Source of the DNA: Acidobacteriaceae bacterium
GTDB lineage: Bacteria > Acidobacteriota > Terriglobia > Terriglobales > Acidobacteriaceae
Assembly (NCBI GenBank): GCA_025462735.1
Contig: JAOAPC010000010.1
Location: 62,001 to 126,000 of the forward strand
Reading direction: 5' to 3'
Length of the DNA stretch: 64,000 bases
Position numbers and translations under genes: made by a program. This document shows, in pieces, positions 1-64,000 of the stretch (within the stretch, counting starts at the first letter, position 1; each line of letters opens with the position of its first letter). Under the pieces are notes generated by a model. The model was not told the DNA's origin, ran no database searches, and was given only the letters and a program-made list of their open reading frames with translations.

Positions 1-942
1 CATCTTGGGAAAGCGTGGGGCGTAGTCGCCACCGACATTAATAATGATGGTCTGATGGACTTGTTTGTCGCTAATGACACCGTGGCAAATTTTCTGTTCG
101 AGAATCGCGGAAGCGGCAAGTTCGAAGAAATCGGAGAGCCTGCGGGGGTGGCCTACAGCGCAGAGGGAAGGCCGCGGTCGGGCATGGGAGTGGATTCGGC
201 TGATTACGATCAGGACGGATGGATGGATTTGTTCGTCGCTAACGTGGACCGTGAGATGTATTCGCTGTACCGTAACAATCATGACGACAGCTTTGAGGAT
301 GCGGCCGGGGCAACAGGAATTGGAGGCGCAACCCGCCTGATGAGTGGATGGGGGTTGAAATTTTTCGACTTCGATAACGACGGTGACCTGGATTTATTTC
401 TGGCGAACGGTAACCCTGACGATCTGATTGAGCAAATCCACTCCCAGGTCAAATATCAAGAGCCACCGCTTTTATTTCGTGGAAACGGTAAAACATTTCG
501 GAACATAAGCGAGCAGAGTGGACCAATTTTCTCACAGCCGCTCTCGGCCCGCGGGATGGCGATCGGAGATTTTAATAACGACGGGGGCGTCGACGTTCTC
601 ATTTCAGTGAACAATGGCGCGCCGATTCTGCTGCGAAATAATGTTGGGGCGCAAAACCACTGGCTCGGCATTAAGCTGTTTGGCCGGAAATCGAACCCGG
701 ATGCGGTCGGCGCGCGCGTCACTTACCAAGCGCAAGACCTGAAACGAAGCCGGATGAAAGTTGGTGGGGGGAGTTATCTCTCCGACCACGATCCGCGGCT
801 CGTGCTTGGGGTCGGCAAACGCACAAAGATCGATTGGTTGGAAGTAAAGTGGCCGCTACCAGGTGGAACAACTGAACGATTTACGGACTTGCCTCTTGAT
901 CGCTACATCACAATCGTTGAAGGCCAGGGGAAATGGAAGTAA
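1..942 (+). CDS. CRTAC1-like FG-GAP/ASPIC-UnbV secreted protein, 5' truncated
   Basis: The reading frame is open from base 1, so the gene starts upstream of the window; the ORF-track start at base 55 is only an internal Met. The visible 313 residues hold four calcium-loop-like DxDxDGxxD segments ([36 protein letters not shown]) typical of FG-GAP/VCBS beta-propeller blades. They end in an ASPIC/UnbV-type domain ([14 protein letters not shown], then [12 protein letters not shown] and WLEVKWP). Such proteins are extracytoplasmic and likely calcium-stabilised; the substrate is unknown. The stop overlaps the start of the next, paralogous gene by 10 bases, so the two are probably co-translated. The family call is solid; the function is not known. 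Confidence 0.9.
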
Positions 943-2690
943 GCCGCCGGAATCTCACGACCGTATTGCTTTGCGGAAGCATGCTTCTGCTATGGCTAAA
1001 CAAAAACGCTGGGATCGCCCGAGTTCAGGCCCAGAATCCTCCGACACCGAACTCGATACAGTTCACAAACATCACTGACTCCAGTGGCATCAAGTTCGTT
1101 CATTTCAAGGGAAACAACGGCATTTCGATCAATCGGGAGGAGTTCGGCCCTGGGGTCTGCGTCGCCGATTTCGATGGCGACGGCTGGCAGGACATTTACT
1201 TCGTGAACGGCCGCGACCTCTACAATCGCGACATTTCCGTTCGCAACGCGCTTTACCACAACAACGGCGACGGCACGTTCACCGACGTCACCGAAAGGGC
1301 TGGGGTTCCCGGAACCGGATATGGCTTGGGATGCGTGTGGGGTGACTATGACAATGACGGATTCCCCGATCTTTTCGTGACGCAATACGGCCGCAACGTT
1401 CTCTACCACAACAATGGAAACGGCACATTCATCGATGTCACCGACAAGGCTGGGGTCGCGGGATTGGAGTCCGGGTCTTTCCACAGTGGCGCCACGTTCT
1501 TCGATTACGATCGCGACGGATTCCTGGACCTCTATGTCGGCAGTTACGTCGCTCTCGATCCGGACGGTCCGCGCTATTGCAATATAGGAACAGTGCGCAG
1601 CAGTTGTCCTCCGAGCGCGTACAAGGGGAGCTCAGATGCGCTTTATCACAACAATGGAGATGGGACTTTTACCAACGTCACTCGGGGCGCGAACATTTCC
1701 CAACCTCAAGGCAAGAATCTTTCCGTCGGAGCTGCGGACTACGACAACGATGGCCGGCCAGATTTGTTTGTCGCGAATGATGGCCTGGCAGCGTATCTCT
1801 ACCACAATGAGCACGGAAAGAGTTTCAAAGAGATCGCTGCACCAAGTGGAATGGCATATTCCGCGAGTGGCGGACTCATGGCCGCGATGTGCATTTCGCT
1901 CGGAGACTATGACAATGACGGCTGGCTCGATCTTTACATCTCTGATTTTCAGGGATCCTCCGATCACTTGTGGCACAACGACGCGAAAGGCAACTTCGAC
2001 GAAGTCAGCGATGAAGCCGGAATCACGGGCCCCACGCACAACGTGCTCAGCTTCGGCGGTGGATTTTTCGATTACGACAATGATGGTTGGGTCGATCTTT
2101 TCATAGCCAACGGGCACGTCTATCCCGAAATCGAGCAGGCATCGCCCGGGACCCGTTACAAACAGGTGAATTCCCTGTTCCACAATGAAGGCAATGGAAA
2201 ATTTGTCGAGACAGGAACACTGACTGGAATTTCAGCGCAGACACCTCACGCTGCGCGCGGGGTCGCATTTGCGGATTTTGATAACGATGGATTTGTGGAC
2301 GTGCTCGTGGCCAACAATGGCGATCCTCCGCTGCTGCTGCACAATGGCGGCAACGGAAATCACTTCATCAATTTCAAATTGGTTGGGACGAAAAGTAATC
2401 GGGATGCGATGGGAGCCCGCGTTCGCGTGGTTATCGGCGGAGTTTCTCAAATCCGCGAGATAGCCGGCGGCGGGAGCTATTTATCGCAGAGTGATCTACG
2501 CGCGGAGTTCGGAATCGGAAAAGCGAGAATTGTGCAAACCTTGGAAATCAGATGGCCGAGCGGCCAGACGCAAGTTTTTCACGACGTTCCTGGCGACAAG
2601 TTTTATCTTATCCAGGAAGGCCGGGACGAACTGGGTCTCCAGCATTTCGCCAGTCCCCTTGCAAGTCCCTCTGAAAACAAGCCGCGATAG
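933..2690 (+). CDS. CRTAC1-like FG-GAP/ASPIC-UnbV secreted protein
   Basis: A complete 585-residue paralogue of the upstream gene. The ATG lies inside the end of that gene, which suggests translational coupling. Residues 1-34 form a signal peptide (basic start, hydrophobic [14 protein letters not shown], cleavage near VQAQ). Seven DxDxDGxxD loops follow (for example [27 protein letters not shown]), consistent with a beta-propeller of FG-GAP/VCBS repeats. The last 100 residues match the ASPIC/UnbV pattern ([39 protein letters not shown]). It is expected in the periplasm or on the surface. Two more family members lie at 50-54 kb. The biochemical role is unknown. Confidence 0.9.
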
Positions 2691-2941
2691 AGTTCCCCGG
2701 TCGTATTTCGCGCTACTGGGTCATCATCTCAGGATTGGGCACCTGCTCGTCCAACGACCTATGCAAGATGGTTGCACTAATCATTTTCTGCAACACTTTT
2801 CCTAACAGCAGACGGGCAACGCACAAACCTGAGACAAGCATCTTTTGTCCGGCATAGTACAGTCTGACTCAACGGTTGTCTGTGGCGGTCGCGCCAAGTG
2901 GGCTGGGGACAGTCTATGCACTTAAAAAGAAAGGTGTTCCC

Positions 2942-5008
2942 ATGCGTCTATTGTGCTCTGGATGTAAGTCTTCTTCTGTTAGTTCGACACAATCGAAGTC
3001 GAGAAAAGTTTGCTCGGATATGCCTGGTGTGCCGATCTTCGCCGCGCTAGCGGCCGCAGTCGTGATGTTCGCAGCCGTCGCGCAGGCTCAGACGAATCCG
3101 AAACATTTTTTCTGGGCGCCGGGACAGCCCAACACTCCCAACCCTTCCTCGCTCGCCAATGACCTGATCTATCACGGCGGAAATGCCGGAGCCGGCGCAA
3201 TCGGTGTCGAAAACAAACCCGCAACGTACCTCATTTTCTGGGGTCCGGATTGGAGCAACGGGTTTAGTACAACGGATGCGCGTGGTCAGGTGTTCACCAG
3301 CCAGCAATTACAGAATTACGTAGCCTCTTTTCTCACTAATCTGGGAGGAACATCCTGGGCTGCCATTCAGACGGAGTACTGCAACAACATTCCAGCAGGA
3401 AGCACGAGTTGCGCGAATGTTGCAGGCGCGAACTACGTTACTAACCCGCGCAAGCAATTGAAGGGAGTGTGGACGGACGCTACCCCGGTTCCCGCTGACA
3501 TCGTCGCGCTCGGATTGGCAGAGAACCTGGCTGATGATCCCATCGCCCAAGAGGCAATACGAGCGTCCGCGCACTTCAATTACGATCCGCAGGCCACCTA
3601 TATCATTCTCACGCCGCCAACCACTATAGCTACCGGACAGCCGGTTTATTGCGGCTATCATACCCAGACGAGCAGCGTGAACGGATTTGGCAATCCCTAC
3701 AGGTTGCAGTATTCATTCATTCCGTTTCTGAACGCCACCTGGCCACTATTAGGCGCTGGAGGTTGCGGGATGAACTCCGTAAACGTGATCAGCGACTCAT
3801 TTGGTCACGGGGTATTCGATGGATACAGCATCGTTGTGGGCCACGAATACGCGGAGGCCGTAACGGATCCTGACAATTTCGCCTCGGACCAGGATGGCTG
3901 GAATGATGCGCAGGGCAGCGAAAATGGCGACAAATGCGCATGGACCGGATTGGCGAACGTTTCAATGAACTCGAACACCAAATTCGCAGTGCAGCCGTTG
4001 TGGAGCAACCGATCGTTCGATATGAATGGACAGGGCTGTGTGCGCTCAGCGGCAACCCATCCTCATGTGTTGCCGCCGACTGGTATTGAGCCACCTACCG
4101 TAGACATTTGCATGACGACCGGTATTTGTCCGCCGGGTGTGGCTGCAGGTCAGCCGGCGCCGGTCAACATGGCTTACTTCGGCGGCAAGGTTCAGGTGGC
4201 GCCGAAGATCTATCTCGTTCTGTGGGGCTGGGGAGAACCTGGAGCCTTTAACCACACGGGCGCCGGACTTCCGGCGAATGATCCTGACGGCGTCGCCGCA
4301 CTCATGACAAGGTTCATCGCCGCAATCGGTGGGACATCGTGGGGAGCCATCTCGACACAGTTTTACCAGTCAAATTACAATGGCACATTTTCAACTGTGG
4401 GGAATCCCAAGCAGCAGCTTGCAGGGGTCTGGCATGACGACACCACGCCAATCCATGACAACCTGAGCCCGCTGGATCTGGCGCAAGAAGCGGCGCGAGG
4501 GGCGCAGCACTTTGCCCTCGCTAATCTGACGAACGCCAATGTCGTGGTGGCGACACCGCAGATGTATAACGATGCGGGCTTCAATCAGAACTCGTACTGC
4601 GCATGGCACGACTACACCACACCGATTTCATATCCGGGAGTGACCACAGGCATGGCCTTCACCAACATGCCTTACGTGCTCAACGCTGGAGGTGGATGCG
4701 GCAAGGACTTCGTGAATCCTGCGCCGGCAGGCGATCACGATGGCGTCACAATGGTGCTCGGGCACGAGATCGCCGAGACCCTCACCGACCCGGGGGCGGA
4801 ATCGTCTGCCGGTCAAGTCCAGTACGGCGCCTGGTTTGACTACCAGGGCTGGGAGAACGGCGACAAATGCGCATGGGTGGGCGATGGGCTGCAGGTCCCG
4901 GGCTCGCCATTCAACATGGTCGGCAACGACGGAAAGACGTACCCAGTCCAGGCGTTGTGGAGCAATCAGTCGCTAAATGGCGTCGGGTATTGCTCGCAAG
5001 GAAAGTAA
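2942..5008 (+). CDS. Secreted protein with two tandem GHExxE...ENGDKC domains (putative metallopeptidase fold)
   Basis: The ORF opens at a TTG (2876), but ATG 2942 has an upstream AAAGGTG and places a signal peptide (about residues 1-49, ending in FAAVAQA) near the N-terminus; length 688 aa. The mature protein is an internal duplication. The first copy (about residues 60-370) carries VVGHEYAEAVTDP, ENGDKCAW and QPLWSN. The second (about 395-685) carries VLGHEIAETLTDP, ENGDKCAW and QALWSN. HExxE followed by a conserved Asp and Cys looks like a zinc-binding helix and distal ligands, but I do not recognise a characterised peptidase family. Plant EXORDIUM-like bacterial proteins are one possibility. 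A strong hairpin terminator follows. Confidence 0.75.
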   Translation: MRLLCSGCKSSSVSSTQSKSRKVCSDMPGVPIFAALAAAVVMFAAVAQAQTNPKHFFWAPGQPNTPNPSSLANDLIYHGGNAGAGAIGVENKPATYLIFWGPDWSNGFSTTDARGQVFTSQQLQNYVASFLTNLGGTSWAAIQTEYCNNIPAGSTSCANVAGANYVTNPRKQLKGVWTDATPVPADIVALGLAENLADDPIAQEAIRASAHFNYDPQATYIILTPPTTIATGQPVYCGYHTQTSSVNGFGNPYRLQYSFIPFLNATWPLLGAGGCGMNSVNVISDSFGHGVFDGYSIVVGHEYAEAVTDPDNFASDQDGWNDAQGSENGDKCAWTGLANVSMNSNTKFAVQPLWSNRSFDMNGQGCVRSAATHPHVLPPTGIEPPTVDICMTTGICPPGVAAGQPAPVNMAYFGGKVQVAPKIYLVLWGWGEPGAFNHTGAGLPANDPDGVAALMTRFIAAIGGTSWGAISTQFYQSNYNGTFSTVGNPKQQLAGVWHDDTTPIHDNLSPLDLAQEAARGAQHFALANLTNANVVVATPQMYNDAGFNQNSYCAWHDYTTPISYPGVTTGMAFTNMPYVLNAGGGCGKDFVNPAPAGDHDGVTMVLGHEIAETLTDPGAESSAGQVQYGAWFDYQGWENGDKCAWVGDGLQVPGSPFNMVGNDGKTYPVQALWSNQSLNGVGYCSQGK

Positions 5009-5042
5009 ACGTAACAGTCACTCAAGGGCGATAAAACGCACC

Positions 5043-5079
5043 TCGTCGAGGGGTCGAAAGATTCCTCGACGATTTTTTC
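5043..5079 (+). terminator. Rho-independent terminator after the tandem-domain secreted protein
   Basis: The perfect 9-bp stem TCGTCGAGG / CCTCGACGA, with a 12-nt loop, is followed directly by TTTTTT. It sits 35 bases after the stop of the 2942-5008 gene, in the right orientation to end that transcript. Confidence 0.85.
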
Positions 5080-5145
5080 TGCGTATGTCTGGCAAACGAG
5101 ATCCAGGCCCCGCGGCTACCCTGTATATATGGGAGCGAACTGCCC

Positions 5146-6087
5146 CTATCTCTCAAGCGCAGCGCGGTCCCAGTTGCCAAATGTTGCCGCAGCTTCATAA
5201 GTGGTTTGGCAAAAATCGAGCAGCGCAGTGACGGGCGACTTGGCGTTGCGGACGTCGTCGTACATGAGGAGGAATTCGCCTAGTTTGTTGTAAGAAGCGG
5301 TGTCCGGCCGGACCGTTGCTTCCTTAAATCCCTGCGGCTCGGGAGCTGCATAGGAATAGAACGCCGCGCCGTGGACTTCGCCGCCGCCAGGCCAGAATCC
5401 GACGCTGCTCACTTCGTGCGAATAAGCTTCCCGAGTCATTGCATCGGCTCCGGGCCGTTCCGGTGCACGGCGGCCTGAAAACCGGCTGACTGCAAGATCG
5501 AAGCTTCCCCAGAAAAAATGTACTGGGCTGGATTTGCCGATGAACTTAGCCCTGAACTGGTTGAAGACCGCATCCGCAGACAACAGGATGCGCCAGAATT
5601 TCTCTACAGATGCGCGATCATACGACGCGGGTACGGTGTCCTGATCGAAGGGAATTGGATTGGCAATTTCAACCGGCATTCTCCAGATTTTGACTTCGAT
5701 GTCCGCCGATCGAAGCAGTTCCATGAATTGCTTATAGAACTCGGCCACGGAACGTGGGCCTAACGGGAGGGTTTTGATCAGTCCATCATTTGTTTCGAGC
5801 ACGAGCTGATGCTGTATGAAGTCAAACCAAAGCTCGAATGCTCTGTCACCGTAAGGAATGCGGGATGTGGTCAAGCCACGAGCGGTTACGTACAACGGAA
5901 CATTCCACCAGTGGTTCACAAGCGGCGTCAGAGCAAGCCGCACCTTACCAACCATTTGAGTCCACATATGGAGGGTGGCATAGGTGTCTTTCCAGGAGTC
6001 GAGCGGCAGGGCAGGCCAACATTCCGGTTGATCGGCGTTAACCATGGCGAAGCTCTTCGGTTGGGTCGGTGATAGGTGCACTGCCAT
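5146..6087 (-). CDS. DUF5996 family protein
   Basis: 313 residues, beginning with CWPALPLDSWKDTYATLHMWTQ and continuing VRLALTPLVNHWWNVPLYVTARGLTTS. This is the signature opening of the uncharacterised DUF5996 family. It is cytosolic by appearance, with no signal or membrane segment. The start lies 2 bases after the stop of the SDR gene, so the two form an operon and are probably coupled; a later Met (MVNADQ, 6045) is an alternative start. No function is known for the family. Confidence 0.85.
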   Translation of the reverse strand: MAVHLSPTQPKSFAMVNADQPECWPALPLDSWKDTYATLHMWTQMVGKVRLALTPLVNHWWNVPLYVTARGLTTSRIPYGDRAFELWFDFIQHQLVLETNDGLIKTLPLGPRSVAEFYKQFMELLRSADIEVKIWRMPVEIANPIPFDQDTVPASYDRASVEKFWRILLSADAVFNQFRAKFIGKSSPVHFFWGSFDLAVSRFSGRRAPERPGADAMTREAYSHEVSSVGFWPGGGEVHGAAFYSYAAPEPQGFKEATVRPDTASYNKLGEFLLMYDDVRNAKSPVTALLDFCQTTYEAAATFGNWDRAALER

Positions 6088-6089
6088 GC

Positions 6090-6803
6090 TCAGCTTTCGC
6101 CGTAGACTGGAATAGCTGCGCCATGAACGACTCGAGCATCGTCACTGCACAAGAACAGGATAACGCGTGCGATCTCCTCAGGCTTCGGCCACTTGCTAAA
6201 ATCTGCCCCAGGCATTGCCTTCCTGTTTATTTCGGTATCGATGATGCTGGGCAGAATCGAGTTGACGCGCACGCCGCTTCCCTTCACGTCCGCAGCCAGC
6301 GAATCCATCATCGCGACTGCCGCGGCCTTTGAAGCTGCGTAAGCAGCTGCGCCAGCCGAGTGATCCAGCGCCGCCTTAGCAGCAACATTTACAATCGCGC
6401 CGCTTCCCTGCTTGAGCATCACAGGCACCACGGCGCGGGACAACACAAAACCCGAACGCAGATTCAGTGTGAGCATCTGGTCAAAAACTTTGGTATCCAT
6501 TTGCCAAAGCTTCACTCCGCCAGCATACGCTCCGACAGCGTTCACCAGACAATCCAGGCGCCCGTGTTCCACAATAATGCCTTGAACGAATTGTTGAACC
6601 GCAGTTTCGTCAGTGACGTCGACGTTTTGTCCGACGAGCCTGGAGGCATTCTCGCCGGCCATCTTCGTTAGCACCTGGAATTCCTGAGCTCGCCGATAAG
6701 TGACGAACACTTTGGAACCTTGTTCCAGAAAGGCCAAACTGACCGCGCGACCGAGTCCACCTGTGCCACCAGCGACCAGCGCGACTTTGCTCTTAAGCGT
6801 CAT
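6090..6803 (-). CDS. SDR family NAD(P)-dependent oxidoreductase
   Basis: Start taken at ATG 6803 (MTLKSKVALVAGG), with a GAGG about 10 bases upstream, rather than the longer ORF at 6854, whose extra 17 residues do not fit the fold; this gives 237 aa. The Rossmann glycine motif is GGTGGLGR near residue 10. The NAVG segment lies near the middle, and the active-site YAASK (YxxxK) follows a Ser about 13 residues earlier. This is a classical short-chain dehydrogenase/reductase of usual length. The substrate cannot be read from sequence. It is the first gene of a pair with the DUF5996 gene. Confidence 0.88.
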   Translation of the reverse strand: MTLKSKVALVAGGTGGLGRAVSLAFLEQGSKVFVTYRRAQEFQVLTKMAGENASRLVGQNVDVTDETAVQQFVQGIIVEHGRLDCLVNAVGAYAGGVKLWQMDTKVFDQMLTLNLRSGFVLSRAVVPVMLKQGSGAIVNVAAKAALDHSAGAAAYAASKAAAVAMMDSLAADVKGSGVRVNSILPSIIDTEINRKAMPGADFSKWPKPEEIARVILFLCSDDARVVHGAAIPVYGES

Positions 6804-6870
6804 TATTAGAGTACCTCTTATAAGGGTCACAACCGCCGGGAAGCAAAGCCGCACAGGTCACTCTACGCAG

Positions 6871-7773
6871 TTAGCGTTTTATGAACGTTCCCTCTTGCAG
6901 CTCCTCGAATGCCGTCCGCAGCTGCTCCTGCGTATTCATCACGATAGGCCCATACCACGCCACCGGCTCTTCAATCGGCTTGCCCGAGACTAACAGGAAC
7001 CTAATCCCTTCGGGGCCCGCTTGCACGACGATCTCATCACCGCGGTCGAACAGAACCAAAGAATGATTCCTGGCGTCGTACTCGGGCGGAGCCTCAGGCT
7101 TTGCCACCTGCTCGGTCAGGACCGCGAGTGGATCAGACGCATCCCGGAAGGTGCCGGAGCCAGCAAAGACGTAAGCAAAAGCGTTTCGAGTGGTCTCGAT
7201 TTTCAGGCGCTTTTTCTGACCCGGTGGAACTGAGATATCCAGATAGTTCGGGTCGGCAGCAACACCTTCCACCGGACCTCTCTTACCCCAGAACTCGCCA
7301 GATACGATTCGAACCCGCGTCCCGTCATCATCAGTGACTTCCGGAATCGCGCTGGCAGGAATGTCCTGATAGCGCGGATCGGTCATCTTCAGATTCGACG
7401 GCAAGTTGGCCCATAGTTGGAACCCATGCATGCGGCCCTGCTGGTCACCTTTGGGCATTTCCTGGTGCAGAATGCCACTACCCGCGGTCATCCATTGGAC
7501 GTCACCGGCGCCCATTTTGCCCTTGTTGCCCAAGCTGTCACCATGCTCGACCGAGCCGGCGAGTACGTAGGTGATGGTCTCGATCCCGCGGTGCGGATGC
7601 CACGGAAACCCTGCCAGATAATCTTCCGGATGGTCATTGCGAAAATCATCCAGCAAAAGGAAGGGATCGAATTCCTTGGTCTTGCCGAAACCGAAGGCGC
7701 GCTGCAATTTTACGCCGGCGCCTTCGAGCGTGGGTTTCGTTTGTATGATTTGTTTAACTGGTCGGAGCGACAT
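6871..7773 (-). CDS. Pirin family protein
   Basis: 300 residues with the bicupin pattern of pirins: an N-terminal cupin with FPWHPHRGIETITYVLAG, HGDSLGNKG and the HQEMP metal-ligand segment, then a pirin C-terminal cupin from about residue 180. The His and Glu ligands of the metal site are present. A strong AAGGAGG lies 5 bases before the ATG. Pirins bind iron; some have quercetin 2,3-dioxygenase activity, others act as redox sensors or regulators. It is downstream of marR and yceI on the same strand, which suggests a shared response to redox or electrophile stress (inference). Confidence 0.92.
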   Translation of the reverse strand: MSLRPVKQIIQTKPTLEGAGVKLQRAFGFGKTKEFDPFLLLDDFRNDHPEDYLAGFPWHPHRGIETITYVLAGSVEHGDSLGNKGKMGAGDVQWMTAGSGILHQEMPKGDQQGRMHGFQLWANLPSNLKMTDPRYQDIPASAIPEVTDDDGTRVRIVSGEFWGKRGPVEGVAADPNYLDISVPPGQKKRLKIETTRNAFAYVFAGSGTFRDASDPLAVLTEQVAKPEAPPEYDARNHSLVLFDRGDEIVVQAGPEGIRFLLVSGKPIEEPVAWYGPIVMNTQEQLRTAFEELQEGTFIKR

Positions 7774-7828
7774 AAGTTCCTCCTTCTAGCCGCGCACATA
7801 ATTTCGATGTGTGCCTGCGGCGAACGAT

Positions 7829-8386
7829 TCAAGCCTTCACGAACTGAACATCCAGCGTGATGGTGACTTCGTCTCCGACGAGGATGCCGCCAGTTTCAAG
7901 CGCGGCGTTCCAGGTCAGGCCGAAGTCTTTGCGATTGATCTTTGTAGTTGCCGAGAGTCCCAGGCGAGTGTTGCCCCAGGGATCTTTGGCTGGCGGAGTC
8001 GGCCCTTCCACCGCGAACTCCACGGTGCGAGTAACTCCGCGGATAGTAAGGTCGCCGGTGACAGCTAATTCTCCATCCCCTGTCCTTTTTATCCGAGTCG
8101 ATTTGAACGCAAGAGTCGGATGCTGTTCAACATGGAAGAAATCAGCGCTCTTTAAATGGGTATCGCGTTGATCGTCCCGGGTGTTGAGCGAGCCCGCTTC
8201 TATCGATGCCTCGATGTGAGACTTGGTCGAATCGCTCTCATCAAGATTCAGGACTCCGCTGACTTTGGCGAATTGTCCTTTCACGTTCGAGATCATCATG
8301 TGCTTAACTTTGAACTCGGCCACGGAATGCGCCGGGTCAATGTTCCAGGTGCTTACGGCAGTTTGTGGTGTAGCTAATGTGCTCAT
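7829..8386 (-). CDS. YceI family lipocalin-like protein
   Basis: The start at ATG 8386 (MSTLATPQTAVSTWNIDPAHS) is preceded by AAAGGA with 7-base spacing; the longer ORF start at 8488 overlaps marR and is unlikely. Length 185 aa, the usual size. The W.IDPAHS.aeFkVkHM opening, the FKST segment and TGDLTIRGVTR are characteristic of the YceI polyisoprenoid-binding/lipocalin-like fold. There is no clear signal peptide, so a cytosolic form is likely. A MarR-type site lies about 62 bases upstream, so the gene is a probable target of the neighbouring repressor. Confidence 0.9.
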   Translation of the reverse strand: MSTLATPQTAVSTWNIDPAHSVAEFKVKHMMISNVKGQFAKVSGVLNLDESDSTKSHIEASIEAGSLNTRDDQRDTHLKSADFFHVEQHPTLAFKSTRIKRTGDGELAVTGDLTIRGVTRTVEFAVEGPTPPAKDPWGNTRLGLSATTKINRKDFGLTWNAALETGGILVGDEVTITLDVQFVKA

Positions 8387-8448
8387 TTTGTTGTCCTTTC
8401 TTTCGATCTCTTCTTTCGGTCTGTGTATTTGATGCGTTTCGACGATAT

Positions 8449-8460
8449 TCGTTGCAACGA
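8449..8460. promoter_or_regulatory. Second MarR-type operator, upstream of yceI
   Basis: TCGTTGCAACGA is a perfect 12-bp palindrome whose half-sites (TCGTT / AACGA, 2-nt centre) are the same as in the marR operator at 8956-8973. With flanks, 13 of 16 bases agree (ATTCGTTGCAACGACT against AGTCGTTATAACGACT). It lies between marR and yceI, about 62 bases before the yceI start. Confidence 0.6.
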
Positions 8461-8477
8461 CTTTATCTAACAAAAAA

Positions 8478-8942
8478 TCAGGCCGCATGGCTGCGCGAAT
8501 CGCGTAGCAATTCGGTCAGCACCCGCAGGCGCTCCCGACCTAAATGCCCCAATTGATCGCGATGGGTTTGCTGGACAGGCTCATCCAGCCGGGCTAGAAG
8601 CTTCAATCCCTCCGGTGTAATCCTGGTCATGACCATCCGCCGGTCCTTGGTTTCGCGGGAACGCGAGATCAGGCCGCGCTTCTCCAGGCGATCAAGCAAG
8701 CGCGTAATATCGGGATCGCGTGTAATCATGCGGTTGCCGATCTCGCCGCACGGCAGTCCGTCGGGAGCGCCGCGCAGGATCCGTAACACGTTGTACTGGT
8801 TCGACGAAAGCTCCTCGGCTTTCAGCACCTGCGCCGGACGCCTCGACAGCATGTCGGAAGTGCGAAGCAAATCCAGGAACAATGCCTCCTCGGGAGAAGG
8901 CGCATGCCGTGATTTGTTTGCAGGTTGGATCTTAGCTTTCAT
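8478..8942 (-). CDS. MarR family transcriptional regulator
   Basis: 154 residues with the MarR winged-helix layout: an N-terminal dimerisation helix; LSSNQYNVLRILRGAPDGLPCGEIGNRM; the recognition-helix region DPDITRLLDRLEKRGLISR; and the wing segment SRETKDRRMVMTRITPEGLKLL. MarR proteins bind short palindromes and release them on binding phenolic or electrophilic ligands or on Cys oxidation. The gene is preceded within a few bases by its own palindromic promoter, and the same half-sites recur before yceI. A local marR-yceI-pirin regulon is therefore likely. Confidence 0.92.
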   Translation of the reverse strand: MKAKIQPANKSRHAPSPEEALFLDLLRTSDMLSRRPAQVLKAEELSSNQYNVLRILRGAPDGLPCGEIGNRMITRDPDITRLLDRLEKRGLISRSRETKDRRMVMTRITPEGLKLLARLDEPVQQTHRDQLGHLGRERLRVLTELLRDSRSHAA

Positions 8943-8946
8943 GCTG

Positions 8947-8980
8947 CGACTAGTTTAGTCGTTATAACGACTATTGTCAA
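8947..8980 (-). promoter_or_regulatory. marR promoter with palindromic operator filling the spacer
   Basis: On the minus strand, TTGACA (8980-8975) is followed by a 17-bp spacer and TAAACT (8957-8952). The spacer and -10 hold the perfect 18-bp palindrome TAGTCGTTATAACGACTA (8956-8973). A third half-site, CGACTA at 8947-8952, makes a further inverted repeat with it. The -10 ends only 9 bases before the ATG (8942), so the transcript would be leaderless or nearly so. MarR binding here would block RNA polymerase, giving autorepression (inference). Confidence 0.8.
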
Positions 8981-9121
8981 TACGTCTATGTCCAATGTTT
9001 TCAGCGCCTGCCGACAGGTCGCTGGCTGGCCAGACACAACTGCTGCGATCAGCAGCATCCTCTGTTGTGTTTTACGGACTGGGTTTTACAAGCTGTCAAC
9101 AATCCACAATAACGGCCAAGC

Positions 9122-9127
9122 TATAAT
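9122..9127 (+). promoter_or_regulatory. Possible -10 element for ilvE
   Basis: A consensus TATAAT lies 34 bases upstream of the ilvE ATG. No convincing -35 hexamer is visible at 16-18 bases, so this is a weak call. Confidence 0.4.
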
Positions 9128-9155
9128 CATTTCAGCACCGGATTTAGGAGTCTTC

Positions 9156-10100
9156 ATGGCCCTGCAGAAAACCGACAAGATTTGGCACAAAGGAAAACTG
9201 ATTCGCTGGGAAGATGCGACGGTCCACGTAATGGCGCACGTGATCCATTACGGGTCCTCGGTTTTCGAGGGGGTTCGTTGCTACGCTCCTCCGTCGGGGC
9301 CAGCAATCTTCCGCGCTCAGGAGCACATTCAGCGTTTGCTGGATTCGGCCAAAATTTATCGCATGGATGTGGGCTTCGGATGCGAGGAACTCGTCACCGC
9401 CATGACCGATCTGGTGCGGGCAAATGGCATTTGGCCCTGCTACCTTCGCCCAATCGCGTTTCGCGGCTACGGGGATGCCGGCGTGACTCCGGTGAATTGC
9501 CCCGTCGAGGTTTACGTCGTGAACTACCCTTGGGGCAAGTATCTGACGCAGGATGATTCCGGCGTGGATGTGTGTGTCTCCTCGTGGACACGAATCGCCC
9601 CCAATACTCTGCCGGCACTGGCTAAGGCGGGCGCGAATTACATGAACTCGCAACTGATCCGCATGGAGGCCACGACCAACGGCTACGCGGAGGGAATTGC
9701 CCTCGACGCGAACGGTTACGTCAGCGAAGGCTCGGGCGAAAACGTATTTATTGTCCGCAACGGCGTTCTCCAAACCGCGCCCCTGGGAAACTCAGTATTG
9801 CCGGGCATTACGCGTGACTCTATTCTTAAGCTGGCGCGGGACTTGGGAATTCCAGTGGCCGAGGCCGGTATCCCTCGCGAAATGTTGTACATCGCCGACG
9901 AGGCTTTTTTTACTGGCACAGCCGCCGAGGTAACGCCGATTCGTTCCGTCGATCGCATTCCGGTGGGCAAAGGCGATGTTGGGCCGATTACCAGAGCCTT
10001 GCAGCGCGAGTTCTTTGGAATCGTGCACGGCACGCAGCCTGACCGTTTCCACTGGCTGACTCCCGTACCAGTCGGAAGCAAGCAGCCGGTCGGGGTTTGA
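9156..10100 (+). CDS. ilvE: Branched-chain amino acid aminotransferase
   Basis: The start is ATG 9156, with TTAGGAG 5 bases upstream. The longer ORF from 8925 adds 77 residues that overlap the marR promoter and resemble nothing. The 314-residue protein is a fold-type IV PLP aminotransferase: IWHKGKLIRWEDATVHVMAH, YGSSVFEGVRCY, the FRGYGDAG segment, the lysine region around LAKAGANYMNSQL, and the PLP-binding SEGSGENVFIV. It catalyses the last step of Leu, Ile and Val synthesis (transfer of an amino group to branched 2-oxo acids) in the cytosol. It is monocistronic and ends at a terminator. Confidence 0.93.
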   Translation: MALQKTDKIWHKGKLIRWEDATVHVMAHVIHYGSSVFEGVRCYAPPSGPAIFRAQEHIQRLLDSAKIYRMDVGFGCEELVTAMTDLVRANGIWPCYLRPIAFRGYGDAGVTPVNCPVEVYVVNYPWGKYLTQDDSGVDVCVSSWTRIAPNTLPALAKAGANYMNSQLIRMEATTNGYAEGIALDANGYVSEGSGENVFIVRNGVLQTAPLGNSVLPGITRDSILKLARDLGIPVAEAGIPREMLYIADEAFFTGTAAEVTPIRSVDRIPVGKGDVGPITRALQREFFGIVHGTQPDRFHWLTPVPVGSKQPVGV

Positions 10101-10147
10101 GATCGATCGTTTGTGACAGGCGTCGACAGATAGTTATATGATCACGA

Positions 10148-10173
10148 GGATCCGCTGTAGCGGGTCCTTTTCT
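10148..10173 (+). terminator. Rho-independent terminator after ilvE
   Basis: An 8-bp stem, GGATCCGC / GCGGGTCC (one G-T pair), with loop TGTA is followed by TTTTCTT. It lies 48 bases after the ilvE stop and before the next start at 10208. Confidence 0.75.
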
Positions 10174-10207
10174 TGCGTCTTCTTCTTGCGTCCTCCCGGA
10201 GACTTTC

Positions 10208-10582
10208 ATGGAAGAGCGTATACGTTTTGTCACCCACAAATACAGAAAGGTCCTGCTGGTTGATCTTTCGAATTGCACGCCGGATGAAGTGGGAAAACTC
10301 TGCCGTCTGGTCCCCAGCTATGTGACCGCCGAACCTCGCGGTTCCCTGCTGCTGCTCGCCGATTTCAGCGGAGCCAAATTCGACAAGGCCGCCGTCGCCA
10401 GTCTTAAAGAAGGCACCGTATATGACCGTCCGCATTTGAAGCGCTCGGCGTGGGTGGGAACCGAAACCCTGGCGAAGGTCTTCTACGAGAACATTAAGAC
10501 CTTCTCGCAGCGGGAATTACCCACCTTCAAGACGCGGGAGGAAGCATTGGATTGGTTGGTGGAGGAGTCTCCGGCAGCATAA
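10208..10582 (+). CDS. SpoIIAA/STAS-like domain protein
   Basis: 124 residues starting at an ATG with GGAG 7 bases upstream. The pattern VLLVDLSNCTPDEVGKLC, SLLLLADFSGAKFD, and a C-terminal TREEALDWLVEE is that of small STAS/SEC14 (SpoIIAA-like) single-domain proteins: a beta-strand with acidic end, a second strand with DFSG, and a final amphipathic helix. The phosphorylatable Ser of anti-sigma antagonists is not obvious, so a regulatory role is unproven. It is the last native gene before the tRNA and the island. Confidence 0.65.
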   Translation: MEERIRFVTHKYRKVLLVDLSNCTPDEVGKLCRLVPSYVTAEPRGSLLLLADFSGAKFDKAAVASLKEGTVYDRPHLKRSAWVGTETLAKVFYENIKTFSQRELPTFKTREEALDWLVEESPAA

Positions 10583-10667
10583 AGCAGTCATTCTGAAATA
10601 CCTGACAATCATGCAGATCCGCTTGATGGGCGGTTGTCTGAGCACACTCTGCTACAACTCGCTTCGG

Positions 10668-10696
10668 TTGACCCGGTCGTCCTCTCCCCCTAAAAT
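10668..10696 (+). promoter_or_regulatory. Sigma-70-type promoter of tRNA-Gln
   Basis: TTGACC (10668-10673), an exact 17-bp spacer, and TAAAAT (10691-10696). Transcription would start near 10703, about 20 bases before the mature tRNA 5' end. Confidence 0.75.
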
Positions 10697-10723
10697 CAGA
10701 ACACCGCCTGATTTTCGCCTTGG

Positions 10724-10797
10724 TGCCCCCTCGTTCAACGGCAGGACAGCAGATTCTGGATCTGCTTATCGGGGTTCGAATCCCTGGGGGGCAACCA
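10724..10797 (+). tRNA. tRNA-Gln(CTG)
   Basis: All arms can be paired by eye: acceptor TGCCCCC/GGGGGCA; D-stem GTTC/GGAC; anticodon stem GCAGA/TCTGC around TTCTGGA, giving anticodon CTG (reads CAG); T-arm CGGGG-TTCGAAT-CCCTG; discriminator A and encoded CCA. Its 3' half is the integration target of the following island and is repeated, with one G missing, at 33501-33548. Confidence 0.95.
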
Positions 10798-10798
10798 A
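10750..10798 (+). repeat. attL: tRNA 3'-half direct repeat, left end of island
   Basis: From the anticodon stem to two bases past CCA this sequence is repeated at 33501-33548 in the same orientation. The single difference is six versus five G residues in the acceptor strand. The left copy keeps the tRNA functional. Confidence 0.93.
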
Positions 10799-10840
10799 TA
10801 TTCATGCTGGTTTCCTGGATGCCACCTCCGAAACTCTCCC

Positions 10841-10861
10841 CTGTGTCCGTACCGTGTCCGT
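10841..10861 (+). repeat. Left integrase arm-type repeat
   Basis: Two GTGTCCGT units in tandem, 42 bases inside attL. The same 21-bp string with one C/T change lies at 33356-33376, just before the integrase start. The paired position inside both island ends is what attP arm sites of a tyrosine integrase would give (inference). Confidence 0.65.
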
Positions 10862-11079
10862 AAATTGTGGCGCTTCATATACCGATGATCACGGCTCGAG
10901 GATATGAAAGTTTCATGGAAAAGGGCTCGCAGGGGAGTGCCTGGATTAGTGAATACCTCCAATGCAAGTTCCGCCGAATTCCTACTGCACGCACCGAGGA
11001 GGTTGGAAAGCGGCGGAAAGATTGCGGCTGAAAGCATTCCAATACGCCGGACAGTTAAAACAGAGCTGAGTCACTTCGA

Positions 11080-11385
11080 CTATGGCAGGACAACATCCGC
11101 GGTCTTCGGCATCCAGCCGAGCTGAGTCTTGAACATGTAAACGATCTTCACCGTGCTCCCCGTTTCGAGCTGTGTCGCTAGATTCGCAAGCTCCTGAGTG
11201 GTGTGAACGTTTTTGCCATTTACGGTCGTTATCACGTCGCCTGAACGCAAGCCTGCAACTCCAGCCGGGCCACTTTGAGAAATTTCCAGGATCTCAATTC
11301 CGGCCACTCCGGCCTGTTCCCAGTCTGCTCCTACAATCCCGAAACCGCTACCGGGGTGATTTCGACGGTTGAACACCTTTACCAT
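11080..11385 (-). CDS. Short PDZ-domain protein, possibly a fragment
   Basis: 101 residues that are almost only a PDZ domain: GFGIVGADWEQAGVAGIEILEI, GPAGVAGLRSGDVITTVNGKNVHTTQEL, then LETGSTVKIVYMFKTQLGWM. This resembles the substrate-binding PDZ of HtrA/DegP-type or PDZ-anchored proteins, but no protease domain or signal peptide is present, and the frame hits a stop 11 codons upstream of the Met. No good ribosome-binding site is seen. It may be the surviving end of a larger gene cut when the island formed. Confidence 0.5.
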   Translation of the reverse strand: MVKVFNRRNHPGSGFGIVGADWEQAGVAGIEILEISQSGPAGVAGLRSGDVITTVNGKNVHTTQELANLATQLETGSTVKIVYMFKTQLGWMPKTADVVLP

Positions 11386-11578
11386 CCGATGATTGATCGG
11401 CGGTTGAGGGAAAGCGCGTTAAATGATTTGTTTGTGATAAGAGTGAACTTCTTCAATACACGAACGACATCAAACTAACCATTCTGGTGCATTCTTTCAA
11501 TCGGACCAAACACAAAACTCGAACATATTGTTGCATTTTTAAGGATTTCAGATGGAAACATCACAGGAAGGCAGCACC

Positions 11579-12658
11579 TCATTGACGTATCAGTCCTCCC
11601 TTCGGTGCAATCAATTGCAAATTTCCGTCGTAGAACTGGTGCAACACTTCCTCCCTGAGCCGGTCGACTATCCCGTCCTGCAAGGCCTTTGCCATGAGAA
11701 CCTGCAGTTCCAACCACGTTTTCAAGGATAATCCGTACTGATGGGCAAACAGGCGTTGCTCCAGGGAGCGCAACGGCTCGTAGAACAGCTCGCCATGGAT
11801 GCGACCGCCCTCGACAAAAAACAGCGCTTCACCGAGAGTTTTGTGCGGACTCTTGATTTTGTTTTCCTGAAATAGTTCCTTGATGCCTTCGGCCCCATAA
11901 ACACCTTGAGTCAACCGCCTAAGCATAGTCAGCCCCACTCGCGTGTACATGTCGTAGCAGTAGCTGGGAAGATCAAAGAGAGTCTTCGACGGCGGAAGGG
12001 GTGTATCGTCCTGAGTCATTTCCAGCGGTAGCTTCAAACCCAGAAACCGCAACAATCCTGCCGTCCGCCAATCATTCTTCTTCTGCCAGGCCTTCCACGA
12101 AGTCTGCGCTCGCTGCACAGCCTCCTTGTATTCCAAAATGGTCGAAACTGTTGGCCTTTCGCCTGACTCTAGTTCTGGCAGTGTCGAGTTGACTGTCGCC
12201 GCTTCGATGATGCCGCAGCTGCAATAAATCCTGCTACGATTCGCGAGATCACACATTTGTTCCGCCAAAAAGCAAAACAAATCGTAGTTTTTGGTGCCGG
12301 TTGCTTTTGGAGGGAAGACAGCAGCGCAGGCAATTACGAAAGAGGCAAGTACATCATCGCCGGGACCTATATCTTCGCAGGCAATAACGCAGAGGCGTTT
12401 CCAAAAATAGGCGCACTCTTCCGACATACTGTCTATCGCCGAAACGAGTTGAAGGGCAGTGCGCTTGTCACCGCGTCGAATTGATTTCTGGAACGCAGAG
12501 ACCAATTCCCATTTACGTTGTTCCCCAAGCGCGAGACATCTGCTAGGGGGATGATAACCACGCATGCCAAAACATAGAGAAATCCATCTGTCAGATGGGT
12601 TTTCACCCCACCATCGGTGGGGATAGCTAAGCAGTTCCTCGATTTGACGATCAAACAT
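11579..12658 (-). CDS. Orphan MgsA/RarA C-terminal-domain-like protein
   Basis: 359 residues. The segment KWELVSAFQKSIRRGD...CEDIGPGDDVL near residues 50-110 follows the pattern of the C-terminal domain of the MgsA/RarA replication-recombination ATPases (their dLisAfhKSiRgsD and ASEDIGxAD motifs). No AAA+ ATPase with Walker motifs precedes it. The rest, including LFDLPSYCYDMYTRVG and HGELFYEPLRSLEQRLF, is not recognised. Stand-alone versions of this domain occur in phages and islands, so a replication-associated or defence-related role is possible but unproven. Its last codons (LQLIAPKG) contain one copy of the island 14-bp near-palindrome. Confidence 0.55.
   Translation of the reverse strand: MFDRQIEELLSYPHRWWGENPSDRWISLCFGMRGYHPPSRCLALGEQRKWELVSAFQKSIRRGDKRTALQLVSAIDSMSEECAYFWKRLCVIACEDIGPGDDVLASFVIACAAVFPPKATGTKNYDLFCFLAEQMCDLANRSRIYCSCGIIEAATVNSTLPELESGERPTVSTILEYKEAVQRAQTSWKAWQKKNDWRTAGLLRFLGLKLPLEMTQDDTPLPPSKTLFDLPSYCYDMYTRVGLTMLRRLTQGVYGAEGIKELFQENKIKSPHKTLGEALFFVEGGRIHGELFYEPLRSLEQRLFAHQYGLSLKTWLELQVLMAKALQDGIVDRLREEVLHQFYDGNLQLIAPKGGLIRQ
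11606..11619 (-). repeat. Island 14-bp near-palindrome, copy a
   Basis: TGCAATTGATTGCA on the minus strand, inside the 3' end of the 11579-12658 gene. The 31 bases from here (TTGCAATTGATTGCACCG and on) match copy e at 29306-29336 with three differences. Confidence 0.7.
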
Positions 12659-13222
12659 ACTTTCGGTCCCCCTAGGATTGTATGTACTTGAAAAATAAGA
12701 TGTTCTGGGTCGTCTATGGTTGTATTTTTTGTCGGGGATTTAAGTATTTCCGCCATACTGCGAGACGGAGCTCCGCTGGGAGACCACTTGGAAAATTAGG
12801 GTATGCTGGGGTTCATCCTCGACCGTTAACGCCGCCCTGTACTCTCGAAGGGGCCGAGCCTAAAAACGCTGAGAAGACTTCATGACTGAGCAGAGCAAAA
12901 GAAATAAGGTTTCGCGCAGGGTTCTGGCAGATGTCTCTCCGGATGAACTGCCTCTCTTCGCAGACTAGCTGTAGCGGCGGCGGTATATCTGTACCATCCT
13001 CGGTGATTGACACGGCCTGCCCACTACGAACTTCCCCCGCGATGGAGTCGCTTCTTTTATGCAGTGGACGATACAATGCTGTCAAATGGTCGTATCCGCT
13101 TCAGGAACGCCAGGATCCGTCCCTGCTGGCCGACTTCTCGCTTAACGGTCTGTCTGTCTCTTCGACCAAATTTGGCTGCACTGAAAACACCTCGCATTAA
13201 CAAAGGATATTGAGGTTTGTTT
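12659..13222. other. 564-bp stretch with no convincing gene; possible small plus-strand ORF
   Basis: The ORFs listed here on both strands look random. The only candidate with a gene-like sequence is a 28-codon plus-strand ORF at 12882-12968 (MTEQSKRNKVSRRVLADVSPDELPLFAD in two parts: basic start, acidic end). It stops abruptly and could be the 5' remnant of a longer decayed gene. A GAGG ribosome site at the right edge belongs to the 13223 gene. Confidence 0.35.
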
Positions 13223-13690
13223 ATGAACAGTTCAGAAATGATGCAGAAGATCAACGGGATATGTGAGAGGCACGGAATAAAAATTGAGTTTAAAGCGGGC
13301 ACCAATTGCGCCAATCGCCGCGAGAAGAAGGTCTGGATCAAGGAGCTTGCCGACTCAGGAGATTTCGCCGTGGCATTGCACGAAATAGGGCACGCGATGT
13401 GCGATCCGGATAAAGAACCAGCCAGTCGATCGGAACTGCTTGATGCTGAGACAAGCGCATGGAAATGGGCTCTGGACAGCAACAACAATAACTTTGACGC
13501 AGAAGGCTGGAAGAGACTGCATGAAAGCCTGTATCAGTACTACTCCGGTGTCATGGATACCAGCCACCCGGCACACCAGCTGCTGATGAGAGCAGAGGAA
13601 CAAAACGACGCCATTCGACCGCGAGTTTCTAGTTACTTCACAGGCACGATTAAGTTCGGCGGCAAGAGGAACACCAGCCCGAAAAAGTGA
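13223..13690 (+). CDS. Small HExxH putative metallopeptidase
   Basis: Start taken at ATG 13223, with GAGG 7 bases upstream, not the TTG two codons earlier; 155 aa. The zinc-binding motif is in ALHEIGHAMCDPDKE near residue 55 (HExGH, with a following Asp), and SELLDAETSAWKWAL about 20 residues on could give the third ligand, as in ImmA/IrrE-type or gluzincin-like small peptidases. There is no signal peptide. In islands such enzymes often cleave phage or element repressors, but nothing here proves that. It is followed by an intergenic repeat (copy b). Confidence 0.6.
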   Translation: MNSSEMMQKINGICERHGIKIEFKAGTNCANRREKKVWIKELADSGDFAVALHEIGHAMCDPDKEPASRSELLDAETSAWKWALDSNNNNFDAEGWKRLHESLYQYYSGVMDTSHPAHQLLMRAEEQNDAIRPRVSSYFTGTIKFGGKRNTSPKK

Positions 13691-13762
13691 AAGCTCAGAA
13701 GCGTCCTTGCTACGATCTTCGTGATTGAGAGTTCGACGGTTTTTCGCGCGAACGTATTTCAC

Positions 13763-13840
13763 TCACAACCAGTGATCCCGTCCCCGTTGTAGCTTTCTAA
13801 GATTCAGTGCAATTTGATTGCGCGAATGACCGGCGACTCG
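13763..13840 (+). repeat. Island intergenic repeat, copy b (long form)
   Basis: About 78 bases that align with 23371-23446: TCACAAC, GTGATCCC, GTAGC, TTCTA, AGAT, CAGTGCAATT, GATTGC, CGAA, GGCGA and CTCG occur in the same order with small indels. It contains the near-palindrome with one extra T (TGCAATTTGATTGCG). It lies between two convergent modules. Confidence 0.75.
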
Positions 13841-13886
13841 CGGCGCCTATCATTTCTACAACCCGCCCCTGCCCGCCCGCCTCCAA

Positions 13887-15011
13887 TCAAGCAGATTTTA
13901 CGGGGGCAGGCTTCGTTCCACCATGAATGTTACTGCTACTTAGAAGTAAAGTTGCAATATTCGCTCGAGTTTGATTTTTCAGGTCCGTTCCGTCGGGAAG
14001 TGAATCGAGTATTTGTACCACCATTCCAACAGTGTTGATTCTTTCCAGCACAGTCATGAACTCATTTGCCTGGGTTATTGTGGAACGATAAATGACCATG
14101 AATGTTGCACCGATAAACTGAGTGATAATGCCCGAGACGGCTGCGACCATGGTTGTTGGAGTGAATTTCGGCTGGTTAAACGATAGGAATACGCCCCAGA
14201 GAACAAAGCTGAATCCAACAGTCATCACGAACACCGCCACCCAAAACACGAGATTTACTTGGATTAGATTTCTATCGAAGTAGGCCTCGAGTTTGACTCT
14301 CGCGAGATCCCAAGCAAAACGAACTCGCTCAGGATTCGCGTCTGCCTGAGTCTTTGCTTCGACGAATCGCCGTTCACTCCGTTCTCGGGACGCCTTCAGC
14401 CGCTTGTCGGTCCACCAAAACAGCCACGCGACAGTGGCAAATACGCCCAACGAGTAGGCATACGGTTCTAAGATCGTCATAGAACGCGATTGGGACGTAA
14501 TTGGCCAATCGACCGATCCCATTGACATATCGCCGGCATAAAAGCTAAATCTGATCTGGGAGACCGTTGTATCGGCGGCCTTTATTCTTACCGAGGCACT
14601 CTGACTAGTTCCATTGCCGGACATCAAGTGAGTGCTGTCTGTTAACGAGATTTTGGACGGATCTAGAATGGCGTTTCCAGCATCCAGCAAAACATAAATC
14701 CCTTGCGGGGCAACGCCGGGCGTAAAAGTCTTCCAGGAATAAGCGCGCTGAAGAGTAAATTCAAGTGGAAGAACCCGTGATACGGACTCGGTCAGAACCT
14801 CTGGGCACTCGCACTTGATTACTACGTGAATGACTTCGCCTTCGTAAGCAATATCCCCTTGGTTCTGCTGAGATCGAGAGCGAGGATTGTCGCGTCTTTC
14901 AGGCCATATAAGTACTAAGTAAACGCTTAGAGCAACGACGCCAGCGGCGCCAAAAATCCACAAGGTTCTCACACGGGATAGGGTCCAAGGCTTTCGTGTA
15001 CCGCTTGACAT
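13887..15011 (-). CDS. Membrane protein with TRADD-N-associated-type membrane domain
   Basis: 374 residues, start with AAGGAG 7 bases upstream. One N-terminal membrane helix (about 15-35) is followed by a beta-rich extracytoplasmic part (about 50-185), then a helix near YSLGVFATVAWLFWW. Next comes a basic cytosolic segment and a pair of helices (LVFWVAVFVMTVGFSFVLWGVF; TMVAAVSGIITQFIGATFMVIY). The order of an amphipathic helix (ARVKLEAYFDRNLIQVN), the helix pair and TQANEFMTVLERINTVGMVVQIL resembles the TRADD-N-associated membrane domain described by Aravind and colleagues in predicted conflict and cell-death systems. It is the last gene of a three-gene minus-strand module. The homology is by eye; function is inferred only. 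Confidence 0.6.
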   Translation of the reverse strand: MSSGTRKPWTLSRVRTLWIFGAAGVVALSVYLVLIWPERRDNPRSRSQQNQGDIAYEGEVIHVVIKCECPEVLTESVSRVLPLEFTLQRAYSWKTFTPGVAPQGIYVLLDAGNAILDPSKISLTDSTHLMSGNGTSQSASVRIKAADTTVSQIRFSFYAGDMSMGSVDWPITSQSRSMTILEPYAYSLGVFATVAWLFWWTDKRLKASRERSERRFVEAKTQADANPERVRFAWDLARVKLEAYFDRNLIQVNLVFWVAVFVMTVGFSFVLWGVFLSFNQPKFTPTTMVAAVSGIITQFIGATFMVIYRSTITQANEFMTVLERINTVGMVVQILDSLPDGTDLKNQTRANIATLLLSSSNIHGGTKPAPVKSA

Positions 15012-15140
15012 GGTGGCACTCCTTAAGACAAGACCCGCATTGACCCGACAGTCTTTTGCATCAAATAAACTCAGTCAAACCTGGGACTGATCCGCGCGAT
15101 TCCTCAGTGGAACAGAGTACTCGGAATCCGAACGAGTGGA

Positions 15141-15623
15141 CTATAATCCGCCGTCCAAGGGAATATCCCTCTTTCCAGCAGAGGTCACCACCCGAACGAT
15201 CTTTTTTCCGCCATTCGTCTTCAGTTGAATACTTCGAATGTCAAGCCAGAGTAACCCGTGCACAGAGATACCCACAATATCTGTGAAAGCTGGGAGACCG
15301 TCCTCTTTCACCACATTGAAAGTCACTTCCGTTTTAAGTTGGATGCGCGTTCCGTTGAGCACTGATTCAATTTGCTGAACGTTAGTCCAAGCGACTCGGT
15401 TTCCCACTTTTGCGATCTCTTGTACCTTACTCACTAAGTCGGCCAGAGCACCTTCGATTGGAATATCGGACGCGGAGAGCGCCTGTCGGACAGTGCTGCC
15501 AGAAACCCTAACATTGTCGCCCAACGCCGAGAAAAGTTGCGTCACGAGTGAGATCTGATCTCCTGTTGAAGCCTTGGTACGAGAAATGATATTCGTGAGA
15601 TCGTCGACCGAAAGGTCAATCAC
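15141..15623 (-). CDS. Hypothetical protein of the island membrane module
   Basis: 160 residues, starting at GTG with AGAGGG just upstream. The N-terminal half is helical with Ser/Thr-rich turns; the C-terminal half is a run of beta-strands (RIQLKTEVTFNVVKEDG, DIVGISVHGLLWLDIRSIQL, KKIVRVVTSAGKRDIPL). There is no signal or membrane helix. I do not recognise the family. It lies between two membrane-protein genes on the same strand (98 and 129 bases apart), so it may be a soluble partner or sensor of that module. Confidence 0.6.
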   Translation of the reverse strand: MIDLSVDDLTNIISRTKASTGDQISLVTQLFSALGDNVRVSGSTVRQALSASDIPIEGALADLVSKVQEIAKVGNRVAWTNVQQIESVLNGTRIQLKTEVTFNVVKEDGLPAFTDIVGISVHGLLWLDIRSIQLKTNGGKKIVRVVTSAGKRDIPLDGGL

Positions 15624-15721
15624 ATTACCCTCTTATTCGGAGGTGTTGAATCTAACCTCATCATGAATTTAGGCCGTTTATCGCGGCTTGCGAGCTCATC
15701 CAAGTTGAATCCTTGTAGGGT

Positions 15722-16648
15722 CTAGCTCTTGGATGGTTCCTCCAAACTTTTCTCGTGAGGTTTAATCGTCGAGCGAACCACCACTAGCTTATTTAACATG
15801 TCGAACCAAAATGGAGCCCCTAACGACACCGCGCAGGCTGTGATAAGCCACCCCAATAGTGACACCACACCAAAGCCAACCCACCACTTCACATCGTGAC
15901 CGCGACTAATCTTCCAGCCAATGGGCAGTCCATAGCTTTGGAAAGCTTCAATATTGGCCTTAAGTCCTCCGTCCACACCGATCTGCCCCTCTTTCTGCGG
16001 GCGATTAGCCAGATATCCCTGGGTAGCAGAGATCATCGCGTTCCGTTGTGCCTTATGGACCCAGAGATCGTTAGCTATGGAAATCGAATTCACGTTCATC
16101 GCCATAGCCAGTACAAAGCCCAGCACGAAGACGATCATTTGCGAACGGCGCTTATACCAGCCAGAGACACGATCCATGGTGCTATTAAACCAATTCTCGA
16201 CGTTCTCGCGGAACTTATCCACATCATCTCCGGATATATTGAGCATCGTTACCAACGCATCCTTAACTTTGGTGTTCCCAATTTGGGCGATCGCATCACG
16301 AAAGCTGGCGGTCGAGTTTGTCGCGCTTCGGTCAGGCACAAGAAGCCCGAAAATAGCTAAAGCAAAGCTGCGAGATGGAATGTACGACGGTAAGTTTGTC
16401 TTATCAGCAGCTACCGGATCGTAATTTCCCTTGAAAAGGCCGTTGATCATACCATGCTCGTACACCTTTTTAACCAAGGTTGTTCCGTCTGGGTCGTTCA
16501 GCAGCTCGCGAAGACCATTTTCCAAATCGGTTGCACGGTTCTTTAGCCTGCCTTCAATCAGCTCGTTGAGAGCCGAGCAAATCAGACTCAGCAACAAGTA
16601 AGTAAAAATCATACCTAGGGCAACATCGACAATGTCCGAACCAAACAT
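15722..16648 (-). CDS. Integral membrane protein, first gene of the island membrane module
   Basis: The start ATG 16648 (MFGSDIVDVALGMIFTYLLLSLICSALNELIEG) has a strong GGAGGTG upstream; the longer ORF is rejected. 308 aa. The first helix (about 5-27) is followed by a long polar region with NRATDLENGLRELLNDPDG. Further hydrophobic segments are SFALAIFGLLV, SQMIVFVLGFVLAMAMNVNS and WWVGFGVVSLLGWLITACAVSLGAPFWFDMLNKL near the end. Proteins with this opening and ending occur widely in bacteria without known function. It likely starts a three-gene transcript with 15623 and 15011. Confidence 0.7.
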   Translation of the reverse strand: MFGSDIVDVALGMIFTYLLLSLICSALNELIEGRLKNRATDLENGLRELLNDPDGTTLVKKVYEHGMINGLFKGNYDPVAADKTNLPSYIPSRSFALAIFGLLVPDRSATNSTASFRDAIAQIGNTKVKDALVTMLNISGDDVDKFRENVENWFNSTMDRVSGWYKRRSQMIVFVLGFVLAMAMNVNSISIANDLWVHKAQRNAMISATQGYLANRPQKEGQIGVDGGLKANIEAFQSYGLPIGWKISRGHDVKWWVGFGVVSLLGWLITACAVSLGAPFWFDMLNKLVVVRSTIKPHEKSLEEPSKS

Positions 16649-17089
16649 CGACACCTCCAAAACCATGTAGAAAAGCACGCGCCCATTACACAGGTGGCAA
16701 CATAGAGATACCTCCGTCAAGGAGTCTCTCTTTCGTGCGGCTGCTCAGCGCGGGGTGCGCACACGCGGGACGTTGCCTATTAGTTGAAGCGACCATTGAT
16801 GGCGGCCTTATATCAGGAAAAACACCGGGCGCCACATTTCTTATTTCGTGGTCGGAAAACCGACGGAAAAAGAAATTCCTTGTCGTCGCCAAGGGGCGTG
16901 TGGCAGGATATTGGCGCTTTCGCTTCGCCCCGGTCACCATTGAGAAACTTGGAGCCTTCGTTGGAGTTCAACTCCACTGTTCTTTATATGTTTGCCCACG
17001 CACCTATGTTCCGTTACCTGCTGCCGGGCATTTTTGCAAAGTCCGTGCTCGAAAGCAATTGACAGCAGACGCTTAGCAGGAGTCAGACC
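16649..17089. promoter_or_regulatory. Divergent intergenic region with a perfect inverted repeat
   Basis: 441 bases between the membrane module (minus) and the phosphoesterase operon (plus). No ORF here looks real. It holds the inverted repeat TGGAGTT-C-AACTCCA (16962-16976), a perfect 7-bp palindrome about 115 bases before the 17090 start, which could be an operator. No clear sigma-70 promoter was picked out in either direction. Confidence 0.45.
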
Positions 17090-18307
17090 ATGCCGGCAGG
17101 ATTGGACAAGCTGCAACACATTGTCGTTCTCATGATGGAAAACCGCTCTTTCGATCACATGCTCGGATCTTTGACGGTGGTGAACCCTCAAATCGACGGA
17201 ATCAGAGACCAGCTGAGCAATCCTGATATAAACAGAACTCCGGTCAAGCCGTTGCCGTTGGCGGAGTTTCAATCGCAGTTGCAGCCTGATCCCGATCACC
17301 ATTTTCCGGCGGTAGATTTGCAGATTTTCGGCGGCAACAGGGCCGCTGACCGGCAGCCGAACATGCAAGGTTTTGTGAAAAGCTACTTCAATCAGCAGCA
17401 GGATGTCGGGCATTCGCAAAAAATTATGTACTACTTCGCGCAGAATCAGCTGCCGGTGTTGACCAACCTTGCGCTCGAGTTTGCGGTGTTTAACCGCTGG
17501 TTTGCGTCGATCCCGGGCCCGACAATCTGCAATCGCGCATTTGCGCACTATGGGACTTCGTTCGGTCGCGTAGATATGAATCTGCTTTATATAAACGAGC
17601 CGTTCCAGAGTATTTACAACCGGATGATCAATGCCAATCCCAAGCGCACGGCCAAGCTGTATTACTACGATGTGGCTAGTTCGACGATGGAGATCACGAA
17701 TTTGTTGCAGCATCAGCCGGAATTGTTTGGCACGTATCAGCAGTTTCTCAGCGACTGCGAGAATGGGGTGCTGCCGGACTATGCATTCGTCGAGCCGAAT
17801 TACAACGACCACGGTACGGAGGCTGCATCGGACCAGCACCCCGACCATAACGTGCAGGCTGGGGAGGCGTTTATTGCGTCGATCTACAACGCCATCAAGC
17901 AAAATGACCAGCTGTGGCAGAGCACGGCATTGCTGATCGTCTACGACGAGCATGGTGGAATTTACGACCACGTTCCGCCGCCCACTTGCCCGGTTCCTGA
18001 CCAATTTACCGCCTCCGTAAACGATACCGGCACCGGAATGCCGTTTGCGTTTGACCGTTTGGGAGTACGAGTTCCGGCCATTCTCGTGTCACCGTGGATT
18101 CAGAAGGGCACGGTTGTGAACCGCATCTTCGACCACGCGTCGATTCCTGCAACGGTGACGAAGTTTTTTCTCGGCGACTACTCTCCGCGTTCGCCGCGCG
18201 AGATTAATGCGGATGTTTTCATCGAGCCGAGAGGTGGTCAGGTTGATCCGGTGCGGAACCTGCTTTCGCTTGACGTTATGCGAAACGATTGCCCTGATTT
18301 CGGCTAG
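17090..18307 (+). CDS. Phospholipase C/acid phosphatase-type phosphoesterase
   Basis: 405 residues, ATG with AGGAG 7 bases upstream. It opens directly with LQHIVVLMMENRSFDHMLG, the metal/nucleophile motif of the non-haemolytic phospholipase C and AcpA phosphatase superfamily. ASIPGPTICNRAFAHYGTS and, later, LLIVYDEHGGIYDHVPPP and GVRVPAILVSPW follow, all typical and in order. There is no signal peptide, which is unusual for a family that is normally exported, so either the protein stays in the cytosol or export uses another route. It likely hydrolyses a phosphodiester or phosphomonoester. First gene of a plus-strand operon with 18365 and 18741. Confidence 0.88.
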   Translation: MPAGLDKLQHIVVLMMENRSFDHMLGSLTVVNPQIDGIRDQLSNPDINRTPVKPLPLAEFQSQLQPDPDHHFPAVDLQIFGGNRAADRQPNMQGFVKSYFNQQQDVGHSQKIMYYFAQNQLPVLTNLALEFAVFNRWFASIPGPTICNRAFAHYGTSFGRVDMNLLYINEPFQSIYNRMINANPKRTAKLYYYDVASSTMEITNLLQHQPELFGTYQQFLSDCENGVLPDYAFVEPNYNDHGTEAASDQHPDHNVQAGEAFIASIYNAIKQNDQLWQSTALLIVYDEHGGIYDHVPPPTCPVPDQFTASVNDTGTGMPFAFDRLGVRVPAILVSPWIQKGTVVNRIFDHASIPATVTKFFLGDYSPRSPREINADVFIEPRGGQVDPVRNLLSLDVMRNDCPDFG

Positions 18308-18364
18308 GGTTACTAGAAGTGTGGGCGTAACCGACTGAACTCCCTATTATGGAAGGAGCAGGCG

Positions 18365-18721
18365 ATGGTTCTAATTCGAGTTCCGAAACCGCCTAAGAGC
18401 GCGATCGATCCGAGCCGGCCGGTCAATGCGCTACTAATGGCCCAGGTCATGCATTTGCACTATGCCGAACGAGTCCTTCCTGCGAAGTACCACACGGGCA
18501 TCTACGTCAACGCAATTAAGACTGAGGGCGAAGCCTCGGATTACATTGGCGCAGTTACAGGAGCGATCCACGAGGCACATGCGGCAGCGACGGCTAAACG
18601 TGTTCGGCAAATGCCTAAGCGTCGGCGCCCGATCGAAATTGCCGCGATGGCCGATGGCGTGCCAGCGAAGCGGAAGCCTAAGAAAAAGGCAAGCGTACGT
18701 AAGCAAACGCGAAGCAAGTAG
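18365..18721 (+). CDS. Small basic hypothetical protein
   Basis: 118 residues with GGAAGGAG before the ATG. The first 85 residues look folded (RPVNALLMAQVMHLHYAERVLP, then KTEGEASDYIGAVTGAIHEAHA); the tail is very basic (KRKPKKKASVRKQTRSK) and could bind nucleic acid or polyanions. It lies 57 bases after the phosphoesterase and 19 before an outer-membrane-type protein, so it is part of that operon. Family not recognised. Confidence 0.65.
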   Translation: MVLIRVPKPPKSAIDPSRPVNALLMAQVMHLHYAERVLPAKYHTGIYVNAIKTEGEASDYIGAVTGAIHEAHAAATAKRVRQMPKRRRPIEIAAMADGVPAKRKPKKKASVRKQTRSK

Positions 18722-18740
18722 CAGATCGCAGGAGGCGTAA

Positions 18741-20171
18741 ATGCGCTGGAGTGCGTTATTAGCGTTGTGGTTTACGTCAGCGCTAGCATTCGCTCAAGAA
18801 GGCTGGCTGCACGCGGATTTTCGCCGCGAAAGTGAACGCGTGTCGGACGCGTGCGGAAGTTTCAGCTTTAAAGCCGTGCCGGGATGTGCGATTGAGTTGT
18901 TTACCGATCATCCGCTTCACCTTGTCGCTGGCAGTATGCCGCCGCAGAACGGATTTGGGCTCGGGGGTGCCTTCGTTGCCCAGAGGAACACACCTAATTG
19001 GCGTTTGAGTTTTGATATGGATGCTGCCGGTTCGAACAATGGGTCCTGGCGTGCAGGCGGGTACTTGACCCTGATGCACACGCCGTATGAGCCGATACAA
19101 GTGATCCAGCCTGCGCCTCAGCCGGGGGGGAGTTCGCAGCCAAGCACTTCTCACAAAAAGCCGCGGGTGAATTTGGTTCATCCGTATACGGTCTTTAAAC
19201 TGTACGCGCAGACAATCTCGTTGAACAAATTGAACTACTTCGGGCTTGGCAATGATACGACCTTAGCCGGCGAGTCAGTCTTCGGGATGAACGAAACTAT
19301 CGTTGGCGGAAGCGCCGTTAAGCCAATTTATGAGTTGGGGTCGATCCGGAAACTAAATCTTGCGCTGCTGGGCGAAGTGAATGGGCGCTTTGTGAATCTC
19401 CGTGGCGAAACCGGGCAATCAGCTCCATCGATCGAGGCAGTGTACACAAACGCCACGGCACCGGGGTTGAGCAACCAGCCTGGGTTCGTTCAATTGGGCG
19501 AAGGCGTTCGTATCAATCCGATAATTGGAGATTATCTTGCACTGAATTACGTAGGAAGGTTTCAGCAATTCTTTGCGCCATCGAGCTCGACGAATTCTTT
19601 TCTGCGCTGGACTGTTGATCTTAACCATACCTTTTATTTGTATGGCTACACGAAGTCGGCTCCTGCTAAGACGGATGGAAAGGGCCCCGACGACTGCGCT
19701 CAGAACGCCGGGAACTGTCCGGCGGTTTCGCACTCTCGAAATCGGAACGGCTTCGTTAGCGTGCGTCTGCTGCTTTCGGAATCGATTACCTCGGCAAGAA
19801 GCGCGGTACCATTTTATCTTCAGCAGACGCTGGGAGGACAGGACATCAACAACGAATTGGCACTGGGCAGTTATCGAGACTACCGATTTCGCGCACCGAA
19901 TCTTCTACTCTTACAGGAGAGTTTAGAGCACTCAATTTGGGGTCCGTTTGGACTGAAATTGATGGCTGATGAGGGGCGGGTGGCGCTCACACACGGCGAC
20001 GTTGGGTTCAGCGATCTCAAGCACAGCTTCGCGGGAGGACTCACGCTGCGCGCCGGCGCTTTCCCAATGGTCTCCCTTATGTTCGCGTGGGGCGGGCCTG
20101 AAGGCCATCACAACATTTTCAATATGAACACGTCGCTACTGGGTGGCTCGGCGCGGCCGTCGTTGGATTGA
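18741..20171 (+). CDS. Predicted outer-membrane beta-barrel protein
   Basis: 476 residues with AGGAGG before the ATG and a clear signal peptide (MRWSALLALWFTSALAFAQ). The body alternates short beta-strands and turns, with GFGLGGAFVAQR, YFGLGNDTTL, GNRNGFVSVRLLLSE-like segments and a final FAGGLTLRAGAFPMVSLMFAWG hairpin. The pattern FGLGNDT is seen in surface-antigen/BamA-like barrels, but there is no POTRA domain. With the phosphoesterase upstream it could form an export or surface lipid-handling pair (inference). Confidence 0.65.
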   Translation: MRWSALLALWFTSALAFAQEGWLHADFRRESERVSDACGSFSFKAVPGCAIELFTDHPLHLVAGSMPPQNGFGLGGAFVAQRNTPNWRLSFDMDAAGSNNGSWRAGGYLTLMHTPYEPIQVIQPAPQPGGSSQPSTSHKKPRVNLVHPYTVFKLYAQTISLNKLNYFGLGNDTTLAGESVFGMNETIVGGSAVKPIYELGSIRKLNLALLGEVNGRFVNLRGETGQSAPSIEAVYTNATAPGLSNQPGFVQLGEGVRINPIIGDYLALNYVGRFQQFFAPSSSTNSFLRWTVDLNHTFYLYGYTKSAPAKTDGKGPDDCAQNAGNCPAVSHSRNRNGFVSVRLLLSESITSARSAVPFYLQQTLGGQDINNELALGSYRDYRFRAPNLLLLQESLEHSIWGPFGLKLMADEGRVALTHGDVGFSDLKHSFAGGLTLRAGAFPMVSLMFAWGGPEGHHNIFNMNTSLLGGSARPSLD

Positions 20172-20266
20172 AGGTGGTTCGTTCTTGGACTAAAAAAAAT
20201 CTTTATCGACTTGCCTTCCATGTGGCATACTCCGACCGTCAAGTGGGGGGAGAATAGGAGCGCGTT

Positions 20267-21043
20267 ATGGCCGGAAACGCGATTGCGCCTGTCCCTGCAG
20301 ACGGCGGTTCAGAGGATCGGTTCCTAAACCGAGTCCTGGACAGGATAGTTAAGAAGGGGCCGCCTTGGGCCCGCACCACCGCCCTGGTTGTCGCACTCGT
20401 TACCGGGGCCGTGCCATACCTGAGAATTCCAGTTAAATACCTTGAGAGTATCCTAGCGGAGAGGCGTCTAAATCAGACAAATCCCTATGCGGGAGGTGGA
20501 ATTCCTGACCGGACGAAAACAGCGCCGGGTACTGAGGACGAGCTCGGAAAAACCTCGTCCGACAATGGACATCTGGAGTGGCACCACGACGTCAAAAACG
20601 AAAATCCCGCCTACACGGTAATTTACGATAGCAGCGACAAAGGGTTCCTTGGATACAAGGTCTTCGATTCCGATGGTTGCATGTTGATTAGTCGACAAAA
20701 GGGGCAGCTTTCATCGATGAAGCTGATCCGCAACGTTGGCGAGTCAACATCAGCACGCAATGATGCTGTCCACTCGTACGAGAAGGCAGAGTTGCCCCCG
20801 AGACGATTAAGCGAGGAGCCTCAATTCGCCGAGGCTAGAGTTGTTCCCGTTCAGATGAGTTGTCTGAATCCTCATCCTGGGCAGTTTAGGTATTGGTATG
20901 GACCATCCACTGACCAGTGCTGGGTTCCAGTGTACCGACAGTTTGTTGATGGATGCACTCACTACCAAATGTTTAATCGCTGCAACGGCGTTTGGGAAGA
21001 GCAGATACATTGGACGATATGCAATTTCCCGCATCGGTGGTGA
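20267..21043 (+). CDS. Hypothetical protein, Cys-rich C-terminus
   Basis: 258 residues; AGGAG lies 6 bases before the ATG. One hydrophobic stretch (TTALVVALVTGAVPYL, about 45-60) could be a membrane anchor. The middle is polar. The last 65 residues contain five Cys and many aromatic residues (YWYGPSTDQCWVP, DGCTHYQMFNRCNGVW, WTICNFP), suggesting a small disulfide- or metal-stabilised domain outside the membrane. Not recognised. It stands 95 bases after the barrel gene, so it may have its own promoter. Confidence 0.6.
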   Translation: MAGNAIAPVPADGGSEDRFLNRVLDRIVKKGPPWARTTALVVALVTGAVPYLRIPVKYLESILAERRLNQTNPYAGGGIPDRTKTAPGTEDELGKTSSDNGHLEWHHDVKNENPAYTVIYDSSDKGFLGYKVFDSDGCMLISRQKGQLSSMKLIRNVGESTSARNDAVHSYEKAELPPRRLSEEPQFAEARVVPVQMSCLNPHPGQFRYWYGPSTDQCWVPVYRQFVDGCTHYQMFNRCNGVWEEQIHWTICNFPHRW

Positions 21044-21538
21044 ACACCTCCACATGCAGTCCTGGCGGGGAACCCATTCAAGCCCGGCTTTGGTTTGGGG
21101 TCCCTAGGCTTCGCTCGGGATTTCGGCAGCGCCCGCTAAACGCCTCAACTTGAGTGGGGCAGTTCCACGGCTGGTCGACATTTGCCCTCGGAACGGCTCC
21201 TAATCTACATCTCCAATTTCAGCGCTTCAGTTGTTCTTCGGTCTCGTTTCTGCCGTTTTGGGCCGATAATCGATGGATGAACTATTTTCAGTGCCTTTTC
21301 TCGACCATACATTTCAATACATTTTTTTTTGGTGCAATTGATTGCAATTCTCGGGATGCAACAAGCTTTTCCACGTCGGGCTCGATCCAAACTCTATCCC
21401 ATGCTGAATCAGCCAAAGCTCGCTTGAAAACTTTTCTGCTTTTCAATCGGTTTGCTATAGCTAACATAGAGCACGCCACTTGAGAGTAGTTATCTTTTCG
21501 TTTGCCCCGACCGTCCTGGTGCTAAGCTGTGCTCAGCT
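21044..21538. other. 495-bp intergenic region with near-palindrome copy c
   Basis: No convincing gene. It holds a T9 run ending in GG at about 21321-21331 and then TGCAATTGATTGCA (21333-21346, copy c). A minus-strand 63-codon ORF (21288-21479) reads KRALADSAWDRVW and ELQSIAPKK, which faintly resembles the small ORF at 29344-29562 (KACLAWDRNW, LWQLIAI). Both may be relics of the same sequence. Confidence 0.5.
21333..21346 (+). repeat. Island 14-bp near-palindrome, copy c
   Basis: Exact TGCAATTGATTGCA (6-bp arms, 2-nt centre) in the gap before the HEPN-type gene. Confidence 0.7.
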
Positions 21539-22357
21539 ATGAGCGCGACTGCTAACTCGAGCAAACCTTACGAAAGCAACCAAAATCAGCCATGGTCCTC
21601 CGGGCCGATGGAGATTCTCTTGCACGGGATCGAGCTGCTCAAACGCGACAGCGACACCAATCGCCGACTCGCGATACTGAGCATCGACAATGCCGTCGAG
21701 CTGATGATTAAGACTTTTCTTGGCCTTCCTCACCGAGTGACGGGCATCAAACTGAGCAAGAAAGATTACGAGGAGCTCAGCCAGAGCTTTCCCCGTCTGC
21801 TGGATGCTGTTCACGAACTGGCTCCGGACAAGCTCCGAGACTACGACATCTCAGAAATTGAGTGGTTCCATCGTCTTCGTAACGAACTCTACCATCAAGG
21901 CAATGGCCTCACCGTGGAAAGACAAAAGGTTGTCGCTTATGCAGAGATCGCAAGGGGAATCTTCCATCAGTTATTCGGACGTGATCTGCCCATGACCCAC
22001 GAGTCCGCCGACTCAAAGAGCTCGCTTCACGCTGCGATTACACGGCGCGGTGTCGAGCCTTTTTGCGATTCCACGAAAGCGTGGTTCTTCGTTAATTCAG
22101 ATGGTAGGGGCTATTTAGCGGCTACGGCCAATGCAAAGGGTAGTTGCAGCCTTAGAATATTTGACGCGGAGACAGGTGAGTTTTTGAAGAAACAATACAG
22201 TAGAGGCAATTATCAAGAGGCATTTCGAGATTTTCTCAGTGGTTCAACGAAACTTCGAGTTCGATCCCAACCCAATCTCGAACGCGACTGCCGGCCGCAA
22301 CTCCCAACTAATATACTTCACGAATTGAAGGGTCAGTTCCAGCCGCGGAAGTCATAA
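21539..22357 (+). CDS. HEPN-type (RxxxxH) protein, candidate defence or toxin protein
   Basis: 272 residues. The first 150 are helical and include LLHGIELLKRDSDTNRRLAILSIDNAVELMIKTFL and, near residue 118, RNELYHQGNGLTV: the R(N)xxxH motif that marks the active site of many HEPN ribonucleases, in the usual position at the start of the last helix. The C-terminal 110 residues (WFFVNSDGRGYLAATANAKG...FDAETGEF) look like a small beta domain of unknown role. No Shine-Dalgarno is evident and the ATG follows GCTCAGCT closely. It converges with a nuclease-like gene 10 bases away. HEPN membership is by motif only; DUF4145-type relatives are an alternative. Confidence 0.65.
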   Translation: MSATANSSKPYESNQNQPWSSGPMEILLHGIELLKRDSDTNRRLAILSIDNAVELMIKTFLGLPHRVTGIKLSKKDYEELSQSFPRLLDAVHELAPDKLRDYDISEIEWFHRLRNELYHQGNGLTVERQKVVAYAEIARGIFHQLFGRDLPMTHESADSKSSLHAAITRRGVEPFCDSTKAWFFVNSDGRGYLAATANAKGSCSLRIFDAETGEFLKKQYSRGNYQEAFRDFLSGSTKLRVRSQPNLERDCRPQLPTNILHELKGQFQPRKS

Positions 22358-22367
22358 GTTCACGTCG

Positions 22368-23228
22368 TCACGAATGCGGCATTGCGAACGTAGACGGGAC
22401 GCAGCCCTTCGGTGCGATCCCATACTTGAAATCCAAGAATTGCTGGAGATCTCGCGGGACGGACCCACTCAGCTCCTGCCAGGTCACAATCTTGCATCGG
22501 GTTCTGAGGTGGGGAATGCTAATGCACTTCGTGATCGCATACCATGCCTCCGTCAGATCGGGACGACGCCCGTCCACCACTACGCAGAATTCTAGGTTGA
22601 GAGCGTGTGCTGCCAGGACATTGCGGATGAGCTGGTACGACACGTACTTCCCATCGAGTTTCGGCATTGACTTGAGGTCGAATACCTCTGCTAGGTCGCG
22701 ATACGATTCCACCACCCCAGCATCTTTGATCTGAAAGTCGGCTTCAGTCAGCTTTGATTCGACTAGGAGCCCGCCAAGTTTCATGTCCACTTCTGTTCTG
22801 TCAGTCCGCCCCGAGAGAAGTGGAACCCGCGCCTTGTATCCGAACTCAGGAACGTCTCCGCTTTCGACTCCTAGGCTGGAGGTTAAACATTTAATGCTCA
22901 ATGTCGTCGGGTGACAAAAAACATTCATCAACAGGGCGTCCGAACTCATGCAGGAATCAAGTTCTTTCCAGGCTCTTTCGGAGCGGGGCAGAGATCTCGC
23001 TGCCTGGCTATGAATCTTTTCCAACCGGTGATTCCACGATGGCTGGCCGAGAATTGCGGTGTACGTTGCGTCCAAAAAATTGCCATGCCTAACTGCATCG
23101 GGAGATGGTTCATAAACGATGACCGGCATATCTCCATAGCTGGACACGTGCTGCAGCTGCTGAGACGCAGCGTATGCAGCATTCCGGGCACTCAATTCCT
23201 GACGAAGTAAGACTGCATACGCGCTCAT
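22368..23228 (-). CDS. PD-(D/E)XK-type putative restriction nuclease
   Basis: 286 residues. Residues about 138-162 read RTDRTEVDMKLGGLLVESKLTEADFQ in two parts: an Asp in a strand followed by E-S-K in the next strand, which is the PD-(D/E)XK catalytic arrangement. An acidic helix residue upstream and a following alpha-beta pattern (YVSYQLIRNVLAAHA) fit the fold. The overall look recalls the PGN_0703 family of putative restriction endonucleases, but I could not check this. No methyltransferase is next to it. It runs tail to tail with the HEPN-type gene, so the two may form one defence cassette or be chance neighbours. Confidence 0.6.
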   Translation of the reverse strand: MSAYAVLLRQELSARNAAYAASQQLQHVSSYGDMPVIVYEPSPDAVRHGNFLDATYTAILGQPSWNHRLEKIHSQAARSLPRSERAWKELDSCMSSDALLMNVFCHPTTLSIKCLTSSLGVESGDVPEFGYKARVPLLSGRTDRTEVDMKLGGLLVESKLTEADFQIKDAGVVESYRDLAEVFDLKSMPKLDGKYVSYQLIRNVLAAHALNLEFCVVVDGRRPDLTEAWYAITKCISIPHLRTRCKIVTWQELSGSVPRDLQQFLDFKYGIAPKGCVPSTFAMPHS

Positions 23229-23370
23229 CGATGCCCGTCTCTATTCCCTTGATTTTTACGTGTGCAAGGTCGAGCCACTGTCATTCTACGATGGCAAGCA
23301 AGCTACACACACGGTCACCACCAACCACTACAGACCGTTCTGCGTTGTTGTTGAAATATTCCCATTTGGC

Positions 23371-23446
23371 TCACAACGTGATCCCATTCCTTGGTAGCGT
23401 TCTACAGATCCAGTGCAATTGATTGCACGAACTGCAGGCGAACTCG
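23371..23446 (+). repeat. Island intergenic repeat, copy d (long form)
   Basis: Homologous to copy b over its whole length and containing exact TGCAATTGATTGCA at 23414-23427. It lies between the nuclease gene and the surface-protein operon; no gene is seen from 23229 to 23579. Confidence 0.75.
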
Positions 23447-23579
23447 GTAGCAGATATTTTGACCTGCCTGCTAGAATTCTCTCCAATTTGACAATTCCCA
23501 TTCACGAGGCCGAACTCTCGATTTGAATGGTTGCCCCATTGCCGAAAATTGAAGGTTCTTCATATTTTCGACACTTGAG

Positions 23580-25067
23580 TCAATTTTGTGCTGCCATTTG
23601 TTCTAGAACAAGCGGTTTGGCCGTTCCATCAAAGTAGCGTTGCGCCCGATCCCAGGCCTTCTGGCCGACTAGGCGTCCCAGTTGACGACCCGCAAGATCA
23701 GCGCGCCTAAAATGGATGCCACCGTAGCGACGGGACATTCCGGCTTCATCCGCTGCATCGGAAAAAGTACCCCACTGAAGCGTCACAAGGCGCTTTGGCG
23801 TGATTCCTGGCTCAATTTTCGAACTTCCTGTCGGAACAGTTACTGAGTAGCCGAACCGATCACTTTTCGTCCATGCCGCTAAGATTGTCGCGGCTGCCGC
23901 GCTGTAGGTGCTCTGGCCCGACACATAGTCGGGAAACGGCGGCGTAGGAAACGTTGCTGCCTGATACGGAATCCATTGCGAGCCGTCCATGTCTACTGTG
24001 CCCTTTCCTGGGCCTCCCCAAGCGCGAATCTTTTTGCCGCTTAACAAAAATGGGATTGCAGTCGCCGGGCGGACCGAGTCGAAGGCGCGCTTCATGTCCC
24101 AGGCGGCAATACTGGAATCGAGAATCGCATTGCTCAGCGCGAAGAACATTTCCACGTCGTCATCGAACGTATGATGGTCACGCGCTGAGACCCACTGCGC
24201 AAACATCATCCAATGGCCGAGGAGCTGCTCCGAGTCCGGTTCGTCCGACCAGTATTCAGAAATCATCTTCTCGCGGTCGGTCAGATTCGCGTTGATTTGA
24301 ACTAATTCCTCTGCTTGCTGTTGATATTCGTCTGATCCGTAAGTCGCCGGGCCGAGCTTTTCCGCGATCGAACGAAATTCATCCCCTTTTGCGAGCGCGA
24401 ACGGAGTTACATCGCACCACTGTGCTCCCGAGAACATCTGGGTTGCAAAGTCTCCGGTAGAATTAACGAAGATCAGCGGCTGCCAGTGATTCATATCGAC
24501 AGGATGAATGACCGGCAGCTTAACTGGAAAAGGAATTGGCATGTTGACCGGCCGGTAATGTGTCCAATCTGAGTAAGCGCCTTGCGAAAGATCGCCCAGC
24601 TGATTGGATTTGTCGTGATGGCGAAATTCGAGCACCGCTCCACAGGCGACATTTCCTATTCCTGTTGGGGTCTCAATATCGGTTGAGTCATCCTTCCAAT
24701 CGTATCCAAGCCGTTTCATTAGCGGCTTGTAAAGCGATTCGGTATCCGATGGAAGCACATCAATTAGCGCGCGATATGACGCGTAGCTGATCGCTTTGTC
24801 TTTGTTCTCTAAGGTTTGCTCAGATTTTGGGCGGCGAAGGGCTCCACTCAGTTGTGTACCAATTGCGCGTTCGTCGTAAGCAGCCCACGCGTCATACATG
24901 CAGGTGTGCACAATTGCGAGTGCCCGGGCAACGATGGGTGCGCCTAACTTTGAGTCGCGGACGCCCTGCAGTGCAACATTGTCCCACTGCACTGCCGTAT
25001 TGTCCTTCGGCAGAGCATACACCATTCCTGCGGTGCTGATCACAAGAGATATCCAGAAGTGTTTCAT
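23580..25067 (-). CDS. Secreted vanadium-haloperoxidase/PAP2-like protein
   Basis: 495 residues with a short signal peptide (ISLVISTAGMVYA). It has the vanadium haloperoxidase layout: an N-terminal helical half and a C-terminal half with KRAFDSVRP (the KX6RP oxyanion motif), PDYVSGQSTYSAAAA in the place of PSGH, and SRRYGGIHFRRAD in the place of SRX5HXXXD. The His of SGH, the acid-base residue in chloroperoxidase, is Gln here, so halogenating activity is uncertain; a phosphatase-like or altered activity is possible. Its ATG overlaps the stop of the upstream gene (ATGA), so it is translationally coupled to it. Confidence 0.85.
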   Translation of the reverse strand: MKHFWISLVISTAGMVYALPKDNTAVQWDNVALQGVRDSKLGAPIVARALAIVHTCMYDAWAAYDERAIGTQLSGALRRPKSEQTLENKDKAISYASYRALIDVLPSDTESLYKPLMKRLGYDWKDDSTDIETPTGIGNVACGAVLEFRHHDKSNQLGDLSQGAYSDWTHYRPVNMPIPFPVKLPVIHPVDMNHWQPLIFVNSTGDFATQMFSGAQWCDVTPFALAKGDEFRSIAEKLGPATYGSDEYQQQAEELVQINANLTDREKMISEYWSDEPDSEQLLGHWMMFAQWVSARDHHTFDDDVEMFFALSNAILDSSIAAWDMKRAFDSVRPATAIPFLLSGKKIRAWGGPGKGTVDMDGSQWIPYQAATFPTPPFPDYVSGQSTYSAAAATILAAWTKSDRFGYSVTVPTGSSKIEPGITPKRLVTLQWGTFSDAADEAGMSRRYGGIHFRRADLAGRQLGRLVGQKAWDRAQRYFDGTAKPLVLEQMAAQN

Positions 25068-25549
25068 TGTGTTGACGGACCGACGGTGACCATGACAGTG
25101 TTGGACTTCACTACCCCTGTGCCGAGCTGTCGTGGTATCAGTCGTTGCACCTGAATAGAATATTGTCCTGGCGTATTTAATTCAAAAAAACGTGCAACAT
25201 CAAACGTCTCTTTGCTGGACTCGTGAGGTTTTAAGACTAGGCTGGTTGATCGCAAGACATACCCTGGATTCTGCAGCTCCTTGTAAAGTGGCGTTTGAGC
25301 AATCGGTTGTCCTTGTTCATCCTGAACTTCAATTTGGTATTCCGTGCCTGGATTGGTTTTCCCAAGCCTAAGAGGCTTACCACTGTTATTGATTGTTGTG
25401 AGCTCCACCATTATCGGAGAACCGACTTCAAATGTTGTCCGTTCAGCTCTAAGCAAAAGTGAAAATGGCATGCTAGCGTGGTCTTGCGCGGTTGCCAGTG
25501 AGAGGAGGCCGGCAAGTGCGACAATTATCGAAACAATACGAGTTCTCAT
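25064..25549 (-). CDS. Small secreted Ig-like hypothetical protein
   Basis: The start at ATG 25549 (MRTRIVSIIVALAGLLSLATAQ) gives a clean signal peptide; the longer ORF to 25939 runs into the upstream gene and is rejected. 161 aa. The mature part reads FSLLLRAERTTFEVGSPIMVELTTINNSGKPL and later VLKPHESSKETFDVARFFEL and PGQYSIQVQRL, the strand pattern of a single Ig-like/transglutaminase-type beta-sandwich. It lies 25 bases after the large surface protein and overlaps the haloperoxidase-like gene by 4 bases. A partner or chaperone of one of them is plausible. Confidence 0.7.
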   Translation of the reverse strand: MRTRIVSIIVALAGLLSLATAQDHASMPFSLLLRAERTTFEVGSPIMVELTTINNSGKPLRLGKTNPGTEYQIEVQDEQGQPIAQTPLYKELQNPGYVLRSTSLVLKPHESSKETFDVARFFELNTPGQYSIQVQRLIPRQLGTGVVKSNTVMVTVGPSTQ

Positions 25550-25574
25550 ATCAGCGCCTTTCACGTTACGAAGA

Positions 25575-28500
25575 TCAGTTGCTGTTACATACTGGAGTCG
25601 TCGTTTCTGCAGACCATCGCGGAAAGTAACTGCTAATTGTGAAATTTGGGGTCTTGCTTGGACCACCACTGCTTGAGACCAGACTCCACGCATTATTTGT
25701 ATATTTGGCGTCAAAAGACCAAGTCCAATCGACATGCCCGAGCGCGATGGATATGGAATTCGTAAGGTTTGAATTCCACATGAGATACATGGTGTAGGAC
25801 ACAGTCTCTGTCTCCTCCGTATAAGTTCCGGTGAGTAGCTTTGTGGATGGCGAGTCATCAGCATCAAGCGAACTTGCCTTATACGGGTATGGTCCGTCTC
25901 CTCCAGCAGCAATGGGACAGGTCTTCGTCGTGGAGCCATTTATTTGTTTGCCTGAGCCGCTGTTAATTATTTGTACCCATTGCACATTTGCGCTTGAATA
26001 TCCGGAGGGTTGGGTGATGGTAGCCCCAAACGACATCCCAGCGGGAGTGCCCGGGCCTTCTGTCGGCCATGGGCTGAGTTGCGCGCCAAAAGTTGCGATC
26101 TGAATGCTAGCGCCGGTGCTGTCTTGAACTGTCTGAAGACGTGTCGAACTAGGGGTGACTGTCATAGTCGGCGACGTTGGTCCGTTGACATTGAACGTCG
26201 TTGTGGCGACCGGGCTGGTTGCGCCGCTGCTCAAGGTGTAATAGTAAGTCATTTTCCGCGCCGTTGTGGAACTGTCCACCCAATAGAATGTGTACGTTTG
26301 GGAATTTATATTTACGCTCGAAATGGGAGTGACGGTTGCACTTGTATTTGTTGGGTTGTAGCCACCAACGGCTGTTCCGGGCGGGGTAGACCAAGTCTGG
26401 CTCGCCACGCAAGCTGGTAACGACGAGTTTGGCACGCTAAGCGCAATCTGCTGACCGACGACTACGGACTGTGTAGCGCCTGTGACATCACTACCGTCGA
26501 ACATAATCTTCGGGGCCGGCGTCTGACCGCTGACTGATATGGCCCACCAGTTGCTTTGCGCCGTCCCGCTATCGGCGGAGGGGAAAGAAACCTGCAAATT
26601 CTGATTAGCGGCGGAGCAAGCGACCGAATAATTGGCAGTGATCGTTGTGTCATTGACGACGCTAACGCTGGCAAGAGAAATTCCACCACCATCAAAGTTT
26701 ATGGTCGGGCTCCCAGGATAGTGGGTGAACCCAGAACCCGAGATCGTCATTATTCCGCTACTACCGAGGATAAAGGGAGAGGGAGCGACGTAAGTAATTG
26801 TCAGGGGAGGCGCGACATTACCGGTGCCACTGCCGCTCTGGTAACCTTGCACTGGACATTGCGGGTTGTAATTACAGTAGCTGGAGTCGTAAACATCAAT
26901 GAAATCGTCATACGCGCTGAGGCTCGAGGTTCCAGGCGCTACCCCCGTAACTAGACCACTTGAGCTGTTCACTGTAGCAACGCTGGTCTTACTACTGCTC
27001 CATGTGCCGCTCGAATTATATTCGCTGCCGGTGTTGGTCTTTATCTGGAAATAAAGCGGATTCGTGCTGCCTTGCGCCATAGTAAAAGGAGCTATACCGA
27101 TGAATGCCGCGATAGCGCCATCGCAGGAAATGCAATAGTAGCTGCAAGTGGCCTTTCGGATGTTGTATGTCCCCGCATCTACGGCAACGAGAATTTGTTC
27201 GTTCTCCGCATGGATGCCGGTGATCTTTGCGCTACCTTCGTGCACACTCGGTGGAACAATATTCCCCTCATCATCAGGCACTTGAGTTTCGATGATCTCC
27301 GAAATGTTGAAAGTACGAGTGGCTCGTGCTTCCAAATGCATCGGCAGGCGGTAGTGCCCTCCGAAAAAGAACAGCGTCAGCACGAAATCTTGGGCTTCGT
27401 CCGCTGGATTCCAAACTGTAACCATGGTGTCATCGCCGTTTCCCGTACTCCAGTAGGAAATGGTCTTTGCACTGCTCTCCAGAACACCGTGTGGAAGTAC
27501 CTGGAAAACATAACTATGACTCTGGTCCACGCTCCCGCTGGCTAACAATAAGGAGTTCGGACTGCCCTCACTGCTCAAAATTAAGTTGATGCTGCCATTG
27601 AAATTGCCTAAGCCGGCGGCTCGCATCAAAGAAAGCGCGTCAATGACTCGCGTTTCGAAGGGCAATAAGGAGACCGACTGCAGGGTGGCGGATCTCGCTT
27701 TGCCACCCTCCATCCAATAGATAGTCGGACTCACTGAGATTGGTTGCGAGGAAACGTTACGTGCGATCGAGAAAGGCGTGAAAACAGTGGAGGCCGGAAA
27801 CCGCATCATCGGATCCGCGGAGCCGGTCATTAAGCCAATTTCCGCATAGTCTTCAGACGCTCTTTGTCGGGGCGCGATATTGAATGAGTAATGAAACGGA
27901 ATATTTGCAGAGTAGCCAGTTGTTTCGTCTTGCAAGCCCGCAGAGATCAGCAGTCCTTCCATGGTTCCGTCATGTAGAATCCGCAAGCCTCCGGCACTGC
28001 CTGCCGGCGTACCGTTGAGCGCGTCGAGCGCAACGATTTTGGTGCCGTGGGGCGACACCGCCACAATATATTCAGCCATTGCTTTGTTTCCGTTATCACT
28101 CAACTGAACGCGAGCGTTAACCGTACCAGGTGTGGTGTTGGACAGTGCGACGAAACCGCTCACCCCAGCTTCTTGTTTCCACCATAGGCCATCAACCGCA
28201 TACAGATTTGCCACTTTTGGTTTAGAAAGATGTACGGGAAGTGCTGCACCAAGAGATGGCTGGAGCGCAGAGGTGAAAATCAAGCTATGAATAGGATCGG
28301 TACTGGTTACTGTCACACAAACGGGATCCCAAGCCCATACATATTCCACCTCAATGTACCCTGACAGAGTTGCCCATGGTGCGATTCCCTGTTGCCGGAG
28401 GGCATCATTGATGCTAACTACCGCGGTTTCATAAGCCGCGATTGTGATCGGCGCCAAGCGAACTCGCACACCGTTGCTGAGATACAGGTTTGGAGTAACG

Positions 28501-28757
28501 GTTATCGGTGACTCCTCAAGCCCATTACGCAGATAAATAGATGCCTTGCGATTTGCGTCAATGGTCCAGAAACCGCCCACCATGGAGCGAGCTACCCCGG
28601 CAGGGTTATGTTCGCGGGATTTCAGCACGCGAGTGGCAATGGGTTTGTGCGGGGCGAGCACTTTTGACTGTTGTGCAGATACGACGGGTGAGAAAAGAAC
28701 CGCAAGACCAAGAATGATTGCGCGCGCCGTCGAAGGATAACTCGAGCTGAGGCCCAT
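25575..28757 (-). CDS. Large secreted surface protein with BIG2 and IPT/TIG domains
   Basis: 1060 residues with a signal peptide (ARAIILGLAVLFSPVVSAQQ). Residues about 30-560 are repeated beta-sandwich-like segments not assigned to a family. A Cys cluster (CSYYCISCDG) lies near 565. Around 600-660, TWSSSKTSVATVNSSSGLVTGVAPG is a BIG2 Ig-like domain. About 695-760, PLTITYVAPSPFILGSSG...ISGSGF is an IPT/TIG domain. The C-terminal 250 residues are Ser/Thr-rich and end WSAETTTPVCNSN without an obvious sorting motif. It is first in an operon with two further secreted proteins and likely forms a cell-surface or matrix component. Confidence 0.78.
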   Translation of the reverse strand: MGLSSSYPSTARAIILGLAVLFSPVVSAQQSKVLAPHKPIATRVLKSREHNPAGVARSMVGGFWTIDANRKASIYLRNGLEESPITVTPNLYLSNGVRVRLAPITIAAYETAVVSINDALRQQGIAPWATLSGYIEVEYVWAWDPVCVTVTSTDPIHSLIFTSALQPSLGAALPVHLSKPKVANLYAVDGLWWKQEAGVSGFVALSNTTPGTVNARVQLSDNGNKAMAEYIVAVSPHGTKIVALDALNGTPAGSAGGLRILHDGTMEGLLISAGLQDETTGYSANIPFHYSFNIAPRQRASEDYAEIGLMTGSADPMMRFPASTVFTPFSIARNVSSQPISVSPTIYWMEGGKARSATLQSVSLLPFETRVIDALSLMRAAGLGNFNGSINLILSSEGSPNSLLLASGSVDQSHSYVFQVLPHGVLESSAKTISYWSTGNGDDTMVTVWNPADEAQDFVLTLFFFGGHYRLPMHLEARATRTFNISEIIETQVPDDEGNIVPPSVHEGSAKITGIHAENEQILVAVDAGTYNIRKATCSYYCISCDGAIAAFIGIAPFTMAQGSTNPLYFQIKTNTGSEYNSSGTWSSSKTSVATVNSSSGLVTGVAPGTSSLSAYDDFIDVYDSSYCNYNPQCPVQGYQSGSGTGNVAPPLTITYVAPSPFILGSSGIMTISGSGFTHYPGSPTINFDGGGISLASVSVVNDTTITANYSVACSAANQNLQVSFPSADSGTAQSNWWAISVSGQTPAPKIMFDGSDVTGATQSVVVGQQIALSVPNSSLPACVASQTWSTPPGTAVGGYNPTNTSATVTPISSVNINSQTYTFYWVDSSTTARKMTYYYTLSSGATSPVATTTFNVNGPTSPTMTVTPSSTRLQTVQDSTGASIQIATFGAQLSPWPTEGPGTPAGMSFGATITQPSGYSSANVQWVQIINSGSGKQINGSTTKTCPIAAGGDGPYPYKASSLDADDSPSTKLLTGTYTEETETVSYTMYLMWNSNLTNSISIALGHVDWTWSFDAKYTNNAWSLVSSSGGPSKTPNFTISSYFPRWSAETTTPVCNSN

Positions 28758-29343
28758 TGTGTCCTCCTCTAAGACCCTAAGCTAAGCAAAACGAATTAGA
28801 GGAAAGTAGTTGGTCCAGAGTTGTTGCGCAATACAGTTCTTTCCCGATTAACCGACTTGCAATTTCACGCGCGTGCTTGCGTGCAGGCGCGAGCGATGCA
28901 ATCGGTAGAGCTGGAACTGCTAAGGGGCGAGGAATCTTGTTACGAAATCAGAACACGAAAGGAGCAGGACGTAGTATCCAAACAATTTCCGACCGCTCCA
29001 AAATAGACCAACTATGCTTCTCTTGCGTTACCCGTGTTCAACTTGAGGGTATTCCAGAGGACTGCGACCTATCCAGTAAGTAAACACATTGGCTAATAAC
29101 CTAAGCGTCCAAAGTCTGGTGGGCTGCCCAATAAGTAAACAATGTTTCTCGTTCGTGCGGCTTTTTCTTGGACGGGTCGTCACTTCATCAGGTATGACTG
29201 TGCTAGCCGGTCGGGCTACCGACGAAAACAAGGATGCGTCGGATAACCGACTGGGCGCTAACACGCGAATGTGTGGAACAATTAAGAGACGATACACACT
29301 CGTCGTTGCAATTGATTGCACGGAAGGGCCACTGAAGTTGACT
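28758..29343. other. 586-bp intergenic region upstream of the surface-protein operon
   Basis: ORFs here look random. It holds two direct copies of CCARTAAGTAAACA (29073-29086 and 29128-29141, one mismatch, 55 bases apart) and, near its end, near-palindrome copy e. A plus-strand frame just before and through copy e reads VEQLRDDTHSSLQLIARKGH then stop. This resembles the C-terminus of the 11579-12658 protein (VDRLREEV...LQLIAPKG), so it may be the 3' relic of a related gene. Confidence 0.5.
29307..29336 (+). repeat. Island near-palindrome, copy e
   Basis: Exact TGCAATTGATTGCA (29307-29320), continuing as CGGAAGGGCCACTGA. This extended stretch matches copy a (CCGAAGGGAGGACTGA). Confidence 0.7.
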
Positions 29344-29562
29344 CTACGCCTTTTTTAAGTCAGCTATCTTGAGCTCGACGTGCAAATACCGCTTGAGGTG
29401 GAAACCCGCTCGCGTAAACCGGCTCGAAATTGCAATCAATTGCCAAAGTTTTGCCTCGGCCGGCCCGGCCTGAGAGGGATGTTGTTTAGATGGTGCCCAG
29501 TTCCTGTCCCACGCTAAACAGGCCTTGATCAATGAGCGTTGAGTCACCTGATTGCGAGGCAC
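29344..29562 (-). CDS. Doubtful small ORF carrying near-palindrome copy f
   Basis: 72 codons, no good ribosome site. It contains TGCAATCAATTGCC at 29431-29444 (plus strand), a copy of the island element with one end mismatch. The residues KACLAWDRNW and LWQLIAI resemble the minus-strand frame over copy c. It may be a relic rather than a working gene. Confidence 0.3.
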   Translation of the reverse strand: MPRNQVTQRSLIKACLAWDRNWAPSKQHPSQAGPAEAKLWQLIAISSRFTRAGFHLKRYLHVELKIADLKKA

Positions 29563-29592
29563 TTTCGTCTAGCATTTCATTGAAAAGCAGCT

Positions 29593-30066
29593 CTACGTCG
29601 AGTAGTGTTTGCGCCCCTCGATTTTTGCCAATGCTTCAGGCTTGCCCATTGCATACGCCCACAGGAGTTTCTTCGTCTGTTCATACTTCCTTTTCTCCAG
29701 CCTAGATATGAAGTCCGCCCACTCGGTCGAATGGCGCAATATGGAATGCATAAACCTCAAGCCGACGCCGCGATATTTCAGAAGAAAACCGACGTGAGGA
29801 CGATCTGGAATTACAGAAACTGGTAATTCAATTCGAACCTGCTGGCAAAAAAGCCACCAATTTGCAGGATCCACCATCCACTCAATCACCTCGCGATTTA
29901 AATCGCCCAAGGCCTTCATCAGACACTTGAGTTGGCCAAATTCCTTAGGAGTAAATTGCTTTCCTGCAATTCCGAATTTCTCTAACATTCGCTCCTCCCA
30001 AATGCTGGCCAGAAATCGCACCGGATGGTGCACAGGATCAGTTTTGTTTATCCAGTTCGGTTTCAC
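29593..30066 (-). CDS. Hypothetical protein
   Basis: 157 residues, starting at GTG with GGAG about 9 bases upstream. It is helical and rich in Trp and Lys (VEWMVDPANWWLFCQ-like segment near the middle, FMHSILRHSTEWADFISRLEKRKYEQTKKLLWAYAMG in the C-terminal half). There is no signal or membrane segment. I do not recognise the family. It faces the same way as the integrase and zinc-finger genes further right, so it may belong to the element's own core functions. Confidence 0.55.
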   Translation of the reverse strand: MKPNWINKTDPVHHPVRFLASIWEERMLEKFGIAGKQFTPKEFGQLKCLMKALGDLNREVIEWMVDPANWWLFCQQVRIELPVSVIPDRPHVGFLLKYRGVGLRFMHSILRHSTEWADFISRLEKRKYEQTKKLLWAYAMGKPEALAKIEGRKHYST

Positions 30067-30252
30067 TTCCCGTCACTCCTTCCTTCTCTGAATATCTATA
30101 CTTCTGTGTTGCACTTGCCACTGCTACCCTCACTATCTCTATTCCTCTCTGTAACCTTCTTCTCTGCCAGCGAGCTGTGCTCGCAGTTCGTGTTTGATCG
30201 CTGCGATTAAATCGCTAAGTGGGTTGTAATAACTCTCTCTCAGGTGGTGAGC

Positions 30253-30281
30253 ACACTGATACCTTCACCAGGTATCAGTGT
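30253..30281. repeat. Perfect 12-bp hairpin
   Basis: ACACTGATACCT and AGGTATCAGTGT are perfect reverse complements around the 5-nt loop TCACC. No T-run follows on either strand, so it is not an ordinary terminator. It could be an origin, a recombination or nicking site, or an RNA element. Confidence 0.75.
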
Positions 30282-30602
30282 CGTAAGTTCCAAACCTCGC
30301 AGTATGGAGCCACACACCCGCATGCGCGGACATAATCGCTTGCACCGTTCCTTTACGTAACGGACAGAGTGCAATCGACCATGCTGGTGGGGTTCAGGCT
30401 CGCTGTGTAGCCATCTCAGAGAGATGACCGGTCTAACGATCCGAGCCACGGTCTCCGCCCGAGCAGAGCACAATTTCTTGTGCCACCGCAACCAGCCAGA
30501 GGGCACTTCTGAAATGCCCGCTGCTGCTCGAACCCGCTAGGTATCGTCCGCGAACCGCAATACGCAACCGTATCCGTCGCCGTCTAGTCAACGCCTAACG
30601 AC

Positions 30603-30643
30603 CACAACCGCTTCACAACCGTCTGCCGTCGCCGACAGAAGTT
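30603..30643 (+). repeat. Diverged non-coding repeat, copy 1
   Basis: The block with CCGCTTCACAACC and CCGTCGCCGACAG matches 31267-31306 (CCGCTTCACAACC, CCGTCGCCGGCAG) with a few substitutions. Confidence 0.55.
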
Positions 30644-30796
30644 CACAATCACTCTCTGCTACAACTGCCACACTGAACGCTTACTAATGCCGATCGTTCC
30701 GTGTCTTATCCGTGCTGTTGTTTTGACGTAATAGACTTATCGCCAAACCCGGAACCGCCTAGTTAGATATCATCCTCCAGGTACTCTCGCGTGCGA

Positions 30797-31051
30797 CTAG
30801 CGCGAGGCGTTCCGAGGCTGAACTGGACTTTTCACTTCTTTATGCACCCAGCAGCTGGTGAGTAACTCGTCCTTGAAACATGGGTCACAGAGTGCGCGAA
30901 GAATAACTGCATCGTCATGGGTCTTCGCATCATGAATATTAATTTCGGCGTGAGCCACACTCTCGCAATTGTCACAGCTCAGATCGCTGAAATCCAAGTC
31001 AACACCGATTCCCAACGCATTATCAACCATTTTCTTAATCCATTTATTCAT
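30797..31051 (-). CDS. Small zinc-ribbon-like protein
   Basis: 84 residues; GGAG lies 7 bases before the ATG. Two Cys pairs, CDNC near residue 26 and CDPC near 56, with His between and after (CDNCESVAHAEINIH, CWVH), suit a single zinc site. A basic first helix (MNKWIKKMVDN) precedes. It may bind nucleic acid or a protein partner. Not recognised as a named family. Confidence 0.6.
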   Translation of the reverse strand: MNKWIKKMVDNALGIGVDLDFSDLSCDNCESVAHAEINIHDAKTHDDAVILRALCDPCFKDELLTSCWVHKEVKSPVQPRNASR

Positions 31052-31448
31052 GGGTTTTCTCCGCTTAGTCCATTAGCGCTTTGTTCAGTCCGGAGCCTCC
31101 CGGTTCTAGGTATCTACTGTCCGTTCCCGGAACAACTTCACTGCTGGCCCGTCCGTCCGTATGGTCCCGTGAAACACGCGAAGCGTAATAGGTGTTTTGC
31201 CTATCCCGTCTCCGTCGGAGCTAGTTGACTCTGGGGTTCGAGCCCGGGATTACCGCTTCACCTGCCCACACCCGCTTCACAACCCTCCCGCCGTCGCCGG
31301 CAGGATTTACTTCAGAATTAGAACTGGCGCGATTTGGGGCCTGGACAGAACACCTCCTCTGCCCACACTCTCGTCACAAATCCAACATTACCGAACGTGC
31401 CTAACTAATCGTCGTAATCCACATCAGGGCCGAGCAAGCGCGATTGGA
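31052..31448. other. 397-bp non-coding stretch with repeat copy 2
   Basis: No gene supported. It contains the block at 31267-31306 that pairs with 30603-30643, and a T-arm-like string near 31232 that does not belong to a foldable tRNA. Confidence 0.45.
31267..31306 (+). repeat. Diverged non-coding repeat, copy 2
   Basis: Matches 30603-30643; its centre GCCGTCGCCGGC can form a 4-bp stem. Confidence 0.55.
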
Positions 31449-31655
31449 TCAGCTTACCTTTGCGCCTGAATTCAATACCCAACTGTTGTCATCATAGAGT
31501 CTTATTTTCACCGTCGTGTCGCCATAGGTGACCGTAGCAGTGTTGCTTTTGTGGGTTATTCTGTCCTGTTTGATTGCACTATGTTGCTCGTCCATCGAAT
31601 CGTAAAATCCAGGGTCATCGTTACTATCCTTGTGCCCATTGCAATCACTCTGCAA
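31449..31655 (-). CDS. Possible small acidic protein
   Basis: Up to 68 residues with an in-frame TTG start and a later Met (MDEQHS). The C-terminal part, TATVTYGDTTVKIRLYDDNSWVLNSG, has a plausible beta-hairpin pattern, and the strand agrees with its neighbours. No good ribosome site is seen, so both existence and start are uncertain. Confidence 0.4.
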   Translation of the reverse strand: MQSDCNGHKDSNDDPGFYDSMDEQHSAIKQDRITHKSNTATVTYGDTTVKIRLYDDNSWVLNSGAKVS

Positions 31656-31725
31656 TCACTTAACTTTGTTTATCACTGCCTTCTATATACTTCTGTTGCC
31701 GTCCGTGCCCTGTATGTTGTTGAAT

Positions 31726-32025
31726 TTACGTTTTCGCGCGGATTCGATTCCTTCCGCGACGCGTACGCCCACGTGAATGTAATGGCTGGTTGGATTGCTC
31801 TTCTTGTGCTTGTAGCCATGCACGCAGCGACTCAATGCGGTATAAAACCACACCACCAATGAGCACTCTTGGGGGGCCAATGCCTAATCGATGATATCGA
31901 TCGATGGTTCTGCGGCTGCGAGACAGCGCTTGGGCTAACTCATCGGGCCGTAAGTAGCCGTCGAGTAAGCTTGAAAGATCTTTTTTGCTGGGATTAGAGG
32001 CAAGTACCGGTAGGTCGTCGCTCAC
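31726..32025 (-). CDS. AlpA/MerR-like helix-turn-helix protein, candidate excisionase
   Basis: The start is taken at GTG 32025, 5 bases after GGAGG; a TTG 4 codons earlier opens the ORF. 99 aa. GYLRPDELAQALSRSRRTIDRYHRLGIGPPRVLIGGVVLYRIESLRAWL, read in parts, is the winged HTH_17 pattern of AlpA regulators and recombination directionality factors. A basic tail follows (RGRTRRGRNRIRAKT). Such proteins bend att DNA to favour excision or activate the integrase gene. It lies 124 bases upstream of the integrase stop, on the same strand, in the usual place for an island excisionase. Confidence 0.75.
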   Translation of the reverse strand: MSDDLPVLASNPSKKDLSSLLDGYLRPDELAQALSRSRRTIDRYHRLGIGPPRVLIGGVVLYRIESLRAWLQAQEEQSNQPLHSRGRTRRGRNRIRAKT

Positions 32026-32148
32026 AGCCTCCTCCAATGGTTAAGATAGCCTCGCTCCACTCCATTGGAATTACTTCCGGCTTAACTTAAGTTACTATAC
32101 ATGCGACAAAAATGTCAAACATTTTCTCCCTTTAAGTCGTGTTGTCCA

Positions 32149-33351
32149 CTACCGGGTTCCACCTTCGAGAATGTCACCAAAAAGATTGGTAGCGTCGCGT
32201 TGCGCTTCGTCTGCCACATGAGCATACCTCCACGTAGTTTGAGGTTGCGTATGCCCGAGCAGCTTGCCCACTACCTGCAACGAAATTCCGTTTGATACGA
32301 GCTGACTCGCATAGGTATGCCGTAGATCGTGAATTCGTAATGTAGGCCGGTACTTGTACACCGTCTTTCGGCGTTTGCCCTTTTTAGTCTCGATGTTGAC
32401 CAGGCCTGCAGCTTTGCAGACTTGCAGCCACGGACGCCAAACAGTTACACGGGACTCATGTTTATTCGTCCCAGGGAAGAGTGGACCATCTGCAACCTTG
32501 GGCTTCATCTCATGGAGTAGCTTCAGTGCGGGCGCACTTAACGGAACGTGTTCGATGCGCTTTTGTTTTGTGTGATGACTAGGCTTCGTCCAAACACCCC
32601 GCTCTAAGTCGAACTGTGCCCACTCAGCTCTTAACACTTCGCTCGCCCGCGCACCAGTGAGCATCAACAATCGGAGTGCGTTTGCTGGTCGTCGATCTGG
32701 ATAAGAGTCGAGGGCGAGGTTAAATCGCCGCAGTTCTTCAACGGTGAGCCATCTCTCGCGCCGGTCTTCATGAAAGCGAGGAACGCCCCGGGCTGGATTG
32801 TGCTCACACCATCCCCACTCGTTCGCCAGGGAGAACATCTTGGATAATAGAGACAGCATGCGGTTCGCATGGTACGGAGTTCCCTTGAGTGACGCGTGCA
32901 AAGATCCGATATCCCTTTTCCCGACCCCTGCCAATCTTAACCCGCCGATCCGTGGCTGAATAATGTTCTGGATGATCTGCCGGTCATTCCGAACACTGGA
33001 AGGCCGTTTGTGAGTGACTGCATAACGATCCAGGTACTGTGAAGCCAAATCTGCGACGGTCGGTTCTGCCCGTCGTTGTTCGCGGTCCTCGAGCGGATCG
33101 GAACCATCGGCTATCGCCCCCCTCAACTGTAACGCTCGCTGCCGCGCGGCCGCGGCGCTTAGCTCTGGATGACGGCCAATCGTGAATCGCCGCTCCCTTC
33201 CGTGGATGTGATAGTTAATAATGAATGAAACCACGCCCCCGGAAGTAATGCGCACGCCAAAGCCCGGGATTTCCTTGTCATATTGAATGCGGTTACCCTT
33301 TGCTGGCAACTGAAGCTTTGCAATCATCTTTTCAGTGATCTTGTCTGCCAT
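32149..33351 (-). CDS. P4-type tyrosine integrase
   Basis: 400 residues, the normal length. The N-terminal DUF4102-like domain is KGNRIQYDKEIPGFGVRITSGG and FTIGRHPELSAAAARQRA. The core-binding domain follows to about residue 190. The catalytic domain has Arg in LTGARASEVLRAEW, HDLRHTYASQL, LLGHTQPQTTWRYAHV (active Tyr in WRY). All catalytic residues are present, so the enzyme looks functional. It would recombine the tRNA-Gln 3' end. A tandem GTGTCCGT repeat lies 5 bases before the ATG and overlaps the likely promoter, which suggests self-regulation by integrase binding (inference). Confidence 0.95.
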   Translation of the reverse strand: MADKITEKMIAKLQLPAKGNRIQYDKEIPGFGVRITSGGVVSFIINYHIHGRERRFTIGRHPELSAAAARQRALQLRGAIADGSDPLEDREQRRAEPTVADLASQYLDRYAVTHKRPSSVRNDRQIIQNIIQPRIGGLRLAGVGKRDIGSLHASLKGTPYHANRMLSLLSKMFSLANEWGWCEHNPARGVPRFHEDRRERWLTVEELRRFNLALDSYPDRRPANALRLLMLTGARASEVLRAEWAQFDLERGVWTKPSHHTKQKRIEHVPLSAPALKLLHEMKPKVADGPLFPGTNKHESRVTVWRPWLQVCKAAGLVNIETKKGKRRKTVYKYRPTLRIHDLRHTYASQLVSNGISLQVVGKLLGHTQPQTTWRYAHVADEAQRDATNLFGDILEGGTR

Positions 33352-33355
33352 AATC

Positions 33356-33376
33356 CTGTGTCCGTACTGTGTCCGT
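33356..33376 (+). repeat. Right integrase arm-type repeat
   Basis: Tandem GTGTCCGT units, 20 of 21 bases identical to 10841-10861 and in the same orientation, 125 bases inside attR and directly upstream of the integrase start. Confidence 0.65.
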
Positions 33377-33500
33377 CGAAAATGAGTGTTTATGAATGCT
33401 AGTGTCTGATATTGTCAGCGTACCGTCAACCTATGTCTAAGATAAATAAGGATATCGGTGTAGGTTGTTTATTTCTGTGCCCGCCTAATAAGTAAGGTAT

Positions 33501-33548
33501 CAGATTCTGGATCTGCTTATCGGGGTTCGAATCCCTGGGGGCAACCAA
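33501..33548 (+). repeat. attR: partial tRNA-Gln copy, right end of island
   Basis: Repeats the tRNA-Gln sequence from the anticodon stem to CCA plus one further base. It lacks one G of the acceptor strand and has no 5' half or promoter, so it is not a gene. Confidence 0.93.
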
Positions 33549-33569
33549 ATATTTTCCACACTTGCGCCA

Positions 33570-33800
33570 CATCCCTCTGATTGGTTTTGCTCTTCCTGGT
33601 GCGGATTGATGCAGAGTTGTTTTCGAATCCCACCGGTCCGTCCACGCCATATCCGCGCCGGAAATCAAGTGGCAGTAGGCATCAACCGCGATCTGAATTG
33701 AACTGAGACCCATTTGATCTTTCACATAGCAAGCGAGGCCCCATCTTGAATAAGCAGCTCCCGAACGTGTGCAGATCGTGGAACCGGAAGCGCCGAACAC
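33570..33800 (-). pseudogene. Decayed C-terminal fragment of a second tyrosine integrase
   Basis: On the minus strand, three frames in turn read [21 protein letters not shown], and YVKDQMGLSSIQIAVDAYCHLISGADMAW. Together these are the end of a tyrosine recombinase ([33 protein letters not shown] in intact relatives, from memory). At least two frameshifts are needed, the Arg of HDLRHT is deleted, and the catalytic HxxH region is altered. It lies just outside attR, so it is a remnant of an earlier element in the same tRNA locus. Confidence 0.8.
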
Positions 33801-33842
33801 CAGATTTCTCGTGCAGTACCTAGTCGTGAAACGGTGATCTCA

Positions 33843-35672
33843 TCAAGAGTTGGAGCGCGGCACATTGGCTGCCTTCTCGTCGAGCTCCGCCCAGAGTGCG
33901 TAAAGTGCGTCCAGATCCTTCTGCGCCCCTTCCATTTCGGCATGAACCGTCACGAGCTTGGGACCATCACTGGCAATTGCCGGATTCTCCAGCTCGGCGC
34001 GCTTGCTTTGCAGAAGGCGCTCGGCATCAGCGATGCGTTGCTCGATTCCGGCATACTCCCGCGCTTCCAGGTACGAGAGCTTCTTCTTCGCTGGCACTGA
34101 CGAATCAGAAGAGGCGAGAACAGGCGCGGTCGAACCGACTTGCGCTTTCATTCCCGGCTTGCGTTCAGCCTGCCACGATTCCCACTGCGCATAATCCGCG
34201 AAACTTTCTGCGCTGCCCCGGCCATCGAGGCCGAGCACAATGTTCGAGACGCGATCCAGCATGTAGCGGTCATGGGTCACCAACACCAGCGAGCCGCGAA
34301 ATTCGAGCAGGCTTTCTTCAAGAATCTCAAGCGTAGGAATATCAAGGTCGTTAGTGGGCTCATCGAGCAGGAGAACGTCGGCTGGCTGCAGCATGAGCTG
34401 AGCGATCAGGACGCGCGCCCGTTCGCCTCCGGAAAGCCGCTCAACCGGTTGACTGAGCTGCTCGCCGGTAAACAGAAATTTAGCCGCCCACGACGCGACG
34501 TGAATGACGCGATCCTGATAGACGACCGAGTCTCCTTCCGGAGCGAGAGCGCGGCGCAGAGTCATATTCGTATCAAGCTGGCGGCTTTGGTCGAAATACA
34601 CAATACGCAACCAGTCTGCGCGACGAACCTCTCCGCCGGTCGGTGTCCGCTCTCCTCTCAACAGGCGTAGCAGACTGGTTTTGCCGCTACCGTTCGGCCC
34701 GACTAATCCAACTCGCATGCCGGCGGTAATGATGAAGTTGAGCCGCTCGAAAAGTTTTCGCTTTCCGACTTCGCAAGTGACATTCTCGAGTTCGATCAGG
34801 CGCTTGGTCTTACGATCGGTCGCCGAGAAGTCAATTTGGGCACTTGCGCTGCGTGTCCTCGCATTCAAATCGGCGAGTTCGCCTATTAACTCGCCGGCCT
34901 TATCAATGCGTGCCTTCGATTTGCGAGTGCGCGCTTTGGCTCCTCGCCGCAGCCACTCGATTTCAGAATGGACTAAATTTTCCAGTGCTTCCTGGCGTTT
35001 CGACTGGGCATGGAGGAACTCTTCTTTCTTTTCCAGGAACGCGCTGTAGTTTCCGCGAACTCGCAGCAACCCATCCGGATATACGCGGCTGAGTTCTGCC
35101 ATCTCGCTCGCTATATTCTCTAGGAAATATCGGTCGTGGCTTACCACAACGCAGGCAAAGGCCGCTTCCTCCAGCAAAGCTTCGAGCCATTCAATTCCGG
35201 CGAGGTCCAGATGGTTCGTGGGCTCATCGAGCAGCAAGACGTCGGGGGCCTGGACCAGGGCTTCTACAATCGCGAGACGCTTCTGCCAGCCTCCGGACAA
35301 CGCGGCAGCCTCGGCTTCGAGATTTTCGAACCCTGCACGGCCCAGGGTCTCGGTAAAGTGTGCGCCATGTTCCGAGTCGGGGTTCGACGAACTCTTGAGT
35401 GCCCTCTCAATAACGGCCCGCACATTTTGGCCTGTTCCAAAATGCGAGTCCTGCTCTACGTAAGCCAACCGCAGACGCTTGCGGATCGCCACGTTCCCGC
35501 TGTCGGGCTCTTCGGTCCCCGCCAGTATCCGCATCAAGGTGGACTTCCCCGAACCATTCGGTCCAATTAACCCGATACGGCTTCCTTCAGAAACCGTGAA
35601 AGACACATCCTCAAAGAGGGGCTTCGCTCCAAAGGACTTTGAGATCTTCTGTGCATTGATGATCGGCGGCAA
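33843..35672 (-). CDS. ABC-F family ATPase, Uup-like
   Basis: 609 residues with two ABC domains and no membrane part. Domain 1: Walker A GPNGSGKST near 35, signature LSGGWQKRLAI, Walker B VLLLDEPTNHLD. Domain 2: GPNGSGKTS near 330, LSGGERARVLIA, LLLDEPTNDLD. The linker between them is charged and helical (GAKARTRKSKARIDKAGEL), and a C-terminal coiled coil follows (YLEAREYAGIEQRIADAERLL), as in Uup. ABC-F proteins act on ribosomes or, for Uup, on branched DNA and ribosomes. It is the first intact gene after the island. Confidence 0.9.
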   Translation of the reverse strand: MPPIINAQKISKSFGAKPLFEDVSFTVSEGSRIGLIGPNGSGKSTLMRILAGTEEPDSGNVAIRKRLRLAYVEQDSHFGTGQNVRAVIERALKSSSNPDSEHGAHFTETLGRAGFENLEAEAAALSGGWQKRLAIVEALVQAPDVLLLDEPTNHLDLAGIEWLEALLEEAAFACVVVSHDRYFLENIASEMAELSRVYPDGLLRVRGNYSAFLEKKEEFLHAQSKRQEALENLVHSEIEWLRRGAKARTRKSKARIDKAGELIGELADLNARTRSASAQIDFSATDRKTKRLIELENVTCEVGKRKLFERLNFIITAGMRVGLVGPNGSGKTSLLRLLRGERTPTGGEVRRADWLRIVYFDQSRQLDTNMTLRRALAPEGDSVVYQDRVIHVASWAAKFLFTGEQLSQPVERLSGGERARVLIAQLMLQPADVLLLDEPTNDLDIPTLEILEESLLEFRGSLVLVTHDRYMLDRVSNIVLGLDGRGSAESFADYAQWESWQAERKPGMKAQVGSTAPVLASSDSSVPAKKKLSYLEAREYAGIEQRIADAERLLQSKRAELENPAIASDGPKLVTVHAEMEGAQKDLDALYALWAELDEKAANVPRSNS

Positions 35673-35783
35673 CGGTGGCGGTCTCCTGCTAATTACGAAC
35701 TACGGTTTTTGGCGAGAATAGGTCGGGCACGTCAAACGTATTGCGACGAGGCGCGAGGTGGGTCGCCACGAGCATAGTGGTTA

Positions 35784-37460
35784 CTACATCAATTCAACTT
35801 CGATTTTCTTTGTGGTCGTGTCCAGCTTCGTGATGCGAAACTGGCGAACCTGTCCTGGCCGGATTTCTTGCGGCTTCGATGACTCCGGAACGGCTCCACT
35901 TTTCCAGCGTGCTGCGAGCATCGAACTCAGCGAAGCGACGTCCGTCCCTGCTCCGGCGGGACGATTAGCATTTTCCTGCTTCGCCTTCGAAATGCTGCAC
36001 GCTGCGCGGATTCCTTCACCTAGTTCCACATGCGCCGCTTCGCCCGAAACTTCTACCACGCGACCGCTGACCATATCACCTTGCTGGTGCTCGGCGACAT
36101 ATTCATCAATGCTGGTCGGAACTAACTGCTTCATACCAAGCTTCAGCCTGCGTTTCGCAGTGTCGACTTCGAGCACCTGTGCTTTCACCAACTGCCCGAC
36201 TTTAAGCACATCCTGCGGATGATTAATTCTCTTCTCCGCGCTGATGTCACTCACGTGAACCATGCCCTCTATGCCTTCCCCCACCTGCACGAACGCGCCA
36301 AACTTGGTAAGGCCCACGACCGGGCCCTCGACCGCCAACCCAATCGGAAATTTCTGCGCAGCATCGGCCCAAGGATCGCCTAGCGCTTGCTTCAACCCCA
36401 ACGACATTCGCTGTTCACCCGGGTTCACTCCAAGGATCACAGCCTCGACTGTGTCGCCACTCTTCACCAAGTCGCTTGGCTGGCGTACTTTTTTGACCCA
36501 CGACATTTCGGACACGTGAATCATTCCCTCAACTCCCGGCTCTAGTTCAACGAATGCGCCGAAGTCCATTACGCGAGTGACAGTACCGCGGACCCGCTCG
36601 CCCACTTTGTACTTATCCGGAACTGAATCCCACGGTTGCGGCTGAAGCTGCTTCATTCCAATCGAAATGCGGCGCTTCTCAGCATCAATCTTGAGAACTC
36701 TTGCTTCGACCTGCTGGCCAACGCTAAGCACGTCCGCAGGCTTATTGATACGGCTCCAGGAAATGTCGCTGACATGAAGCAGAGCGTCTGCCCCGCCTAC
36801 ATCGACGAACGCACCATAATCGGTCAGGCTTCGCACGGTGCCGCTGATCGTCTCGCCCTCCGACAGTTCGGAGTAGCGCCGGTCCTTGAGGGTTTGCTCT
36901 TCTTGTTCGGCAACAATGCGCCTATCGACGACGATGTCTTCATCTGCAGCATCCAGCTTGATTATTCGACAACGGATCTCCTGCTCGACCAATTTCTCCA
37001 TCTCTGCCGCATCCCGCGCTCCGCTGCGCGAGGCCGGCATAAAAGCACGCACGCCCACGTCGACGCTCAAGCCGCCCTTAACAACGCCGGTGACGGTGCC
37101 AACAATCGTGGTTTTATTAGCAAACGCCCTTTCCAGCGCCGCCCAGTCAGCCGGACGGGCCGCTTTGCTTCGAGTCAATAGGTAATAGCCTTCAGGATCA
37201 CGCCCTTTTATCGTGACCTGCACCTTATCGCCGGGTTTCAGTGCCTCGCGGTCGCTCTGGAATTCCGACAGCGGCAATACGCCTTCCGTCTTGAATCCGA
37301 GATCAACGAATATTGAGTCCGGCGATATCGACACCATCGTGCCCTCACGCAATCCTTCTGCTCTCTTAGGAGCCCGGCTGCGCTCGAATTGAGAAAGGAT
37401 CGAGCCGAACGACTCGCCTGGTTCGGCCTTCATCGGTACTTCTGGGGTTTTTGAGGACAT
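35784..37460 (-). CDS. rpsA: 30S ribosomal protein S1-like protein, six S1 domains
   Basis: 558 residues, the usual length for S1. Successive S1 OB-folds can be seen from EGTMVSISPDSIFVDLGFKTEGVLP (about 40), VGTVTGVVKGGLSVDVGVRAFMPASRS (about 120), ISGTVRSLTDYGAFVDVGGADALLHVSDISW (about 205), VRGTVTRVMDFGAFVELEPGVEGMIHVSEMSW (about 290), VEGPVVGLTKFGAFVQVGEGIEGMVHVSDIS (about 375) and VSGRVVEVSGEAAHVELGEGI (about 460). Domains 3 to 5 are closest to consensus. It binds mRNA on the small ribosomal subunit. Because bacterial genomes also carry S1 paralogues, the symbol is likely but not certain. Confidence 0.85.
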   Translation of the reverse strand: MSSKTPEVPMKAEPGESFGSILSQFERSRAPKRAEGLREGTMVSISPDSIFVDLGFKTEGVLPLSEFQSDREALKPGDKVQVTIKGRDPEGYYLLTRSKAARPADWAALERAFANKTTIVGTVTGVVKGGLSVDVGVRAFMPASRSGARDAAEMEKLVEQEIRCRIIKLDAADEDIVVDRRIVAEQEEQTLKDRRYSELSEGETISGTVRSLTDYGAFVDVGGADALLHVSDISWSRINKPADVLSVGQQVEARVLKIDAEKRRISIGMKQLQPQPWDSVPDKYKVGERVRGTVTRVMDFGAFVELEPGVEGMIHVSEMSWVKKVRQPSDLVKSGDTVEAVILGVNPGEQRMSLGLKQALGDPWADAAQKFPIGLAVEGPVVGLTKFGAFVQVGEGIEGMVHVSDISAEKRINHPQDVLKVGQLVKAQVLEVDTAKRRLKLGMKQLVPTSIDEYVAEHQQGDMVSGRVVEVSGEAAHVELGEGIRAACSISKAKQENANRPAGAGTDVASLSSMLAARWKSGAVPESSKPQEIRPGQVRQFRITKLDTTTKKIEVELM

Positions 37461-37669
37461 GTAGGATTACAGGCCGCCATGGCTTGATGCTTCAAGGATA
37501 ACATCGCATATAACCACCTAGAGACAGATCATGAGATGTTTGCGTAGTTGCTTTGGATTGAGAACCCTTGTCAGGTATCGCGGCACCCGAACTCCTACGG
37601 ATCGCTGACCATCTCTCCGCGTGGCAATGCAAATGAATGCTGAAGGTTAGCAATTTCCCGGCCGCCGAA

Positions 37670-40234
37670 TCAACGGGCGCCATGTTTTTGATGGTCGGGA
37701 TCCATTTCCCGTGTACGCAGCCCAGCCATCTCTAGCGCTTGCAGTACGAATGCATTCCAAGCGAACACTCGGTGGTACCCGAAGAATGGATGACTCGGAT
37801 CCGTAGCCAGATATTCCTGACTGGTAGGAAAATCGGGAGCGATATTAATCTCCGCCCAAAGCCGGTTGGGGATAGCTTGATCTGCTTTTGTCCATCCATG
37901 AAGTTTTCCCGCGACATATCCACATATCTCAATCCGCATCCAACTCCCGCCGTTGTAGTAGATGCCGTCCATGTTGTGGTTTGCGTAGTTGGCGGCATGT
38001 TCCTTGCTTATCATGGGATGCCAGGCGTCGGTGAAATAATCCCAACCCTTACCATCCTTCGTGAGACCGATAAATATTGGGCGTACAGTGCCGTCGGCGG
38101 CCGGATAGGGAGCGTCTTTCCGAGGCAGCAACACAGGAATACGGTCAAGATGGTTAATCATCATTTCGTCCGTCAAGATTTTGCGTCCGAACAACCAGAG
38201 GGAAAGAAACTCAGGAAAGATTTCGCCAAAACCGATGGCGTCGCTGATCTTCCTGGTCGGGCGGACAAATTTCAGCACGGGATCGTAGTACGAGCGATAG
38301 ACGCTCTCCGTCTTCTCAATGTAGCCTTCTGAAATTTCATCGCTGACGCCCGGGATATTAAGTGCCTTGATCACGCGCAGCGTCACGGCCAGCATGCCCT
38401 GATTTTCGCAGAGCTCTGAGACACCCTCGGGATAATCAATCACGTCCAGTTGTCCCATCACGAACTGTGCCCAACAAATACCATCGTGCCGTCGATCGTA
38501 GGTTTGCAAACAATATTCAGCCGCTCTTCGGATCCTCTCCATCGGCAGCACGGTTCCGAAGCGTGTACGGTTTAGGAGGGCCCACATGAGCCATAACGGG
38601 GTCGAGTCATTCGATTTGCGCTCCAGATTGGCCATGTACGGCTCTACCAGAGTGTTGATTGCGCCGTTCTCGCCTTGGTTTGCTGCCCAGAGATCGAATA
38701 CTCCTTCATTTAATTCGCGATTGTGAATACCGTTAACTGTGAAGAAACTGTCGCGCATATACATCTCGCCTGCCGCTGAATACCAAATGCTTGGTGCGAC
38801 CATCGGTCGACCGTATTCCGGGGTCACGGACCAGCAAAGCATCAGCAAGTCAGAGTAAAGAACTTTTTCAGTATCGCTACCACGGAAGCCCAGTCCATCG
38901 GCAAGATGACGCTGGGAAGCAAGGCGATAATCGCGAAGCGTGTTTGGAATACCGTCATCAACAAAGATGAAAGAGGTCTTTGCTTCCGTACGGTCCATTT
39001 CGAGACGATGGTAAGGCTGCAAACCTGTGGAAAGGCGCCTAAGTTGCAGCTCTCTAATTTCGATTCTTAGTGCGCCTGCGGCGGATTGGATCCCGATGTC
39101 TTGTTCGGATGCCGCCATGGAAATGTATAAAGTGCCGCCATCTCCGATCAATGAGGGAAAAAACGCTTCGGTTTGGAATTCCGACCATTCCGCCAGAGAC
39201 TCTGGAACGCGGTCGTTGTAGAGCGAAATGTTCTGCAGCCGATTTAGCTGTTTATCCGCATCCCATACCTGCACCGAAAACGACTGAGGTGAACGGTACC
39301 TGAACCGCAGCGAATATATCTCAGTTCCTTTCGCGGAAAATGGAATGACCACACCGGCCCGGGAACTCCGGATAGACAATACCGTTGTTCCGTCGTGTTC
39401 TTCCAGGCTCAAGTCACCCTGCTTGCGCCAGTCGGAAATTGCCGGAAGGGCTACGGGAGCGCCAGAGCCCTGATTTTCTTCGCGTACAAGCGCTTCGCCA
39501 AAGGTCTGTTGCACAAAGAACTGCCGCTTCTCACCTTCAATGTTGCGGGAAACGTAATAAAGGTTTACGTCAGGGATTTGCCGTGGCGCTGGTTTTGTAG
39601 GCTTCCCATCGCGTCGTATCAAACGGCTCCATCCGTTGCGGTAGCCGGAGTCGGTAAGCAAGGCTAGTGTGAGGTCCGCATTTGTTCGAAAGCCGGCAGC
39701 GGGAAAGTATTCACGCAAGGCCCCGCCTCGACAGTTAACCTGATCGAAGCTCCACACGCTTGCTGGTGGTTCCAATGGTTCCAAGCGGTTACTTACCTGG
39801 TAGAACAATTCGTACATATCAATCTGGTGGAATCGAATCTGCTTCCGTACCACCTGAGGGGTGACCACGCGATATTCCACCCTCGCAAAAACCGTGGCAT
39901 TTAGATTTGGAAGCTTGCACTCACCTTCGAGAAGCAGATGATCGTCAGTGCCTGTGCACGAAGTGGCCCGCCAGTTCTGTACTCTCTGTTCGAGACTGCG
40001 ATCACTATTTTGAAAGACCGCAGAAAATTCGCCTTCACCGCTTTGGGCTACCGGTTGGCCATCGAAGAGAATAACTGTTTGATAGCCCTGTCGAGCATCT
40101 CCTGACGCTCGAAGGCTAACCTTAGCGTGCGGAGATCGAATGCTCGTTGCTGCAGACCCATCCCGCCCACAGACCATACCCGCGACCCCAGTCGCGGCTG
40201 AACTGGCGATGAATTGACGGCGCGAGATCCGCAT
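37670..40234 (-). CDS. Tat-exported hypothetical protein, probably carbohydrate-active
   Basis: Start ATG 40234 (MRISRRQFIASSAATG) with GGGAG just upstream; the ORF start at 40264 is rejected. 854 aa. The twin-arginine signal SRRQFIASSAA is followed by a beta-rich N-terminal half (about 40-420) and an all-helical second half (about 450-840) with MRDSFFTVNGIHNRELNEGVFDLWAANQGENGAINT and YYNGGSWMRIEICGYVAGKLHG in parts. A beta-sandwich before an (alpha/alpha) barrel is common in glycoside hydrolases and lyases. The family is not recognised. It is the last gene of the TonB-receptor/GH130-like locus. Confidence 0.7.
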   Translation of the reverse strand: MRISRRQFIASSAATGVAGMVCGRDGSAATSIRSPHAKVSLRASGDARQGYQTVILFDGQPVAQSGEGEFSAVFQNSDRSLEQRVQNWRATSCTGTDDHLLLEGECKLPNLNATVFARVEYRVVTPQVVRKQIRFHQIDMYELFYQVSNRLEPLEPPASVWSFDQVNCRGGALREYFPAAGFRTNADLTLALLTDSGYRNGWSRLIRRDGKPTKPAPRQIPDVNLYYVSRNIEGEKRQFFVQQTFGEALVREENQGSGAPVALPAISDWRKQGDLSLEEHDGTTVLSIRSSRAGVVIPFSAKGTEIYSLRFRYRSPQSFSVQVWDADKQLNRLQNISLYNDRVPESLAEWSEFQTEAFFPSLIGDGGTLYISMAASEQDIGIQSAAGALRIEIRELQLRRLSTGLQPYHRLEMDRTEAKTSFIFVDDGIPNTLRDYRLASQRHLADGLGFRGSDTEKVLYSDLLMLCWSVTPEYGRPMVAPSIWYSAAGEMYMRDSFFTVNGIHNRELNEGVFDLWAANQGENGAINTLVEPYMANLERKSNDSTPLWLMWALLNRTRFGTVLPMERIRRAAEYCLQTYDRRHDGICWAQFVMGQLDVIDYPEGVSELCENQGMLAVTLRVIKALNIPGVSDEISEGYIEKTESVYRSYYDPVLKFVRPTRKISDAIGFGEIFPEFLSLWLFGRKILTDEMMINHLDRIPVLLPRKDAPYPAADGTVRPIFIGLTKDGKGWDYFTDAWHPMISKEHAANYANHNMDGIYYNGGSWMRIEICGYVAGKLHGWTKADQAIPNRLWAEINIAPDFPTSQEYLATDPSHPFFGYHRVFAWNAFVLQALEMAGLRTREMDPDHQKHGAR

Positions 40235-40376
40235 AGTCTCCCCTCGAGCAGTTTTTCCTTGCAATGCCTGTAGACCACAGCGCCACCAAGAGGCTCACAA
40301 TCCGCAATTCTAGGAAAGCTTTGTTGCGAAACTGGATGCCAGCAAAACAAAAAGCTTTAAAGGGATTCGCCTCAAC

Positions 40377-41405
40377 TCAGTGGTCTGGTGCCGACGCTAC
40401 CCCCACGTATCTGTCGGCGCCGCCATAGTAAAAGAGCCATCGGCCACCGTCACGGACCAGTCCTTCGACGAACACAACGTTGGGCACTTGTCCCTTCTTT
40501 TCCCAGTCCTGCACGGGCTCAAAGATTGGTTGCTCGGCGCGAGCAAGGACCTTAGTCGGATCGTTTTTATCAAACAGGACCCACCCAGTCCGGTACACTT
40601 TGTTGTCATCCGCTCCGTTGTAGATTAGGAAAATGCCATTCTCGGTGATTACCGGTGCGGGGCCAGGTTCTACGACCTGAGAATCGAACGATTTCGGGCG
40701 ACCGGACAAAACGGGGTGGTCAAGGGCCTCCGTCCAGTGAACTAAGTCGGAGGAATACGCAATCGACATCTGGGTCAGGTGATTGGCTCCATCAGCAAGG
40801 AAATACATCCAGTACTTGCCATTTATCTTTTCCGGAACAATGGCCCCGGACTTGGTCCAACCAACATTCCATTTCCCCTTGTAGGCAGGCATGATGATGC
40901 CCATCCGTTTCCAATGAATGAGGTCTGTAGATGTTGCCATGCACAGCTGTGCATCGCCATGAATTGGGCCGGTTGCATGCATCCCACTGCCAGCCTGATT
41001 GTTGTAACCCGTATAGGTTAGGTAGAACGTATCTCCGATTTTCACCAATCTGGGATCTTCTACACCACCGCCGGTTTCATAAGGCGCCTCGGCGACCATC
41101 ACCGGCTCGGATCGCGTTACGAAACGAATACCGTCCTCACTGGTGGCGTAACCCAGTGATGATTTACCCTGATGGTCCTGGGCGCGATACAGCATTACGA
41201 ACTTTCCATCATTCTTCACAACAGTGGGATTAAATGTGCCTGCTGATTCGAAACCTTCGCCTCGAGGAGAAATGATGGGATTGTAGGAAGCTCGTTCCCA
41301 TGTTCCGAAGGGTACGCGGATTTGCGTTGTTGTCGCGGTCGCGATTACCGCGACCAGCACGAAGCAGAGGATACGACCCCGTGCACCGGTCAAAATATTT
41401 GGCAT
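40377..41405 (-). CDS. GH130-like beta-propeller glycosidase or phosphorylase
   Basis: Start taken at ATG 41405 (MPNILTGARGRILCFVLVAVIATATTTQ), which gives a signal peptide; a start at 41481-41483 overlapping the upstream stop is an alternative. 342 aa. FNPTVVKNDGKFVMLYRAQDHQGKSSLGYA, GGGVEDPRLVKIGDTFYLTYTGYN, KWNVGWTKSGAIVPEKINGKYWMYF and VVFVEGLVRDGGRWLFYYGGADR, read in parts, are the five-bladed propeller motifs of family GH130/GH43-type enzymes acting on mannosides or related glycans. The VEDPR acidic motif is present. It should be periplasmic and to process oligosaccharides taken up by the TonB receptor in the same locus. Confidence 0.75.
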   Translation of the reverse strand: MPNILTGARGRILCFVLVAVIATATTTQIRVPFGTWERASYNPIISPRGEGFESAGTFNPTVVKNDGKFVMLYRAQDHQGKSSLGYATSEDGIRFVTRSEPVMVAEAPYETGGGVEDPRLVKIGDTFYLTYTGYNNQAGSGMHATGPIHGDAQLCMATSTDLIHWKRMGIIMPAYKGKWNVGWTKSGAIVPEKINGKYWMYFLADGANHLTQMSIAYSSDLVHWTEALDHPVLSGRPKSFDSQVVEPGPAPVITENGIFLIYNGADDNKVYRTGWVLFDKNDPTKVLARAEQPIFEPVQDWEKKGQVPNVVFVEGLVRDGGRWLFYYGGADRYVGVASAPDH

Positions 41406-41479
41406 GAAATTTATACCTTTCTTCTGCGCGCACATCTTTCGAATCTCGACTTTCGGAACGCCGCCGCTGGCTTGAAACA

Positions 41480-43777
41480 TCACTGCATGTCAAAATCCGC
41501 CACCAGTCTCAGTATTGCTCGGCCGGGGACGTTCAGAGTTTCTGTTATCGGTTTGCCGTCGTTGCTCCAATGGACATTCGTACCGTGCCGCGATGGAATA
41601 GTGATCGTTCCAGACCGCGCTTCTGCCGTGGGGTTGTAAAGTACAAAGTTGAGCTGGCGCGGGGGAAACTGCTGTGCATCGAAGGTATCGAGCAAGTCTA
41701 GATTTACCATCATCAATTCGCGGTCGCTCACCTGGCCGAGAGCCTCGAACATGAGATACATCCAAATGCACTCACCTGCACCGTAGATTTCTTTTCCCAC
41801 GTTTCCTGTTTGTCCGCCTAGTTCCAATGTTCCGAGGTTTTCGAAGGGAATAAATCCCATAGGCACGTTGCGGCGGTCTTCTGAACACTTCTCAAAGAAG
41901 CTGAAATTGTTGCGTCGCTGCTGGTCCATGAAGCGCAACAGGCTTTCGCTCACAATTCTTCTTTTCATGATTGCCGTCCAAGGGAGAATGGCCTCAACAT
42001 TCTCTTTGAACGCGGGATAAAGGATCGAAGCTGCGGCCTGCACCATGCCGCGAATATCGTGAGTTTTCTGACTAGGGTCGGAGTACCAATAGAACATCCG
42101 CAACTGCTCGCAAAGCAGATAATTCGCCTGCTCGTGCAGGCCGAGTTCGGCAGCCGCCAGTGCGCCGTAAGCAAGCTCCTGCGGCTCATGAAAAAGCCGC
42201 TCCGCAGGCACGGTACACAGGGCCTGTACCGCTTGCTTCGCCTCCGCGCGGTAATGTTCTTCTTTAGTCAAACTGCTGGCTATTAACGCTGCCCACGCAT
42301 ACAGTCCGCCGACAGCGTAATTTGTGCCGGCGCCTTGGGCCTGCAAGGTTGATACTTCGTAATAAATTGGGAAAAGGTAGTCGTACTCGTGCGCCATCTT
42401 TTCGGCGTTTGCGAAGGCATCCAGGAAATGAGCTTTAACTTCCTCCGATCCCGCCAAGCTTCCGATCATCGGATACTTAATCAAGCCGTTTTCGAAGGGA
42501 TACCATGAGTCCGCCCGTTCGTTAGTTGGGCGGACAAAGTCGTTGCTCACGCTATGTGTGTCCGCGTGATAAAAACCCGGCAGGTCATCTACGAGCTGTT
42601 TGCATCCGGCCTGAAACGGCGCTGACGGGTGCAGGCGAAGATATAGAAGCGAGGGCCACAGAACATCCGTTAATGTCATCAGCTCGAAATTGTCAGCCGG
42701 TTGTTTCCACAGCTGTGAGCTCTCCTTCACGTAGGCACGAAGCCCGGTGTGCCCACCGGCTTCAACCTGCGTCTGGGATTTCTCTTGCAAGTTGGCGACA
42801 GTGCCAGTTGCGAAATCTTTCCATGACGCGCCACACCGTGGCCAATCCAGCTTTTCCTCGAACAGCGGAAGCAACGCCTGCAGCCATCGAGCGACGGCCT
42901 GCTGCTCGGTCAACAAAGTAGTGAGAGGAGTCTGTCGCAGCCAATAGGTGAATCTAACTTCACCGGCAGGAAGCACATTTCCCGTGGCTTGATCCGCAAT
43001 TAGACCAATGCCAAGTCGCTGGGTGCCGTCGCGTTCAATCCGGGAGACGCTCGAGCACCGATAAACCAGGAAACGTGGAATATTTTCTATCCCCATCCAT
43101 TCCATATCGCCGACATCGAAATACATCATGGTCTCAACACCGACATTTTGGTCGAGCAGATAGACGGCGGGCAGATCGTTACCCCACGCGCCGAGCGAGT
43201 TGCGTGTCGGTTGCTGGAGCAGGACGCGCCTCCAACTTCCTGACTGGCCCTCCATCAGCGTTGAGTTCGAATTCAGCCAGACGATGATCTGAGGTTCAAC
43301 GTGACTCCCTTGGCGGAGCCTGATCGAGCGAGGCAACTTGAGGGCAGTGCGGAACCTAAACCACGCGGGATCTCCACCTTGGCTGTGAGCTGAGATATCG
43401 GCATTCCATCTGTATGAGACGGATTTCCCATCAAGATCTTCGGCTGACGCTGAGCCTTCGCAGATTAGTGTGGAATCTTTCCTGGAAACGCGTGAAGTTT
43501 TCAATGGAAATGAAGGGCCGGTCACTAGCGGAATCCTTGGCAGTGTGGCAGGGCGCCATTCGTCTGCCACGTGAAGGAAATTCTGGAAACCGAAGGGTGC
43601 CCCAGCCGAAGATACTCGCAGCTGCTGATCACCACTTTCAAGACTCGTGAATGATGAAGCTTCCCCCAGGTTTGGCAACAAGCTAAGAGCTCTGGAACTT
43701 TTGACATAAAGTGGGGAAGCGCCCGCGGCCGTAGCGAGACAAGTCTTCACGAAGCCGCGCCGATCGAGGAGACTCAT
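41480..43777 (-). CDS. Tat-exported hypothetical protein with helical C-terminal half
   Basis: 765 residues, with a twin-arginine-type signal (DRRGFVKTCLATAAGA). The N-terminal 290 residues are beta-rich. The second half is helical, with DSWYPFENGLIKYPMIGSL, NYAVGGLYAWAALIASSL and ELAYGALAAAELGLHEQANYLL segments resembling an (alpha/alpha) toroid. A short C-terminal beta domain is LNFVLYNPTAEARSGTITIPSRHG. The plan is similar to the 37670-40234 protein, so the two may be distant relatives. It lies 71 bases after the TonB receptor and overlaps the longest GH130 frame. Probably a secreted glycan-acting enzyme; not a recognised family. Confidence 0.7.
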   Translation of the reverse strand: MSLLDRRGFVKTCLATAAGASPLYVKSSRALSLLPNLGEASSFTSLESGDQQLRVSSAGAPFGFQNFLHVADEWRPATLPRIPLVTGPSFPLKTSRVSRKDSTLICEGSASAEDLDGKSVSYRWNADISAHSQGGDPAWFRFRTALKLPRSIRLRQGSHVEPQIIVWLNSNSTLMEGQSGSWRRVLLQQPTRNSLGAWGNDLPAVYLLDQNVGVETMMYFDVGDMEWMGIENIPRFLVYRCSSVSRIERDGTQRLGIGLIADQATGNVLPAGEVRFTYWLRQTPLTTLLTEQQAVARWLQALLPLFEEKLDWPRCGASWKDFATGTVANLQEKSQTQVEAGGHTGLRAYVKESSQLWKQPADNFELMTLTDVLWPSLLYLRLHPSAPFQAGCKQLVDDLPGFYHADTHSVSNDFVRPTNERADSWYPFENGLIKYPMIGSLAGSEEVKAHFLDAFANAEKMAHEYDYLFPIYYEVSTLQAQGAGTNYAVGGLYAWAALIASSLTKEEHYRAEAKQAVQALCTVPAERLFHEPQELAYGALAAAELGLHEQANYLLCEQLRMFYWYSDPSQKTHDIRGMVQAAASILYPAFKENVEAILPWTAIMKRRIVSESLLRFMDQQRRNNFSFFEKCSEDRRNVPMGFIPFENLGTLELGGQTGNVGKEIYGAGECIWMYLMFEALGQVSDRELMMVNLDLLDTFDAQQFPPRQLNFVLYNPTAEARSGTITIPSRHGTNVHWSNDGKPITETLNVPGRAILRLVADFDMQ

Positions 43778-43848
43778 GTGAGTATTAGAAGAGTACGATT
43801 GCGATCAAGTTCCTGCTAAGGATGTCCTCAGCAGGAACTCGCCAAGTG

Positions 43849-46800
43849 TCAGTATTCGATCTTCAACCCAAACTGAATGGTTCGTGGGCCGCTTGCACTC
43901 GTAACCGCACCAAAGCCGCACGCGAGTCGCCCACTACAGCCGGGGCCGCCTGCCGGAACGAACGGCGTGCCCAAGGGCGTGGCGAATCCGCCCGACCCGC
44001 CCGGCTGCTGAAAGATGTGACGATTGAAGATGTTAAAGAATTCCGCGCGGAAATCGATGTTGGCCTTCTCTCCGAACAGTCGAGTTCTCTTGCCGAGAGT
44101 GAAATCCTCGTTTCGGCCGCCGAATGCCCGTGCGCCGTCCAGAGAGCGGCGTTCATTGCCGAATGCGAGTGGACCTTGGGCCCCCGTATTTACCAGCGCG
44201 AAGGCGTTAGGGTTGAAGAACGGAGTAGTTGCGTAATTGAAGTGCCCCTTATTGGTCTGAGGCACTCCCGGAATAACATTGACGCGAGCGTTGGTGCCGT
44301 AGTTTTCGCATCCGGCAAACAGCACATCGCCGGCCGTACCACTGCAGCTCTGGTACACCGCTGTCGGCAGACCTGAGTGGTAAGAGGCGACACCAGAAAC
44401 GTACCACCCCCCGACGACACGATCCACAACCCCACCCTGATTCAGGACAGGCTTGCCACGCCCGGCTGGCAGCTCATAGAAGAAACTAGCTACCAGACTT
44501 TGAGGCGTGTCGAGTTCGCTCACAGCCTTTTCGGCCGCGCGATTGTACGAGTTTTGCCCAGCGAAGCTGTTGGTGCCGATGAATCCGGAGACACCCGGTC
44601 CCGCCGAGTCGGCATCAGTGATGTTCTTAGAAACCGTGTACGACACAAGGAAGCTGAGACCCTGGGCAAAACGCTTGTTTACCTGCAATTGCATTGCATG
44701 GTAGGTCGAGTTTCCGCTGCGATCCGGCGTGAAAGAATTGTCTTCGAGATTGAAGTTGCCGTACTGCGGGAAGGGGCGCAGGGCCTGATTAATGTTCCCA
44801 GTGAAGCCGGCGTACGGCACCTTAACACCCGCGGCTACTGCGTTGGGACAGGTTCCACCTGTAAGACAGCTAACGTTCATAATTAACTCGGTACCGAGCG
44901 GTAAGTATTTTGGGTTCACCTGATTGGGAATATAGTTCAGCGCCGGAAGATGAGTCCCCTTGGATCCCACATAAGCTATGCTGACCGCGAGGTTTTTGGC
45001 GATCTGGCGTTGCACGTCGAGGTTCCAGGACTGAATGTCAGCAGGCCGTCCACTGTTAGCCGATACCAGAATCACCCCATTGCTGCCATTCTGGCCCTCG
45101 GGCGTAAACGGTCCGAGGTTAGGGAAAAGATGCGGTATGGGGTTGTCGATCTGGAGCGGGCCGCCGTTTGTGGGAGTAATGGTTTGCCGGTTAAAGAATC
45201 CCAAGCTGTCCTGATCAGCAAAAGATCCCTCTTTCAGCGGCTCGTAGAAGATGCCGTACCCTCCACGAAGCACCGTTTTGTCATCGATGCTGTAGGCAAA
45301 ACCCAGCCGCGGTCCGATAGCTTTCGTGTAAATGTTCTGGGGACGCTTGCGTCCGTTCCGCCCTGTCCCGCTGCCAAAGTAGGTGTAAGCTCCGAGAATG
45401 CCTCCGGCGCCAGGGTTGGCGAGCGTCGGGTCAACCGCAGAGAAGCGGCTCTGCGCTTCGGTAGCTGGAATGTCCAAATCGTATCGCAGACCGTAGTTTA
45501 AATTTAAGCGGCTGGTGACTCTATACGTATCCTGGCCATAGAAATAGAAATCCTTGTACCGCACTCCGCTGAATCCCCCGTAGTTGAGAGTGGAGGAGTC
45601 GGAAAGACCAAAAAGCGAACTTGCGACCGGGTCCCCTCCGGTTCCGGCATTACTGGTCTGAGCGGAACTGAAATCGAATTCGCCCGACGCTGTGGTCAAT
45701 CGTTTTACATTGAATTGCAGCATCCGCACGCCGCCGCCGAACTTATAAGCGTGCTTTCCTTTTACCCAACTCACGGAATCGTTAATCTGAAAAACGTTGT
45801 CGGCAAACTCCGAGTCGCCGCAGTTATTTACCTGGTAAGGGGACCCGTTCCACTTCATACAGGGGAAGGTGTTGTTTCTAACTCCGGTAAGCCCGATCTT
45901 CGCAGGGAACCCTTTGCCTAAACTGTTTGAGATCTCCCCCCTGAAACGGCGGCTAAATCCGAAAAGGAACTGATTAACTACCGTGGGACTGAATACATAG
46001 TTGTGCCCGAACCGCGCGTACCGGGTGTCCTGGGGCGTGTGCGAACCAAACATCGGACCAAGAGCTGAAGTGCCGCCGGTGTTTGTGTTGTCATAGTCAA
46101 AGCCAAACGAGACCCTCTGCTTGTCGGAAATGATCTGATCAATTTTGAGGTCCCAGAGATTTGCCCTAGTTTGCGAAAGAGAGCGGTCAATCACATTGTT
46201 TTCAAGACTTCCGTTCGTAGCCGGCAGCAGGGCAAAAACGTTTTTCATCACCGTGCTCTCGGTGTAATTGGGATCATTAGACAGCACGTTGCCCGGAATG
46301 GCATTGTGCGTTGTAGGGTCATAAAGCTGGTGGTTCAGGTTACTGCAGATTCCGCCGCTAAATCCTTCAGTGCAGAGGGCTGCGAAGTTGCCGCTGCGGA
46401 AATTCTCGTTTGGGAGACTGGTAGGATTGCTGCCGCCGGTCTGAAAGCGGAATCCCTCATAGTCGAAAAAGAAAAGTGTCTTGTTTCGCCCGTCATAAAG
46501 ATGAGGCAGATACACGGGCCCACCCACGGTGAATCCAAAGTCGTTTTGCGTATCGATCGGCCGCTTGATGGTTTCGAGGTTATTGAACCAACTGTTAGCG
46601 TCCAACACGCGATTGCGCAGGAAGTCGTACGCTGACCCATGGAATGCATTGGTTCCTGACTTCATGGTGAGGTTGACGATGCCGTCTCCGGATTCGCCGA
46701 ACTCGGGCGCGAAATTGCTCTGAAGCACTTTGAATTCCTGCACACCCTCCGTGGAAACGCCCTTGTTCCACTGCGTGTTAGGAGAGACCAGTGAAATGGA

Positions 46801-47403
46801 AACCCCGTCAACTAGAATGTCGGTACCACCTTCTTGACCGCCATTCACCTTGAAATCATCGGTCGAATTGCTTCCGGGGTCGTTACCAACGTTTCCGACG
46901 AAACCTGGAATCAGTGTGATGAACTGTACGGGGTTGCGAATCGTCCCGGAAACTTCCAACGGGAGGTTAGCCACCAAGCTGCTTGGCACGCTCGATCCAA
47001 GGTCTGAAGTTTCGGTCTCCAATTGGGAAGCATCGGCCGCAACCGTGACATTTTCTGAAGTCGAGCCGACTTGCAGTTGCACGTCCAGCCCGACGGTGCT
47101 ATTCGTCCCCACCGTCACTCCCTCTCGGGTGTACTTCTTCATGTCTTTTGCTTCAACGGTGACGGCGTAGCGCCCAGGCGGGAGGTTCGGCAGTGAAAAC
47201 AGGCCGGCGCTCGTGGTGGTTGCCGTGACCGTAAGCCCAGTGTCCATATTTCTGCCGGTTACGGTTGCTCCTGAGACCACCGCATTGGCGGCGTCGACCA
47301 CCGTACCTTGAATGCTTCCGTTTGTCGTCTGTCCCGCAACCGAGACGACCAGAACTGCACTCAGCAGCGACGAAAAAGAAAGCAAACGCAAGAAATTTTT
47401 CAC
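43849..47403 (-). CDS. Oar-like TonB-dependent receptor with N-terminal carboxypeptidase-regulatory domain
   Basis: Start taken at GTG 47403 (VKNFLRLLSFSSLLSAVLVVSVAGQ), with GAGGAGG 5 bases upstream; the ORF-track Met at 47475 is too early. 1184 aa. After the signal peptide comes a CarboxypepD_reg-like domain (GSIQGTVVDAANAVVSGATVTGRN...YAVTVEAKDMKKYTREG). A plug domain (GGQEGGTDILVDGVSISLVSPN, ESGDGIVNLTMKSGTNAFHGSAYDF) follows, then a long barrel ending in a terminal aromatic strand (GPRTIQFGLKIEY). It is an outer-membrane importer of the type that takes up oligosaccharides or other large nutrients in Acidobacteriota. Divergent from a membrane-anchored regulator. Confidence 0.93.
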   Translation of the reverse strand: MKNFLRLLSFSSLLSAVLVVSVAGQTTNGSIQGTVVDAANAVVSGATVTGRNMDTGLTVTATTTSAGLFSLPNLPPGRYAVTVEAKDMKKYTREGVTVGTNSTVGLDVQLQVGSTSENVTVAADASQLETETSDLGSSVPSSLVANLPLEVSGTIRNPVQFITLIPGFVGNVGNDPGSNSTDDFKVNGGQEGGTDILVDGVSISLVSPNTQWNKGVSTEGVQEFKVLQSNFAPEFGESGDGIVNLTMKSGTNAFHGSAYDFLRNRVLDANSWFNNLETIKRPIDTQNDFGFTVGGPVYLPHLYDGRNKTLFFFDYEGFRFQTGGSNPTSLPNENFRSGNFAALCTEGFSGGICSNLNHQLYDPTTHNAIPGNVLSNDPNYTESTVMKNVFALLPATNGSLENNVIDRSLSQTRANLWDLKIDQIISDKQRVSFGFDYDNTNTGGTSALGPMFGSHTPQDTRYARFGHNYVFSPTVVNQFLFGFSRRFRGEISNSLGKGFPAKIGLTGVRNNTFPCMKWNGSPYQVNNCGDSEFADNVFQINDSVSWVKGKHAYKFGGGVRMLQFNVKRLTTASGEFDFSSAQTSNAGTGGDPVASSLFGLSDSSTLNYGGFSGVRYKDFYFYGQDTYRVTSRLNLNYGLRYDLDIPATEAQSRFSAVDPTLANPGAGGILGAYTYFGSGTGRNGRKRPQNIYTKAIGPRLGFAYSIDDKTVLRGGYGIFYEPLKEGSFADQDSLGFFNRQTITPTNGGPLQIDNPIPHLFPNLGPFTPEGQNGSNGVILVSANSGRPADIQSWNLDVQRQIAKNLAVSIAYVGSKGTHLPALNYIPNQVNPKYLPLGTELIMNVSCLTGGTCPNAVAAGVKVPYAGFTGNINQALRPFPQYGNFNLEDNSFTPDRSGNSTYHAMQLQVNKRFAQGLSFLVSYTVSKNITDADSAGPGVSGFIGTNSFAGQNSYNRAAEKAVSELDTPQSLVASFFYELPAGRGKPVLNQGGVVDRVVGGWYVSGVASYHSGLPTAVYQSCSGTAGDVLFAGCENYGTNARVNVIPGVPQTNKGHFNYATTPFFNPNAFALVNTGAQGPLAFGNERRSLDGARAFGGRNEDFTLGKRTRLFGEKANIDFRAEFFNIFNRHIFQQPGGSGGFATPLGTPFVPAGGPGCSGRLACGFGAVTSASGPRTIQFGLKIEY

Positions 47404-47664
47404 TCCGGCCTCCTCGGCAAATTTCTCCAAGCTTCCATATCCCATATACGGAAACCCATACGGAAAAATTAGCAACCCACGTTATGGTGCAGTAGTATAA
47501 AACCATTATCAGGACAAGTGGGAAAAGGGAGTAGCTTGTGAATTCATGGTGATTCACATGTCGATATCGCTTCAAGGCAGTAAATTTCCAACAATTTGGT
47601 TTGTCCGGGCAGTGTGGTAGGATTCGTGCGGTCGTTCCTGTCGTAGGGCACCACGTCGCTGTCC
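47404..47664. promoter_or_regulatory. Divergent promoter region of TonB receptor and regulator
   Basis: 261 bases between the two divergent starts. It holds the inverted repeat GTGAAT-8-ATTCAC (47538-47557) and two ACGGAAA direct repeats near the receptor start. TATACT on the minus strand (about 47497-47502) could be its -10; no matching -35 stands out. Confidence 0.45.
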
Positions 47665-48957
47665 ATGAGTACTTCCGCAACCCAATCCGCCGTTATTGAA
47701 AATCCCCTCAGCGACGAGCGCTGGCAACTCGTTCACCGAATCCTGGCCAGCCCACCATTTCAAAAAAGCGGACGGTTGCGCGACCTCCTTCAATACATCA
47801 CAGCGCAGACGATTGCTGGCTACGCCCATGAATTAACTGAGCAGCATATAGGCGAGGCGGTGTTTGGCAAGCGTCCAGGATACAGTCCGCTCGACGACAG
47901 CTCAGTGCGGGTGCATGCCCGGCAGCTCCGTCTAAGACTCCACGAGTATTTTGACGGAGTAGGACGAGATGAACTCCTGATAGTTGAAATACCTAAGGGC
48001 TCGTATGCTCCGACGTTCAGGATCGCTAGGGTTGTTGAGGCTGCACCTGTGGCTACCCCGGTAGTCGCTTCGATCCAGCCTCGGGTCAATCGCACTCTTT
48101 TGCCCTGGGTCCTATGCGGGGTATTGACTGTCTTTTGCGTCCAGCTGAGTACTGCTCCCGGTTCACCCGCCCACGCCGCCGCTCCTCCGTGGCCATTTCC
48201 TCAAATTTTCGATACGCGGCACCAAACCGTCATTGTGGTCGCGGACGGTAACTACGGCATGTTCCGGATACTCACCGGCGAACGCGGTTCGCTCCCGCAA
48301 TACTTACAGCGAGACTTCCCGCAGAGCGCTGCAGTACTCAAATTGGGAAAGGCCGGATCTCGCTTTGCTGACTATATTTCGAATTCGACGCTCACTTCAT
48401 TTGCAGACGTGGCCAATGCTGTCTCCCTGGTGAAGATAGCCGGGCCGTTACAAAAGCAAGTTTCAGTGCGTTCCGCAAGAGATCTAAGAATCCGGGACTT
48501 GGACCACGAGAACTATATTTTCGTCGGAAGCCCTGCATCCAACCCGTGGGTATCACTTTTCCAAGACAAGCTTAATTTTCGTGAAAGTGAGTCGGCCGTC
48601 GGCAATAGCGCAAAAGCATTTGTGAATAAAAATCCCCTGCCCGGCGAGCAAGCGCAATACGAAGGCCTGCGCTGGACGGGAACGGAGGGCGATGATTACG
48701 CGACCATTGCTCTTCTTCCCAATATCACACAGGACGGCAGCGTTCTGATACTGCAAGGCCTTCAGCAGGAAGGCACCGAAGCCGCCGGCCGGTTTCTGGC
48801 TGACGCCGACAACCGGCATCAACTACAGCGCGCTCTCGGAATTCCCGTTTTAGACAGCGTTGCGGGGAATGTCTGGTTCGAAGCCCTGATTCGTTCGCGA
48901 ACAGTTTCTGGCGCGCCAAATTCAAGCACCCTAGTTTCGGTCCGACGAATTCGTTGA
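47665..48957 (+). CDS. Membrane-anchored winged-helix-type regulator
   Basis: 430 residues. The N-terminal 120 are cytosolic and contain FQKSGRLRDLLQYITAQTIAG...ELTEQHIGEAVFGKRPGYSPLDDSSVRVHARQLRLRLHEYFDGVG...IEIPKGSYAPTF in parts, a DNA-binding-type domain often found in Acidobacteriota next to TonB receptors. One membrane helix follows (TLLPWVLCGVLTVFCVQLS, about 143-162), and the rest is a periplasmic alpha/beta domain that may sense a ligand. It is divergent from the TonB receptor and a likely regulator of it. DNA binding is inferred. Confidence 0.75.
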   Translation: MSTSATQSAVIENPLSDERWQLVHRILASPPFQKSGRLRDLLQYITAQTIAGYAHELTEQHIGEAVFGKRPGYSPLDDSSVRVHARQLRLRLHEYFDGVGRDELLIVEIPKGSYAPTFRIARVVEAAPVATPVVASIQPRVNRTLLPWVLCGVLTVFCVQLSTAPGSPAHAAAPPWPFPQIFDTRHQTVIVVADGNYGMFRILTGERGSLPQYLQRDFPQSAAVLKLGKAGSRFADYISNSTLTSFADVANAVSLVKIAGPLQKQVSVRSARDLRIRDLDHENYIFVGSPASNPWVSLFQDKLNFRESESAVGNSAKAFVNKNPLPGEQAQYEGLRWTGTEGDDYATIALLPNITQDGSVLILQGLQQEGTEAAGRFLADADNRHQLQRALGIPVLDSVAGNVWFEALIRSRTVSGAPNSSTLVSVRRIR

Positions 48958-49020
48958 CGGGCGCTTAATTGCGCACTCTAACGTTCAATCGACACTGCTA
49001 CGTAGTAAACTGTCGCTGCT

Positions 49021-50220
49021 TTGAGCAGAGATTCAAGTATTGTATGTCGGCGGCCACGTGTTTTTCCTTCACAGTTAAGTGCGGCCTTCAGGCTTTGGAG
49101 CCTTAGCGCCATTCTGGTCGGCGCGATCGTTGCCTTGGGGGTTGGAGCCGAAGGGCAGAGCGACGTGAGCGCGCTGCTTGGGCAGGCTCGTGTCGCGGAA
49201 AAAGCGGGAGACTACGCAAGCGCCGGTCGTCTGTATGAGCAGGCCTTGGCCACGGCTCCGGGGAATCTCGAGGTCCTGAAACGATTCGGAGTTCTCGAAC
49301 AGACGGAACTCAAGTTCGATGACTCCATAGTGCACTTCCAGCAAGTGGTTGTGCGTGAGCCGCAGTATTCTGAAGTAAATTTTTTTCTGGGCATGTCCTA
49401 TTTTGGAAAAAATGATTTTCTTCATGCTATCCAAAGCTTCGAACGGGAGCTGGCAAATTCCAAACCCAATCCCCGTTGCCGTTACTATCTCGCTCTCGCG
49501 CTAGAATCCTCTAACCGGATCGACGATGCTGTTTCGCAACTGAACCAATCTTTGGCTGAAAATCCCCAGGATGCAGACGCACTGTATCAGCTGGCACTGA
49601 TCCACAAGAATGCATCTTTGCAAGCGATTGACCGCTTAAAAAATCTTGACCCTGATTCTTTTCAGTTACATGCATTGATGGGCGAGATCTACGCAGAGGA
49701 GGAACATTATGCCGAATCTGCCAAGGAATACCGGTCTGCGCTCGACAAGCGGCCTGGCGCCCAACGAATCCATTATTCGATAGGCGTTGCCTACTGGGCG
49801 GAGCATGATCTCGATGGCGCTGAGAAGGAGTTCACACTTGCGTTGAAAGAGAATTCCGATGATCCCATGACCAATTTATATCTTGGAGACATAGCGGTAC
49901 AGGAGGGGCATTTTGCTGAGGCCCTCACGTACTTAGGCATCGCGCAGAAAGGCAAACTCGATGTGCCGCAGATCCATTTGTTGTTAGGTAAGTGCTATCG
50001 TGCGCAGAACGATCTGGAACGCGCAAAAGCCGAATTTGTTGCCGCCACCAAGGCCGACCCCACTGCAGCCGCTCCCCATTATTTGCTGGCCCAAGTTTAC
50101 CGGGCGCAGCACAATGCTGAAGCGAGTGGCCGCGAACTCGCCGAGTATGAAAATCTTTCTAGATCGAACCCAGACGAAAAGCAGGAATCGCGCAGCGACT
50201 CGGTTCAAGACCCAAAGTAG
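49021..50220 (+). CDS. Secreted TPR protein paired with a CRTAC1-like gene
   Basis: 399 residues, TTG start (no better in-frame start before the hydrophobic segment LWSLSAILVGAIVALGVGA). At least seven TPR units are visible, for example ARVAEKAGDYASAGRLYEQALATAPGN, RCRYYLALALESSNRIDDAVSQLNQSL and NDLERAKAEFVAATKADPT. TPR solenoids scaffold protein-protein contacts, here probably outside the cytoplasm. It is followed after 35 bases (or 5, if the TTG is used) by the 50256 CRTAC1-like gene, so the two products may interact. Confidence 0.85.
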   Translation: MSRDSSIVCRRPRVFPSQLSAAFRLWSLSAILVGAIVALGVGAEGQSDVSALLGQARVAEKAGDYASAGRLYEQALATAPGNLEVLKRFGVLEQTELKFDDSIVHFQQVVVREPQYSEVNFFLGMSYFGKNDFLHAIQSFERELANSKPNPRCRYYLALALESSNRIDDAVSQLNQSLAENPQDADALYQLALIHKNASLQAIDRLKNLDPDSFQLHALMGEIYAEEEHYAESAKEYRSALDKRPGAQRIHYSIGVAYWAEHDLDGAEKEFTLALKENSDDPMTNLYLGDIAVQEGHFAEALTYLGIAQKGKLDVPQIHLLLGKCYRAQNDLERAKAEFVAATKADPTAAAPHYLLAQVYRAQHNAEASGRELAEYENLSRSNPDEKQESRSDSVQDPK

Positions 50221-50255
50221 GTTGCTTGATCGGCAAACCAAATCAGTTTCTCACG

Positions 50256-51977
50256 ATGGTCGGTCGTAATGTCGTCCTGCTGGCTTTCTCAGCGTTTGCC
50301 GTTACGCTCTCTTCACAGCAATCCGCTCCCGCGGCACAGCAAACCACAGGGGTTCAGCCCAAGTTCTCCGAGGTGACCTCAGCGCTGGGTTTGCATTTTC
50401 ACTACATCGCTTCTCACACTTCCAGGAAGTACTTGATCGAAACTATGGGTTCAGGAGTTGCTTTGTTTGACTACGACAATGACGGACGCCTGGATCTTTT
50501 TGTCGTGAACGGCGCGCCCTTGAGCGACCCAACGCCTAAAGGGACAATCCCACAAAAAACCCGGCTCGAGCATTGGAACCGCCTCTATCATCAGAAGTCG
50601 GATGGCACTTTCGAAGACGTAACCGACAAAGCTGACCTTCAAGGCGTCGGCTACGGAATGGGCGTTGCAGTCGGCGACTATGACAATGATGGTTACGAAG
50701 ATTTGTATGTAACCGGCTATGGAGGTAACAAGCTTTACCACAATAATGGGGATGGGACCTTTACTGATGTCACGGAAAAGGCAGGCGTGGGCGCTAGTGG
50801 TTGGTCTACCAGCGCAGCTTGGGTTGATCTGGATAACGACGGTCTGCTGGATCTGGTAGTACTCCGATATATGCAGTGGGATTTCGACGACATTTGGTGC
50901 GGCGAACGGAGGGAAGGATTCCGAGCTTATTGCACGCCCGATGTATTCCGTTCCATCAGTCCGCTGGTCTACCACAACGATGGCAACGGTCGCTTTACCG
51001 AGGTGTCAGAGAAGATAGGCCTCGGCAAACCAGGCAAAGGACTGGGGATCGCACTCGCGGACTACGACCAGGATGGCCATATTGATCTTTTTGTTGCTAA
51101 CGATTCCATGCCAGAGTTTCTTTATCACAATAAGGGCGATGGGACCTTCGAGGAGGTTGGCCTTGCCTCGGGCGTCGCGGTTGACGGAGAGGGACACGCC
51201 TATGCAGGAATGGGAGTGGCCTTCACCGATTACAACAACGACGGGCTTCCCGACCTGATCGTTACTGACCTGGCCTCGCAAATGTATGCGGTGTACCGAA
51301 ACAATGGCGACGGCACATTCACTTACGATACTTACCCCTCCGGCATCGGTCGCATATCGATGACCCACTCAGGGTGGGGTGCGCAGCTTCTGGACTATGA
51401 CAACGACGGTTGGAAGGACCTTCTCATCGCTCAGGGGCACGATCTGGATACGATCGAGTTGACCTTTCCCAATCTTCGATATCGCGAACCCATGTTGCTG
51501 GCAAGGAACACTAGCAAGAATTTTGTGGATGTCTCAGAAGAAGCTGGAGCTGTATTTCAGCAGCCATGGGTCAGTCGCGGCTTGGCGATAGGAGATGTCG
51601 ACAACGACGGACGGGTAGACGCAATTGTGACCACGAATGATGGCCCTCTCCATGTGTTGCACAACGAAACCCCTACACCGAACCATTGGCTGACACTTCG
51701 ACTTGTAGGACACAAAAGCAATCGCGACGCAATCGGGGCGGTAGTGAAGGTTTTGACCGCGCAAGGTGCACAATTCGCGACCGTAACAACCAGTGGCAGT
51801 TACTTGTCGTCGAGCGACAAGCGAGTACATTTCGGTCTCGGTCTGGACGCAGCTGCTAAAACAATTGAGATCCATTGGCCGAGCGGCATCCGGCAGACTC
51901 TCCAGAATGTGCCTGCGAACCAGGTTCTTGAAGTAGATGAAATCTCAACGACAGATGCCGTGCGGACCCGGCGCTAG
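50256..51977 (+). CDS. CRTAC1-like FG-GAP/ASPIC-UnbV secreted protein
   Basis: Start taken at ATG 50256 (MVGRNVVLLAFSAFAVTLSSQQ), which gives a signal peptide; TTG 50226 is the alternative. 573 aa. Seven calcium-loop motifs (DYDNDGRLD, DYDNDGYED, DLDNDGLLD, DYDQDGHID, DYNNDGLPD, DYDNDGWKD, DVDNDGRVD) precede an ASPIC/UnbV-like C-terminus (NHWLTLRLVGHKSNRDAIGA, SGSYLSSSDKR, IHWPSGIRQ). Operonic with the TPR gene upstream. The stop codon overlaps the stop of the convergent paralogue at 51974 within CTAG. Confidence 0.92.
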   Translation: MVGRNVVLLAFSAFAVTLSSQQSAPAAQQTTGVQPKFSEVTSALGLHFHYIASHTSRKYLIETMGSGVALFDYDNDGRLDLFVVNGAPLSDPTPKGTIPQKTRLEHWNRLYHQKSDGTFEDVTDKADLQGVGYGMGVAVGDYDNDGYEDLYVTGYGGNKLYHNNGDGTFTDVTEKAGVGASGWSTSAAWVDLDNDGLLDLVVLRYMQWDFDDIWCGERREGFRAYCTPDVFRSISPLVYHNDGNGRFTEVSEKIGLGKPGKGLGIALADYDQDGHIDLFVANDSMPEFLYHNKGDGTFEEVGLASGVAVDGEGHAYAGMGVAFTDYNNDGLPDLIVTDLASQMYAVYRNNGDGTFTYDTYPSGIGRISMTHSGWGAQLLDYDNDGWKDLLIAQGHDLDTIELTFPNLRYREPMLLARNTSKNFVDVSEEAGAVFQQPWVSRGLAIGDVDNDGRVDAIVTTNDGPLHVLHNETPTPNHWLTLRLVGHKSNRDAIGAVVKVLTAQGAQFATVTTSGSYLSSSDKRVHFGLGLDAAAKTIEIHWPSGIRQTLQNVPANQVLEVDEISTTDAVRTRR

Positions 51978-53767
51978 TGAACGGCTGCCGAGGACTTCTT
52001 TGAGTCTGGGATAACCGCTCTCCCGGAGCCTTCCTTCAAGGTGTGGATCACATCGACAGGCATATCCTCGAAGCGCTCCACGAGTCCGCTCGGCCAGCGT
52101 ATTTCTACGGAGTCCATTTTAGTGGCAGAGCCGAGACCGAAGTGCACCCGAAGATCATTTTGCGAAATGTAACTGGAACCGCTGCGCACTTCATCCAGCA
52201 TCTTTCGCTTGCCAGCAGTAATCGTAATCTTTGCGCCGATCCCGTCACGATTGGAACGCGTTCCGAGTGTCTTCAAACCAATCCAATGATTCTTGGACGT
52301 CAGAGAATTCACAAGCAGACTTGGCTTAGCGTTCATGTTGTTGATGAGAACAGAAACTCGCCCGTCATTCCAGAAATCACCAACTGCCAGGCCACGCGAT
52401 GAAGATGCAGCGTTGATGTCCGGCCCTGCAGCGGCGGATACATCGGTGAATGTACCGTTGCCGTTGTTATGGTAAAGAATTCGTGGTTCCTGGTATTCGG
52501 TGCCCAGGTGAAATTTCTCCACTTCAGGATAAACATGGCCATTCGCAAGGATGAGATCTGGCCAGCCATCATTGTCAAAATCAAAAAACATCGTACCCCA
52601 CCCCAAATATTGCGTGCGTAGACCTAGCCCTGCAGCAAAGGTCACATCGGAAAAAACTCCTCCACCCTCGTTACGGTACAAAGTGGGCGTATCGTCGGAG
52701 AAATTGGTCTTGAACAGATCCAAGCGGCCATCGCCATCAAAGTCCGCAACAGTAATTCCCATTCCGGCCTGCTCCCGCCCGTCCTCGTTAAATGCAGCAC
52801 CAGCGGAGACCGCGACGTCGGTGAAGGTCCCGTCGCCATTGTTGTGGTAGAGAATGCTCGGAGCACTATCACAGGCTATGTAGATATCCGGCCAACCGTC
52901 GTCGTCGAAGTCCAGTGTGGCCACGCCGAGCCCGTAATGCCCTTCAGTACGGTCGATGTGGGCTTCCGTAGTCACATCCGTAAAAGTTCCATCGCCGCGA
53001 TTCCGATAGAGAATATTTTTTGCTCTGCGCAGCCCCCGCGGTCCGCACATCACTGGTACGCCTTTCCACACGCATGAAGCCCGTTCTCCAGGCTTAGCCG
53101 CCGTCGACAAATCAAAGTCAACGTAGTTTGCCACCACCAGGTCGAGATATCCGTCACGGTTGTAATCCACGAAAGCACAGCCCGTTCCCCATGCTTTGCC
53201 GGACCCCGCCACGCCGGCCTTCTCCGCTACTTCTTGAAATACGCCTCCATCATTGCGATAGAGACGATTCTTGCCGTAGTAGGTGATGTAGATATCTTCC
53301 CAGCCATCGTTATCGTAGTCACCGACGCACACGCCTTGCCCCCATCCAGTTGCGACGAGACCAGCTTTCACGGTTACATCTGTAAACGTTCCGTCGCGGT
53401 TATTGCGGTATAGGTGGTTAGTCGGAGCATTCGGGCCCGTGGCGCCTTCCAGCGTGGTGCCATTCACAATGAAAATATCTGGCCAGCCGTCATTGTCGTA
53501 ATCAAATACCGCAACACCGGGGCCGGTTGTTTCAATGATGTAAGTCTTGGTATCCATCCCGCCGAAAACATTCGTCATCGTAAGCCCGGCCTTTGCGGCG
53601 ATATCTTCGAAGTGTGCGACGGGCGCGGAATCTTTTGCGCGAGAAAGGTTGTCGACCGCCTGCCCAGTGGCGGCGTTACTTCCTAAAATCAACATGCAGG
53701 CAAGAACAAGAAGCGCGCGTGCGGCAGACTTGCACCGAGGGAAGCCGAAGATGGGAAGAGGTTTCAT
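51974..53767 (-). CDS. CRTAC1-like FG-GAP/ASPIC-UnbV secreted protein
   Basis: 597 residues with signal peptide (ALLVLACMLILGSNAATGQA). Seven calcium-loop-like motifs (DYDNDGWPD, DYDNDGWED, DYNRDGYLD, DFDDDGWPD, DFDGDGRLD, DFDNDGWPD, DFWNDGRVS; the last is degenerate) and an ASPIC/UnbV-like end (NHWIGLKTLGTRSNRDGIGA, SGSSYISQNDLR, IRWPSGLVE). It is third in a minus-strand run after two TPR genes. It is convergent and abutting with the 50256 gene, so each could affect expression of the other's 3' end. Confidence 0.92.
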   Translation of the reverse strand: MKPLPIFGFPRCKSAARALLVLACMLILGSNAATGQAVDNLSRAKDSAPVAHFEDIAAKAGLTMTNVFGGMDTKTYIIETTGPGVAVFDYDNDGWPDIFIVNGTTLEGATGPNAPTNHLYRNNRDGTFTDVTVKAGLVATGWGQGVCVGDYDNDGWEDIYITYYGKNRLYRNDGGVFQEVAEKAGVAGSGKAWGTGCAFVDYNRDGYLDLVVANYVDFDLSTAAKPGERASCVWKGVPVMCGPRGLRRAKNILYRNRGDGTFTDVTTEAHIDRTEGHYGLGVATLDFDDDGWPDIYIACDSAPSILYHNNGDGTFTDVAVSAGAAFNEDGREQAGMGITVADFDGDGRLDLFKTNFSDDTPTLYRNEGGGVFSDVTFAAGLGLRTQYLGWGTMFFDFDNDGWPDLILANGHVYPEVEKFHLGTEYQEPRILYHNNGNGTFTDVSAAAGPDINAASSSRGLAVGDFWNDGRVSVLINNMNAKPSLLVNSLTSKNHWIGLKTLGTRSNRDGIGAKITITAGKRKMLDEVRSGSSYISQNDLRVHFGLGSATKMDSVEIRWPSGLVERFEDMPVDVIHTLKEGSGRAVIPDSKKSSAAVH

Positions 53768-53883
53768 GGGGCAGAGCTAAAAAAGACGCAGCTTGTTAGG
53801 AACGCGGGGGATCCTAAGTCTTGCTCCTCACACTAGCTTGAAACTCGCCGACCCGCAAGCGCAAGGTCGTGGGAGTCTGATGG

Positions 53884-55569
53884 TTAATGCCCGGCTTCAT
53901 GCGGAGTCTGCCACTCCGGCAGCAAGAAGTCTCCTAGTAGGTCTCGCTCCGCTGAAGGCAGCGTTTCTACGGTGTGTTCTGCATAACGTGATGCAGTTTG
54001 CACGTCTCCCGCCCGCCGATACGCCTGGCTAAGTAATCGCTCGGCCTGCACATTGCCTGGACTGAGTCGCAGGCTTTCCTGAAGTTGAGCCGTCGCGTCA
54101 CTCACTCGACCAATCGCCAGCTCGGTCTTTCCCAAAGCTAAATGAGCCTCGGAGCTGCTGGGATTCAATCGAATCGCATCCTGTAATGCAGAAACTGCTT
54201 CTGCAGGTCGAGCGGCACGATCCAAGGCCAAGCCTTGAAAATAGCTGATAAGAAAATTTGGTCCAATCTTCTCGTTGGCGGCCGCAAGTTCCGACGCCGC
54301 CTCTTCTGCGCGTCCGGTCCGCAGCAGTACCTGCGCCAGACCCACGTAACTCGTGGGAAGTGGGTCACCCGCATTGGCAAGCTGGCGAAAGACAGCTTCG
54401 GCTTCGGAGTAACGATCGGTAGCTAAATAGGCTGCTCCCAAGCGCAAGTGTAAGGCATAAGACTTCGGGATTGATTCAAGTCCCTCGCGAGATGCGGAAA
54501 TTGCATCAGCGTAATGATTCAATTCCATCAGCTCACGCGTCAGATTGAGCCAATGCTCTTCTCGTGTAGGATCGAGCTTCGCAGCCTGGCGGAATGCCTC
54601 TATCGCGCTTTCTTCCTGATTGAGATGCGCATCGGAAATTCCAATTAACGACCACACGGATGCGATTTCAGCTCGCGATGCGCCGTCAAACTGGGGAACT
54701 TTCAGGAAAACACGGGCCCGATCTGCGGCTGTTCCATACTTTCCAGTCAGAAGGTATGCCAAAGCCAGATCAAATTGCGCCCACCTCCGGCACGTGGGAT
54801 CTTGACGCTCGCTCGGTCTGTGTAGGAGGTTTATTGCAGCGTCATTCTCATTTACAGAAAGCAGCAACTGGACAACACTTACGACTTCGCCGTCCTTGAG
54901 CGACATAGTCGAGAGGCGATTGGTGACTTTGCGGGCCTCCTCCCTTTGCCCGAGAGCGCGGTAACCATTTGCCACTTCGATCAAGAATTCCACGTCCGCC
55001 GGCCAAGGTACTCCCGACTGGTCCAGCTCCTGAAACGCACTCTCATAAAGCTTGGAATCGAGCTGCACTCGACCGAGATAGTAATGGGCAAAGGAGTCGT
55101 CCGGAGCAATGTCCAAAGCCCGCGTGAGGTGCGCGCGCGCGTCTTCTAGATCGTGTTTGGTCCACTCTAGAAATCCCAGGTTCTTGTATGCATCCTCCAA
55201 GGTCGGATCAATGCGGACCGCCTCTCGGTATTCGCGCGCCGCCTCGGCGTCCAGTCCAAGCCGCGCCAGCACGATCCCGCGGAAGTTCCGAACCCGCGCG
55301 TCGGAGGGGTGCTCACGTTCCGCAACCGTAAGACGGTCAAGCGCTATGTCGAGATGATTCTGACTAAGTGCAGCTAAACCCTGTTGCAGCGCATCATCCT
55401 GAGCGGCCCAGAGCGAGGGCCAAGGTACCCAATAATTAGCCAAACAGATGGCCGTAGCAAAAAAGAATACTTGGCCTGTGATGCTGAGCAACACGAGCGC
55501 TTGAGACCCAAGTTTTCCCTCAATGCGCCGGCTGCCACAGAAAGCTGTACGTAGTTTCCATCTATCCAT
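53884..55569 (-). CDS. TPR protein, membrane-anchored or secreted
   Basis: 561 residues. One hydrophobic segment near the N-terminus (ALVLLSITGQVFFFATAICLANYWVPW, about 24-50) anchors or exports it. The remainder is TPR repeats, for example ALDRLTVAEREHPSDARVRNFRGIVLARLG, AAREYREAVRIDPTLEDAYKNLGF, AVSALQDAIRLNPSSSEAHLALGKTEL and LQESLRLSPGNVQAERLL. It lies 74 bases after another TPR gene and 116 before the CRTAC1-like gene, all on the minus strand, so these three are likely one transcript. Its function is expected to be scaffolding. Confidence 0.82.
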   Translation of the reverse strand: MDRWKLRTAFCGSRRIEGKLGSQALVLLSITGQVFFFATAICLANYWVPWPSLWAAQDDALQQGLAALSQNHLDIALDRLTVAEREHPSDARVRNFRGIVLARLGLDAEAAREYREAVRIDPTLEDAYKNLGFLEWTKHDLEDARAHLTRALDIAPDDSFAHYYLGRVQLDSKLYESAFQELDQSGVPWPADVEFLIEVANGYRALGQREEARKVTNRLSTMSLKDGEVVSVVQLLLSVNENDAAINLLHRPSERQDPTCRRWAQFDLALAYLLTGKYGTAADRARVFLKVPQFDGASRAEIASVWSLIGISDAHLNQEESAIEAFRQAAKLDPTREEHWLNLTRELMELNHYADAISASREGLESIPKSYALHLRLGAAYLATDRYSEAEAVFRQLANAGDPLPTSYVGLAQVLLRTGRAEEAASELAAANEKIGPNFLISYFQGLALDRAARPAEAVSALQDAIRLNPSSSEAHLALGKTELAIGRVSDATAQLQESLRLSPGNVQAERLLSQAYRRAGDVQTASRYAEHTVETLPSAERDLLGDFLLPEWQTPHEAGH

Positions 55570-55643
55570 CTTCAGGTCTCAACTCAACACAATTCTTCTG
55601 CTATTTACGATTTGATCTGTTGCCGCAATTAAACAAATTAACG

Positions 55644-57665
55644 CTAGGGATGGAGGGAAACCCCTTCAATCTCATTGAGCCGCTCAGTCTGCTTCTCGAG
55701 TTTAGTGTGCGATTCCCGGTTCAGCGACGTGGAGATTGCGAATTCGCGCGCCGCATCTTCTTTGTCTCCGCGTGTTTGATACACTCGGGCCAATTTGTAG
55801 TGGACCGAGCCGTCGTGGTCCCCGGGTATTGCAATTTTGAATTCGTTCTCGGCCTTGTCGTAGTCGCGGAGGTCGGCATAGCCTGTGCCCAAATCACGAT
55901 GAATATCCGGATCTCCAGGGTCCGCTGCCAGCGCACGATTCAAATACTCCAAAGCTCGCTCCGGCTGGTGATCGAGTAGATAGGTGTCTCCGAGATCGTG
56001 AAGTGCTCCCGCATGACGCGGATTTATTGCGAGCTCCGCCTCGAATTCTGTGCGAGCTTCAGCCGTCTTGAGATCTTTCCAGAGCAGATGACCGAGGCTG
56101 TAGTGCAGGTTCGGCACAGAAGGCTTCATCGCAACTGCTGCACGGTACTCATCAATAGCTTTCCCATCGTTTCCCTTGGCGGCCTCAAGATCACCCGTTA
56201 GTTGATGCACACGATAAGAATTCGGGTCTGCCTGATACAGGCGAAGATATGCCGCAGTTGCCAACTTCTCGAAGCAGCGGGCACGCCAATAAAATGCCGG
56301 AGGGGAATGCTGGTCCGATAACCCGCTAAGCGCCTTCAGAGAGCTTTCGTAATCTCCTAATTCGAATAGTGCATGAGCAATCTGGATACGAAGTTTGCTT
56401 GATGACCTGGGATTCAAAACCCGGAGCAAGCAATGCGAAACGCTGGAGAACTGGCCTTGGTTTAACGCCTCACGCACCTTCGTTTCTACGCAGGTGTTTC
56501 GAGAGGCAGCTGACGAGTTCGTTGCCACAGTATGCGAAAGTTCCGCACCTCCCAGCATCGGATAGCCGCTCTGTACAGCAAGAAAGGAGAGGGCCAAACG
56601 CCCCGCGGCATCATCATGGGCTCGAAGCTGGCGAGCAAGGGCCTGCACCCGCTCGCGCGATGTGTCGGGAAGCTGCTCAAAAGCGGCGTCGCCGAATCCG
56701 GTTTCGCGTATGCCTAACACCCGCTCGGCTCGCGGTCCGTCCATAGCAGCTGCCGTTGCCCAATCTTCCAGCGCACCACCAACATCGCCTTGAATCAGTC
56801 TCACCTCACCGCGCCGGACAATTGCCCGCAAGCTGTTGGGAGCGACTCGCAACTCCTGGTCGAATTGTTGAGCTGCCTGATCGAGTCTCCCCGCTCGCAG
56901 AAAAACCTCTCCCAATCCCACGTGAAGCCGGGGCCGGGGAGGTGAATTCGCCAAAGCATTTTGGAAACGAATAACCGCGAAAGACCACTGGCTGGACGAC
57001 GAATAGCTCTCTGCCAGCAACTCTTCGGACCAAGAAGAGCCAGGGGCGGCTTTTTCCAGGCTGACAACCTCCGCCTTACCTAGCCGCTCGTAAGCGTGTC
57101 CGAGCAAGTAAAGAATATCTACGGCCTGAGGTTGAAAGCTGAGGGCGTGTTTGAGAGTCGCGACTTCTGCCTGAGTGTCAGCGGAGATTTCCTGTGCGGT
57201 TGCGAGCCACAACCAAATATCAGGGCGTTTAGGTTCCTGCCGTGCTGCGGCCTTCAGATAGGGTATTGCTTTATTCCCCTCGCCGAGCTTGCAATAGTTG
57301 ACACCAAGAAAAAAGTTAGCGCCAGCCAATGTCGGCTTGATTTTCAGCGCCCGCCGAAACTCCGCCATCGCTTCCGGGGTCCGATTCTGAAGCTGGTATA
57401 TCAATCCCATATTCATGTGGACCTCGGCGAAGTCAGGCGCTTCGACGAGCACGGCCTGGTATTCACGCTGTGCAGCGGCGTAATCACCGCGTTCCTTGGC
57501 CTGTTGTGCAGCGGCGAAGTGGGCTTGAAGTGTCTCACTCGGGGAACTCCGCTTGGTCGAGGCTTGTTTACCCGATTGGGACCAACAAAAGGTGAACAAC
57601 ATAAGAACCGCAAATAGGGTTCGACACCCAGAAAGTCTGCTCGGTTGACTTGAGAATGAATTCAT
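55644..57665 (-). CDS. Secreted TPR protein
   Basis: Start taken at ATG 57665 (MNSFSSQPSRLSGCRTLFAVLMLFTFCWSQSG), giving a signal peptide; 673 aa. TPR units at both ends (AQQAKERGDYAAAQREYQAVLVEAPDFAEVHMNMGLIYQL; AEFRRALKIKPT; AEARTEFEAELAINPRHAGALHDLGDTYL; ALEYLNRALAADPGDPDIHRDLGTGYA, in parts), with a less regular middle. First gene of the minus-strand TPR-TPR-CRTAC1 run. Its start lies next to the truncated end of a plus-strand pseudogene, a sign of past rearrangement. Confidence 0.85.
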   Translation of the reverse strand: MNSFSSQPSRLSGCRTLFAVLMLFTFCWSQSGKQASTKRSSPSETLQAHFAAAQQAKERGDYAAAQREYQAVLVEAPDFAEVHMNMGLIYQLQNRTPEAMAEFRRALKIKPTLAGANFFLGVNYCKLGEGNKAIPYLKAAARQEPKRPDIWLWLATAQEISADTQAEVATLKHALSFQPQAVDILYLLGHAYERLGKAEVVSLEKAAPGSSWSEELLAESYSSSSQWSFAVIRFQNALANSPPRPRLHVGLGEVFLRAGRLDQAAQQFDQELRVAPNSLRAIVRRGEVRLIQGDVGGALEDWATAAAMDGPRAERVLGIRETGFGDAAFEQLPDTSRERVQALARQLRAHDDAAGRLALSFLAVQSGYPMLGGAELSHTVATNSSAASRNTCVETKVREALNQGQFSSVSHCLLRVLNPRSSSKLRIQIAHALFELGDYESSLKALSGLSDQHSPPAFYWRARCFEKLATAAYLRLYQADPNSYRVHQLTGDLEAAKGNDGKAIDEYRAAVAMKPSVPNLHYSLGHLLWKDLKTAEARTEFEAELAINPRHAGALHDLGDTYLLDHQPERALEYLNRALAADPGDPDIHRDLGTGYADLRDYDKAENEFKIAIPGDHDGSVHYKLARVYQTRGDKEDAAREFAISTSLNRESHTKLEKQTERLNEIEGVSLHP

Positions 57666-57689
57666 CCGCTGCGCCACAAGGGCCATAAT

Positions 57690-58530
57690 AACTGCTCGCC
57701 GGGTTTCGGAAAATCCGTCTGGTCTTCCGCAACGCCAATGTTCACGCTAATCCAAGTGGGAGACCAGGCCATGGCGGACCGCTGTGCGTACGTGCCGCTC
57801 ATAGGTTTGTTCGTGATGGTGGTTTGGGGCGCCACAGACCTTTTCGATGCCTGGCATCTCGGCAGCATGCCCCGCCTTGTATCTGCTTTCGCTAGGCTGG
57901 GAATAATTTCCTTCGCAACCTTTCAACAGATTGGATATTGGAGGGACAGCGTTACCCCTCTGGTCTCACGCCCTGCAGGTCACGAACGGAAACTTGCAGG
58001 TGGAAAAACAACTTGCCAATGCCATGGTCCGCCAGGGCACTACCGAAGAAGCCATGCCGCACCTGCTGCACATTGCCAGCTTGGATCCAGACGATATTCC
58101 CGCCATCGTAAACATTGGGGCATACTATGCGGCCCAGGGCCGTGTTGACGACGCAACCCAGGAGTTCGAGACTGTCGTCCGACTCACCGACCACAGCGAA
58201 TTGAGCACCACAGACCGACGGTACCGATCTTCGGCTCTGCTCAATCTCGGCTTCGCCTACACACAATCTACAGATTACCCCAAGGCTCTAGTGAGTTTTA
58301 AAAGGGCAAACCAGTTCGAACCCGCAATGGTGGACCAAACCATTGAGACGGTTGAGCATTCGCTTGCGGGAACGCCCTCGGAGAGCAGTTATCTGAAGCT
58401 TTCTCTCCTGCTCCGAGCTAAAGGAAAGGATAGCGATGCCTCGTCAATATTGGAAAGCGCGATCCAGGCGAACCCGGAATATCTACGCACGCGAGAGTTG
58501 CTGAGCTATTTGAACGCCATCCAAAAGTGA
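57690..58530 (+). pseudogene. 5'-truncated, frameshifted membrane glycosyltransferase/TPR gene
   Basis: Frame 1 (from about 57690 to 57955) reads ATPMFTLIQVGDQAMADRCAYVPLIGLFVMVVWG and ends FQQIGYWRDSVT in parts. A +1 shift at the CCCC near 57954 continues as LWSHALQVTNGNLQ and then TPR repeats to a stop at 58530. Intact relatives have a large multi-helix membrane domain before this point (ADRYxYxPLIGLF and YWRDSVTLWxHALxVT motifs, known from memory). That N-terminal part of several hundred residues is missing here. The extra C could also be a sequencing or assembly error, but the missing 5' end could not. Confidence 0.75.
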
Positions 58531-58698
58531 ACCTGCAGCGATTCAACTTCCGACAACGAGCCGGACCGAAATCGCAGCTCTAGGCAGGCCGGCTTCGACA
58601 ATCATGTGGTTGCTCAATAACTTAAATTCCAGCGGAAGGTTTAGGAGATATTACATCGGGCTGCCCGGAGGTCTTGATGGGGCGATTGGCCTACCTGG
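58531..58698. other. Short gap between two pseudogenes
   Basis: No gene, hairpin terminator or promoter stands out. Confidence 0.4.
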
Positions 58699-59038
58699 AT
58701 GGCAAGTTCTCCTTTTGTACCGGCGGAAAAGAGACCCGATTACCTGAAGCCTGAATACTTGAAAAAGGTTGCCACGCTCGAGCCGGTTGAATGGTTGCCG
58801 AAAGTCCAAGCCAAAAATGTCCGGCTGCAGATGCCACTTCGAGCCCAACACGCCCAAACCCTCAAAAGAAAAACTGCGTGCGGCCGTTCCTCCAAGCACA
58901 GTCGTCGTGGTTTACAAAACTTTGAAAGAGTACCAGTCAGCTATAAACGGCAACAAGGAAATGGACTGGATGCACAACGAGCTGCGGGCCTTGCCGAATT
59001 TGCCGACCGCAAACAACGTAGCGTTGGAAATAAGGTAG
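58699..59038 (+). pseudogene. Frameshifted C-terminal remnant of an alpha/beta-hydrolase-like gene
   Basis: One frame reads KRPDYLKPEYLKKVATLEPVEWLPKVQAKNVRLQ and the next frame continues FEPNTPKPSKEKLRAAVP, YKTLKEYQSAINGNKEMDWMHNELRALP. Together these look like the end of a dienelactone-hydrolase-type protein (order: DPvnWlpkvkAKvrlq, then a helix and a C-terminal cap). The nucleophile domain is missing. Nothing else is supported between 59039 and 59271. Confidence 0.5.
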
Positions 59039-59271
59039 CGGCAAACCGATTTTGCCGCATGCAGTTTGACTTATGCGGAAGTGCACAATACGATCGCGCG
59101 AACAGGGCGGTGCAGAGCTGTCACCTATTGAGCCGGGCTAGCGCGACAAACAACTACCCGGCGGCCATTGCCTTTAACCAACGGTGTTTGTCTCATCAAC
59201 GGTTAGTTGTGGGATTGCGGAGGTCACTGAGGTCGTGATTCACCGGCCAATTTGAGACACCTCTCGGTTGG

Positions 59272-59928
59272 TTAGAGTGCACGCAGTGTTTCAACCAGCA
59301 GACAGGTCTTATCCGAAATAATTCCATCAATTCCGCTGTTCGCTAGGCGAACCATCGACGCTTTATTGTTGATGGTCCAAGCGAACACAGCCTTGCCCGC
59401 GTTTTGAGCGTCTCGAAGCAATTCCGGAGTAATAAGACGCTCATTCGCGATCACATACTGGATCGGCAGATCCCGCCAGATGCTGAGTTGCTTACGCGTT
59501 TCGCAGATAATTCCCAGAGGCACAGATTGATTGCGTGACCTAAGGTCGATCAACACATCTGGGAGAAATGACGACACCACGTAGCCTCGCTCTGGCGGAT
59601 TGTGCGAGATGGCAGTCAGCACCTGTGACTCGATACCTGGCACTTTTAATTCGATATCGAGGAAAGCGCGACTGGCATAACGTTCAAGCACGTCTTCGAG
59701 CAGCGGCAGGGATCGAAGCCGGGCTGCAATCGCCTTTGCAATCGTAATGCTGGCGAACCTGTGGCCGTGGCAGATCACTGCAGTATCGTCGGCAGTCAGC
59801 CGCACATCGAATTCAAAACCGTCACAGCCGTGCTGGAGGGCCAAGTCGAAGGCCGCAAGCGTGTTCTCTCGGACGGAAAAAGAGCGCGAGCGCAGGCCCC
59901 GATGTCCGAGCAGAAGAGGCGGTTTCAT
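59272..59928 (-). CDS. Glycerophosphodiester phosphodiesterase
   Basis: 218 residues, a compact member of the GDPD family. GHRGLRSRSFSVRENTLAAFDLALQHGCDGFEFDVRLTADDTAVICHG, read in parts, contains the HRG...ENT and E-D metal/catalytic motifs, and FLDIELKVPG supplies the next acidic pair. The end, AWTINNKASMVRLANSGIDGIISDKT, is the usual W(T/V)N...GvDGIiTD signature. It hydrolyses glycerophosphodiesters to glycerol 3-phosphate and an alcohol. No signal peptide, so cytosolic. It stands alone, between pseudogenes and the suf operon. Confidence 0.92.
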   Translation of the reverse strand: MKPPLLLGHRGLRSRSFSVRENTLAAFDLALQHGCDGFEFDVRLTADDTAVICHGHRFASITIAKAIAARLRSLPLLEDVLERYASRAFLDIELKVPGIESQVLTAISHNPPERGYVVSSFLPDVLIDLRSRNQSVPLGIICETRKQLSIWRDLPIQYVIANERLITPELLRDAQNAGKAVFAWTINNKASMVRLANSGIDGIISDKTCLLVETLRAL

Positions 59929-60019
59929 CGCGCTTCATTGTACTTGTGAGGTGAGATGTGCGGCGAAGAATGGGCACTGCGGAGTCAGGCATGAGCGGAT
60001 CGCTAGCAGAGAGCTCGAC

Positions 60020-60565
60020 TCAGAACCCGAGCTGTAGCCGGGCCGCTTCGGACATTCGGCTCATGTCCCAGGGAGGATCGAAGACTACTTCGACATTGAC
60101 GGCCTTCACCGACGGAAGACCTGAAATTCTGCTTTCAACATCGGCTTTGAGCACATTACCCATGCCGCACCCGGGCGCAGTCATCGACATTTGAATGTCG
60201 ATTTTTCGTGAGTCCTGATCCAGCGGTTCGATCTTGCAGGAGTAGATCAACCCTAGATCGACGATATTGACGGGAATCTCGGGATCATAAACCGTTTTCA
60301 ATATGTCCCATACCATCTGCTCATTGAACTCGGCTGCCTCGTGCGGGACAGCCGTTTTTTCTGTAGCAGGCTGTAGACCGATGGCATCTGCGTCTTTCCC
60401 CTCGATGCGATACATCTGGCCGTAGTCAGTCCAGACGGTGTAGCTATCGCCGCGCGATTGCATGATGCGAACGGAGGTGCCTTCGGCCAGCGTGCTGACG
60501 ATACCGCTGGGAATCTCGATGACCTCGCAAGTGCGACTCAGATTGGCGTGACTGCCGGAACTCAT
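60020..60565 (-). CDS. sufT: Fe-S assembly protein SufT
   Basis: Start taken at ATG 60565 (MSSGSHANLSRTCEVIEIPSG), with CGGAG 7 bases upstream and 4 bases after the sufU stop; 181 aa. The N-terminal part (about 10-75) is the short SufT extension with EGTSVRIMQSRGDSYTVWTDYGQMYRIEG. The remainder is a MIP18/DUF59 domain with VYDPEIPVNIVDLGLIYS, MTAPGCGMG and VFDPPWDMSRMSEAARLQLGF, including the conserved Cys in APGC. It helps maturation of Fe-S proteins. Last gene of the suf operon. Confidence 0.9.
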   Translation of the reverse strand: MSSGSHANLSRTCEVIEIPSGIVSTLAEGTSVRIMQSRGDSYTVWTDYGQMYRIEGKDADAIGLQPATEKTAVPHEAAEFNEQMVWDILKTVYDPEIPVNIVDLGLIYSCKIEPLDQDSRKIDIQMSMTAPGCGMGNVLKADVESRISGLPSVKAVNVEVVFDPPWDMSRMSEAARLQLGF

Positions 60566-60569
60566 TGCT

Positions 60570-61019
60570 TTACTCCGTGGACACTTTTTCTTGCTTACCT
60601 TCGAGCGCAGCCTGAAGCGTGTGCCAGGCCAGGGTTGCACACTTCACGCGAACCGGAAATTCGGAAACACCGGAGAAGACGGCGAGTTTTCCAAGGTCGT
60701 TTCTGTCGCCATTAGCTTCGCCCGTGGTCACAAGTTTGTGGAACGTATCGAATAATTTCTTTGCCTCAGCCTTGCTCTTCCCTTTTACGGCCTGCGTCAT
60801 CATGGAAGCCGAAGCTTTCGAGATTGCGCAACCGGAGCCTTGGAAGCCGATGTCTTGAATAGCGTCGCCATCAACGGTCACGTAAACCGTGAAATGATCT
60901 CCGCACAAAGGGTTGAACCCTTCCGCTTTCTGGTTGGCCTGAGCAATCGTGTGAAAATTGCGCGGAGCCTTGCTGTGCTCCAGAATCACTTCCTGATATA
61001 GATCGCGGAGGTCAGGCAT
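60570..61019 (-). CDS. sufU: Fe-S scaffold/sulfur-transfer protein SufU
   Basis: 149 residues, the SufU type of the IscU-like fold with its typical insertion. DLYQEVILEHSKAPRNFH opens the protein; the three zinc/cluster Cys are in NPLCGDH, GSGCAISKASASMM and VKCATLAWH. SufU accepts sulfur from SufS by zinc-ligand swapping. The ATG shares one base with the sufS stop (TGATG), so translation is coupled. Confidence 0.93.
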   Translation of the reverse strand: MPDLRDLYQEVILEHSKAPRNFHTIAQANQKAEGFNPLCGDHFTVYVTVDGDAIQDIGFQGSGCAISKASASMMTQAVKGKSKAEAKKLFDTFHKLVTTGEANGDRNDLGKLAVFSGVSEFPVRVKCATLAWHTLQAALEGKQEKVSTE

Positions 61020-62293
61020 CAGGCAAAGACCTCTTGTACTTTGAGAATGCCGTTCGCCAGCGCATCCACTTCTTCTTTGGTGTTGTAGAAAGCAAACGAC
61101 GCACGCGCGGTGGCCGGGATTCCAAATCGATCCATAATCGGCTGCGCGCAGTGATGGCCGGTGCGGATGGCGACACCTTCCTGGTCGAGTATGGTTCCGA
61201 CGTCGTGCGGATGAATGCCCTCAATCACGAATGAGAGCACGCCAGCTTTTTCTTTTGCCGTTCCAATCAAGCGCACGCCCGGAATCGCGGAAACTTTTCT
61301 GGTCGCGTGCTCGAGCAGTTCATGCTCGTACGCCGCGATTTTGCTCATTCCGATCGCGTTCAAATACTCGATCGCCGCCCCCATCGCGATCGCTCCCGCA
61401 ATATTGGGCGTCCCTGCTTCAAATTTAAACGGCAACTTGTTGTAAGTGGTCTTCTCAAATGTGACTGAGCTGATCATCTCTCCGCCACCCTGATACGGAG
61501 GCATAGCTTCGAGCAAAGAAGCTTTGCCATAGAGCACGCCCATACCCGTCGGACCAAACATCTTGTGGCTGGAGAAGGCATAAAAGTCGCAATCGAGCGT
61601 TTGCACGTCAACCTTCATGTGCGGAACGGCCTGGGCCCCATCGACCAGCACGGGAATATTTTTCTGATGCGCCAGCTGGATAATCTGCCGAAGCGGATTC
61701 ACGGTTCCCAGCGCATTCGACACATGCGCAACCGCCACAATCTTCGTGCGTGACGTTAGCAGCTTCGCGAATTCCTCAAGCAGAAGCTCGCCATCATCAT
61801 TGATGGGAGCGACCCGCAGCTTCGCGCCTTTTTCTTCACACAGGAGTTGCCACGGGACGATATTTGAGTGGTGCTCCATGGCCGTGATGAGCACTTCATC
61901 TCCGGCACCGACATGAACACGCCCGTAAGTCTGCGCCACCAGATTGATGGCCTCGGTGGTGCCTCGAACGAAAACTATCTCTTTCGCATCGGCTGCATTG
62001 ATGAATTGCTGAACTGTCTGCCGCGCGCGCTCGTGCTCCGCCGTCGCAAGCTCAGAAAGAAAATGGACGCCGCGATGGATATTGGCATTCTCCAGCTCGT
62101 AATAGCGGGACAGGGCATCAATAACTACGCGCGGCTTCTGCGAAGTGGCGGCATTATCTAGATAAACCAGCTTCTTTCCGCGAACATCACGGGCCAGGAT
62201 AGGAAAGTCACGGCGTATTTTCTCGACATCAAAACCAGTCGCAAACGCGCGCGCGCTGGATCCAGTCGACGGTAGTTTTGCAGCGGTCGTCAC
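61019..62293 (-). CDS. sufS: Cysteine desulfurase SufS
   Basis: Start taken at GTG 62293, which overlaps the sufD stop by 4 bases (GTGA) and has GGAGG upstream; the ORF-track Met at 62440 lies inside sufD. 424 aa. Motifs: YLDNAATSQKP, MEHHSNIVPWQ, the PLP lysine in SSHKMFGPTGMGVLYG, RTGHHCAQPIMDRFG with the active Cys. Class V PLP enzyme, releasing sulfur from Cys for cluster assembly, with SufU as acceptor. Confidence 0.95.
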   Translation of the reverse strand: MTTAAKLPSTGSSARAFATGFDVEKIRRDFPILARDVRGKKLVYLDNAATSQKPRVVIDALSRYYELENANIHRGVHFLSELATAEHERARQTVQQFINAADAKEIVFVRGTTEAINLVAQTYGRVHVGAGDEVLITAMEHHSNIVPWQLLCEEKGAKLRVAPINDDGELLLEEFAKLLTSRTKIVAVAHVSNALGTVNPLRQIIQLAHQKNIPVLVDGAQAVPHMKVDVQTLDCDFYAFSSHKMFGPTGMGVLYGKASLLEAMPPYQGGGEMISSVTFEKTTYNKLPFKFEAGTPNIAGAIAMGAAIEYLNAIGMSKIAAYEHELLEHATRKVSAIPGVRLIGTAKEKAGVLSFVIEGIHPHDVGTILDQEGVAIRTGHHCAQPIMDRFGIPATARASFAFYNTKEEVDALANGILKVQEVFA

Positions 62294-63675
62294 CCGATCT
62301 CCTCCAAGTTCCTGCCGGCATCCACACCGACTGTGGCACCTGGCAATCGTGTCACTGAATTTGCGATCTGCAACAGATGCACGTGAATCAGTTTTTCCAC
62401 GTGTTCGCGCGCGCCGCCCTCGGCCATGCGATCCAGACACTCGTTTGCAAAAGCCAAAAGCAAAAGTTTGCGTGCGGCGATCTCATCAATTCCGCGAGAG
62501 CGCAGATAAAATAGCGCGTTCTCTTCAATCTGCCCGATGGTCGCGCCGTGCGTGCACTTCACATCATCGGCGTAGATTTCGAGTTGCGGCTTGGTGTCGA
62601 TTCGAGCATCGTCGGAAAGCAACAGATTACGATTGGTCTGCTTGGCGTCGGTCTTCTGCGCGTCCTTGTGAACAATGATGCGGCCGTGAAACACGCCATG
62701 CGCATGGTCATCCAGAATTCCGTTGTAGAATTGCCGGCTGGCGCAGTGCGGGCTGGCGTGCTCGACCAACATGTAGTTGTCGAGATGCTGCCGGCCGTTG
62801 CCAATAAACAGGCCGTTGATCAGGCACTCTCCCCCTTCGCCGGCCAGAACCGGGTGCACGTTGTTTCGCACCAGGCCTCCGCCGAAAAGCACCGAGTGTG
62901 ATGACACATTCGCGCTTCTTCCCTGCTGGATTCGCAAAGTGGAGATGTTGAAAGCTTGGCGATGCTCACGCTCGACCATGTAGTGCGAGACCACCGCGTT
63001 TTCCCCGGCTACCAACTCTGTGGCGGTGTTGGAGAAAGCGGGAGTCTCTCCGATAGAAACGTAGTCTTCCACGATCGTGGCCTGGGCTTCGTCACCAACC
63101 ACAATCAGATTTCGTGGGTGGGTCATGACCGGTTTGTCACTTGTGGTCGAAATGAACAGCAGATAAATGGGATCGGTGAGGACGACACCTCTGCGGACGT
63201 GAACATAAGCTCCATCTTCCGCAAAAGCTGTATTCAACGCAGAAAAAACATCTCGCTGGATATTCAGATAGCGCCCAAGATGCGATTCCACGTCACTCGA
63301 GTTGGCACTGAGTTCCTCGCCCAAGGAGTTGACGCTTACGCCTGCCGGTAACTGACCAATTGACGAAAGCTCCCGGGCAAATCGCCCATTTACGAAGATC
63401 AGGTGACAGCCAGGGCCGTCGACTCCGAATTGTTCCACTTCACGTTTAGAAACTTTGGCATCGCGCGCCAGTTCAAAAGGCGTCTTCGCGATCGCAGAGA
63501 CGTTGGTGAAGCGCCAGTCTTCGTCGTGCGTGGTAGGAAAGCCGACCTCGCAGAATCGCGCAAATGCACTCTCACGCAACTCACGCAGCCAGGGCAGATC
63601 GCGCCCAGCAGCACGCTTCTGAAATTCGGTGAAGCTCTCTAAGTAAGTGCCGAGTTGTTCGGTTGCAGCAATCAC
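62290..63675 (-). CDS. sufD: Fe-S cluster assembly protein SufD
   Basis: 461 residues. The N-terminal helical part (ESFTEFQKRAAGRDLPWLRELRESAFARF) is followed by a long beta-helix with SSHSVLFGGGLVRNNVHPVLAGEGGECLINGLFIGNG, CASRQFYNGILDDHAHGVFHGRIIVHKDAQKTDAKQTNRNLLLSDDARIDTKPQLEIYADDVKCTHGATIG, read in parts; the last is the family signature with the conserved Cys-Thr-His. SufD joins SufB and SufC in the SufBCD scaffold. 15 bases separate it from sufC. Confidence 0.95.
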   Translation of the reverse strand: MIAATEQLGTYLESFTEFQKRAAGRDLPWLRELRESAFARFCEVGFPTTHDEDWRFTNVSAIAKTPFELARDAKVSKREVEQFGVDGPGCHLIFVNGRFARELSSIGQLPAGVSVNSLGEELSANSSDVESHLGRYLNIQRDVFSALNTAFAEDGAYVHVRRGVVLTDPIYLLFISTTSDKPVMTHPRNLIVVGDEAQATIVEDYVSIGETPAFSNTATELVAGENAVVSHYMVEREHRQAFNISTLRIQQGRSANVSSHSVLFGGGLVRNNVHPVLAGEGGECLINGLFIGNGRQHLDNYMLVEHASPHCASRQFYNGILDDHAHGVFHGRIIVHKDAQKTDAKQTNRNLLLSDDARIDTKPQLEIYADDVKCTHGATIGQIEENALFYLRSRGIDEIAARKLLLLAFANECLDRMAEGGAREHVEKLIHVHLLQIANSVTRLPGATVGVDAGRNLEEIG

Positions 63676-63690
63676 GTCTTCTTTTTCCTT

Positions 63691-64000
63691 TTAAGCGGGA
63701 ACAGCGTAGCCTGTTTCTTCAAGCTCTAGCGCCAGTTCAGGCCCGCCGGAACGCACAATCCGGCCATTCACCAGCACGTGAACAAAATCCGGAACAATGT
63801 AGTTCAACAAGCGCTGATAATGCGTAACCACGATCATCGCCCGCTCTGGGCCGCGCAATGTATTCACCCCTTTGGCAACGATTCTGAGCGCGTCAATATC
63901 CAGACCTGAGTCAGTCTCATCGAGGACCGCCAGTTTTGGTTCGAGCAGCGCCATTTGCAGGATCTCGTTGCGCTTCTTTTCGCCACCGGAAAAGCCTTCG
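63691..64000 (-). CDS. sufC: Fe-S cluster assembly ATPase SufC, 5' end beyond window
   Basis: The frame is open to the window edge, so the ORF-track start at 63954 is not real; about 103 codons are visible. [20 protein letters not shown] is the ABC signature region as found in Suf[25 protein letters not shown] the Walker B/D-loop, and [11 protein letters not shown] the H-loop. Walker A lies outside the window. SufC drives the SufBCD complex; sufB is probably further upstream. Confidence 0.95.

Follow-up and report, generated by a model that had tools for sequence, protein, structure and literature searches.

A family of predicted inner-membrane proteins encoded ahead of varied leaderless enzymes, and its pairing with a soluble protein on an acidobacterial integrative island

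An integrative island in an Acidobacteriaceae bacterium encodes a protein, here called A, that is an inner-membrane protein by predicted topology and belongs to a family that has no model in Pfam or NCBIfam. In relatives of A, the next gene downstream often encoded an enzyme, drawn from one of many families and nearly always leaderless, while on the island itself this slot was filled by a soluble protein, B. The interpretation favoured here, tentatively and as somewhat short of an even chance, is that A acts as the constant inner-membrane partner of a variable, leaderless effector that damages the envelope or proteins, with B as a candidate for the downstream slot and a third gene, C, as a probably independent neighbour. 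A probably controls or exports enzymes that cut the cell wall or membrane lipids.

Within the window (i.e., the whole 64,000-nucleotide stretch of DNA that was analysed), genes A (15722–16648, 308 aa, start ATG 16648), B (15141–15623, 160 aa, start GTG 15623) and C (13887–15011, 374 aa, start ATG 15011) were all found to be real open reading frames with plausible starts, and all three lay on the minus strand, as the preliminary description had it. The genes did not overlap; A and B were separated by 98 bp and B and C by 129 bp, the latter gap holding a ribosome-binding site belonging to C. Promoter and terminator scans of the locus gave results at chance level. The mobile island that had been proposed around these genes was borne out in full: it is complete, spans approximately 22.8 kb (10750–33542) and uses a tRNA-Gln(CTG) gene (10724–10797, plus strand) as its attachment site. 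It is bounded by a perfect 42-bp direct repeat that copies the 3' half of this tRNA, with the left copy inside the tRNA gene (10750–10791, plus strand) and the right copy at 33501–33542 (plus strand), and it encodes a tyrosine integrase with an arm-binding domain (32149–33351, minus strand; PF00589, E = 5e-25).

Several other genes were recorded on the same island. The region 21539–23228 contained a REase-ARP nuclease on the minus strand (PF22558, E = 2e-40) and, convergent with it, a gene whose 272-aa product has an R-x4-H motif (RNELYH) and a HEPN-like appearance; the two are a candidate defence or toxin pair. A 359-aa protein (11579–12658) bore a weak likeness to part of RarA/MgsA (PRK13341), without a match to the AAA ATPase, and a 157-aa protein with weak likeness to M78/IrrE metallopeptidases (13217–13690) adjoined gene C on the opposite strand. 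A vanadium chloroperoxidase-like protein, whose start resembles a signal peptide, was encoded at 23580–25067; in plasmids of Agrobacterium and Paracoccus, an A relative likewise had a gene for a vanadium haloperoxidase just upstream of it.

Hydropathy analysis identified three hydrophobic segments in A, in agreement with its earlier description as an integral membrane protein. The AlphaFold2 model was confident (pLDDT 89, pTM 0.80) and showed three transmembrane helices, the first and second of them separated by a helical domain some 130 residues long; by the positive-inside rule, this domain would be cytoplasmic. The motif GAPFWFDMLNK fell, in the model, at the start of the helix that follows the third transmembrane segment, and an alignment of 49 family members contained 15 invariant columns, which included nearly all of this motif. 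Members of the family produced no credible match in Pfam, and no relative of A was found in the PDB, either by sequence or by fold. More generally, searches of Pfam, NCBIfam, PHROGs and PADLOC with A, B and C returned nothing convincing apart from a single domain in C (PF20712, see below). In PADLOC, A had a weak similarity to BrxC (E = 0.007), and none of A, B and C convincingly matched a listed anti-phage system protein. A limited search of the literature outside subscription journals found no paper on the family. It had been claimed that the partner proteins of C belong to no known system; for A this stands, but its relatives point towards a partnership with envelope hydrolases and not towards systems built on TRADD-N domains.

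Relatives of A were identified in genome contigs (62) and in 13 plasmid records, where those that were annotated were labelled simply 'hypothetical protein'. They were present in 27 of 396 Acidobacteriota genomes (approximately 7%), and their hosts further included Bacteroidota, Chloroflexota, Proteobacteria, Cyanobacteria and several candidate phyla. There were no matches to A in phage records and none to A, B or C in viral contigs, and a phage origin was rejected on these grounds.

The gene following A was co-directional among A relatives and frequently overlapped or abutted the stop codon of A (-4, -1 or +1 bp). The hydrolase families encoded at this +1 position comprised cell wall enzymes (N-acetylmuramoyl-L-alanine amidase, muramidase, GH25 and M15 carboxypeptidase), enzymes of lipids or proteins (S8 subtilase, patatin, Tle1-like lipase, zinc-dependent phospholipase C and PF04185 phosphoesterase), as well as YdjC, SIR2 and metallophosphoesterase. 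Across 72 non-redundant A loci, enzyme families were observed at +1 in 20 of 70 cases, compared with 0 of 288 positions at least four genes away (p = 6e-16), and when the loci that had donated queries were removed the values were 10 of 60 at +1 and 1 of 328 at least three genes away (p = 4e-8); for these values, the query families were chosen once the neighbours had been seen and the control positions came from the same A loci. A separate Pfam tally of near and far genes agreed with the enrichment at +1, and genes far from A were housekeeping genes. At about half of the A loci the +1 gene encoded nothing recognisable as an enzyme, and some A genes adjoined housekeeping genes, for example frr (L185, L186). 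Nearly all of the A-linked enzymes lacked an N-terminal hydrophobic leader in hydropathy analysis. Some partner classes, for example a phospholipase effector and subtilases, also occur among the defence proteins in PADLOC. In the cassettes examined, no neighbouring gene was recognised as a marker of a secretion system.

Where the next gene encoded an amidase, the A proteins had a C-terminal tail in common, which includes DEDLP and terminates close to GG (L045, L046, L047, L048, L049, L050, L054, L067, L079 and L102). Because this tail was carried by amidase-linked A proteins alone, it suggests a matched physical partnership. Among the enzymes themselves, a subtilase (L101:8916-10010) and a GH25 protein (L098:9556-10461), both encoded downstream of A, had similar N-terminal modules of the form WY.D...YYW(S/A)GG, suggesting a common adaptor fused to differing catalytic domains; by eye, the YdjC enzyme in L086 has a similar N-terminal module.

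On the island, B occupies the slot directly downstream of A. Three relatives of B were found. In the first (G353), B and A were adjacent and intact, with 51% identity for A and 34% for B, although B lay upstream of A; in the second (G189), the order was as in the window, with a frame-broken, decayed A followed by B. A and B are thus a genuine pair. The third instance (G343) was an RHS-repeat protein (L042:2641-4110) whose C-terminal end is a B-like domain, in the position of the cargo in polymorphic toxins. B and C had no relatives on plasmids. B contained no hydrophobic segment, in keeping with its prior description as soluble, whereas the further description as beta-rich applied in part: the C-terminal half is strand-like and the N-terminal half looks helical, while a single-sequence structure model was discarded as too poor (pLDDT 40). 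A PADLOC match of B to ZorA was weak (17.5 bits, E = 3.5e-4) and lay over a helical stretch, and a link with Zorya was rejected. B may be an unusual effector or an adaptor; since obvious catalytic residues were not found, B is just as likely to serve for binding or as an adaptor.

Divergent from A in the window is an operon of three genes, all on the plus strand, encoding a leaderless, phospholipase C-like phosphoesterase (PF04185, 17090–18307), a 118-aa protein of no family (18365–18721) and a 476-aa protein, also of no family, with a signal peptide-like start (18741–20171). This operon was conserved and lay less than 1 kb from A in four genomes (the window, G353, G190 and G021), being divergent from A in three, the window included, and in tandem with it in one; seven further genomes had the operon without A. 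In two of these PLC-linked loci, a large multi-spanning membrane protein of 1224 and 1452 aa, respectively, was encoded directly downstream of A (L041:3731-7405 in G353 and L177:466-4824 in G190), in the place that B and C take in the window. These two proteins were 27–30% identical over parts, had a long N-terminal region that appears extracytoplasmic and are possible sensors; they had no detectable relationship to C.

Under the favoured interpretation, the helical domain and the C-terminal tail of A would bind the matching leaderless effector on the cytoplasmic side of the inner membrane, and A would either let the effector reach the periplasm, in a holin-like or export-like manner, or restrain it until a trigger arrived. 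Damage to the wall or membrane by the effector would then kill either the cell that made it or one nearby. On the island described here, B would be the candidate cargo or adaptor and the divergent operon, with its leaderless PLC-like enzyme, a second partner. The partnership of A with effectors is supported by the polarity of the gene pairs, their overlap, partner swapping and the matched tail. The enrichment at +1, the leaderless nature of nearly all the enzymes, the confident model of A, the recurrence of the A–B pair, the PLC-like operon next to A in four genomes and the B-like domain found where an RHS protein would carry its toxin also speak for the interpretation. Against it, A resembles no known holin, transporter or PDB fold and was not found in phage records. 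Further points against it are the A loci with no enzyme recognised at +1 or with housekeeping neighbours, the choice of query families after the neighbours had been seen, the lack of obvious catalytic residues in B, the upstream position of B in G353 and the seven genomes with the operon but no A. Physical interaction, direction of control, toxicity and biological purpose belong to the interpretation, as distinct from the genes, the A family, the linkage statistics, the predicted topology and the island, which are results. A broader proposal was considered rather unlikely: that A defines a conflict or lysis module of a class not described before, present across many phyla, in which it delivers or gates interchangeable leaderless effectors that destroy the envelope, and that B represents a new type of effector domain also used by RHS toxins.

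Two other explanations of the same linkage have a real but small chance of being correct. The first is that A is an immunity or gating protein that shields the producer's membrane and wall from the toxic hydrolase encoded beside it, in the manner of interbacterial toxin–immunity pairs. It accounts for A being a membrane protein, for partner classes that coincide with those of interbacterial toxins, including the Tle1-like lipase and amidases, and for the B-like domain on an RHS protein. Immunity proteins are, however, normally specific to one toxin, while a single conserved A family accompanies unrelated enzymes; moreover, A is encoded ahead of the enzyme rather than after it, and the cassettes examined had no visible secretion-system marker. 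The second explanation, similarly improbable, is that A serves envelope remodelling or membrane organisation in general, anchoring wall and lipid enzymes during normal growth, and plays no part in conflict. Partners that act on wall and lipids would be expected of such a protein, and the position of some A genes next to frr is consistent with it. Yet the patchy distribution of A among acidobacterial genomes, its carriage on plasmids and islands, the decayed copies and the swapping of partners argue instead for an accessory role with fast turnover.

Gene C had been singled out in the preliminary description, from sequence alone, as encoding a TRADD-N-associated membrane domain, and a profile search confirmed this: residues 248–314 matched CyanoTRADDas_TM (PF20712) across positions 2–67 of the 68 in the model (E = 6.5e-15; score 55.4 bits, cut-off 24.3). 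Hydropathy showed one N-terminal hydrophobic segment and a pair, giving a layout of an N-terminal transmembrane segment, an extracytoplasmic domain and the two-helix CyanoTRADDas_TM domain. A single relative of C was found in 100 related genomes (G045, L029; 38% identity, 223 aa); it matched PF20712 more strongly (72.2 bits, E = 3.7e-20), lacked the extracytoplasmic domain and had neither A nor B nearby. PF20712 matches in five other Acidobacteriota genomes were rejected for their low scores, the ORFs inspected resembling shadow frames or unrelated membrane proteins. The genes of the island that were scanned contained no TRADD-N domain, caspase, EACC/EACC2, STAND NTPase or further known partner from conflict systems, and a bacterial TRADD-N system was rejected, the membrane domain alone being present.

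It had also been suggested that A, B and C form one module, a proposal to be given up if the three genes never occurred together elsewhere. The outcome went against it: the A–B pair recurs (in G353, and with a decayed A in G189), C was never found with it, and no homologue of C was found near some 90 other A loci or by a profile search of the collected A and B loci. That the three genes constitute a single defence or cell-death system built on the TRADD-N-associated domain of C is therefore very unlikely, despite the common strand, short gaps, mobile island, true CyanoTRADDas_TM match and the two other A loci in which a large receptor-like membrane protein follows A in a position comparable to that of C, given that C was found with A or B nowhere else, the one relative found stands alone, no TRADD-N, caspase or NTPase partner was seen in the genes scanned, and C is set apart by the 129-bp gap and its own ribosome-binding site. 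C is probably an independently acquired two-helix membrane protein, separate from A and B.

Should A export or gate leaderless enzymes that cut wall and lipids, it would add a family to the few membrane proteins able to move folded enzymes that have no signal peptide; alternatively, it would represent a new modular killing or suicide device on islands and plasmids. Either would assign a function to proteins annotated in plasmid records as 'hypothetical protein' and nothing more. The proposal for A is testable, as the simplest cassettes consist of two genes, often overlapping, and GAPFWFDMLNK provides a clear signature.

Among known systems, holin–endolysin cassettes and Type 10 secretion combine a holin with a peptidoglycan hydrolase (PMC9527704, PMC5778951, PMC10109510). 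The likeness lies in a membrane protein encoded beside leaderless wall hydrolases (amidase, muramidase, M15, GH25), an arrangement seen among A relatives and not at the window locus, where the slot holds B. A differs in its size, which far exceeds that of the usual holin, in its large cytoplasmic domain, and in being paired with lipases and proteases also; no holin family or phage relative of A was found in Pfam, PHROGs, phage records or viral contigs, and there were no spanin genes alongside. The described bacterial TRADD-N systems are defined by the TRADD-N domain and by caspase, EACC and STAND components (PMC8195603, PMC7159879). C shares the CyanoTRADDas_TM domain with them, and the A cassettes share their logic of a constant component with variable effectors, but the genes scanned contained no TRADD-N, EAD, caspase or STAND NTPase, and A and B have no counterpart there. 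The SLATT proteins, predicted pore-forming effectors with two transmembrane helices (PMC7159879), resemble C in its pair of helices flanked by amphipathic helices; C differs in its additional extracytoplasmic domain, and the Pfam scan did not match it to any SLATT profile. T6SS and RHS toxin–immunity cassettes employ the same enzyme classes, and a B-like domain is found at the tip of an RHS protein, but here one conserved partner family, A, serves unrelated effectors, and no secretion marker was seen beside the cassettes examined. The constant component A is absent from the profile libraries searched, while the logic of pairing a constant component with a variable effector is itself known from other conflict systems.
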